Positions 1 to 35,692 of a stretch of DNA of 35,692 nt are shown here, piece after piece. The position numbers and the translations under genes are program-made. The notes under the pieces were generated by a model that was given only the letters and a program-made list of their open reading frames with translations, did not search any database and was not told where the DNA came from. Within the stretch, counting starts at the first letter, position 1. Each line of letters starts with the position of its first letter. Origin of the DNA: an uncultured Actinomycetes bacterium (GTDB lineage: Bacteria; Actinomycetota; Acidimicrobiia; Acidimicrobiales; RAAP-2); the NCBI GenBank assembly GCA_903825765.1, contig CAIKBU010000013.1, positions 1 to 35,692 on the forward strand, in the 5' to 3' direction.

Positions 1-501
1 AGCCCCTTCGATTCACAAGCTCGTCGACAGACGAGTTTCGCGAGTATGGAAATTACCCCCCTGCTCGACGACGACGCCGGTGAAGTGACCATCGAGGAAA
101 AGGATCTTCGGGTGGACACCTTTCGCGCCTCGGGCGCCGGAGGCCAGCACATTAACAAAACCGACTCCGCAATTCGCCTCACCCACTTGCCAACCGGCAT
201 CGTCGTGAGCTGTCAAAATGAGCGCAGTCAGCACCAGAACCGGGCCCGAGCCATGCAGATCCTCGGCGCCAAATTGGCCGAAAAGGCCCGCGCCGAGCGC
301 CAGGCCGAACTCGACGCCCTGTCGGGAAACCGCGGTGAGAACGCCTGGGGATCGCAGATTCGTTCCTACGTGCAGGCACCGTACCAATTGGTCAAGGATC
401 ACCGTAGTGACCACGAAACTGGCAATGTGGAAGCCGTACTCGAGGGCGACCTTGATGCGTTCATGGAAGCCGAACTCCGTCGACAGCGCGCCCAGGCCTA
501 A
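1..501 (+). CDS. prfB: Peptide chain release factor 2 (RF2), C-terminal part, cut by window start
   Basis: RF2 releases finished proteins at UGA and UAA stop codons on the ribosome. The reading frame is open from the first base of the window, so 166 residues of the C-terminal part are present and the 5' end lies outside. The GGQ peptidyl-hydrolysis motif is at bases 139-147 (fragment residues 47-49), followed by the family pattern [20 protein letters not shown]. The start of the fragment ([15 protein letters not shown]) is the usual RF2 lead-in to domain 3. The stop is TAA at 499-501. The stop-codon recognition loop and any programmed frameshift site are not visible here. The next genes, ftsE and ftsX, follow prfB in many actinobacteria. 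Confidence 0.96.
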
Positions 502-565
502 CTCGACAGCCGTTTTTGGTCCGGTTATCACCGCTCGAAACCGCGGCGCGCGAGGTGCCACGGCG

Positions 566-571
566 TAGAAT
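566..571 (+). promoter_or_regulatory. Candidate -10 box for ftsEX (TAGAAT)
   Basis: TAGAAT lies about 50 bases before the ftsE start, leaving room for a short leader carrying the AGGAGG ribosome site. I see no convincing -35 box. Confidence 0.4.
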
Positions 572-610
572 GGGAAAGGCGAACCAACGTGTCGCTTGGA
601 CGTTGCCCTA

Positions 611-616
611 AGGAGG
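611..616 (+). promoter_or_regulatory. Ribosome binding site AGGAGG deciding the ftsE start
   Basis: AGGAGG is seven bases before GTG at 624 but only one base before the in-frame GTG at 618, so 624 is the more credible start of ftsE. Confidence 0.75.
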
Positions 617-623
617 TGTGGAC

Positions 624-1322
624 GTGATTCGCTTCGAGAACGTCTCAAAGACCTACAAGAACGGCACCCCCGCTCTGACCAACGTGAACCTCGATATTGA
701 GAAGGGCGAGTTCGTCTTCCTCGTCGGCGCCTCCGGTTCAGGTAAGACCACCTTCTTGCGCCTCCTCCTTCGCGAAGAACTACCCGACCAGGGGCGCATT
801 CTCGAAGCCGGCCGTGATATCGGCGCCCTGCCCAAGTGGCGAGTGCCCTATCTGCGGCGCAATATCGGTTGCGTCTTTCAGGACTTCCGCCTTCTGCCGA
901 ATAAGACCGTGTTTGACAATGTGGCCTTCGCACTCGAAGTCATTGGTCGTCCTCGCTCGACGATTGATAGTCAGGTCCCGCAAATCCTCGAACTCGTCGG
1001 ACTCGGTGAGAAGGCAAAAAACCTGCCGGGTGAACTGTCGGGTGGCGAGCAGCAGCGAGTGGCGGTCGCCCGCGCCTTCGTGAACCGGCCACTCATCTTG
1101 CTGGCCGACGAGCCCACCGGTAATCTCGACCCCTCGAACTCGGAGTCCATCATGGCGCTCCTCGAGCGAATTAATCGCACCGGAACGACGGTCGTTATGG
1201 CGACGCACGACAAGAACATGGTCGACCGCATGCGCCGTCGCGTGGTGGAACTCGAAAAGGGTGAAATTGTGCGCGACCAGGTGCGCGGTGTCTACGGCCT
1301 CGACGAAACGAGTGCCCAATGA
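624..1322 (+). CDS. ftsE: Cell division ATP-binding protein FtsE
   Basis: FtsE is the cytoplasmic ATPase of the FtsEX complex, which turns on peptidoglycan hydrolases at the division site. The 232-residue product begins [11 protein letters not shown], typical of FtsE. It has Walker [10 protein letters not shown] (35-43), the Q-loop in [10 protein letters not shown] (about 83-92), the ABC signature LSGGEQQR (138-145), Walker B ILLADEP (158-164) and the switch His in ATHDK. GTG at 624 is chosen because AGGAGG at 611-616 is correctly spaced for it; a GTG at 618 would add two residues. The stop overlaps the ftsX start in ATGA at 1319-1322, so the two are translationally coupled. Confidence 0.96.
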
Positions 1323-2173
1323 ACGTCTACATTCGCTACGCCTTCAAGGAGACGTTTGCCAATCTCTGGCGCAACCGCATGATGACCATTGCGGCCGTCT
1401 TGACCGTCGCGGTCTCCCTCTCGCTGGTCGGTTCGGCGTTGCTCCTCAAGCAGAGTGCGGCGCAGGCCTCGGCGCAGTGGCAGGCCGGGACGCGCGTGAC
1501 CGTCTGGATGCAGCCCAAGTCGTCCGGTGGCGAGATTGCCAGCGTGCAGTCGGCGTTGGCCTTGTCACCCATCGTGAAAAGTTGCGTCTTTCTCACGAAG
1601 CAGCAGAACTATCTCGAGGCCAAGAAACTCCTCCCCGCCACCGAATTCTCCGTCTTGAGCCCCGCGGATATGCCCTCGGGCTTCCAGTGCGTGCCGGTGG
1701 TGCCGTCGGACGCAGCGACCATTGAGTCAACGTTTCGGTCGCAGCCAGGTGTGTACTCGGTGACCGCACCCGACCAGCAGATTCGCCAAATGGAACACGC
1801 CATTCGCATTATTCAGATTGTGTTCCTGGCGCTGGCGGCCGTCCTGCTGCTGTCGGCGAGCGTGCTGATCCTCAACACCATTCGTATGGCGATTTTTGCC
1901 CGCCGCCGTGAGGTGTCGGTGATGAAGTTGGTGGGCGCCACCAACTGGTTTATCCGTGGCCCCTACATCACGGAAGGCTTCATTCAGGGTCTGATCGGCT
2001 CACTGTTCGCGATTGGTGCCGTGACGGCGCTGCACGTGTGGTATCCACTCCACAATGAGTTCACGCTGACCTCATCGGCCGTGTGGGGCACCGACCTGGT
2101 CGTCCTGGCTCTCGGCGTCAGTATTGGTTCCATCGGATCGGCGATTGCGATCCGGCGGTTCCTCGACGTTTAG
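1319..2173 (+). CDS. ftsX: Cell division membrane protein FtsX
   Basis: FtsX is the membrane partner of FtsE; its large outer loop contacts wall hydrolase regulators. The 284-residue product shows a cytoplasmic N-terminus ([17 protein letters not shown]), a first membrane helix at about 22-44, an extracytoplasmic domain of about 120 residues, and three C-terminal helices at about 162-188, 212-240 and 255-278, the normal FtsX topology. The loop contains two cysteines (VKSCVFLT and FQCVPV) that could form a disulfide. In many actinobacteria smpB comes next; here the downstream gene is msrB on the other strand, and the two stop codons interlock at 2170-2173. Confidence 0.94.
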
Positions 2174-2568
2174 TTCGACTCTTGGTCGTAGTCGATCGCC
2201 AGTGAGTTGACGCAGTAGCGAAGCCCCGTGGGGGTGGGACCGTCGGGGAAGACGTGGCCCAAGTGACCGCCGCAGCGCGAGCAGAGAATCTCGATGCGGG
2301 CTCGGAACAAGGTGTTGTCGGCGCGCTCGATAATCGACCCTGGTGCACAGGCGTCAAAGCTTGGCCATCCGCAGTGGGACTCGAACTTCTGCTCGGTCGT
2401 GAACAAGGTCTGACCACAGCCACCACAGGTAAAGGTGCCCTGGCCATCCACGTTCAGCAACGAACCGGTGAACGGTGCCTCAGTGGCCGCTTCACGCAAA
2501 ATGGCGAAGCGCTCGGGCGACAGTTCGTCGCGCCACTCGTCGTTGGTCTTTTCAATCTCAAAGGTCAT
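2170..2568 (-). CDS. msrB: Peptide-methionine (R)-S-oxide reductase MsrB
   Basis: MsrB reduces the R-epimer of methionine sulfoxide in oxidised proteins. The 132-residue product has the two zinc-binding CxxC pairs (C48/C51 and C96/C99), the substrate-site stretch CGWPSFD (66-72), the HLGHVFPDGP block, and the catalytic cysteine C119 in LRYCVNSLAI. Length is normal for a stand-alone MsrB. The ATG at 2568 is preceded by TAGAGT and exactly six bases, so it probably has a leaderless promoter inside the 3' end of dxs, 17 bases upstream. Its stop overlaps the ftsX stop. Confidence 0.95.
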   Translation of the reverse strand: MTFEIEKTNDEWRDELSPERFAILREAATEAPFTGSLLNVDGQGTFTCGGCGQTLFTTEQKFESHCGWPSFDACAPGSIIERADNTLFRARIEILCSRCGGHLGHVFPDGPTPTGLRYCVNSLAIDYDQESN

Positions 2569-2574
2569 AGTGCC

Positions 2575-2580
2575 ACTCTA
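2575..2580 (-). promoter_or_regulatory. Leaderless -10 box of msrB (TAGAGT-N6-ATG)
   Basis: On the minus strand TAGAGT is followed by six bases and then the msrB ATG, so the transcript would begin at or next to the start codon. It matches at least nine similar sites in the window. Confidence 0.6.
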
Positions 2581-2585
2581 GGAAC

Positions 2586-4502
2586 TTAGAAGTAGTGCGG
2601 GATCGGGCTTTCGGGGGTCGGGCGAGAAAATTCTGGTTCGTCACGCAGCAGGCGTCGGAGCGCCTCGCTAATGCCGGCGGGGTCGAGGCCCACGGCCGCC
2701 AACAGTGCGTCGGCACTGTCGTGCGTGAGGTACGCGCGCGGGACGCCCAATATGCGGGTCGTGGGGAAGGGGAGTCCGAGCACCTGCGCGCGGTCGCGCA
2801 CGGCCGACACCATGAGGGTTCCCGCCCCACCGTGACGGGTGCCGTCTTCAATCGTGATGACGCGCTGGTGACGCACGGCGTCGTCAATCATGTCTGGATC
2901 GGGTGGCAACACGCGGACGTCGTAGAGGGTAACGCCGGCGGCGTCATCACCCATCAACGCAAGCGCCTGGTACGCGGCGTCGGCCATCTTGCCCACGCCG
3001 AGAATGCAGAGCGAGCCATCCCCGCTGCGCACGCGGCGGGCTTCGAGTCCCCGCCCGACCTCGCCATCAAAGGGCCGTGGGGGCGTTTTGGGAAATCGAA
3101 GTGCCGTGGGTGACGCCAGTTCGAGTGCGGTGGTCAGCATGACCGGGATCTCGGCGACGCTCGAAGGGACGAATACCGTCATATTCGGAATGGCTAAACA
3201 GAGCGCGATGTCCAAGATGCCGTGGTGGGAGGGTCCATCGTCGCCGGTAATGCCGGCGCGGTCGAAGACAAACGTCACGGGAAGGTTGAGGAGGCCCACG
3301 TCCAAGTTGGCCTGATCGAAGGCCCGACTAAAGAAGGTGGAGTAAATGGCCACGACGGGTTTTAGTCCCCCCATGGCCATGCCGGCCGCGGCGGTAACGG
3401 CGTGCTGTTCAGCGATACCGACGTCGAAGAAGCGATCAGGGAATTTTTCGGCGAAGGGCAGTAGTCCGGTGGGGCCGGCCATGGCCGCGGTAATGGCCAC
3501 GATGCGCTCATCGATCTCGCCGGCCTCGACGAGGGCGTTGGAAAAGGCCTGCGTAAACGTCGTGGGGGCGTTGTGGTGTTTGGGCGGCAACTTGAAGTCG
3601 TGCATGCGCAAGTCGTCTTGTGTCGCGGGGTCGTACCCTCGGCCCTTTTCGGTGAGGACGTGGACGACGATGGGGCCGGGCCATTCGGCCGCGTTCTTGA
3701 GGGCCGACTCAATGGCCCCAATGTCGTGACCGTCGAGCGGTCCGACGTAGCGGACGCCGAGGTCCTCGAAGAAGGCGCGAGGGGTGACCATTTCGCGAAC
3801 GACGTTGGCCGCCCCGTCGAGGCCCTTGTACGCCACCTTGCCGAGTTTGGTGAGGCGCGGCAGAATCTGGCGAATGCGTTGGCGCAGCGTCAGGTACGTC
3901 TGATTTAGTCGCAACGACGTGAGTGACGTGGAGAGTTTCGAGATGGTCGGGGCGTAACTACGGCCGTTATCGTTGAGGACAATAACGACGCGCTCGTTCG
4001 TCACACCGAGGTTATTGAGCGCCTCGTAGGCCATGCCACCGGTGAGCGAACCATCACCGACGACCGCCACCACGTGACGGCGCCCACCGTGTCCGATGAG
4101 TTCGTGCTTTTGGCGCAGTGCCACGGCGAGTCCGTGGGCGTAGGAGAGGGCGGTGGAGGCGTGGGACGACTCAATCCAGTCGTGCGGACTCTCGGTCCGA
4201 CTGGGGTAGCCCGACAGACCTCCGGCCTTTCGTAACTGGGCGAAGCCGTAGCGGCGTCCGGTGATGATTTTGTGGACGTAGGACTGGTGACCGGTGTCGA
4301 AGAGCACGATATCTTTGGGCGATTCGAACACCCGGTGCAGGGCCAGCGTGAGTTCGACGACACCGAGATTCGACCCGAGGTGGCCGCCGGTGGAGGTCAC
4401 GGTGGCAATAATGAACTCTCGCAGTTCCTGACTGAGCGTGTCGAGGTCCTCGTACGAAAGCGCCAGGAGGTCGGCAGGCGATTCAATCGACGGCAGGATC
4501 AC
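2586..4502 (-). CDS. dxs: 1-deoxy-D-xylulose-5-phosphate synthase
   Basis: Dxs joins pyruvate and glyceraldehyde 3-phosphate to make DXP, the first step of the MEP isoprenoid route and a precursor of thiamine and pyridoxal. The 638-residue length is typical. The N-terminal half carries the substrate-site FDTGHQSYVHKI (68-79) and GGLSGYPSR blocks and the thiamine diphosphate motif GDGSLTGG (149-156) with ALNN following. The transketolase-type pyrimidine domain follows (GIAEQHAVTAAAGMA, with DGPSHHGILDIA), then the C-terminal transketolase domain with IEDGTRHGGAG. The start is GTG at 4502, supported by TAGGCT six bases upstream and TTGAAC 16 bases further up. The divergent NfeD-like gene starts 59 bases away. 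Confidence 0.97.
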   Translation of the reverse strand: MILPSIESPADLLALSYEDLDTLSQELREFIIATVTSTGGHLGSNLGVVELTLALHRVFESPKDIVLFDTGHQSYVHKIITGRRYGFAQLRKAGGLSGYPSRTESPHDWIESSHASTALSYAHGLAVALRQKHELIGHGGRRHVVAVVGDGSLTGGMAYEALNNLGVTNERVVIVLNDNGRSYAPTISKLSTSLTSLRLNQTYLTLRQRIRQILPRLTKLGKVAYKGLDGAANVVREMVTPRAFFEDLGVRYVGPLDGHDIGAIESALKNAAEWPGPIVVHVLTEKGRGYDPATQDDLRMHDFKLPPKHHNAPTTFTQAFSNALVEAGEIDERIVAITAAMAGPTGLLPFAEKFPDRFFDVGIAEQHAVTAAAGMAMGGLKPVVAIYSTFFSRAFDQANLDVGLLNLPVTFVFDRAGITGDDGPSHHGILDIALCLAIPNMTVFVPSSVAEIPVMLTTALELASPTALRFPKTPPRPFDGEVGRGLEARRVRSGDGSLCILGVGKMADAAYQALALMGDDAAGVTLYDVRVLPPDPDMIDDAVRHQRVITIEDGTRHGGAGTLMVSAVRDRAQVLGLPFPTTRILGVPRAYLTHDSADALLAAVGLDPAGISEALRRLLRDEPEFSRPTPESPIPHYF

Positions 4503-4508
4503 GGTCGT

Positions 4509-4536
4509 AGCCTAGTTCTGGTGGCCCGAAGTTCAA
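4509..4536 (-). promoter_or_regulatory. dxs promoter: TTGAAC-N16-TAGGCT, leaderless
   Basis: On the minus strand TTGAAC (4536-4531), 16 bases, TAGGCT (4514-4509), six bases, then GTG of dxs. It is the best -35/-10 pair in the window and sits in the 59-base gap shared with the divergent NfeD-like gene. Confidence 0.65.
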
Positions 4537-4549
4537 CCCCGGGCGTGCC

Positions 4550-4555
4550 TAGACT
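4550..4555 (+). promoter_or_regulatory. Leaderless -10 box of the NfeD-like gene (TAGACT-N6-ATG)
   Basis: TAGACT lies six bases before the ATG at 4562 and there is no Shine-Dalgarno sequence, so a leaderless transcript is likely. Confidence 0.55.
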
Positions 4556-4561
4556 GCCGCT

Positions 4562-4999
4562 ATGGACTTGATCTTCTGGATGGTGCTGCTGCTCGTGAGT
4601 GGCGCAATCGAGTTGCACACGAACGCACTCGTTGGCGGCTTCGTCGCCCTCGGCTCGCTCGTGGCGTTCCTCGCCGCACTCTCGCACGTCCCATTTATCG
4701 CGCAGGCTGGCCTCTGGCTCGTCGTGACCGTCGTGAGCACGGTGGCGCTACGCCCCTTCGCGCTCACGAAGCTTGGACCCCGAAAGCCTGGCGATCTCAA
4801 TGCTCCGACGGGATCGCCAATGGTCGGTCTCACGGGCGCCGTGCGTGAAGTCGTGGGTGATGAACTGCACCCCGGTCGGGTGCTGGTGCGCGGTGAGCTG
4901 TGGCGGGCGGTGAGTGATGGCCCACTACTCGCCGTTGACACGGCCGTCGTGGTGGCCTCAGTACGCGGCACGACGTTGTGGGTTCGCCCGGTCGCTTAG
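4562..4999 (+). CDS. NfeD-like membrane protein
   Basis: Short NfeD proteins are partners of stomatin-type SPFH proteins in bacterial membranes and are thought to help SPFH assemblies form. The 145-residue product has two or three hydrophobic helices (about 2-20, 24-45 and 47-65) and a soluble C-terminal domain from about residue 85, beginning near MVGLTGAVREVV, that looks like the NfeD OB-fold (GRVLVRGELWRAVSDGPL, then VVVASVRGTTLWVRPV). The neighbouring SPFH gene fits, although here it faces this gene instead of lying in one operon. Stops interlock at 4996-4999. The start is supported by the leaderless -10 box. Confidence 0.85.
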   Translation: MDLIFWMVLLLVSGAIELHTNALVGGFVALGSLVAFLAALSHVPFIAQAGLWLVVTVVSTVALRPFALTKLGPRKPGDLNAPTGSPMVGLTGAVREVVGDELHPGRVLVRGELWRAVSDGPLLAVDTAVVVASVRGTTLWVRPVA

Positions 5000-5922
5000 G
5001 CCGAAGGGATTGTCCCCACGTTTTCCATCACGCTCTTGATGGCCTGGGCCGCTCCGAGTAGGGCCGAGCTCTCCGCGGGGATGATTAACTTCGCGTTCGG
5101 TGATTCGGCAAACTTGGCCAAGGTATCGAGTTGCAAAATTGCGACCAGCATGGGGTCGGGCGACTGTTGTTTGATTGCCGCGTAGACCAGTGCCGTTGCT
5201 TCGGCACGTCCCTGCGCCTCGAGGATCGTGGCCTGACGCAGACCCTCCGCACGCAAGATTGCGGACTGCTGGGCTCCCTCGGCTTCTTTGATGGCCGCCT
5301 GGCGCTGTCCATCGGCGACGTTAACCGCGGACTGCTGGGCGCCTTCGGATTCGAGAATGCGGGCTCGCTTCTCCTGATCGGCCTGCTTCTGCAACGCCAT
5401 GGCCTGCAAGATCTGTTCCGGCGGCGTGATTTCGAGGACCTCGACGCGGTTGATTCGTACTCCCCACTTGTCGGTGGCTTCTTCCATCTGGGTCTGCAGC
5501 AGGGTGCCGATGCGTTCACGCTGGGAGAAGGCCTCGTCCAGGGTGATGGAACCGAAGACTGCTCGCACCGAGGTACGAGCCAAGTTGTCGACACTGACGA
5601 GGTAGTCGGAGTTGGTGAAGAGTGCGAGACGAACGTCGACGACCTGGCTAAATATTGTGGCGTTGACAATGACGGCCACGTTGTCACGCGTGATGACCTG
5701 CTGGCGATCACCGGTCCGGGGCGTCTCGCGGACGTCCACAATCCGCATCTGTTCAATGAAGGGAACAATGAAGGTGAGACCCGGCTCCTTGACCGTCTTG
5801 AACTGGCCGAGTCGGGTGACGACCCCGACAAACCCCTGCTGAATGATGCGCACACCGCGGACCATCAGCGCGATGGCGAGAAGGACGACGACCGCGGGAA
5901 TAGCAATAAGGGTGGTACTCAT
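4996..5922 (-). CDS. SPFH/band 7 (stomatin, QmcA-like) membrane protein
   Basis: SPFH proteins form large membrane cages that organise membrane domains and associate with proteases or NfeD partners. The 308-residue product starts with a membrane helix (about 5-24), then the SPFH domain (VGVVTRLGQFKTVKEPGLTF onward, about 30-190, with VDVRETPRTGDRQQVITRDN). A long Ala/Glu/Gln coiled coil follows (about 180-245) in which near-identical EGAQQSA segments recur, as in QmcA and paraslipins. The C-terminus is short and hydrophobic. The ATG at 5922 is preceded by a weak purine-rich AGTAGG. The gene ends against the NfeD-like gene. Confidence 0.92.
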   Translation of the reverse strand: MSTTLIAIPAVVVLLAIALMVRGVRIIQQGFVGVVTRLGQFKTVKEPGLTFIVPFIEQMRIVDVRETPRTGDRQQVITRDNVAVIVNATIFSQVVDVRLALFTNSDYLVSVDNLARTSVRAVFGSITLDEAFSQRERIGTLLQTQMEEATDKWGVRINRVEVLEITPPEQILQAMALQKQADQEKRARILESEGAQQSAVNVADGQRQAAIKEAEGAQQSAILRAEGLRQATILEAQGRAEATALVYAAIKQQSPDPMLVAILQLDTLAKFAESPNAKLIIPAESSALLGAAQAIKSVMENVGTIPSA

Positions 5923-5984
5923 GGGGGCCTACTTTCACTCGACGCTCCAGATGAGGCGTCGTAGCGTAGCGTAGCCGTGGCGTG

Positions 5985-6182
5985 TTACTCGCCGCCGCCG
6001 GTGCTTCCGCGACTGTCGGTCTTATAGAAACCGGCACCCTTAAAGACAATCCCCACACCCGAGAAGACTTTGCGGAGTTCACCGCCGCAACTGGGGCAGG
6101 TGTCCAGGGGGGCGTCAGAAAAGGACTGGACGGCTTCGAGACGCTCGTGGCACTGTTGGCACTCGTATTCGTAGGTAGGCAT
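5985..6182 (-). CDS. FmdB-type zinc ribbon protein
   Basis: This 65-residue protein begins MPTYEYECQQC and carries two CxxC zinc knuckles (C8/C11 and C29/C32), then the family stretch FSGVGIVFKGAGFYKTD and a short Gly-rich tail. The family is named for a proposed regulator of formamidase, but its real role is unknown and the name should not be read as a function. It is divergent from the PafBC-like gene. A TAAACT box at 6214-6219 (minus strand) could be its -10. Confidence 0.9.
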   Translation of the reverse strand: MPTYEYECQQCHERLEAVQSFSDAPLDTCPSCGGELRKVFSGVGIVFKGAGFYKTDSRGSTGGGE

Positions 6183-6235
6183 AACCGGTCACTTTCTCTA
6201 CTGCTGAGCCTTTAGTTTACTGGTGTTTTTACCCG

Positions 6236-6255
6236 TAGAATTCGGTCAGTAGAGT
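6236..6255 (+). promoter_or_regulatory. Candidate -10 boxes for the pafBC-like gene
   Basis: TAGAAT (6236-6241) and TAGAGT (6250-6255) lie 50-70 bases before the ATG. Either would give a leadered transcript using GAGGAG at 6299-6304 as ribosome site. Confidence 0.35.
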
Positions 6256-6308
6256 AATCGCCAAGACCTACCGTTCGCTACGGTTCGTCGACACACTCGA
6301 GGAGAAGC

Positions 6309-8258
6309 ATGAGCACCTATCGCGCCGGAAATGAACAGAGCCGTGAGCGAATCGTGGCGTTGCTGTTGCTGCTCGAGCGCGCCTTCGTCGAGAAGAAGCC
6401 GCTCACGCAAGACGAGATCATTCGCGAACTCAAGATCGACGAGTACCCCGTCACCAGCAAGAATCCGAAGAAGATTCTGGCCTACCAGGGGGGCGACGCC
6501 GCCGTGCGTCAGAAATTTGAGCGAGACAAGAAGTCCATTCGTGAGTACGGCTTCGACATCGAAACGGTGATCCTGCCCGATGACTCCAGCGGCTATCAGA
6601 TTGACCCCTCCAGTGGCTACGCCCCCGTCATCTACTTCACCGAGGAAGAACAGCGGGTGGTGCGTCTGGCTCTGCGTTTTTGCGGCTTCGGAAACTCGGG
6701 GGCATTTTCGGTATTCAACGAGGTGCCCGCTGGTGACGGCGGCCTCGAGTACAGCGCCTACATCGGACCGATCATTCGAGCCATTCGCCTGCGTCGCGTG
6801 GTGAGCTTTGAGTATCAGTCGTCAACGAAAAAGATGCGCACGATCGAGCCGCTCCACACCTACAGCGTTGACGGGTCGACGTATTTGGTGGCGCGAGTTG
6901 TGGGCAGCGGGGAACTGAAGGGGTACCGCATTTCGCGGATGACCTCGATGCCCGTCGTGCACGCTGAAGGGTTTGAGGCCGACGACGCCATCATGGCGCT
7001 CGCCGACGCGTGGCGCCCCCAGTACCAGAAGGTGCCCACGCCAATTTATGTGCAGGTCGTCACGAACGCGAACTACGCCGAGTTGCTCGGTCGTCAGTAC
7101 CCCGCGGCCATTGCGGCCAACAAGGGCAAGGGGAAAGTTGAAGTGGGGCTGCAATTTGACGACCCGCACACGGCTCTTCGTTTTGTCCTCGACGGCGCCG
7201 ATCGACTGCGCGTCGTGAGCCCGAAGTCACTCGTCAAGGAACTGCGAGTGTGGCTCGAATCGGTAAATCGAGGCGACACGCCCGACCTGTCGACGGTGTC
7301 CTTTTCGTCAGTGAGCGCGAGCGACGTCCTGGGTCAGACGCTGCAGTTGCTGCACGCGATCTACCAAGCGGAAAATGGGTTGCGCGTATCGGAACTGGCG
7401 ACGCGTTTTTCGATGCGCCCCGAGGACGTTCGCCTGATCGTGGGTCGCCTCGTCACGCTCGAACCGATGGCGGATTCACACGACGGCCCGTGGCGCTTCC
7501 CCGCGCGCATCATGAAGTTCTGTGACGACTGGGAAAACGAAGACGAAGACGACTCGATCTACCGCGCCGAGTATCTCGATGAGGCCGATGAACCGTCAGC
7601 GCTGATGTGGCGGGACCTCTTTGAATTGAACTTCGCCCTTCGGGAGGCCTCTCGCCTCTACGACGACCCGGCGATTTTCTCGACCATCGAGAAAATTGAG
7701 GACGTGGTGTCGAACTTCATCCGCGTCGAGCACTCGATTGACGAGCCCCTGTTGGCCGAGGTCAACGCCGCCGTTCGCGGTCGAGAGCAAATCAAGATGA
7801 CCTACGTCAAGGGGTACGAAGACGTGGCCACCGAGCGGACAATTGAGCCCGTCGACGTCCGTGTTCTCAACGGACACAGCTACGTGCGGGCTTTCTGCCT
7901 CACTCGCAATGACTGGCGCACGTTCCGCGTGGACCGCATCACCGCCATCGTTGCGAAGTCGCCCGCGTTGGCGCCCCGTGACCCGGACCCCGTCCCTAAC
8001 TGGCTGACCGAAATTGCCGACAGTGGCGAAGAGGTCGTGGCGATCGTTGACGCCGGATCACGGTATCTGTTTGAGCCGTTGCCGGGTGCACGCTGGGGAA
8101 CGTTCGGTGACAATCGCCACGCGGTGGCCTTTCGGGTGACGTCACGTGATTTTCTGGACCACCTGATGGTGCTGGCGGGACCGGGAGCAGTGGTGGCAAC
8201 GCCGTCATTCGCGAAGGCGGGCCACGAACTCGCACAGCGCATTCTCGACTCGCTCTAG
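6309..8258 (+). CDS. pafBC: Fused PafB-PafC WYL-domain transcriptional regulator
   Basis: PafBC is the actinobacterial activator of the main RecA/LexA-independent DNA-damage response. The 649-residue protein is two WYL-regulator halves in one chain. The first has a winged-helix start (about 13-90) and a WYL domain at about 155-215 (VVSFEYQSSTKKMRTIEPL to LKGYRISRM). The second has a winged helix at about 335-395 (LHAIYQAENGLRVSELATRF) and a WYL domain at about 495-555 (IKMTYVKGYEDVATERTIEP to WRTFRVDRI). The WYL tripeptide itself is degenerate in both (TYL, SYV). Natural fusions of this kind are known in Arthrobacter, while mycobacteria keep two genes. GAGGAG lies four bases before the ATG. 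No proteasome or Pup genes are in the window. Confidence 0.9.
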   Translation: MSTYRAGNEQSRERIVALLLLLERAFVEKKPLTQDEIIRELKIDEYPVTSKNPKKILAYQGGDAAVRQKFERDKKSIREYGFDIETVILPDDSSGYQIDPSSGYAPVIYFTEEEQRVVRLALRFCGFGNSGAFSVFNEVPAGDGGLEYSAYIGPIIRAIRLRRVVSFEYQSSTKKMRTIEPLHTYSVDGSTYLVARVVGSGELKGYRISRMTSMPVVHAEGFEADDAIMALADAWRPQYQKVPTPIYVQVVTNANYAELLGRQYPAAIAANKGKGKVEVGLQFDDPHTALRFVLDGADRLRVVSPKSLVKELRVWLESVNRGDTPDLSTVSFSSVSASDVLGQTLQLLHAIYQAENGLRVSELATRFSMRPEDVRLIVGRLVTLEPMADSHDGPWRFPARIMKFCDDWENEDEDDSIYRAEYLDEADEPSALMWRDLFELNFALREASRLYDDPAIFSTIEKIEDVVSNFIRVEHSIDEPLLAEVNAAVRGREQIKMTYVKGYEDVATERTIEPVDVRVLNGHSYVRAFCLTRNDWRTFRVDRITAIVAKSPALAPRDPDPVPNWLTEIADSGEEVVAIVDAGSRYLFEPLPGARWGTFGDNRHAVAFRVTSRDFLDHLMVLAGPGAVVATPSFAKAGHELAQRILDSL

Positions 8259-8267
8259 CGACCGTTG

Positions 8268-8287
8268 GGCCCTCCGTAAGGAGGGCC
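8268..8287 (+). promoter_or_regulatory. Perfect hairpin with GUAA tetraloop covering the relaxase ribosome site
   Basis: GGCCCTCC (8268-8275), GTAA (8276-8279) and GGAGGGCC (8280-8287) form an eight-pair perfect stem with a GNRA-class loop. The ATG of the relaxase gene begins at the very next base, and its only Shine-Dalgarno, AAGGAGG (8278-8284), is buried in the loop and stem. It could limit translation of the relaxase. It could also act as the 3' end of the pafBC message, but no T-run follows. Confidence 0.75.
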
Positions 8288-9355
8288 ATGATTCGGGTCT
8301 ATTCGCGCACCCAAGCGAACCCGCAGTACTTCACCAAGGACCGAGCGGCCGAACTCGAGGGCGTGCGCGACGGACCAGCGGGTCGATGGCTTCGCGGCAC
8401 CGGCCCCCTCGATGACGATGCCGTCGCGAACGTGTTCGCGAGCACACTGCGCAGCGCCACCATTGGCTACGACCTGGTCATTGCCGCCCCACGACCCATC
8501 TCGATACTGCTCGCGAATGATGAGCGCCAAGCACCCGCCATTGTTGCGGCGCATCAGCGGGCCGTTTCGAGCGCGGTTGCGTACCTCGAAGATCGAGGAG
8601 CGGTCGTGCGGGAGAGACGATTTGGCGAGGTCTACGAAGAACCGGCGCAGTGGCGTCGTATTGCGGCATTCACCCACGGCATCAATCGACACGGCGAGCC
8701 GCACTTGCACGACCACGTTCTCGTCGGTGCCCACACGATGGCCGCCACCACCGCACTCGACGGTCGCGCGCTACGGGCGCACGCCCTCACCGCCGACAGC
8801 CTCTACCGAGCCCAACTACGCGACGACATTGGCCGCACCACCACGTGGCAACCGTGGCGCTCGTTCGCCGGGGCCGAACTCGTGGCCGGCCTCGACGAGG
8901 GCTACCGTGCCCTCTGGGGCGGTCACTTCGATGATCGGCCGGCCAAGCGCGAGTGGACTCGAGATGAGATCAAAGAAAAATGGGCTCGTGACCTCGAACG
9001 CTATGAGCCACTGACGCAAGTGACACGACCCGATTTTGACCGCGGCGTGGTGGATAGCCATCGTTTCGCTGGGGCCCTCAGCGTGCTGAGCGCACCACAT
9101 CGCCGTGATGTGGTCGCCGCACTCGCGGATGCCGCGTCGCTGGGTGTTGATGCCCAACTCGCGCAACGACGCGTGGACGAGTGGCTTCCGGAGGCGCGTG
9201 ATTCTCGTGGTCTGCGGGAAGTTGTTCTCTCGCCACGGCGAGCGATGTCGCTCGGGCGAGACGACACGCCGTCACGATTTCTTTCTCTCGAGGCGGCCAC
9301 TGATCTCTATCGTTCTCGCGATCGATCCTCGGAGCGCGAGGGGCGCTCGAGGTAG
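8288..9355 (+). CDS. TrwC/MobF-family relaxase domain protein without helicase
   Basis: MobF relaxases nick one strand at a transfer origin through an active-site tyrosine and stay linked to the 5' end. This 355-residue protein matches the relaxase domain only: an N-terminal segment with Y5 and Y14 (NPQYFTKD), the PAGRWLRG block (30-37), the GYDLVIAAPRPISILLA block (60-76), AFTHGI with H130, and the metal-binding cluster HLHDH (H139, H141, H143) followed by the ALDGRALRAHALTADSLYRAQL block. MobF proteins usually continue into a large helicase; that part is absent. Family members often show paired tyrosines where this one has a single Y14. The gene ends 49 bases inside the facing coupling-ATPase gene. 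It follows pafBC by 29 bases, almost all of it a hairpin. Confidence 0.85.
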   Translation: MIRVYSRTQANPQYFTKDRAAELEGVRDGPAGRWLRGTGPLDDDAVANVFASTLRSATIGYDLVIAAPRPISILLANDERQAPAIVAAHQRAVSSAVAYLEDRGAVVRERRFGEVYEEPAQWRRIAAFTHGINRHGEPHLHDHVLVGAHTMAATTALDGRALRAHALTADSLYRAQLRDDIGRTTTWQPWRSFAGAELVAGLDEGYRALWGGHFDDRPAKREWTRDEIKEKWARDLERYEPLTQVTRPDFDRGVVDSHRFAGALSVLSAPHRRDVVAALADAASLGVDAQLAQRRVDEWLPEARDSRGLREVVLSPRRAMSLGRDDTPSRFLSLEAATDLYRSRDRSSEREGRSR

Positions 9356-10611
9356 GGACGAAAGCGGTAGTCACGGTAGGACGGCGTGAGTCCGACCCAC
9401 TGCATTGACTTCGCGGCATTGAGGGTCAGTGCGTACCCCGAGCGGCCCTGGGCGAGTTCGGCAATGGAGACATTGTCGTACTCCTGCCACGAGAGTGAAT
9501 GACCCGACGAGCGACCGCGTCGATCTCGCTGCAGCGTGGGCGTTGGCACCATGGAGCGACCACCGAGCTGTTGGAGGAGCTCGAGGGTTGGCCGATCGGC
9601 TATGCCGGGGAGAATCACCGTGGTCGGAAAGAGGGAGAGAAAACCATCGGCCTGTGCGCCCCAGCGAGCGCGAGCTTGACTGAGGTCTTGCAAACACGCG
9701 AGGGTGACGACGCCCTGCCCTCCACCCTCACTGACCACGCTCGCGAGACGAGGCAGTGGCGCCACGTTGGCGAGTTCGTCGAGGGCGAGCAGTAGTCGCG
9801 AACCTCGGTGGTGCGAGTCGTAGGTGGCGTGAAGTACTTCGTCAATCATGCCAACGACGAGTGGTGTCGCTACCGCTTGGTGACGACTGGGCGAGACGAC
9901 ATGAAGTTGGTGGGGGCCAGCGAGAAAAGCGGCAACGTCGAGTGGCGAATCGCGGGCTGATTGTCGGGCGGCTTCGGTGCGCATACCGGAAAACAGGCCC
10001 GACGCACTCGACCAAATACCCGATCGCTCACGTTCTTCACTCTTCATAATCCCCGATAAAAGGCTCGTTGCGGGGTGGTGCGATCCGTAACGCTCCTGGA
10101 GCAGAGCCAATGAGTCATCCGCTGTGCGATGGTCAATGCGCGACACCACTTGCGCCAACGCTTCATCACGCAAGGCACTGGCGTGGAGCAGTGGGGCCAC
10201 CAGCGCAGACGCTCGTTCACTCCAGTGGTCTTCGCCGCGACCGTGGCGACTGTGGTTCTGCACGTCGAGCAAGCTGCGCGTGGCGAGGACCGCGCCGTCC
10301 CACGTGCGCGCTTGGCGAACGGGGGAGTAGCCCACTCGATGAACACCGGGGGGTGTCGCAATCGTGCCGGAAGGATCGTAGAGCAGCACTGCACTATCGG
10401 AGCGCGCCGTGGCCATGACGCGAACGATGTCATCCTTCGTTGACGTGATCACACTGGAGCGTTGAGTGAGCAAGAGGTTCGGTACGATGAGTGACGTCGT
10501 CTTGCCACTTCGACTTGGGCCCAGCACGAGTGCCGATCGTTGCGACCCACTCGTCACATCACCGTTCGTCGTGCGCCCTAAATAGACACCACCGTCATCG
10601 TTCGTTGCCAC
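9307..10611 (-). CDS. VirD4/TraG-like DNA transfer ATPase without membrane helices
   Basis: Coupling proteins of this family bring relaxase-bound DNA to a type IV secretion channel. The 434-residue product has Walker [11 protein letters not shown] (31-40), then LIVPNLLL and the [13 protein letters not shown] block, Walker [10 protein letters not shown] (272-280) followed by ANVAPLPRL, and the late motif [16 protein letters not shown], as in the TraG/TraD ATPase core with its TraM-recognition region. The N-terminus shows no membrane helix, unlike the standard coupling protein, so it may be soluble or anchored by a partner. The start is GTG at 10611 with no clear ribosome site. It converges on the relaxase gene and shares 49 bases with it. 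Function beyond the ATPase family is inference. Confidence 0.83.
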
Positions 10612-10884
10612 TCTTCACAATGGTCGCAGGAGATGAATGCTTGACATTGGGTGATGGACATAGTGAACTTGAAATGTTCTAGTAAAGAGAAAGTTTTTTG
10701 AGAGTGCTTCACGACTCTCTTCACTCTTCTTCGAGAACCGTGCACTGCGTTTAGTAGCACGACAACTGAGAAGTTGGCGTGTACATGATCGAGTGCCCGA
10801 GATGTCGCGGTGTGGACTCGGAGTGACCATGGTGGTCCTCGCGGGTGCTGCAACATCACCAGACGTACATTCCAAGGAGGAAAC
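10612..10884. other. Intergenic region between coupling ATPase and lysine-rich gene
   Basis: This 273-base gap is richer in A+T than its surroundings. It holds a GAGAGT/ACTCTC hairpin at about 10700-10719, a TTGACA at about 10650, and a GAAC-N7-GTTC pair at about 10664-10678. The promoter of the lysine-rich gene and that of the divergent ATPase gene must both lie here, but I cannot assign them. No credible small gene is seen. Confidence 0.5.
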
Positions 10885-11277
10885 GTGGCAACTGCCGCAA
10901 AGAAGACTGTAGCCAAGACGGCTGCTCCCGCCAAGAAAGCTGCTCCCGCCAAGAAAGCTGCTCCAGCGAAGAAGGCCGTTGCCGCTAAGGCTCCTGCCAA
11001 GAAGGCCGTTGCCGCTAAGGCTCCTGCCAAGAAGGCTCCAGCCAAGAAGGCCGTTGCCGCTAAGGCTCCTGCCAAGAAGGCTCCTGCCAAGAAGGCCGTT
11101 GCCGCTAAGGCTCCTGCCAAGAAGGCTCCTGCCAAGAAGGCCGTTGCCGCTAAGGCTCCTGCCAAGAAGGCTCCAGCCAAGAAGGCCGTTGCCGCTAAGG
11201 CTCCTGCCAAGAAGGCTCCAGCCAAGAAGGCCGTTGCCGCTAAGGCTCCAGCCAAGAAGGCTCCAGCCAAGAAGTAA
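10885..11277 (+). CDS. Ala/Lys/Pro-rich repeat protein, histone H1-tail-like
   Basis: The 130-residue product is almost wholly Ala, Lys, Pro and Val, built from [15 protein letters not shown]-type units, and has no globular domain. Such tails bind DNA through charge; similar ones end the HU proteins HupB and HupS of actinobacteria and form stand-alone histone H1-like proteins elsewhere. A nucleoid role is inferred from composition only. GTG at 10885 is chosen because AAGGAGG (10874-10880) lies four bases upstream. The strong ribosome site and strong terminator (11311-11342) suggest high expression. Repeats begin about 30 residues in and run to the stop. Confidence 0.85.
10975..11274 (+). repeat. 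In-frame tandem repeat, period 45 bp (first period 30 bp)
   Basis: The string GCCGTTGCCGCTAAGGCT starts at 10975, 11005, 11050, 11095, 11140, 11185 and 11230: one 30-base step, then five 45-base steps. Copies are nearly identical even at silent sites; most differences are CCT versus CCA proline codons. This points to recent expansion by slippage or unequal exchange. Confidence 0.95.
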
Positions 11278-11310
11278 CTCGTCGGTCGAGTTGATCTCGA
11301 CAGAGTTGAA

Positions 11311-11342
11311 AACGAGGGGGTCTTTGACCCCCTCGTTTTTTA
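11311..11342 (+). terminator. Rho-independent terminator of the lysine-rich gene
   Basis: AACGAGGGGGTC (11311-11322) pairs perfectly with GACCCCCTCGTT (11326-11337) around a TTT loop, 12 pairs, and T bases follow to 11341. The converging cofC gene ends at 11340, and the stem read from the other strand could also end that transcript. Confidence 0.92.
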
Positions 11343-11891
11343 TTGCAAGTCTTCTGGCTCGTCGATATCGAAGCGCCAAGGACTGGTGGTATCGATACGC
11401 ACCGCCAAACCACGTAAGCGTGCCTCGTGCGCGTGTCGGTGACATGATTCTGGACCGTAGTGAAAAGTGAAGTCGCTCGTCGTTGGCACGGCGAGGACGG
11501 TGGTTCCTTGGCCTACGTGATCCTGCACGATGGTGACGCCGGGTGTCGGCTCAAAACTTCCCAGCCCCGCGGGGTCGCGTAAGTCGCCGTGAGCGATGAC
11601 GAGATAGTCGTAGGAAGATCGCAGTGCTTCGAAGGCGAAGTGCACCGCTTCGTTGAGACCCGGGATAAGCGGACGAAGAATTTGCGCACCCAAGGGCGAC
11701 ACGACCGTGACGACGTCATCGCTGTCGGTCACCACGAAGACGTCTCGAGGAAGCGCGGCGGTGATGACGCCAACGGCGAGCTCCTTCGAAAGGGCGTCGA
11801 CATCAAGATCTGGGACGGTCCGAAGTCGTCCCTTGCCGGTGGCGAAGGATTTCAGCGGAACCACCACGGCAATGCGAGTCATGACCCCCAT
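11340..11891 (-). CDS. cofC: 2-phospho-L-lactate (or phosphoenolpyruvate) guanylyltransferase CofC/FbiD
   Basis: CofC/FbiD activates phospholactate or PEP with GTP, the first committed step of the side chain of coenzyme F420. The product of about 183 residues starts MGVMTRIAVVVPLKSFATGKGRL, with the nucleotide-binding VPLK and the KGRL site. It then has VVTDSDDV, GLNEAVHFAF, LVIAHGDL (metal site region), DHVGQGTTVLAVP and FHYGPESCHRHAHEA, all in the order of the family. ATG at 11891 is chosen because GAGGAG lies eight bases upstream (plus-strand CTCCTC 11900-11905); ATG at 11882 is possible. It diverges from rnhB. It implies an F420-producing organism. Confidence 0.9.
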   Translation of the reverse strand: MGVMTRIAVVVPLKSFATGKGRLRTVPDLDVDALSKELAVGVITAALPRDVFVVTDSDDVVTVVSPLGAQILRPLIPGLNEAVHFAFEALRSSYDYLVIAHGDLRDPAGLGSFEPTPGVTIVQDHVGQGTTVLAVPTTSDFTFHYGPESCHRHAHEARLRGLAVRIDTTSPWRFDIDEPEDLQ

Positions 11892-11907
11892 CCTAGAAAC
11901 TCCTCGG

Positions 11908-11913
11908 TACGAT
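11908..11913 (+). promoter_or_regulatory. Leaderless -10 box of rnhB (TACGAT-N6-GTG)
   Basis: TACGAT is six bases before GTG at 11920, with no ribosome site between. It lies next to the ribosome site of the divergent cofC gene. Confidence 0.55.
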
Positions 11914-11919
11914 GGGCGA

Positions 11920-12597
11920 GTGACTCGCACCTCTCGACGTCCGGCGCCGCCAACACTGGACGTCGAACGAGCACTTATGGCCGACGGTCACCGCTTCGTG
12001 GCCGGCGTCGACGAAGTTGGAACGGGGAGTTGCGCGGGCCCGTGCTACTGCGCGGTGGTGGTAGTGGATGCCACTACCGGACCAGTGCCGGAGGGGCTCC
12101 ATGACTCAAAGCTCCTGCGCCCGACCCAGCGCGAGCTGCTGGTGCCGCTGATCAACGACTGGGCCGTTGACGCGGCCATTGGCACGGCGAGCGCTGAAGA
12201 GATTGACACCCTCGGACTCACTGCTGCTCTTCGTCGAGCCGGCGAGCGAGCGTTCGCCGCACTACGCCACACCCCCGACGTGGTGATCCTCGACGGCAAG
12301 CGCGACTGGCTGCACAGCACCACGGTGTCATTCCTCGATGGCGCGACACCACCGACAATTGCCCCCGTTCGTACCCGGGTGAAGGCCGATCAGTTCTGCG
12401 CGTCGGTCGCGGCCGCGAGCGTTCTGGCGAAGGTGGCCCGCGATGCGCTGATGGACGCGTTGGCCGAAGACGAGCCCCACTACGGATGGGAAACGAATAA
12501 GGGATACGGTACTGCCGCCCACCTGGCGGCTATCGAGCAACACGGTCTAAGTGCACAGCATCGTCGCAGCTGGCGTTTCGCTGGTTCGGCGGAGTAA
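11920..12597 (+). CDS. rnhB: Ribonuclease HII with a GTG instead of GRG motif
   Basis: RNase HII cuts RNA in RNA-DNA hybrids and removes single ribonucleotides from DNA. The 225-residue product has the metal-binding acids D31 and E32 in AGVDEVGTG, D125 in VVILDGKRDW and D157 in RVKADQF, then SVAAASVLAKVARD and the C-terminal HYGWETNKGYGT block. The usual sequence after the first acids is GRG; here residue 35 is Thr, giving GTG, which resembles RNase HIII. HIII has an extra N-terminal TBP-like domain, which is absent, so HII is the better name. GTG at 11920 is taken as start because of the leaderless box; any longer frame runs over cofC. Confidence 0.9.
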   Translation: MTRTSRRPAPPTLDVERALMADGHRFVAGVDEVGTGSCAGPCYCAVVVVDATTGPVPEGLHDSKLLRPTQRELLVPLINDWAVDAAIGTASAEEIDTLGLTAALRRAGERAFAALRHTPDVVILDGKRDWLHSTTVSFLDGATPPTIAPVRTRVKADQFCASVAAASVLAKVARDALMDALAEDEPHYGWETNKGYGTAAHLAAIEQHGLSAQHRRSWRFAGSAE

Positions 12598-12635
12598 ACG
12601 CCCCGCTCGGTAGCGAAAATATGGACCTCGGGTGG

Positions 12636-12641
12636 TAGCGT
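12636..12641 (+). promoter_or_regulatory. Candidate -10 box for the double ATPase gene (TAGCGT)
   Basis: TAGCGT ends ten bases before the ATG at 12652, leaving at most a few leader bases, so translation would be nearly leaderless. Confidence 0.4.
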
Positions 12642-12651
12642 GGGAAACACT

Positions 12652-14685
12652 ATGACGTCGCTTCTCTCGGTCGCTAACCTCTCTGTGCGTTTCAAGACGC
12701 AGAAGGCGTTCGCCACTGCGGTCGACGATTTCTCGCTCACCATCAACCCCGGCGAATGCGTGGGGCTCGTGGGCGAGTCAGGGTGCGGAAAGACGACGAC
12801 CGGTCTGGCAATCATGCGCCTGTTGCCCACCAACGGCCAGATTGCCGCTGGCTCGGTACTGCTCAATGGCGTGGACCTTGCCTCTCTCAGTGAGTCCGAG
12901 ATGCAAAAGCAACGCGGTCGAAGTGTGGCCCTGATTCCGCAGGACCCAATGAGTTCGCTCAACCCAGTGATGAAAATCGGCAAGCAGATTGGCGAGGGCC
13001 TTCGTATCCACGAAGGAGCCAGCGAAGAGGAAGCCAATCGTCGAGCGCTCGAAGTCCTCGAAATGGTCGAGATGCCGAATCCGAAGGAGCGTCTCAACCA
13101 GTACCCTTTCGAGCTCTCCGGCGGCCTGCGCCAGCGCGTCATCATCGCGATGGGACTCGTCTGTCGCCCTCAATTGCTTATCGCCGACGAGCCGACGACG
13201 GCACTCGACGTCACTATCCAAGCGCAGATTCTCGACATTATTGACTCGCTTCGACGAGACCTCAACATGGGTGTTTTGTTGATCACCCACGACATGGGTG
13301 TCATCGCTGGTCGTGCCGACCGGGTGGTCGTTATGTATGGTGGCCGCAAGGCCGAAGAAGCGCCCACGGAGCGCCTCTTTAATTCGATGCACCACCCCTA
13401 CACCCAAGCCCTGTTGGCCTCGGTGCCGAGTATCGAATCGGCCTCGAAGTCGCAACTCTCTTCCATCGCCGGTATGCCGCCCGACCTGACGAAGGAAATC
13501 GTCGGCTGTCGCTTTGCGCCACGGTGCAGCTTCGCCACCGACCAGTGTCGCCAGAGCGAGCCGGAGCTCCGCGGCGACGCCCCGCACGAGTACGCCTGCT
13601 TCCACCCAGTCGAGGGACCGCGCGCCGTCACCATTACCTCCGCAGTCCAGCACAACACGGAGGCCAGCCGCTCCGGTAAGGAGTTGGTCCGGGTCGAAGG
13701 GCTCATCAAGGAATTCCCGATCAAGTCGGGTCTTCTTCGGCGGACGACGGCCAAGGTGCACGCGGTGTCGAACGTCAGCCTGACGGTGCGCGAAGGAACA
13801 ACACTCGGTCTCGTGGGCGAATCGGGGTGTGGCAAGACCACACTCGGTCGCATGATTGTCGGCCTCGAAAACGTGACCGGTGGCGAGATTTCATTCGATG
13901 GACACGTCGTCTCCGCGAAGGGGTATCGCCAGACCCGTGACGATCGCCGACAGCGTCAGATGATGTTTCAAGACCCCTACTCGTCACTCAATCCGCGCAT
14001 GAAAGTGAATGACATTCTGGCTGAGCCCCTCGCGGTGCAGCGCGAGGGCACCCGTGACTCGCGCAACGACCGCGTCGCGGAGCTGCTCGAGATTGTCGGA
14101 CTCGACGCCCGTTCCGGGGAGCGCTACCCCCACGAATTTTCGGGTGGCCAACGGCAGCGGATCGGTCTGGCCCGGGCCCTCGCGCTCAACCCACGTCTCA
14201 TTGTGGCCGATGAGCCAGTCTCCGCCCTCGACGTCTCTATTCAGGCCCAGATTCTGAACCTGATGAAGGAACTCCAGGCCGAGAAGAACTTGACGTACGT
14301 GATGATTAGCCACGACCTCGCCGTCGTCTATTACATGGCCGACAGCATCGCCGTCATGTACCTCGGCAAGATTGTGGAAATTGGCGACGCTGAATCGGTG
14401 TTTCGATCACCCGTTCACCCCTACACCCAGGGCCTCTTGAACGCCGTTCCCGTTCCCGACCCGGCGAAAGCGCGGGCGCAGCACACGCTTAAGGTGGGCG
14501 GCGAGTTGCCGTCGGTGGTCAACCCTCCGTCGGGTTGTCGATTCCGCACACGGTGCTCCTTCGCGCAGGACATCTGTGCCCAAGAAGAGCCACCCATGCG
14601 CGATTTCAGCGCCACACAGCAGGCGGCGTGTCACTTCCCACTGCGGACGCCCGTCGCGCTCAGCGCGTCTCACAGCGCCTCCTAG
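12652..14685 (+). CDS. Peptide-type ABC importer, fused double ATPase (DppD-DppF/OppD-OppF)
   Basis: This 677-residue cytoplasmic protein holds both ATP-binding subunits of an oligopeptide/dipeptide/nickel-class importer. The N-half has Walker [12 protein letters not shown], signature LSGGLRQR, and Walker [13 protein letters not shown]. The C-half has [11 protein letters not shown], signature FSGGQRQR, and [12 protein letters not shown]. Each half ends in the family tail with four cysteines: C286, C292, C299, C316 and C629, C635, C642, C660, the pattern of the iron-sulfur cluster domain reported for a mycobacterial oligopeptide importer ATPase. Single-chain double ATPases are common in actinobacteria. 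It faces the permease/binding-protein genes, its likely partners. GTG at 12640 is an alternative start; substrate is not known. Confidence 0.93.
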
Positions 14686-14700
14686 GGGGAGATGGTTGTT

Positions 14701-14719
14701 CGGCGTCGTCCTGACGCCG
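14701..14719. terminator. Weak candidate bidirectional hairpin between converging ABC importer units
   Basis: CGGCGTC (14701-14707) pairs with GACGCCG (14713-14719) in the 45-base gap between the converging genes. No T-run follows on either strand, so a terminator role is tentative. Confidence 0.35.
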
Positions 14720-14730
14720 CGCGTCCGGCT

Positions 14731-15639
14731 TTACCGCTCGACGAGACGCACTTCAAAGGTGTCGCGGAGCGCGTCACCGATGTAGTTGATTGACACGACC
14801 ACCAGGATGAAGATCGCCGCGAGCGGGTAGACCTCCCACCAGAAATTCGAACTCTGCAGCTGGGTGGTGCCGTCTTGGAGCATGGTGCCCCAGTCGGTCT
14901 GGGGGAGCTGGATGCCGAGTCCGAGGAAGCCGAGCGCCGAGAGGGCCAAAATGGCGTCCGCGACGGAAAACGTTGCCACCGTCACGATATTTGAGATGGA
15001 GTTCGGGAAGACGTGGCGTCGAATGATGTGCCACTTGCTGGCGCCCATGGCCGTGGAGGCCTGGGAGTACTCGAGTGATCGAATGAGCAACGCGTCACCG
15101 CGGATAATACGGGCGTTGCCCCACCAGCCAGTGAGGCCAATGGACAGGATCAAGAAGGTGGTGGAGCGGCCAAAGATTGAAATCAACGTGATGAGGAAGA
15201 AGAAGTAGGGGATGGACAGTAGCGCATCCAGAAAGCGCATCATCACGGTGTCGACGAGGCCCGCGAAGAAGCCGGCGATCATGCCGTAGATAGTGCCAAC
15301 CACGATGGTGATGAAGCCGGCGAGGAGGCCCAGCGTCAGTGAGTACTCGCCACCGTAAAAGATGCGACCCAGTTCGTCGTAGCCAGTCGACGTGGTACCG
15401 AGCCAGTAGGCCGCCGAAGGGTTCGCGTTCTGTGGCACCAGCAAGGTGGCGGACGCATCGGTCTGGTTCGTTGGATGAAACAGCGGGACGAGGTAGCAGG
15501 CTCCGGCGACGATGACCAGGAAGATGACCGACGCCAGGGCCAGGCGATTCGAGAAGAAAATCCGAGTGCGTTGACGCCACATTGGCGTGGGCGCGGCGTG
15601 CGCGAGTTCGGTCGAGGGCGAGTTCGTCAGCACGCTCAT
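14731..15639 (-). CDS. Peptide-type ABC importer permease, DppC/OppC family
   Basis: This is one of the two inner-membrane channel subunits. The 302-residue product has a cytoplasmic start, a first helix at about 32-54 (LALASVIFLVIVAGACYLV), an outer loop with the family's YWLGTTSTGYDELGRIFYGG, and five further helices. The coupling EAA loop is EYSQASTAMGASKWHIIRRHVFPN, about residues 195-218. It ends ...TFEVRLVER after the INYIGDALRD motif that closes most DppC proteins. Its ATG overlaps the stop of the dppB-like gene at 15636-15639, so the two are coupled. The segment LGLGIQLPQTDWGTMLQDG is also characteristic of the family. Confidence 0.94.
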   Translation of the reverse strand: MSVLTNSPSTELAHAAPTPMWRQRTRIFFSNRLALASVIFLVIVAGACYLVPLFHPTNQTDASATLLVPQNANPSAAYWLGTTSTGYDELGRIFYGGEYSLTLGLLAGFITIVVGTIYGMIAGFFAGLVDTVMMRFLDALLSIPYFFFLITLISIFGRSTTFLILSIGLTGWWGNARIIRGDALLIRSLEYSQASTAMGASKWHIIRRHVFPNSISNIVTVATFSVADAILALSALGFLGLGIQLPQTDWGTMLQDGTTQLQSSNFWWEVYPLAAIFILVVVSINYIGDALRDTFEVRLVER

Positions 15640-16607
15640 CGGGTGCTCCCTTCAATACGAATGCGGGGGTTGACGAGGCCGAGACCGACGTCAGCGAGCA
15701 GGTTGCCGAGCAGGGTCAAGATTGAGACGAGCAGGGTGATGCCCAGTACCACGTTGACGTCACCACTTAACGCGGCGTTGACCGTTTCGTAGCCGAGGCC
15801 GCCGTAATTGAAGACTGACTCAATCACAATGGCGCCGCCCAGCAGGCCCGGCACCGACAGGCCGAGAATCGTCACGATGGGACCAAGCGCGTTACGAAAG
15901 GCGTGCTTGAAGAGCACGTGGCGACTCGAACCGCCCTTGGCGCGGGCCGTGCGGATGTAGTCCTGCACTAAGACCTCGAGCACGGTGCCGCGCATGAAAC
16001 GACTGAGGCCCGCTACCGAGAGCAACGTGAGGCAGCCAATCGGCATGATGAAGGCGCCGGGGTCAGTGAAGATCAACCACGGAGCAACCCCCGCCGGTGG
16101 TGACACGGGGAGGTGCGGCCAGTGGAAGCCGAAGAACTCGAGCACGAGGGAACACAACAAAAAGGAGGGCATCGCGTACAAGACGAAGGCAATGCCCGTG
16201 GCCGAGTAGTCAAAGGCCGTATTTCGACGAGAGGCCTGAAAGATGCCGAGCGGGATGGCGATGACGGAGGTAAAAATCAGGGACGTCAGCGCCAGCCAGA
16301 TAGTGCGGGGGACGTAGAGCGAAAGAATTGACCAGACCGGCTGACTGGCTTGGTAGGAGTAGCCCAAATTGAAGTGCAAGAAGACATTCGAGATGTAGAG
16401 CCAGAATCGGAAGAAGAAGGGCTTGTCAACACCGTGTGCGACCGCCCAGAGGTGGATGTTGGCGGGAGTGGCGTGCGGGCCGAGCGCCAAATAGGCCGGC
16501 GCATAAATGCCCCGTGGTTCTACGTAGGGCAGTGAAAAGGTGATGAAAATAATAATGAACAGCACGAAGAGGGACTGCAGGAGCCGGCGCACAATGTAAC
16601 TGAGCAT
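15636..16607 (-). CDS. Peptide-type ABC importer permease, DppB/OppB family
   Basis: The 323-residue product is the second channel subunit. It starts MLSYIVRRLLQSLFVLFIII as DppB proteins do, with the first helix at about 8-28, a periplasm-side region (about 30-95) with FHFNLGYSYQASQPV, and five more helices. The EAA coupling loop is QDYIRTARAKGGSSRHVLFKHAFRNAL. The closing NLLADVGLGLVNPRIRIE matches the family's end. The ATG at 16607 has TACTGT six bases upstream, so this gene has its own leaderless promoter behind the terminator that follows the binding-protein gene. It is coupled to the dppC-like gene. Confidence 0.94.
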   Translation of the reverse strand: MLSYIVRRLLQSLFVLFIIIFITFSLPYVEPRGIYAPAYLALGPHATPANIHLWAVAHGVDKPFFFRFWLYISNVFLHFNLGYSYQASQPVWSILSLYVPRTIWLALTSLIFTSVIAIPLGIFQASRRNTAFDYSATGIAFVLYAMPSFLLCSLVLEFFGFHWPHLPVSPPAGVAPWLIFTDPGAFIMPIGCLTLLSVAGLSRFMRGTVLEVLVQDYIRTARAKGGSSRHVLFKHAFRNALGPIVTILGLSVPGLLGGAIVIESVFNYGGLGYETVNAALSGDVNVVLGITLLVSILTLLGNLLADVGLGLVNPRIRIEGSTR

Positions 16608-16613
16608 TGGATA

Positions 16614-16619
16614 ACAGTA
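16614..16619 (-). promoter_or_regulatory. Leaderless -10 box of the permease pair (TACTGT-N6-ATG)
   Basis: On the minus strand TACTGT (16619-16614), six bases, then the dppB-like ATG. It lies just past the terminator at 16660-16700, so the permeases can be transcribed apart from the binding protein. Confidence 0.55.
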
Positions 16620-16659
16620 CCACCACGCACGCGCGTCACCTCGGGTGTTGGGCCCCTGA

Positions 16660-16700
16660 AAACGAACGAAGGCCCCTCACGAGGAGGGGCCTTCGTTCGA
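16660..16700 (-). terminator. Strong terminator after the binding-protein gene
   Basis: A perfect 16-pair stem (CGAACGAAGGCCCCTC, 16664-16679, with its complement at 16685-16700) encloses a five-base loop. Read on the minus strand it is followed by TTTT (16663-16660). It lies between the binding-protein gene and the permeases and should end or greatly reduce read-through. Confidence 0.9.
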
Positions 16701-16715
16701 ACTGCGAGGTGATGA

Positions 16716-18575
16716 CTAGAAGTGGAGGTACTCCGGCATCCAGTTCGCCAATGGGTTCGACAAGAAGCCACCGGGGAACGAGGTCTTTAGCGTACGAAGG
16801 CGCTCGCCCGATCCCGTGCCGTTTGGCTTGAAGAAGACGGGCAACTGCTTCGCCGCGTAGTTCTCGTAGGCGGTCAAGGTGGCCGATCCCAACGTCGAGG
16901 CAGTGATCAAGCTGTCCATAGTGGCGTTGGTGTAGCCACCAGTGTTGGAGCTCGCACCCGTCTGGAATAGCGACTCACCCGATGGGTAGTAGTCCGGCGC
17001 GTACAACCAGCCGCCGCCCCAGTCGCAGAGGTCGAAGCCGGTTTTAGCACCCTGGCACTTGCCGAGTACGTTCGAGAAGGTGTCTTGGCTGACGTTGACG
17101 TTGACGCCAATGTTCTTCCACTCGGAGACTTCAACGGCGTTCAGGTTGTTGTCAGTCGCCGAACCGGCGGCCTGGTCCTCGTTGAGGTTCATGCGGAAGT
17201 AGCGAGGGATTCCCGCGCCACACTGGCTTGGGCCGTTACCTGGCTTCAAGCACTCCTGAATACCCTGCTGCAGAACCCAACCGTGCGCCTTGAAGGCAGC
17301 CTTGGCCGCGGCAACGTTGGTGGGGTACGGGTTCGCCACGGGACCACTGATGGCCTTCGAGGCACCGAATGGCAGTGGGCTGTACGTCGGAAGGCCGTAG
17401 CCCTTCATGACGGCCTTGATGGTGAGCGGCTGGTCAGTCGCTTCCTGGAGGGCCTGACGGATGTACAGCTGGCTCAGCGCTGCCGAAGCAGGGTCACCGA
17501 CAAGGTTGTACAAGTCGTAGTTGAACGACCAGGTCGTCCCACTCGAGATGATGTACTTGCTGTCCAACACCGCAAGGTTGGGTCCGGCCACACCAGGGGC
17601 TGGTGCGGGGGCGGTCAAGTTCGTGGGGTCAACGTAGCCAGAGGTAATGGTGCCGGCCTTCAGCGCGGTCAACTCAGCACTGGTCGACGTGAAGGCGACT
17701 GCCTTGAACGTTGCGACTTGTGCCTTGACGGGGCCGCTGTACATCGGGTTCGGCACCATGGTGAAGTTACCCAAGGTGTCAATCGACGTGAGCTTCCAAG
17801 GACCGTCGACACCGCTCTGCCACATGGTGCCGGTGAAGGTGGACTTCACGTTCGCCGTCGTGCGCAGGAAGTTCAGTACGGCGATGCAGTCGGTGTTGGC
17901 TGCGTCAGAACCGAAGGTGTCGGTCTCACAGTTACCACTACCAGCGGCTGCGCCACTCGAGGTGATGTCCCACGTTGCGGGCATTGGGGTGATCTCGGAC
18001 AGGTAGTTGTAGAGCAACCAGTTCGCGTTCACTGCCGTCTTCATCGTGATGATGACGGTGTCGGTACCCTGCGTCGTCACTGACGCGATGCCGTCTGGCA
18101 CACCGGCGGCGGGGACGTACCCGGCGTAGATGTTGGGGCTGTGGGTGGCCGAAGTGGCCTTGTAGAGGTTCAAGAAGAACGCGATGGAGTTCGCATTAAC
18201 GGTCTGGCCGTCGGCGAACTTCCAGCCCTTGGTCTTGATGGTGAACGTGGTCGCTGATCCGGTCTGGGGCGACACCGTCGCTGCGGAGAGCGATGGGACG
18301 TACGCCGCTGAGCCGGGAATACCGAACCAGAACAGTGGGCGGTACATCATCATTTGGAAATCGTTCATGTTTGACGTCGAGAAGCCGTCACTGGGCCCCA
18401 CGAACGGAAAAATGAAGGTCGGTCCAGCCTGTGGCGCCTCGGCGTAGGTAATCGTGCCGCTGAGGTGCGCATGCTGCGACGCACTACTGATGGTTGGTGC
18501 GATGAGACCCAACGACAACGCGCTGGCCGAAATGGCCAGGGTCATCGAGAGACGCACCTTGTGTGAGTACTTCAT
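16716..18575 (-). CDS. ABC importer extracellular substrate-binding protein, family 5
   Basis: The 619-residue secreted protein captures the substrate (peptides or a related solute) for the adjacent importer. A Sec signal is clear: MKYSHKVRLS, then a hydrophobic core (about 11-28) and SSAS before the mature part. No lipobox cysteine is present, unusual for a Gram-positive binding protein, so how it stays near the membrane is not evident. Family 5 features include the early block MNDFQMMMYRPLFWFG, the GWKFADGQTVNANSIAFFLN stretch and GPWKLTSIDTLGNFTMVPNPMYSG. Its C-terminal lobe contains ALQEATDQPLTIKAVMKGYG. ATG at 18575 is chosen because GGAGG lies ten bases upstream; TTG at 18584 is too close. 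Confidence 0.93.
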   Translation of the reverse strand: MKYSHKVRLSMTLAISASALSLGLIAPTISSASQHAHLSGTITYAEAPQAGPTFIFPFVGPSDGFSTSNMNDFQMMMYRPLFWFGIPGSAAYVPSLSAATVSPQTGSATTFTIKTKGWKFADGQTVNANSIAFFLNLYKATSATHSPNIYAGYVPAAGVPDGIASVTTQGTDTVIITMKTAVNANWLLYNYLSEITPMPATWDITSSGAAAGSGNCETDTFGSDAANTDCIAVLNFLRTTANVKSTFTGTMWQSGVDGPWKLTSIDTLGNFTMVPNPMYSGPVKAQVATFKAVAFTSTSAELTALKAGTITSGYVDPTNLTAPAPAPGVAGPNLAVLDSKYIISSGTTWSFNYDLYNLVGDPASAALSQLYIRQALQEATDQPLTIKAVMKGYGLPTYSPLPFGASKAISGPVANPYPTNVAAAKAAFKAHGWVLQQGIQECLKPGNGPSQCGAGIPRYFRMNLNEDQAAGSATDNNLNAVEVSEWKNIGVNVNVSQDTFSNVLGKCQGAKTGFDLCDWGGGWLYAPDYYPSGESLFQTGASSNTGGYTNATMDSLITASTLGSATLTAYENYAAKQLPVFFKPNGTGSGERLRTLKTSFPGGFLSNPLANWMPEYLHF

Positions 18576-18615
18576 TGGTTGCAATCCTCCCTGTGGCTTG
18601 CGCCGATTATTAGTC

Positions 18616-18646
18616 CGTTGCGTTCCCGCAACGCATCGCTACTCTA
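18616..18646 (-). promoter_or_regulatory. Leader of the binding-protein gene: -10 TAGAGT and GGAA-loop hairpin
   Basis: On the minus strand TAGAGT (18646-18641) is a candidate -10. The leader then forms CGTTGCG-GGAA-CGCAACG (18633-18616), a seven-pair stem with a GNRA-class loop, about 40 bases before the ATG. Such a 5' stem may stabilise the message. Confidence 0.45.
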
Positions 18647-18788
18647 CAGTTTCGTTTCACTGGTGTGCTTTTTTTGATGGGAAGTATCTGAGTATTCGGT
18701 TGGCCGGTTTTTCGCGTCGTTACACGGCTCTCCGTCCGTGCTGAAATTTCCTAGGGAATCACCGGTGCAAACCGACACTTTTCGGGCG

Positions 18789-18794
18789 TAGGCT
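18789..18794 (+). promoter_or_regulatory. Leaderless -10 box of kgd (TAGGCT-N7-GTG)
   Basis: TAGGCT is seven bases before GTG at 18802 and there is no ribosome site. A second TAGGTT overlaps downstream at 18795-18800 but is too close to the start to serve. Confidence 0.55.
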
Positions 18795-18801
18795 TAGGTT
18801 T

Positions 18802-21800
18802 GTGCCCCACTCAGATCAGACCCCCTCACGTGAAGTCCGCGGCTCATTCGGCCCCAACGCCTGGTTGGTCGACGACATGTTCGACCGCTACAAAGCCGAC
18901 CCCGCTTCGGTGAGCGCCTCCTGGCGCGAGTTTTTCGCTGATTATCAGCCGTCGACCGTCCCTTCGTTCCCTTCGTCGGTACCCGCCGCGACGGCGAAGG
19001 CTGCCGCTACGACCATTGACAGTGAAGCAACACCCCTGCGCGGGGCGGCCGCTCGCATTGTGAGCAATATGAATGCCTCGCTCAGCGTTCCCACCGCCAC
19101 CTCCGTGCGCACGGTGCCCGCGCGACTGCTCGAAATTAACCGTGTGGCGCTGAACGAAGCGCTCGCGAGGACCACGGGGGCCAAAGTCTCCTTTACGCAC
19201 ATCATCGCCTTCGCCGTGGTGAAGGGACTGATCAAGATTCCCGTCATGAACGCCGCGTTCGTCGAGGCCGTCGACGAGAAGGGGACGCCCGGCATCAAGC
19301 GCAACGAACACGTCGGTCTCGGCTTGGCCGTGGACGTGGAGCGCCCCGATGGGTCGCGCAACCTCGTGGTTCCCGTCATTCGAGACGCGGACACGCTCGA
19401 CTTCCGTGGTTTCTTGCTCGCCTACGAGGCCCTGGTACGCAAGGTGCACGCCGGCACCATGGGGGCCGACGACTTCGTCGGCGCCACCATTAGCTTGACC
19501 AATCCCGGCACGCTCGGCACGATTCAGTCCGTCCCACGCCTAATGCCCGGACAGGGCGCAATTATCGGTGTCGGCGCACTGAACTGGCCGGCCGGTTTTG
19601 ACGCGGCCGATCCTCGCGCGCTCGCCGAGTTGGGAGTGGGAAAGGTGATGAACATCACCTCGACCTACGACCACCGCATCATCCAGGGGGCCGAATCGGG
19701 TCTGTTCCTCAAGTACGTGGCCGAGTGCCTCAGTGGTGGGAACAGCTTCTACGACGAGATTTTTGCCGACCTCGGTATTCCGTATGAACCGGCCCACTTT
19801 GCCAAGGACCGCAACGGCGGGCGCGACAATGAGGCCGAGCGGATTCTCAAGCAAATTCGCGTCCAAGAACTCATCAACATGTACCGCGTCCGCGGACACT
19901 TGAATGCGCACCTCGACCCACTCAGCTCGTCGTCGAATGCGCTGCACCCCGAGCTCGACCTGGCGACGTACGGTCTCACCATCTGGGACCTCCAGCGCTC
20001 GTTCGTCGTCGACGGCCTGGCGGGTCGCAGTGAGGCCACCCTCGAAGAGATCCTGTCAATTCTGCGCGACGCCTACTGCCGCACGCTCGGTATTGAGTAC
20101 GGCCACATCATGGACCCCGCGCAGAAGCGGTGGATTCAAGAACGTGTGGAGGGCGTGCGCTGGGTCACGACACCCGAGCAGCAGCGCCACATTCTCGACG
20201 CCCTGAATGAAGCCGAAGTGTTTGAGCGCTTCTTGCACTCGCGCTACGTGGGGCAAAAGCGATTCGGCCTCGAGGGTGGCGAGTCGACGTTGGTCGCGCT
20301 CCAGACCATTCTCGACGCGGCCGCCGACGACGGGGTTCGCGAAGCAGTCATTGGTATGGCGCACCGTGGTCGCCTCAACGTCTTGGCCAACATCGTGGGC
20401 AAGTCCTACTCCGACATCTTCTCGGAGTTCGAGGGCAACCTCGACCCCGAGAGTGTGCAGGGGAGTGGTGACGTCAAGTACCACAAGGGCTCGCGCGGCC
20501 ACTTCACGAGCCCGAGCGGCGCTGAAATTACGGTGTCGATGGCGTCGAACCCGTCGCACCTCGAAGCCGTTTCGCCGGTCGTCGAGGGTATCGTTCGCGC
20601 CAAGCAAGACGCCGTGGTGCGTCCGAGTGACGGCACCGGCTCGATTCCGGGCGCCGATCACTTCCCCTACCTGCCGATCCTGCTCCACGGGGACGCGGCC
20701 TTCGCCGGTCAGGGTGTGGTCTCCGAAACCCTCAACATGTCGCAGCTCTCGGGCTACCGCGTGGGCGGCACCATCCACGTGGTCATCAACAATCAGGTCG
20801 GATTCACGACGGCCCCGGAATCGGCTCGTTCGAGTTTCTACCCGACCGACGTCGCCAAGATGATCCAGGCCCCAATCTTCCACGTCAACGGCGACGACCC
20901 CGAGGCCTGCGCCCGCGCGGCCGCGCTGGCGTACGACTACCGACAGACGTTCCACCGCGACGTCGTTCTCGACATCGTCTGTTACCGCCGCCACGGGCAC
21001 AACGAAGGCGATGACCCGAGCTACACCCAGCCGCAGATGTACGCACTGATTGAGCAGATGCGCTCGGTCCGTAAGGCCTACACCGAGACCCTGGTTCGTC
21101 GTGGTGACTTCACGATGGAAGAGACCGAAGCGGCCCTCGACGCCTTTAGCAACCGACTCCAGTCGGTGCTCGATGAAGTCCGCACCATTCCGGTTCCCCA
21201 GCTCGACGGTGTGCCGGTGGCCGACATTCCCGTCGACGAGACCCCCGTGGCCACGGGCGTTGCCCCCGAGACGCTGCACACGGTGGCCAGTGCCACCATG
21301 CACGCTCCCGAAGGGTTCACCGTCCACCCGAAACTCGAGCGTCAGTTCGCCCAGCGCGCCCAGTTGCTCGAAGCGGGTGAAGTGGACTGGGCCCTCGGGG
21401 AGGCGTTGGCCTTCGGCACCTTGGCACTCGAGGGCACCAACGTGCGCCTCATGGGTCAAGACTCTCGACGCGGCACCTTCTCGCACCGTCACGCGGCCTT
21501 GATTGACTACGTCACCGGCCAGCAGTACGTACCGCTGTCGAATCTGAACTCACCCGGTTTCTTCACTGTGCGCGACTCGTTCTTGTCGGAATACGCGGCC
21601 CTCGGCTTCGAGTACGGCTACTCGGTGGAGTCCAAGCACTCGCTGGTGGCCTGGGAGGCCCAGTTTGGTGACTTCGTCAACGGGGCCGAAATCATCATTG
21701 ACAACTTCCTCGTGGCGGCCGAAGACAAGTGGGGCCAGACTTCGTCGCTGGTCATGCTCTTGCCCCACGGGTACGAAGGGCAAGGTCCCGAGCACTCGAG

Positions 21801-22392
21801 TGGTCGCATCGAGCGGTTCTTGTCGCTCTGCGCTCGTAACAACATTCGAGTAGCGCAGCCCTCGACGAGCGCCCAGTACTTCCACCTCCTGCGCAGTCAA
21901 GTCCGCCGTGACCACGTCACGCCGCTCGTGATCTTCACCCCCAAGTCAATGCTTCGCGCGGTGCAAACACGCTCCCCGCTCGCCGAGTTCACGAACGGGT
22001 CGTTCCACCGAGTCCTCGGTGACGACAGCGTGGCCGCGGCCGGCGTGACGCGGGTCGTTTTGGCGTCGGGCAAGGTCGCACACGAAGCCACGCTTCGTCG
22101 TGACGAGTTGGGCATCACCAACGTGGCCATCGTGCGCGTTGAGCAGCTCTACCCCTGGCCGGCCGAGGATGTCGCGGCCGTCCTGGCTCGCTACGAGAAC
22201 GCGACCGACTTCGTCTGGCTCCAGGAAGAGCCCGAGAACATGGGGGCCTGGCCCTTCGTGCATCTGCGCACGCTCGGCGGTCCCCAGTCGCTTCGTCACG
22301 TGGCCCGCGCCGAGTCGGCGAGTCCCGCGACGGGATCGGGTCTGGTGCACGCCGCCGAACAGGCTGACCTGTTTGTTCGAGCCCTCCAGTGA
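18802..22392 (+). CDS. kgd: Multifunctional 2-oxoglutarate dehydrogenase (E2-E1 fusion, Kgd/OdhA type)
   Basis: This 1196-residue TCA-cycle enzyme decarboxylates 2-oxoglutarate with thiamine diphosphate and carries a succinyltransferase domain. The N-terminal 40 residues (GPNAWLVDDMFDRYKADPASV) match the actinobacterial Kgd start, followed by a Pro/Ala-rich linker. The E2 catalytic domain (about 80-325) contains FTHIIAFAVVKGL and the active-site TYDHRIIQG (H291). No lipoyl domain is present, as in Kgd, so lipoyl groups must come from another E2. The E1 part (from about 350) has GMAHRGRLNVLANIVGKSYS, HGDAAFAGQGVVSETLNMSQ, VINNQVGFTT and RRHGHNEGDDPSYTQP. The C-terminal domain includes EEPENMGAWPFV. 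It heads a four-gene coupled operon. Confidence 0.97.
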   Translation: MPHSDQTPSREVRGSFGPNAWLVDDMFDRYKADPASVSASWREFFADYQPSTVPSFPSSVPAATAKAAATTIDSEATPLRGAAARIVSNMNASLSVPTATSVRTVPARLLEINRVALNEALARTTGAKVSFTHIIAFAVVKGLIKIPVMNAAFVEAVDEKGTPGIKRNEHVGLGLAVDVERPDGSRNLVVPVIRDADTLDFRGFLLAYEALVRKVHAGTMGADDFVGATISLTNPGTLGTIQSVPRLMPGQGAIIGVGALNWPAGFDAADPRALAELGVGKVMNITSTYDHRIIQGAESGLFLKYVAECLSGGNSFYDEIFADLGIPYEPAHFAKDRNGGRDNEAERILKQIRVQELINMYRVRGHLNAHLDPLSSSSNALHPELDLATYGLTIWDLQRSFVVDGLAGRSEATLEEILSILRDAYCRTLGIEYGHIMDPAQKRWIQERVEGVRWVTTPEQQRHILDALNEAEVFERFLHSRYVGQKRFGLEGGESTLVALQTILDAAADDGVREAVIGMAHRGRLNVLANIVGKSYSDIFSEFEGNLDPESVQGSGDVKYHKGSRGHFTSPSGAEITVSMASNPSHLEAVSPVVEGIVRAKQDAVVRPSDGTGSIPGADHFPYLPILLHGDAAFAGQGVVSETLNMSQLSGYRVGGTIHVVINNQVGFTTAPESARSSFYPTDVAKMIQAPIFHVNGDDPEACARAAALAYDYRQTFHRDVVLDIVCYRRHGHNEGDDPSYTQPQMYALIEQMRSVRKAYTETLVRRGDFTMEETEAALDAFSNRLQSVLDEVRTIPVPQLDGVPVADIPVDETPVATGVAPETLHTVASATMHAPEGFTVHPKLERQFAQRAQLLEAGEVDWALGEALAFGTLALEGTNVRLMGQDSRRGTFSHRHAALIDYVTGQQYVPLSNLNSPGFFTVRDSFLSEYAALGFEYGYSVESKHSLVAWEAQFGDFVNGAEIIIDNFLVAAEDKWGQTSSLVMLLPHGYEGQGPEHSSGRIERFLSLCARNNIRVAQPSTSAQYFHLLRSQVRRDHVTPLVIFTPKSMLRAVQTRSPLAEFTNGSFHRVLGDDSVAAAGVTRVVLASGKVAHEATLRRDELGITNVAIVRVEQLYPWPAEDVAAVLARYENATDFVWLQEEPENMGAWPFVHLRTLGGPQSLRHVARAESASPATGSGLVHAAEQADLFVRALQ

Positions 22393-23378
22393 AGACGCCG
22401 CCACTGCGCGTCGTCGTCGACGGATCGAACCTCGCCACCGAGGGTCGCACTATCCCGAATTTGCAGCAACTCGACGCGGCGGTACGGTCATTTCTTGACG
22501 AACACCCGACGGCCGACGTCATCGTGGTCGTTGACGCGAGCTTCGAGCACCGCGTTGAGCCCAGCGAGCGCAACCACTTCAAGGAAGCGGAAGCGGCCGG
22601 TGAAATTGTGACGCCCCCGGCGGGGGCCATTGGTCGCGGCGACGCCTTCATCTTGAAGATCGCCGACCGCATCAACGCGGTCGTGTTGAGCAATGACTCC
22701 TTCCAGGAGTTTCACGAGGACTACCCGTGGCTCTTCGACGTTGGCCGTCTTATTGGCGGTAAGCCCGTCCGCGGGGTGGGCTGGATCTTCACCGAGCGGC
22801 TCCCGGTCCGCGGCATTAAGGCCGCGCGAGCGAGCAAGGTCGTCAAGAAGGTGGCGGTCGTACTGCCGGAGGGCCTCACCCCCTCCGTCGGCGACACCTT
22901 GACGCCAGTGAAGGCGACCAAGGTCGCCAAGGTCACGAAAGCGGCCAAGGTCGCCGCGAAGCCAGTGAAGAAGGTGGCCAAAGCCGTCGACCCTGACGCC
23001 GCCCCCGCCAAGAAGGTGGCGAAGAAGACCGTCAAGAAAGCCGTGGTCGTTGAGGAGAAGGTCGCCGAGGCTCCCGCCACCGTCGCGCTTCGCCGTGGCC
23101 GACAGCCGGTGAACCCCGAAGGGGCCTTCGCCGACTTCTTGAAGCAGTTCAAAATTGGCGCACCCGTCGACGCCGAAGTGGTGGCCTTCACCTCCCACGG
23201 GGCCGTGCTCAAGGTCTCGCTCAAGAGTGGCGACGCGATTGAGTGCTACGCCCCGACAGCGAACCTAGGTTCGCCCGCCCCGACGCGAGCGCGCGACGTG
23301 CTGAAGCGTGGCGACGTGCGGACCTTTTCACTACGATCCTTTGATACCGAACGACGAATTGCTGAGGTGGGCCTATGA
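22389..23378 (+). CDS. NYN/Regnase-like ribonuclease domain with Lys-rich linker and S1-like tail
   Basis: The 329-residue product has three parts. Residues 6-145 match the NYN (PIN-like) nuclease fold of the Zc3h12a/Regnase-1 type: RVVVDGSNLA (D11, N14), the acid D49, RGDAFILKIAD (D85) and VVLSNDSFQEF (D103), enough acids for a metal-dependent RNA cutter. Residues about 148-232 are a Lys/Ala/Val linker like the histone-tail protein at 10885. Residues about 250-329 (GAPVDAEVVAFTSHGAVLKV) look like an S1/OB RNA-binding domain. Its GTG overlaps the kgd stop and its stop overlaps the next start (ATGA). An RNA processing or decay role is inference; I know no characterised protein with this layout. 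Confidence 0.75.
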   Translation: MKTPPLRVVVDGSNLATEGRTIPNLQQLDAAVRSFLDEHPTADVIVVVDASFEHRVEPSERNHFKEAEAAGEIVTPPAGAIGRGDAFILKIADRINAVVLSNDSFQEFHEDYPWLFDVGRLIGGKPVRGVGWIFTERLPVRGIKAARASKVVKKVAVVLPEGLTPSVGDTLTPVKATKVAKVTKAAKVAAKPVKKVAKAVDPDAAPAKKVAKKTVKKAVVVEEKVAEAPATVALRRGRQPVNPEGAFADFLKQFKIGAPVDAEVVAFTSHGAVLKVSLKSGDAIECYAPTANLGSPAPTRARDVLKRGDVRTFSLRSFDTERRIAEVGL

Positions 23379-23809
23379 GCGAACTGTCACTGCGACCCGA
23401 GGACTGGATTCCGCACCGTCCGCCTTTTCTGCTCATTAGTGCTCTCACCAGCATCACGCCGGGCCACGAGGCCTCCGGTATCTGGACGCTCACGGGTGAT
23501 GAGTACTTCTTCCCCGGTCACTTTCCGGGCCGACCCACGACGCCCGGCGTCTTGATGCTCGAAGCACTGGCCCAGGTGGGGGCGGTCGCGGTATTGGCCG
23601 ACCCGGTGTACACCGGTCGTATTCCACTGTTCGCCGGCATTGAGAACGCCCGTTTCCGTCGGCAAGTGTTACCCGGCGACACGCTCGAGATGACGACGAC
23701 CATGACCAAGCTCTCCGCCCGTGGCGGCAAGGGTCACGGCGTGGCGACGGTCAACGGCGCTCTGGCCGTTGAGGCCGACATCTTTTTCATTCTCGCTGAC
23801 GCCTCGTGA
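23375..23809 (+). CDS. fabZ: FabZ-like 3-hydroxyacyl-ACP dehydratase
   Basis: FabZ removes water from 3-hydroxyacyl-ACP in fatty acid elongation. The 144-residue hotdog protein has IPHRPPFLLI (12-21), the catalytic His in FPGHFPGRP (H49) and the catalytic Glu in GVLMLEALAQVGA (E63), then GIENARFRRQVLPGDTLEM, all in FabZ order and at normal length. No other fatty acid genes are nearby; instead it is locked by 4-base overlaps between the NYN protein gene and xthA. A dehydratase of another pathway with the same fold is possible. Confidence 0.88.
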   Translation: MSELSLRPEDWIPHRPPFLLISALTSITPGHEASGIWTLTGDEYFFPGHFPGRPTTPGVLMLEALAQVGAVAVLADPVYTGRIPLFAGIENARFRRQVLPGDTLEMTTTMTKLSARGGKGHGVATVNGALAVEADIFFILADAS

Positions 23810-24561
23810 AAATCGCCACCTGGAACGTCAACTCGTTGACGGCCCGGTGGCCGCGAGTGGCTGAGTGGCTGGAAACGACGGCGACCGACGTGGTCTTGGT
23901 CCAAGAGACCAAGCAGACGGACGCGAAATTTCCCTTGGCCGATCTGGCCGCATTGGGGTATGAATCAGCTCACTACGGCCAGGGCCAGTGGAACGGTGTC
24001 GCTATTTTTTCCCGAGTCGGTCTCGACGACGTGGTCACGGGGCTCGGGGCTGATGAGGAGGCTCGCTGCATTCGCGCGACCTGCGGCGGTATTCGGGTGT
24101 ACTCGTGTTATGTGCCCAATGGGCGCAGTCTCGACAATCCCCACTACACCTACAAACTCGGGTGGCTCGGCGATCTTCGTGCGGAACTCGCTGAGCGTGA
24201 CCCCGCGCAACCCGTCGTGGTGGGTGGCGACTTCAACGTGGCACTCCGTGACGACGACGTCTATGACGTGACGAAGTTCGAAGGCGCCACGCACGTCTCG
24301 GCGCCGGAACGTGACGCCATTGACGCCATCCTCGACACCGGACTGACCGATCTCGCCCGTGCCACGCACCCCGTAGGGGCGCAGTACACGTGGTGGGACT
24401 ACCGCGAAGGAGCCTTCCGTCGCGGCTGGGGTCTACGCATTGACTATCTCTTCGCCGACGCGCTCACCGCTCAGCGAGTGGCCTCGGTCGAGGTGGACCG
24501 AGAGGCCCGAAAGGGCGAGAAGCCCTCGGACCACGCACCGGTCGTCGTCACCCTCAACTAG
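23806..24561 (+). CDS. xthA: Exodeoxyribonuclease III (AP endonuclease)
   Basis: This base-excision repair enzyme cuts DNA at abasic sites and trims 3' ends. The 251-residue product has the EEP-fold motifs: MKIATWNVNSLTAR at the start, DVVLVQETK (metal-binding E34), RVYSCYVPNGR, VVVGGDFNVA, RRGWGLRIDYLF, and the catalytic SDHAPVVVTL at the end. The GTG start overlaps the fabZ stop (GTGA, 23806-23809). Its stop interlocks with that of the facing UvrD-like gene at 24558-24561. Normal length for the family. Confidence 0.95.
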   Translation: MKIATWNVNSLTARWPRVAEWLETTATDVVLVQETKQTDAKFPLADLAALGYESAHYGQGQWNGVAIFSRVGLDDVVTGLGADEEARCIRATCGGIRVYSCYVPNGRSLDNPHYTYKLGWLGDLRAELAERDPAQPVVVGGDFNVALRDDDVYDVTKFEGATHVSAPERDAIDAILDTGLTDLARATHPVGAQYTWWDYREGAFRRGWGLRIDYLFADALTAQRVASVEVDREARKGEKPSDHAPVVVTLN

Positions 24562-26174
24562 GGGCGACGCAGGCGATTCGGTTCTGGCTCGGGCGGCAGG
24601 GCCGCCTCGAGCTGATGGCGAATAGCATCCAGGCGACTCTTTCGAACCTCGGGGGCCGCCGGCGCTCGTTGCGCCGCCAGGGAGGTCAGCGCGACGTCAA
24701 TCGCGGCCAGGTAGCGCGAGGGTTTGCGGCCACTGAACCGGGGATCGTTGAGGGCTCGGCTCCAGGTAATGAGCAGTGTCCGCTCCGCTCGCGAGAGTGC
24801 CACGTAGGCCAGGCGAGCTTCTTCCGCCAGTTCCGCGGGGGTGGTGGCGTTGTAGTTGGGGAGTTGGCCTTCGGCACAGCCCACGACCACAACGTGCTGG
24901 AACTCCAGTCCCTTCGAACGGTGAATCGTGCTGAGCGCTACGGCGTCAGTCTCGGCGATTTCTTGCTGGCGCTTCTTCCACTCCTCGGCGTTGAGGTCAG
25001 ACGACGGGCCGTGATCGGCACCACGACGCTCAAAGGGAATGGTGTGTCGCTCGAGCGCGTCGGCGATCAAGTCGAGCTGCGCATTGGTGCGCGCGAGCAC
25101 CCCCATAGACTTCCACGGCGATCCCGGGCGGTGGTGCAGCGTGAGCCAGATCGCGACGTGCTCGGCCTCGTCCTCGTCGGTGTCGTAGGCACGAACGAGT
25201 GGGAGTTCTCCCTCGTCGTCGGCCGGCACGATACCGCGCGCGCCCTCTTCGAGCAAGGTGTTAGCTACGGTCACGATGGCTTTAGTGGAACGGTGATTAC
25301 GGGTGAGATCGAGCACCACGGTGTCGGGCCAGGTGCGCACGACGTCGTTGAGGAGTTGGGGGTTGGCGCCGTTGAAGCCGTAAATGGACTGGTTCGGGTC
25401 ACCAACACAGAACAGGTCCGGGTCGTCGCCGGCCATCTGGGCGAGCAGTTGAAACTGCAGGGGGTTCATGTCCTGGGTTTCGTCCACGAAGAGTGCCCGG
25501 GTGCGATTACGAAAGGCCGCCTTGACTCGTGGCTTTTCGCGCAGCAGAGTGGTCGCCTCTTTGAGGAGGAGGTCGAAGTCGACGACGCCACGAGCGTGGC
25601 AGAGTCCCACGTAGCGGTCGAGAACGTCCGCACACTGGGCCAGTGGAATCGGTGTTTCGCGGCGGTGTTTTTTGGCGTTGGCCGCAAATGTCGCGCCGTC
25701 AAAACCCTGCGAGAGTGCCCAGCCAATCTCGGCGTCGAGTCGGGGGACGAGGTGGTCATCGATGGCGATCCCGTCGTCGTCGAACATCTGCTTGAGCAGT
25801 GACGTCACCAGGCGCTTGCGGGCCGGCTCAATGCGAAGCGCCTTAAGGTGATGGTCCTCACGATACTGATTGACGATGATCATGGCCGCCCGGTGGAAGG
25901 TCCCGGCGCGAAGGTCGCGAATGCCGGCGCGGAAGAGGCGGGAGCGTAATTCGTCCCCGGCTTTGCGGGTGAACGTCATGGCGAGGACCTGGTCAGCCTC
26001 GAGTTCACCGAGGGCGATGCGCCGCTGGATGCGCAGGGTCAGCACGTGGGTTTTGCCCGATCCGGCCGTGGCTCGCACCATGAGTCGGCGCGCGGTCGAG
26101 GTCACGGCTTCGCGCTGTTCCGGCGTTAGACCAACGAGAAGGTCGTCGTTAAAGAGTGGTGCCTCGGCTGTCAC
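24558..26174 (-). CDS. UvrD/Rep-family DNA helicase, short form
   Basis: A superfamily 1 helicase that unwinds DNA 3' to 5' using ATP. The product is 538 residues, shorter than UvrD or PcrA at about 700. Motifs in order: Q-motif region GLTPEQREAVTS, motif I ATAGSGKTHVL, motif Ia AMTFTRKAGDEL, motif II ALFVDETQDMNPLQ, motif III VGDPNQSIYGFNGA, motif IV LTRNHRST, motif V STIHRSKGLEFQHVVV, motif VI AYVALSRAERTLLITW. It ends soon after motif VI and has no HRDC or nuclease tail. The 1B insertion is also small. GTG at 26174 is preferred over ATG at 26204 because TAGCGT lies seven bases before it. Divergent from the hydrolase gene, converging on xthA. Confidence 0.93.
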   Translation of the reverse strand: MTAEAPLFNDDLLVGLTPEQREAVTSTARRLMVRATAGSGKTHVLTLRIQRRIALGELEADQVLAMTFTRKAGDELRSRLFRAGIRDLRAGTFHRAAMIIVNQYREDHHLKALRIEPARKRLVTSLLKQMFDDDGIAIDDHLVPRLDAEIGWALSQGFDGATFAANAKKHRRETPIPLAQCADVLDRYVGLCHARGVVDFDLLLKEATTLLREKPRVKAAFRNRTRALFVDETQDMNPLQFQLLAQMAGDDPDLFCVGDPNQSIYGFNGANPQLLNDVVRTWPDTVVLDLTRNHRSTKAIVTVANTLLEEGARGIVPADDEGELPLVRAYDTDEDEAEHVAIWLTLHHRPGSPWKSMGVLARTNAQLDLIADALERHTIPFERRGADHGPSSDLNAEEWKKRQQEIAETDAVALSTIHRSKGLEFQHVVVVGCAEGQLPNYNATTPAELAEEARLAYVALSRAERTLLITWSRALNDPRFSGRKPSRYLAAIDVALTSLAAQRAPAAPEVRKSRLDAIRHQLEAALPPEPEPNRLRRP

Positions 26175-26181
26175 GCCCTCG

Positions 26182-26187
26182 ACGCTA
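26182..26187 (-). promoter_or_regulatory. Leaderless -10 box of the UvrD-like gene (TAGCGT-N7-GTG)
   Basis: On the minus strand TAGCGT (26187-26182) stands seven bases before GTG at 26174 and decides between this start and an ATG ten codons upstream that has no signals. Confidence 0.5.
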
Positions 26188-26230
26188 CCGCTCCCGCGTG
26201 ACATGGCCACTGGCTCGCGGCCACGCTTAC

Positions 26231-26236
26231 TAACCT
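26231..26236 (+). promoter_or_regulatory. Leaderless -10 box of the hydrolase-murF-ddl operon (TAACCT-N7-GTG)
   Basis: TAACCT lies seven bases before GTG at 26244 and back to back with the UvrD-like promoter, with no ribosome site between. Confidence 0.5.
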
Positions 26237-26243
26237 GAAGGGT

Positions 26244-26993
26244 GTGCTGGAAGCCTTCGGAAACGGAACACTGTTCGGGGAACGCACGGGCGACGGACCG
26301 ATTCGCGTCCTGTGGTTGCACGGCTGGGGACGGTCGCACCGCGACTTCTCGGTCGCGGCGTCGCTGCTGGCTAGCCACGGTGTGGCGTCGGTGGCGCTGG
26401 ATTTACCGGGCTTTGGTGCTTCACCACTCCCACCGGTCGCCGGGGGAGCGCGCTACTACGCGGAACTTCTCCGACCCGTCATCGGTGAACTGTCTTCCGC
26501 ACCCCTCGTCCTCGTGGGCCACTCCTTCGGTGGACGGGTGGCGGCCGTACTTGGGGCTACCCCGGGGGTGACGCTGGCGGGCATCGTCTTTACGGGAGCG
26601 CCACTGGTTCGTCGCGAGGGGGGTGGGCGATCCCCGTGGCGCTACCGGGTTATTCGTCGGCTCTACGGGGCGCGACTGGTGTCCGACGCCGTCATTGAAA
26701 AGGCCCGTCGGCGCTACGGGTCAGTGGACTACAACAACGCCTCGGGCCTCTTGCGCGACATCCTCGTCGCCACGGTCAATGAGAGTTACGAGCCCGAACT
26801 CGCTCGCATTACCGTGCCCACCGCGATGGTCTGGGGCGAGGGGGACCACGACGTCTCGCTCGCGAGCGCCGAACGCGCGGCCCGCTTGCTTTCCTCACGG
26901 CCCACCGTGCAGGTCGTCGCCAACTGTGGGCACCTGGTGCCCACGACGCAGCCGGCCAGTCTCGTGAGTGCCGTGCTCGAGATGGTGGCGTAA
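26244..26993 (+). CDS. Alpha/beta hydrolase
   Basis: The 249-residue product has the alpha/beta hydrolase fold: oxyanion strand LWLHGWGRSHRDF (24-36), ALDLPGFGAS, the nucleophile elbow VLVGHSFGG (Ser94), an acid in MVWGEGDHDVS and the base in NCGHLVPTTQP. The substrate cannot be told. It shares the TAATG junction with the MurF-like gene (26991-26995), so the two are made together and it may act on a wall or lipid intermediate, but that is inference from position. Confidence 0.88.
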   Translation: MLEAFGNGTLFGERTGDGPIRVLWLHGWGRSHRDFSVAASLLASHGVASVALDLPGFGASPLPPVAGGARYYAELLRPVIGELSSAPLVLVGHSFGGRVAAVLGATPGVTLAGIVFTGAPLVRREGGGRSPWRYRVIRRLYGARLVSDAVIEKARRRYGSVDYNNASGLLRDILVATVNESYEPELARITVPTAMVWGEGDHDVSLASAERAARLLSSRPTVQVVANCGHLVPTTQPASLVSAVLEMVA

Positions 26994-28552
26994 TGGGTCT
27001 CGCCCTCGTCGTGATCGGTGGCGTCGCGCTGGCGCTCGCCGCCGCGGCGCAGTTGCTCCGGTGGTTGCGCGTCCTGCAGCGCGAGCATTACGAGCCCGCG
27101 TCACTGTTGCGCTTCTTGAAGCGGTGGTCGAGTCCGACGGTGGCCGCTGCACGACCCGTGGACCGCAAGGAACGGCCCATCACCTTGACCCACGTCTGTT
27201 TGGTGGTGGCTTTGGGGAGCGTGGCCTTTCGACAGATGCCGCTGTTCGTGGCCACCTCGTTGGTCTATGGCCTCTTCTGCCCTCTGGGGCTCAGTATCAA
27301 GGGTCGCACCTCCGCCCTGGTGTGGACTCGTCGCCTGCGCCTCGTCGCGGCACTCAGCGTTCTGTTGGCCGGCGGCGTTGTCGCACTGGGACTGGCGCTC
27401 CCGACGTCATCGGCGTGGGAGTGCGCCGGCCTGGTGGTCTGGGCCGTACCGCTCTTCATCGACGTGAGCGCGCGACTACTCGCGCCCTACGAACGACGCC
27501 AAGCCCAGCGCTTCGTAGACAGTGCCACGCAGCGACTACAGCGCGTGCAGCCGCGGGTCGTGGCCATCACCGGTTCTTACGGCAAGACCTCCACGAAGAA
27601 CCACTTGGCCGACCTCTTTCGTGACGACGGTGGACTCGTCGCCACGCCGAAGAGTTTCAATAACCGTGCCGGGCTCTCGCGAGCAATCAACGAGGGGCTG
27701 AGTGACGGCACCCGCGTCTTCGTGGCCGAGATGGGAACCTACGGACCCGGGGAGATCGCCGAACTCTGTGCGTGGTGCCCACCGTCGCTCGCCGTCATCA
27801 CGGCCATCGGTCCGGTGCACCTCGAACGCATGGGCTCACTCGACGTCATTGAGTCGGCCAAGTTTGAGATCACCGAGCGGGCGACCACCGTCGTCGTGAA
27901 CATCGACGACGAACGCCTCGCGACGTGGCCCGCCCGCCTCGCCGGCAAGCGGGTCCGCACGGCCGGTTCACAGCGCGCGGCGGACGTGCGCGTCGTGGTC
28001 GATGGTGATCGCTGGCACATTGAGGTGGAGGGCACCCGACTCGCCTCGGTGAACGCGGTGGCGAGCCTGCAGCCCACGAACGTGGCCTGTGCCCTGGCGG
28101 CCGCCCTCGAACTCGGACTGAGCACGGATCAGATTGAAACCCGCCTGCGCTCGCTCACGCCAGTGGCGAATCGGGCGACCGTGCTGACGGCCCCGTCGGG
28201 CGTGGTCGTCATTGACGACACCTTCAACGCCAACCCCGCGAGCGCGGAGGCGTCGCTTCGGCTCTTGGCCTCCCTCGACGTCTCGGGACGCCGGGTCGTC
28301 GTCACGCCGGGGATGATTGAGCTCGGGGACGAGCAGTACCGTGAGAACGCCCGCTTCGCCAGTCGAGTGGCCAGTCGCCAGATGGAATTGGTCGTGGTCA
28401 ACCGGACCAACGTGCCCGCGCTGCGCGACGGGTACGAGGCGCCACTGCGACGATTCAACCACCGCGACGACGCGGTGACCTGGGTGCGCGCGACGCTCCA
28501 GGCCGGTGACGCGGTGTTGTACCTCAACGACCTTCCTGACCACTACCCTTAA
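26993..28552 (+). CDS. Membrane-anchored MurF-like Mur ligase
   Basis: MurF adds D-Ala-D-Ala to the UDP-MurNAc-peptide. Residues about 185-519 form the Mur ligase: P-loop AITGSYGKTSTKN (191-203), KSFNNRAGLSRAIN, VFVAEMGTYGPGEIAEL, TAIGPVHLERMGS, the Lys of SAKFEI, and the C-terminal VIDDTFNANPASAEASL. The first 160 residues are unlike normal MurF: they hold about five hydrophobic helices (1-22, 64-80, 84-100, 115-136, 142-158) and replace the UDP-sugar-binding N-domain. It may therefore work on a membrane-bound substrate such as a lipid-linked peptide; this is inference. A Ddl-like gene follows after 30 bases. Confidence 0.82.
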   Translation: MGLALVVIGGVALALAAAAQLLRWLRVLQREHYEPASLLRFLKRWSSPTVAAARPVDRKERPITLTHVCLVVALGSVAFRQMPLFVATSLVYGLFCPLGLSIKGRTSALVWTRRLRLVAALSVLLAGGVVALGLALPTSSAWECAGLVVWAVPLFIDVSARLLAPYERRQAQRFVDSATQRLQRVQPRVVAITGSYGKTSTKNHLADLFRDDGGLVATPKSFNNRAGLSRAINEGLSDGTRVFVAEMGTYGPGEIAELCAWCPPSLAVITAIGPVHLERMGSLDVIESAKFEITERATTVVVNIDDERLATWPARLAGKRVRTAGSQRAADVRVVVDGDRWHIEVEGTRLASVNAVASLQPTNVACALAAALELGLSTDQIETRLRSLTPVANRATVLTAPSGVVVIDDTFNANPASAEASLRLLASLDVSGRRVVVTPGMIELGDEQYRENARFASRVASRQMELVVVNRTNVPALRDGYEAPLRRFNHRDDAVTWVRATLQAGDAVLYLNDLPDHYP

Positions 28553-28582
28553 CCAGCGACGTAATTCAAAGTGAGGTAGCCG

Positions 28583-29689
28583 GTGTCAGTAGCAGTCTTG
28601 TTCGGAGGTCCGACGCCGGAGCACGATATTTCTATTCTCACGGGCCTGCTGGCCCTGCGAGAACTCTCCCAGCGCGACGCCGACGTCCGGGGAATCTACT
28701 GGTCGAAGACCTCGTCGTTCTACCTGGTGCCGACCACGGTGGAGGCGGCCTCGTTCGCCGACGGGCTGCCGAAGAGCGCCGAAGAAGTCACACTCCGACT
28801 CGGCGCGGACGGTGGGTTCTACAGCCCGGGCGGTCGCCTGGGGAAGGATCGTCGACTCGACGTGTCAGTCGTCGTACTCGCGACCCACGGCGGTCCGGGT
28901 GAAGACGGCAGCCTCCAAGCCGCCCTCGACCTCGCCGGTCTCGCCTACACCGGTCCCACGGTGGCCGGAGCAGCCCTCGGTATGGACAAGTGGGCCTTCG
29001 CCAGCGTGGTGGCCCAGGCTGGCCTTCCCGCGTTGCCCCGCGTGCTCCTGACCCCTGAGACGACGGCCCTGCCCTTTGACGGCCCCTATATTTTGAAGCC
29101 CCGCTACGGCGGCTCCTCAATCGGCATCGACGTGGTCGCCGACCTCGCCACCGCTAAGGCCCGACTCACCACCAATACCCACCTCGCCCTCGGCTGCGTC
29201 GTCGAGCCATTTCGCCGCGACCTCACCGACGTCCAAGTGGCGGTGCGGACCTATCCGACGGTGCAGTTGTCGGCCATCGAAAAGCCCATTCGCCGCAGTG
29301 ACCAGGCCGAAATCCTCGACTACCGCGATAAGTACGTGGGGGGTGAAGGCATGGTTTCGGCCCCTCGCGAACTGCCCGCCACGTTGCCGCCCGGCCAGGC
29401 CGAGGCCGTGCGTGACGCCGCCCACGCGCTCGTGGGCCTCGTGAATGTGCGCGGCGTGGCACGCATTGACTTTCTCGCGAACGAGACCGAACTCTACGTG
29501 AACGAGATCAACACGATCCCCGGCTCTCTGTCGAAGCACCTCTTCGTCGAGCCCGTCGTGCCCTTCGCCCAGTTGCTGAAGGACCTAGTGGCCGAGGCGC
29601 GGGAGCGCCCCGCCCACCGCTACAGCGCCGCGGGTGCCGACGGTCTCGTGCTGCGCAGTGCCGGCGCTATCGCGTCAAAACTGGCGTAG
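28583..29689 (+). CDS. D-alanine--D-alanine ligase-like ATP-grasp enzyme
   Basis: Ddl makes the D-Ala-D-Ala dipeptide that MurF uses. The 368-residue product has VLFGGPTPEHDISILTG (usual form GGxSxEHxVS), VVLATHGGPGEDGSLQ, TGPTVAGAALGMDKWAF, the ATP-grasp loop ILKPRYGGSSIGI, and the metal and product site VARIDFLANETELYVNEINTIPGSLS. GTG at 28583 has GTGAGG upstream. Position behind the MurF-like gene suggests a matched pair. The altered first motif and the long C-terminus leave open a related dipeptide or D-Ala-D-X activity. The last 15 bases overlap the facing membrane BTAD gene. Confidence 0.87.
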   Translation: MSVAVLFGGPTPEHDISILTGLLALRELSQRDADVRGIYWSKTSSFYLVPTTVEAASFADGLPKSAEEVTLRLGADGGFYSPGGRLGKDRRLDVSVVVLATHGGPGEDGSLQAALDLAGLAYTGPTVAGAALGMDKWAFASVVAQAGLPALPRVLLTPETTALPFDGPYILKPRYGGSSIGIDVVADLATAKARLTTNTHLALGCVVEPFRRDLTDVQVAVRTYPTVQLSAIEKPIRRSDQAEILDYRDKYVGGEGMVSAPRELPATLPPGQAEAVRDAAHALVGLVNVRGVARIDFLANETELYVNEINTIPGSLSKHLFVEPVVPFAQLLKDLVAEARERPAHRYSAAGADGLVLRSAGAIASKLA

Positions 29690-31192
29690 GCGGGGGACGG
29701 CGTAGAGCGCGTCCAGCAGTGTGTCGTTGCCGGGGTCGAGCAAGAGACCTTGCCGGAGCGCCCAGAACGCGAGTTCGAAGTCACCCCGGTCGCTGGCCAG
29801 TCCCGCCACAGTGAGGGCGGCCCACTCGCCGTCGCGCTGCAGTGACGCCAGGTGCCCCTCCAGTGTGAACCACTCGTAGCCTCGAGTGACGCTCGAAAAG
29901 GGCTCGCCCTGCACGAGACGTAAGGCGTCACGAGCATCCGACGCGGCCTCGTCACCGGAGGCGCGCCGGGCGCGGACGACGAGTTCATGGAAGCGGCGCA
30001 GATCGCTGGTAACGCCGTGGAGCGCGTAGAGGCCCGTCGAGGTCACCGCGTGGAGGCGCGCTCCTCGCTCGTCGTGCCCGAGGCTTCGTCGCACCGCGGT
30101 CGCCGTGTTGGCCAGGGTCCCCTTGGAAGCGTCAACGTCAGCGTGAGCCAGGACGCGTGAGCGCATACGGTCGGCCGAGACGGGGTCCTCGTGCAGGGCC
30201 AGGTACGTCACCATTTCCACACACCGTCGCCGCACCGCCGGCGCGAATGGTTCAACGAGACCGAGCACCTGCGGGGTCGCACGAAGCACGCTGACCTGCG
30301 GGTGCTCCGGGGCGGGAGCATCGAGTGACGATGGCGCCGCCACGCAGACGCAGAGGGCTCGAAGCTCATCGTCAATCTCACTCGGGTGGCCGGTGAAGAC
30401 GACGGTGCTTCGGTCACGGCGAGTCGCGAGAGCGCGGAGCAGTTGGTGTTCAGAGTCGGCGAAGACGAGGGGCGATTCGGGCAGCCCGACCAGTTCGTCG
30501 CGCAGTTGGTTGACCGTCCACTCGTGGGCAATGGGCAAGACGGCGCCTCGACGGGCGTAGCCCAGCAGCGTCTGACCGGGGGACTGACCGAGGCGACAGA
30601 CCACGACGGGGTCGCCATCGTCCACGACGGGCAGGGTATCGAAGGTGTCGGGCACGGTGGCCACCCCGGCGCTGGCTCCGTCGAAGAAGTGGTGGAGGGC
30701 CTGAAGTGGGGCCAGGTCGATGGCGTCAATCGCACCGATCTCGGCGTCGATGTTCTCGTCGGCCGTGGGCGTGAGTTCACTGCGTCGGCGCTTGGCCGCG
30801 AGCAAGAAGGCCAGGTGCGCGAGCGGCGCCGACGCCACCGCCGGCGTACTCAGTGGCGCTGGCGTGGTGTGGACCGGTGACGCCGACGCCACCGACGGGA
30901 GGAGGGCGCTGAGAAGTCCAATCACGGCGCCGGCGAGCCAGTGTGCGCCGCTCGTGCCGTGGCCGCCGGTGCGAAGATGGCGCCCAGCCCGCACCACCGT
31001 GACGATGAAACCCAGCCACAGCAACGCCACCAGGACGAGCAGGATGCGCACGACGAGGCCGTGGACCACGTGGTACGAGCTCGCCCAGCGCTCGGCGATG
31101 ACGACCGGCACGGCCAGGAGGTACACCGCGATGCCAAAGCCCTGGGCCCGGTGAGCGAGACGAGGGGCTAGGGGAGGAGTCGAAGCGTCCAC
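29675..31192 (-). CDS. Membrane protein with SARP/BTAD-like C-terminal region
   Basis: The 505-residue product has three membrane helices near the N-terminus (about 18-36, 43-67, 84-105), a low-complexity Thr/Ala/Pro spacer and a middle domain I do not recognise (about 150-310). The last 190 residues resemble a winged-helix plus BTAD module of SARP-type actinobacterial regulators: RRCVEMVTYLALHEDPVSADRM (helix-turn-helix region), TLANTATAVRRSLG, then helical repeats ending FELAFWALRQGLLLDPGND. Membrane SARP-like proteins of this design occur in actinobacteria, some with LysM domains; no LysM is seen here. GTG at 31192 has GGGAG about six bases upstream. Overlaps its upstream neighbour by 25 bases. 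Confidence 0.65.
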   Translation of the reverse strand: MDASTPPLAPRLAHRAQGFGIAVYLLAVPVVIAERWASSYHVVHGLVVRILLVLVALLWLGFIVTVVRAGRHLRTGGHGTSGAHWLAGAVIGLLSALLPSVASASPVHTTPAPLSTPAVASAPLAHLAFLLAAKRRRSELTPTADENIDAEIGAIDAIDLAPLQALHHFFDGASAGVATVPDTFDTLPVVDDGDPVVVCRLGQSPGQTLLGYARRGAVLPIAHEWTVNQLRDELVGLPESPLVFADSEHQLLRALATRRDRSTVVFTGHPSEIDDELRALCVCVAAPSSLDAPAPEHPQVSVLRATPQVLGLVEPFAPAVRRRCVEMVTYLALHEDPVSADRMRSRVLAHADVDASKGTLANTATAVRRSLGHDERGARLHAVTSTGLYALHGVTSDLRRFHELVVRARRASGDEAASDARDALRLVQGEPFSSVTRGYEWFTLEGHLASLQRDGEWAALTVAGLASDRGDFELAFWALRQGLLLDPGNDTLLDALYAVPRLRQF

Positions 31193-31608
31193 GGTTGGCT
31201 CCCGCCCTCGGCAGTTGACAGTTCCAGGTTGCAGTTGTCACTCGGCGCCACAACGACGAGTGACACGGGGTGGGAGTGGGCACCACAGCGCAGCACGGCG
31301 TGCGTGGCGAGGGTCGTGGCCAGTTGCCACGGCCGATTACTCGTCAACGGCACCGTCACGGACCGCACGCCTCCGCCAACCGTGCCACGGAGCACGCGCG
31401 CGAGTGGCGCGTGCAGTTGGCCGCTCTTGATCGAGTCGGCGCTGAATGAGCGCACGCTGGGCGGCGAGGTTGGTGTCGAGGTCGGGGTGGTCTTCTGGTG
31501 GAAGCCCAACAGGAGCACCAGCACGAGGGCGGGACTGGACCAGGCGAGCAAGGGGGCCACTCGGGTGCGCAGAGGATTCGCCGGCATGGAAATCGAACTG
31601 TATCGCAT
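31168..31608 (-). CDS. Single-pass membrane-anchored protein of unknown function
   Basis: About 146 residues. After a short basic start (MPANPLRTRV region), one hydrophobic helix (VAPLLAWSSPALVLVLLLGF) is followed by a Thr/Pro/Ser stalk and an extracytoplasmic domain of about 95 residues with two cysteines (LRCGAH and DNCNLEL), which may form a disulfide. I do not recognise the family. The start is uncertain: ATG at 31608 is given, with GTG at 31626 and ATG at 31587 as alternatives and no clear ribosome site for any. It lies between the sigma-like gene and the membrane BTAD gene on the same strand and probably shares their transcript. Confidence 0.6.
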   Translation of the reverse strand: MRYSSISMPANPLRTRVAPLLAWSSPALVLVLLLGFHQKTTPTSTPTSPPSVRSFSADSIKSGQLHAPLARVLRGTVGGGVRSVTVPLTSNRPWQLATTLATHAVLRCGAHSHPVSLVVVAPSDNCNLELSTAEGGSQPWTLRLLP

Positions 31609-31645
31609 GGCGACGTGGTTTGTCACGGGGCGTGCGGTTCACGAG

Positions 31646-32344
31646 TTAGAGCAGTTCACGGAGGGCGAAACGCTCGAGTTCGAGCCGGAGGGTGCCGACC
31701 GAGGACTGGTCAGCGTGGGCGAGCGCCTTGAGCGACGTTTCGTCAAAAATGCGGGCGTAGGCGAGTTGGGCGAGCCGCGGTTCGTGGACGGCCACCAGCG
31801 CCAGTCGCGTTTCGAGTGACGTACCCCCTTCGCCCGCGCGCTCCTCGTCGTTGTAGGGGGCGGTGGTCTGCAGGAGGGCCTTTTCCTTCAAGAGCCAACG
31901 CCGCAGACGGCCGCGGAGGGCCGACAACAAATCGGGCCCGGCGTAGGGGCGAGACTGCCCCGCCCACTCAACGAGCAGTTCGGCGCACAGGGCGATCGCC
32001 ACGCCCAGGGTTTCGGAGGGGTCGTCGATGATGCCGTCGCCAAATCGGAACTGCCGACAGGTGCTGACGATACCGGGGAGCAGGGTTTGTAAGAGTGCTC
32101 GGCGAAGGAACTCGTCGTCGGATTCAATGAGGAGGGCCTGCAAGATGCGGGCCTTTTCGAGCACGCACCGACCGCTTCGGGTTTCGAGGAGCCCGAGCAC
32201 ACCGCCCATATCCTCGACGTCGCGCAGCGACAGTTCCGGGTGCGCCTCGTCGAGGAGTCGAACGGCGCGCCGTGAGTCACGACTCCGACTTCGATAGTCC
32301 CAGTCTCGACGAAGTTGTTGCAAGATGTCAGTGGTGAAGGTCAT
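31646..32344 (-). CDS. Helical protein, possibly a divergent sigma-factor-like regulator
   Basis: The 232-residue product has no signal or membrane helix. Two stretches recall sigma factors: a region-2-like segment at about 75-150 (EFLRRALLQTLLPGIVSTCRQF, then LRGRLRRWLLKE) and a C-terminal helix-turn-helix-like stretch at about 195-232 (PRLAQLAYARIFDETSLKALAHADQ, then SSVGTLRLELERFALREL), where sigma region 4 would be. Similarity is by pattern only and I am not sure of it. It leads a minus-strand set with the small membrane protein and the membrane BTAD protein, which suggests a regulatory unit. The ATG at 32344 has TGAAGT six bases upstream, an imperfect leaderless box. Confidence 0.5.
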   Translation of the reverse strand: MTFTTDILQQLRRDWDYRSRSRDSRRAVRLLDEAHPELSLRDVEDMGGVLGLLETRSGRCVLEKARILQALLIESDDEFLRRALLQTLLPGIVSTCRQFRFGDGIIDDPSETLGVAIALCAELLVEWAGQSRPYAGPDLLSALRGRLRRWLLKEKALLQTTAPYNDEERAGEGGTSLETRLALVAVHEPRLAQLAYARIFDETSLKALAHADQSSVGTLRLELERFALRELL

Positions 32345-32375
32345 GGCGACACTTCAGTGGGGGTCACTCACCGTG

Positions 32376-32409
32376 TCGTAACGAGTGGCACACCATTTTT
32401 CGTAACAAG
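32376..32409. promoter_or_regulatory. Direct repeat TCGTAAC(G/A)AG in the divergent promoter region
   Basis: TCGTAACGAG (32376-32385) and TCGTAACAAG (32400-32409) are 24 bases apart in the 109-base gap between the sigma-like gene and the small acidic gene. The first copy is also an inverted repeat, TCGT-A-ACGA. They may be operator sites for a regulator. Confidence 0.35.
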
Positions 32410-32441
32410 AAAATCGTTGGTGGGCGACTTCGTCGCCGACG

Positions 32442-32447
32442 TAGGCT
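32442..32447 (+). promoter_or_regulatory. Leaderless -10 box (TAGGCT-N6-ATG)
   Basis: TAGGCT is six bases before the ATG at 32454; it is the same hexamer as at kgd and dxs. No ribosome site is present. Confidence 0.6.
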
Positions 32448-32453
32448 CTCGGT

Positions 32454-32798
32454 ATGGACATCGAAACCTTTTACGAAGAAAACGAAGTACGTCGCCAGTC
32501 AGCGGAATTTGAATTCGGCGACGAGTGGAGTGACGACACTGGTGTCTACTACGAACTCTCCTGGGTCGAAGCAACCGGCGAGCTCTACCTCATGGCTGAG
32601 CCCGACGCCGAACTACTCACCGACCCCTTCGGTGGCTACTGGCCGCTCCCCGAAATGATTGACGACCTCACCATCGTGATTATCGGGCAGGTGGGAAACC
32701 ACGAACACCTGCAGTCGCTGCTCGCGGGTTGGGAAGACGCGATGGAGCAGCCGAACTCACTGGCGTGGCTCTCGGAGCGTTTCGGCGCCAAGAACTAG
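32454..32798 (+). CDS. Small acidic protein of unknown function
   Basis: The 114-residue product is strongly acidic (for example MDIETFYEENEVRR, FEFGDEWSDD and EPDAELLTDPFGG) and has no membrane segment or cysteine. Alternating polar and aromatic stretches (GVYYELSWVEATGELYLMAEP) suggest a beta-sheet half, and the C-terminal part (EHLQSLLAGWEDAMEQPNSLAWLSERF) looks helical. I do not recognise it. Codon use is like its neighbours and the leaderless box supports it as a real gene. Its stop interlocks with the lipoprotein stop at 32795-32798 (CTAG). Confidence 0.75.
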   Translation: MDIETFYEENEVRRQSAEFEFGDEWSDDTGVYYELSWVEATGELYLMAEPDAELLTDPFGGYWPLPEMIDDLTIVIIGQVGNHEHLQSLLAGWEDAMEQPNSLAWLSERFGAKN

Positions 32799-33160
32799 AG
32801 AATCGGCGTCGACGAGTTCGCGATCTGACAGAGCCGGGTGAGCGCCGGCGCTTCGTACTGCAGCGGGACCCGATTGGCCTCTTGCAGCGTCGTCTGCAGG
32901 GGATTCCACGTGCCGTCAGCGGACGTGGCCGCCGCGGCGAGCGGGGTCGCCTTCAGTAGTTCGGTGAGTGCCCTGGTCTGAAGTGCCTGGCGTTGTGATG
33001 TGGTGAGACCCTTCGCCGCGCTCTGGGTCTGGAGGGCCAACGCGGCCTTGACGTGGACGCAGGAGCGACGAGCGTCAGCAACTGCGCCACCTACCCCACA
33101 GCCACTGAGGGCGAGGGCGGCAACGGCGAGCGTGACGCCGGCGAGTCCTAGACGAGCCAC
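32795..33160 (-). CDS. Small lipoprotein of unknown function
   Basis: From GTG at 33160 the product is 121 residues: a basic start (MARLG), a hydrophobic core (LAGVTLAVAALA) and the lipobox LSGC, so it is probably lipid-anchored on the outer face of the membrane. The mature part of about 100 residues is Ala/Gln/Thr-rich and helical (ALALQTQSAAKGLTTSQRQALQTRALTELL), with two more cysteines (SCVHV and RLCQIA). A longer form from GTG at 33220 would overlap the next gene by 73 bases and give an unusually long basic leader. The function is unknown. Confidence 0.7.
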   Translation of the reverse strand: MARLGLAGVTLAVAALALSGCGVGGAVADARRSCVHVKAALALQTQSAAKGLTTSQRQALQTRALTELLKATPLAAAATSADGTWNPLQTTLQEANRVPLQYEAPALTRLCQIANSSTPIL

Positions 33161-33705
33161 GAGTCGGCGGCGTTCAGGAGAAAGTCGCTCACGCCACGTC
33201 CGCGGTCGAAGATGTCGCACAACGGGTCTTCACCCTTGGCCACGTGGCTGAGTGAGATGGCGCGACGGGCCACGATGGCAATGCGCCGTTCACTCGGTTC
33301 GGTCGGTGAGGCGAAGGAGTCCGTCGCCGTGATTTCGAGTGGCATCTCCATGCCACCAACGGGGGCGAGGTCGATGGCGAGGCGCAGGAGGTCGGGTCCC
33401 TGCGCCATTGGGGGGAGGGCCCAGGTGAGGACGAGGGGGAAGTGAAACTCGTCGGGCGGATCAATGTCGTCGGGAAGACCGAGGACGGCATCTTCGAAGG
33501 CGAGCAGGGTGCGCGGATCGACATCGAGCTCAATGTGGAGGTCAACCGGACCGCCACACCCGTCTTCGGGGTGGAGGTCAACCTCCCACGCCTGACGGAG
33601 TGAGTAGGTTTCGACGAAGTGACGCTCGTCGTGTACGTGGAATCCGTGGGTGACCGCGTGATCTTTGAGATCAGCGACAAACCCAGCAACGTCAATAGCG
33701 GCCAT
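33148..33705 (-). CDS. Uncharacterised protein
   Basis: The 185-residue product has no signal or membrane helix. It is rich in Asp, His and Pro, with motifs such as HGFHVHDERHFVETYSLRQ, WEVDLHPEDGCGGPVDLHIELDVD, DPPDEFHFPLVLTW and a C-terminal helix ending FLLNAADSWLV. The closely set His and Asp residues could bind metal but no known site is recognised. ATG at 33705 is favoured: TATCCT lies eight bases upstream, giving a leaderless or nearly leaderless message. It is followed, with a 13-base overlap, by the lipoprotein gene, so the two are probably cotranscribed. Confidence 0.7.
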   Translation of the reverse strand: MAAIDVAGFVADLKDHAVTHGFHVHDERHFVETYSLRQAWEVDLHPEDGCGGPVDLHIELDVDPRTLLAFEDAVLGLPDDIDPPDEFHFPLVLTWALPPMAQGPDLLRLAIDLAPVGGMEMPLEITATDSFASPTEPSERRIAIVARRAISLSHVAKGEDPLCDIFDRGRGVSDFLLNAADSWLV

Positions 33706-33732
33706 TGTCACTCAGGATAGTGCCTCGGGCAC

Positions 33733-33738
33733 TACCGT
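33733..33738 (+). promoter_or_regulatory. Leaderless -10 box of the IMPase-like gene (TACCGT-N6-GTG)
   Basis: TACCGT stands six bases before GTG at 33745. On the other strand TATCCT (33719-33714) serves the divergent gene, so the 39-base gap holds two facing-away promoters. Confidence 0.5.
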
Positions 33739-33744
33739 TGGTTC

Positions 33745-34476
33745 GTGACCTCCCCCCTCTTCTCCACCCTGCGCGAATGCGCCCTCGAAATCGGTGCCGC
33801 CGTTATCGAACACCGCGGTCGGGGCTACTCCGGCCAACGCGAAACCCAGTACCACCTTGACCTCGCGGCCGACGACGTGGCCCTGCGCATCCTCGGCGGC
33901 GCCGGTATGCGCGTGGTGTCGGAGGAGTCGGGTGTGACGGGGTCAGGTGAGCTCACCGCGGTGGTCGACCCCATCGACGGCTCAACGAACTGTGACCACG
34001 GGGTCCCGTTTTTTGCGACGAGTATCGCCGTTATGCGCGGCCACGAACTAGTGGCTGGACTCGTCCTCAATCAGGCCACCGGCACCTTCTTTGAGGCCGA
34101 GAAGGGCGCCGGAGCGACCCGCGACGGCGTGGCCATTCGCCCCAGTGGTCGCACCGCGCCGGGGGAGTCGATCATGGCGTTTTCGGGCCTGCCCCCGCGC
34201 CACCTCGGCTGGGCACAGTACCGGGCCTTGGGCGCGGCCAGCCTCGAGATTTGCCTCGTGGCCGACGGCTCCCTCGATGTCTACGGCGTGGCCCAGAAGT
34301 CGACCCTCAATCCCTGGGACTACCTGGCCGGCCTTCTCATCCTCAACGAAGCCGGCGGCGTGGCGACGGACTTCCTAGGCGAGGAACTCATCACTGACGA
34401 AATGGTGAAGCGACACCCCGTTTTTGCCGCTACCGACGAACTTCTTACCTTCATGGTGGCCCAGGGCCAGATCTAG
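33745..34476 (+). CDS. Inositol monophosphatase-family phosphatase
   Basis: Enzymes of this lithium-sensitive family remove phosphate from myo-inositol 1-phosphate, histidinol phosphate, PAP or fructose bisphosphate. The 243-residue product has the metal-site motifs VVSEESG (about 57-63), VVDPIDGSTNCDHG (about 73-86) and the C-terminal LNPWDYLAGLLILNEAGG. The motif WxxDPIDGT is here VVDPIDGST. Sequence alone does not fix the substrate; a histidinol- or inositol-phosphatase role are both possible. The leaderless box supports the GTG start. Confidence 0.9.
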   Translation: MTSPLFSTLRECALEIGAAVIEHRGRGYSGQRETQYHLDLAADDVALRILGGAGMRVVSEESGVTGSGELTAVVDPIDGSTNCDHGVPFFATSIAVMRGHELVAGLVLNQATGTFFEAEKGAGATRDGVAIRPSGRTAPGESIMAFSGLPPRHLGWAQYRALGAASLEICLVADGSLDVYGVAQKSTLNPWDYLAGLLILNEAGGVATDFLGEELITDEMVKRHPVFAATDELLTFMVAQGQI

Positions 34477-34552
34477 AGCTCGATGCCACGTTCGTGGCTA
34501 CTCTAGACTTGGGAGCAGGTAGCACAGCGGGCTCGTCACCTTATTAATCCTT

Positions 34553-35385
34553 AAAACTTAACAGAAGCCGAACTGGCGGAACGCTTGAAAAGTGGGTGGA
34601 GTCGGTCAGAAGACAGAGCTCATTGGGCCTCGGCCTACTTGTACTACTCCGGAGCAATTGCAAAGCCCACGAAGGGCTACATGCAGATTACGAATTTTGG
34701 AAGACAACTTCTCGCTGAAAACCCCAGCGGCGTGACGCTCGACATTCTTGAGCAGACCGACGGATTGATTGCATGGGATGAACGATCAAAGGCGAAGCAA
34801 AAGAACAAACACTCTGCCGACGAGAAGGTTGGAATCACGACACACGGCATCGACGAAAGTGGTGTCTCACCTACCGAACAGCTAGAGAACGCGATACAAA
34901 CAATGAGGGCGGAGGTGGCGAGTGACGTGCTCGCTCGCCTGCGCACCGAGCATTGGTCATTTATGGAGCATGCCGTACTAAAGGTCTTGCTGAAAATGGG
35001 CTACGGCGCTGATGAGGATGACCTTAATCATGTTGGTGGGCCAAATGATGAAGGCATCGACGGGATTATCAACCAAGACAAGTTGGGCCTGGAGAAGATC
35101 TACGTTCAGTCCAAGCGGTACAAACAGGGGTCGGCCATCAGTGGCGACACCATCAACGCTTTTATGGGTGCAATGGGTCGCAAGGGGGTCACAAAGGGCG
35201 TGTTCATCACGGCCAGCCACTTCACCGACGGAGCGCGGAAAGCTGCTGAGGAGAACAAGCACCAACAAGTAATACTCATTGACGGCGAGGAACTTGCGGA
35301 AATAATGGTGGACTACCAAATTGGCGTAACTGAGGTCCAGACCTTTTCCATCTACAAGCTGGATGAAAATTTCTTCGAGTCCTAG
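34553..35385 (+). pseudogene. mrr: mrr-type restriction endonuclease, 5'-truncated
   Basis: Mrr cuts methylated foreign DNA. The C-terminal catalytic domain is intact: FMEHAVLKVLLKMGYGADED, GGPNDEGIDG (D159), LGLEKIYVQSKRY (Q175, K177, the QxK form of PD-(D/E)xK), and TKGVFITASHFTDGARKAAEE. Numbering starts at TTG 34585. The N-terminal winged-helix domain is incomplete. After a TAA at 34552-34554 the frame reads LTEAELAERL just before TTG 34585, the same words found inside normal Mrr proteins, so about 50 residues are missing and only 75 bases separate this from the IMPase-like gene. Base composition is visibly lower in GC than the neighbours. A short protein from TTG 34585 might still be made. 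Confidence 0.75.
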
Positions 35386-35544
35386 AGGTCAAGAATTTTA
35401 TCTATCGGCGAATGATGGCTACTTTTTAGAGCCGTTCTCGCTCAGGTGAATTACGGCGTCAAACCGTTGCGATGTCCTCTAGGGCTTTTGCCCAGAAAGG
35501 GCTAACATTGGTGAGCTGGTTGAGGAAACCTCGTTTCTGATTGC
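35386..35544. other. Intergenic region between mrr and tRNA-Val
   Basis: About 160 A+T-rich bases. It contains short hairpins such as GGGC-TTTT-GCCC (about 35482-35493) and GAGG-AAA-CCTC (about 35522-35532). The tRNA promoter must lie here; TAACAT at about 35502-35507 is a possible -10 but too far from the tRNA to be certain. No gene or integrase remnant is seen. Confidence 0.4.
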
Positions 35545-35621
35545 GGGCGCTTAGCTCAGTTGGTTAGAGCAGCTGATTTACACTCAGCAGGTCGGGGGTT
35601 CGAGTCCCTCAGCGCCCACCA
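35545..35621 (+). tRNA. tRNA-Val (anticodon UAC), CCA encoded
   Basis: The acceptor stem is GGGCGCT (35545-35551) with AGCGCCC (35611-35617). The D stem is GCTC/GAGC; the anticodon stem GCTGA/TCAGC (35572-35576/35584-35588) encloses TTTACAC, so the anticodon is TAC at 35579-35581. The T stem GGGGG/CCCTC has one G-U pair around TTCGAGT, the discriminator is A and CCA is encoded at 35619-35621. All stems pair. It reads GUA and probably other valine codons. Confidence 0.97.
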
Positions 35622-35634
35622 AAAGGGCCTCATT

Positions 35635-35670
35635 CGAACCCCGGTCTGGCAATGGACTGGGGTTCGTTTT
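35635..35670 (+). terminator. Rho-independent terminator after tRNA-Val
   Basis: CGAACCCCGGTC (35635-35646) pairs with GACTGGGGTTCG (35655-35666) with one G-U pair and an eight-base loop, followed by TTTT (35667-35670). It lies 13 bases after the CCA and suggests a single-gene tRNA transcript. Confidence 0.88.
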
Positions 35671-35692
35671 GGCTCCATCCATGATCCAGCCT

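Follow-up and report, generated by a model that had tools for sequence, protein, structure and literature searches.

Why should a relaxase and a coupling ATPase, both proteins of the conjugation type, face each other on an otherwise ordinary bacterial chromosome? The question is raised by a stretch of 35,692 nucleotides from an uncultured actinobacterium of the order Acidimicrobiales (the whole stretch analysed, hereafter the window). An earlier interpretation, made from the letters of the window alone, took the facing, overlapping arrangement as a sign of long co-residence and offered two answers: the two genes might form a minimal mobilisation unit, or they might be a pair reused by the host for chromosomal DNA processing.

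Gene content of the locus

Both genes lie where the sequence-only reading had placed them, on opposite strands and sharing 49 bases at their 3' ends, and the features that the argument needs are as follows.

6309-8258, + strand: PafB-PafC-like fused WYL regulator, immediately 5' of the relaxase (Pfam, PafBC/PafC structure matches; a conserved neighbour)
8258-8269, + strand: GCGACCGTTGGG element, candidate nick site or operator, found also at the type IV secretion system (T4SS) operon
8268-8287, + strand: inverted repeat GGCCCTCC-GTAA-GGAGGGCC, between the pafBC stop and the relaxase start
8288-9355, + strand: TrwC/MobF-type relaxase, relaxase domain only, with a single tyrosine (Y14) and H130, H141 and H143 (open reading frame of 355 aa, Pfam, AlphaFold2 model)
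9307-9355, no strand: antisense 3' overlap of the relaxase and ATPase genes, 49 bases (open reading frame coordinates)
9307-10611, - strand: VirD4/TraG-type coupling ATPase without a membrane helix (open reading frame of 434 aa, Pfam, hydropathy)
10616-10627, - strand: GCGACCATTGTG, a weaker copy of the element directly upstream of the ATPase start

The remainder of the window is ordinary chromosome, with dxs, msrB, FtsX, the PafBC-like WYL protein, CofC, RNase HII, an oligopeptide transporter, 2-oxoglutarate dehydrogenase, a UvrD-like helicase, a Mur ligase and a D-Ala ligase. Pfam scans of 28 window proteins turned up no channel protein of a T4SS and no protein for integration, replication or partition. 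The claim that no other conjugation genes accompany the pair holds within the window but fails for the genome, which carries a T4SS cluster on another contig. The regulator immediately upstream scores 103.6 bits against Pfam WYL and matches the solved structures 6sj9 (E 4e-15) and PafC 7p5x (E 3e-8); the DNA-damage regulator pointed out next to the pair is thus a real PafBC-like neighbour, and one kept in several families, but adjacency alone is no proof of damage control. The word TTGTCRGTG, which we take to be the PafBC-type promoter word, matches the window 28 times with at most one mismatch, against a shuffle mean of 16 (0 of 100 shuffles reach 28); these matches are scattered over the whole window, and we therefore conclude nothing from them.

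The relaxase matches Pfam TrwC over residues 21-182 (87.6 bits, cut-off 25) and no other family, so that the helicase part of MobF is absent, as had been noticed; against the NCBIfam MobF equivalog it scores 76.4 bits, under the cut-off of 100. Its AlphaFold2 model, built from 36 sequences, has a mean pLDDT of 88, though confidence is low in the tail that starts at residue 327, and the best PDB matches of this model are TrwC (1zm5) and pKM101 TraI (8a1c), both at E about 1e-10 and probability 1.0, with TM-scores by query length of 0.54 and 0.53. Y14 and the metal-binding histidines of the HUH type, H130, H141 and H143, are confirmed and are invariant in 37 of 37 genomes of the genus, and the tyrosine and three histidines are present in 22 of 22 aligned relaxases from nine families. 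We take Y14 to be the first TrwC tyrosine by its position, the profile alignment beginning after it. Of the two-tyrosine (Y2) pattern of MobF, the window relaxase keeps this first position alone, and a second tyrosine pair is seen in only one of the 22 aligned relaxases (L215). That same protein has a full helicase match (192 bits) and is one of five, among nine relaxases from other genera and families, that match AAA_30 (29-192 bits); the other four matches are weak (29-59 bits), and the remaining four relaxases have none. In classical MobF enzymes the first tyrosine cleaves, and the second serves in the last strand transfer, by which the plasmid becomes circular again (from the available part of PMC4176350); in the Acidimicrobiales relaxase the need for this recircularising step may have been lost. 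From its sequence, the protein is best read as a reduced MobF type that appears to have dispensed with the second tyrosine pair and the helicase, and the unwinding of DNA must then come from another source. Longer TrwC-type frames, often of 800-1600 aa, are found elsewhere in the order.

The facing ATPase (Pfam T4SS-DNA_transf, 78.1 bits, cut-off 20.1) has the intact Walker A (GPSRSGKT) and Walker B (LALDE) motifs that had been ascribed to it, with G31, P32, R34-T38, D278 and E279 invariant in 34 aligned rows. Over windows of 19 residues its highest mean hydropathy is 1.23 (0.75 in the first 80 residues), and therefore no membrane helix is predicted, in keeping with the N-terminal anchor reported missing; values above 1.6 occur in 6 of 117 relatives, a set that contains duplicates.

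Conservation of the pair

Relaxase (39-52% identity) and ATPase (50-71%) are present in all 37 genus genomes searched, and in all 37 they face each other, with overlaps of 37-204 bases. A single TAG is flagged within the ATPase match in each of two genomes (G002 and G026), where the open reading frames are still 429 and 430 aa long. The gene order pafBC, relaxase, ATPase recurs at one locus in all 18 larger loci compared, with rnhB next in 17, and a PafBC-type regulator precedes the pair wherever the genus locus is long enough. The same facing pair at the same locus, which had been put forward as the thing to look for in related genomes, is what the genus shows. A scan of genome contigs found 262 relatives, and the loci of the best 80 were compared; their titles are mostly Acidimicrobiaceae, Acidimicrobiales, Actinomycetes and uncultured actinobacteria, and three Acidobacteria labels and one Saccharibacteria label among them are taken as mislabelled bins. 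Within these best 80 of 262, the relaxase adjoins the ATPase in 77, the other three loci ending within the ATPase, and 76 of the 77 pairs face and overlap, one having a gap of 61 bases. The relaxase in 30 of the 77 loci is identical to one of the 37, so the two sets are not independent. The facing, overlapping arrangement is far beyond chance.

The ratio of nonsynonymous to synonymous change (dN/dS), also proposed as a check, lies well below 1 for both genes: the median is 0.19 for the relaxase (range 0.07-0.30, 102 pairs) and 0.11 for the ATPase (range 0.04-0.33, 1273 pairs), the pairs being non-independent and some genomes appearing under two names. Judged by these ratios, relaxase and ATPase are under purifying selection. 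A strain-specific element was considered and rejected, the pair being in all 37 genus genomes at the same locus; it is confined neither to one strain nor to a larger element, and the tyrosine and Walker residues, whose loss in close relatives would have told against a working pair, are intact there. The hallmarks of an integrative element (an integrase or att site, replication genes, a patchy distribution) are likewise wanting, with none among the 28 window proteins and the pair in 37 of 37 genomes. Both the long co-residence and the reuse by the host are strongly supported by the fixed locus, vertical inheritance and purifying selection.

A secretion cluster at a second locus

Searching with the ATPase also brought up, on contig C4 of this genome, another VirD4-like protein. 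The cluster to which it belongs further encodes a VirB4/TraC-like ATPase, an SCO6880-like protein, an SCO6881/VirB6-like protein with multiple helices, and a DUF6112 protein with similarity to T4SS pilins as well (VirB2-like). By its predicted proteins, this cluster is a small T4SS of the actinobacterial type. The family assignments are weak in the genus: the SCO6880-like protein scores 46.4 bits, below a cut-off of 60 that two members of other families pass with 214 and 201 bits, the SCO6881, TrbL and TrbC-pilin matches are all below their cut-offs, and the VirB6-like and VirB2-like assignments come from sub-cut-off or DUF matches plus gene order. The AlphaFold2 model of the VirB6-like protein is mostly helical (pLDDT 75). 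Of 21 cluster loci of the genus, that of the window's own genome included, 20 have an adjoining histidine kinase and 19 have serS there; in the others the contig ends too early. VirB4 is present in 33 of the 37 genus genomes (these 21 loci and 12 of the 16 others searched), one match (G016) spanning two in-frame TGA codons; it was not found in G001, G004, G026 and G027, whose completeness is 91, 87, 93 and 85%. Because this chromosomal cluster, with a VirD4-like ATPase of its own, co-occurs with the pair, the idea of a lone minimal mobilisation unit is unsupported.

The association extends beyond the genus. When 248 genomes from the order were surveyed, 73 matched the profile of the ATPase (E 1e-40) and 95 that of VirB4 (E 1e-30), 70 matching both and 150 neither (Fisher p = 3e-36, a value that overstates independence since the genomes are related); 25 of the 95 VirB4 genomes are without the facing-type ATPase. 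Pairwise distances correlate closely between ATPase and VirB4 (r = 0.93), between the ATPase and the flanking response regulator (0.945) and between VirB4 and that regulator (0.93), and at 0.74-0.85 with the histidine kinase, kinship inflating these correlations as it does the co-occurrence. ATPase and VirB4 often occupy the same chromosomal addresses across the order. A survey of the phylum gave matches in 14 of 346 genomes, seven of them in the order and seven weaker ones outside it (E 1e-54 to 1e-65). Of twenty further ATPase loci, one is from an additional genus genome, three are from other genera of the family and 16 from other families; a relaxase adjoins in 13, with a PafBC-like gene nearby in 11 of these, and no relaxase lies near the ATPase in the other seven. 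Among the matches listed, 23 of 26 ATPase-relaxase pairs that share a contig face each other (25 genomes, 9 of this family). The same histidine kinase and response regulator neighbour 16 of 20 further T4SS loci (16 of the loci from other families), one locus lying at a contig edge and three lacking them. In a single-contig genome of the order (2,158,157 bases) the relaxase has 683 aa, the ATPase is about 27 kb away, and DUF6112-, SCO6880-, VirB4- and VirD4-like genes stand beside the histidine kinase and response regulator, while a VirB6-like gene could not be made out on the map of this locus.

A sequence element at both loci

GCGACCGTTGGG begins on the final base of the pafBC stop codon, and at the relaxase the element runs into the inverted repeat, whose 3' arm contains a GGAGG ribosome-binding site. 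Of 79 distinct sites before the relaxase, 77 have a copy with at least 10 of 12 bases, and in 72 cases it stands 26-33 bases 5' of the start; one of the two misses (L117) has a nine-base core near the expected place. Before the first gene of the T4SS operon the element reaches at least 10/12 in 19 of 20 loci, 17 of these at 11/12 or better, and in 18 of 20 when a different search window is used; the remaining locus (L076) has the nine-base core. As background, the whole genome of 1.75 Mb holds 34 sites at 11/12 or better on its two strands. Exact copies of the 12-mer number 34 across 8 genomes, against 3 for the reversed control. The copy at the ATPase start is weak (at least 9/12 in 18 of 33, counted without a shuffle control).

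Other copies precede tyrosine-integrase genes, of which three of three were confirmed by Pfam and one lies beside a RepSA gene, or form the beginning of a longer repeat, found 18 times in total in 7 of 13 genomes (control 0). Visual inspection places a tRNA-Lys-like 3' end behind the longer repeat in 16 of these 18 cases, two of which proved to be intact tRNA-Lys(TTT) genes; the element also stands beside two tRNA-Lys(CTT) genes. Some copies are arrayed 1.7-4.5 kb apart, one array surrounding a Fic gene, and several single sites in apparent coding genes may be chance. Searched with Rfam for known RNA families at the element, the window has only a tRNA at gathering score, and 17 loci gave two tRNAs and two sub-threshold matches on their reverse strand.

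A conserved nic-like site had also been suggested as something to look for. A conserved element is there, but a hairpin above chance is found only at its relaxase copy, where a stem of at least 5 occurs in 48% of copies against 6% of shuffles. As a general feature of the element, an oriT hairpin was rejected (T4SS copies 11% against 6%, 19 copies; tRNA-linked copies 0% against 5%, 18 copies), and an integron-like core site was set aside, the base after GTTGGG being unrestricted. The R388 nic site, as given in the part of PMC4176350 at hand, consists of a hairpin and about 8 conserved bases, and the relaxase element has the same layout on the other strand. At 13 relaxase loci outside the main set the best matches were 7-10/12, with no clear copy and a partial one in G110. 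The other families show instead TGAAA-N5-TGAAA, 5' of the T4SS operon at 9-10/10 in 9 of 19 loci and 5' of the relaxase at 9-10/10 in 5 of 12, counts that are descriptive since the motif was derived partly from the same sequences. In each of the two lineages the relaxase and the T4SS seem to bear a common mark, be it a nick site or an operator, and this supports one system.

Discussion

The pair is probably half of a conjugation-like machine of the Acidimicrobiales, owned by the chromosome and inherited vertically; that pair and T4SS form a core set in most related species examined suggests a DNA-transfer machine belonging to the bacterium. Beyond the observed gene content, synteny, co-occurrence, conserved catalytic residues, purifying selection and shared cis element, we infer nicking, transport and transfer of DNA by the pair and T4SS, as well as any damage control. 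The relaxase would nick a chromosomal site by means of Y14 and remain on the 5' end, and the facing VirD4-type ATPase would take up the relaxase-DNA complex and pass it to the T4SS of the second locus. There the DUF6112 VirB2-like, SCO6881/VirB6-like, SCO6880/VirB3-like, VirB4-like and second VirD4-like parts would move single-stranded chromosomal DNA to another cell, and integrated elements with the same 12-base element might possibly be moved too. Linear chromosomal DNA need not be recircularised, which fits a relaxase that has lost both its helicase and its second tyrosine pair. A more specific version remains tentative and somewhat doubtful, namely DNA-damage-linked mating, in which the single-tyrosine relaxase nicks GCGACCGTTGGG at its own and the T4SS loci and exports chromosomal DNA, the tRNA-Lys and some integrase elements carrying the site so that the host machine moves them.

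Perhaps the machine moves chromosomal DNA otherwise than from donor to recipient, by release to the medium, as with the gonococcal island, or by import for repair, as with archaeal Ced. The reduced channel resembles the Ced set of VirB2, VirB4 and VirB6 homologues, and the neighbouring PafBC is a factor triggered by single-stranded DNA (in the accessible parts of PMC9905601 and PMC11804915, respectively); the relaxase, however, is kept here under selection, whereas the archaeal genomes have no apparent relaxase homologue, as far as the available text of PMC9905601 goes, and we hold release or import to be rather improbable. The linkage to PafBC would equally suit a relaxase and ATPase that act inside the cell, in repair or replication, while the T4SS secretes protein independently; an ATPase without a membrane helix, a relaxase without a helicase and the four genus genomes with the pair in which VirB4 was not found all lean that way. 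Such a division of labour is unlikely in view of the co-occurrence and matched distances of ATPase and VirB4, and of cis elements common to relaxase and T4SS operon in two lineages. That TrwC and VirD4 are families typical of mobile elements, and that the longer TrwC-type frames occur elsewhere in the order, might recall an integrative element, recently acquired or decaying and common by happenstance; given that the synteny is fixed, that the residues are conserved, that dN/dS lies well below 1 and that distances correlate with those of the flanking genes, this is very improbable.

A separate doubt concerns the element alone and is compatible with any of these readings. There is close to an even chance that GCGACCGTTGGG serves a transfer regulon as the operator for a transcription factor, and that the inverted repeat is a translational-coupling hairpin, neither being an origin of transfer. 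The element stands near the gene starts of the relaxase, the T4SS and some integrase genes, the hairpin is found at the relaxase only, with the ribosome-binding site inside it and the pafBC stop just before it, and the element shared in other families is another one. Against an operator, the copies at tRNA-Lys attachment sites lie away from gene starts and point towards the tRNA, and the relaxase copy, with its hairpin and some 8 conserved bases, is similar in layout to the nic site of R388 (PMC4176350, in part).

If the conjugation-like machine is real, host-controlled gene exchange in bacteria becomes directly testable, with relaxase, coupling ATPase and channel descending with the chromosome, and the single-tyrosine, helicase-poor relaxase shows what changes once a plasmid need not be recircularised. 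Among the matches listed in our literature search, for which most subscription journals and preprints lay outside the scope, no such Acidimicrobiales system is reported. The closest known idea is that of the Ced/Ted systems of hyperthermophilic archaea. These too are conjugation machinery that has been domesticated and is encoded on the chromosome; they have VirB2-, VirB4- and VirB6-like parts and are activated by DNA damage in the Sulfolobales (PMC9905601, in the part available). Here, in contrast, the system belongs to a bacterial order and keeps a relaxase and two VirD4-like ATPases, its DNA transfer and damage control being putative; chromosomal VirB2, VirB4 and VirB6 homologues inherited with the genome, which characterise a Ced/Ted-like system, are found (VirB4 missing in four of 37). 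With TrwC of R388 and TraI of F and pKM101, the relaxase shares the fold, the HUH active site and the first tyrosine position, but it has one tyrosine pair and not two, lacks a helicase throughout the genus, has a fixed chromosomal place and faces a coupling ATPase.

Actinobacterial T4SSs with SCO6880 and SCO6881 likewise combine VirB4- and VirD4-like ATPases, and two members of other families pass the SCO6880 model; here, by contrast, the cluster has a conserved chromosomal address, and the SCO6880-like protein of the genus is sub-cut-off. The gonococcal genetic island, which is of horizontal origin, is F-like and lies on an island, whereas the Acidimicrobiales genes lie at two separate loci and have been retained across the order. 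It too pairs a chromosomal relaxase with a T4SS that moves chromosomal DNA (from the accessible part of PMC12857230), a movement that is presumed here. The T4SSs of Patescibacteria are, like this one, chromosomal, widely kept and of a monoderm type; in the portion of PMC12102498 available their clusters are mostly without a relaxase, whereas in the Acidimicrobiales the relaxase is present and conserved.

Integrases and integrative units

In the window's own genome, a tyrosine integrase, an HTH protein and a tRNA-Arg (L042:3140-4944) immediately adjoin the T4SS cluster, and since a comparable tyrosine integrase match was found at the cluster in 0 of the 20 other genus loci, this stretch is likely a recent insertion. 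At locus L282 (G010:C25:114000-130000), a RepSA replication protein adjoins a tyrosine integrase, a pair that is AICE-like, and the 12-base element is located at the start of this integrase. Small integrative units are arrayed at tRNA-Lys-like attachment sites (listed by locus, genome and contig), where the extended, 29-base form of the element forms the start of each unit, and a Fic protein is the cargo of one array.

L287, G000:C59, unit array
L294/L300, G009:C49, unit array
L305/L306, G008:C128, unit array
L307/L309, G008:C136, unit array

Upstream repeats and neighbouring genes

Ten-base direct repeats, TGAAA-N5-TGAAA, lie 5' of T4SS operons (upstream of DUF6112 at loci L351, L356-L362 and L366) and, in some families, also 5' of relaxases; they are perhaps a regulator site. 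Two further genes were noted in the window.

10888-11277, histone H1-like KKAPA repeat protein, beside the ATPase
34585-35621, Mrr-type restriction endonuclease, adjoining tRNA-Val at the contig end

The former scores 39.2 bits to HC2, slightly under the cut-off of 40, and KKAPA-like repeats occupy the corresponding position in some relatives. The latter, at its tRNA-Val, is a possible integration spot.
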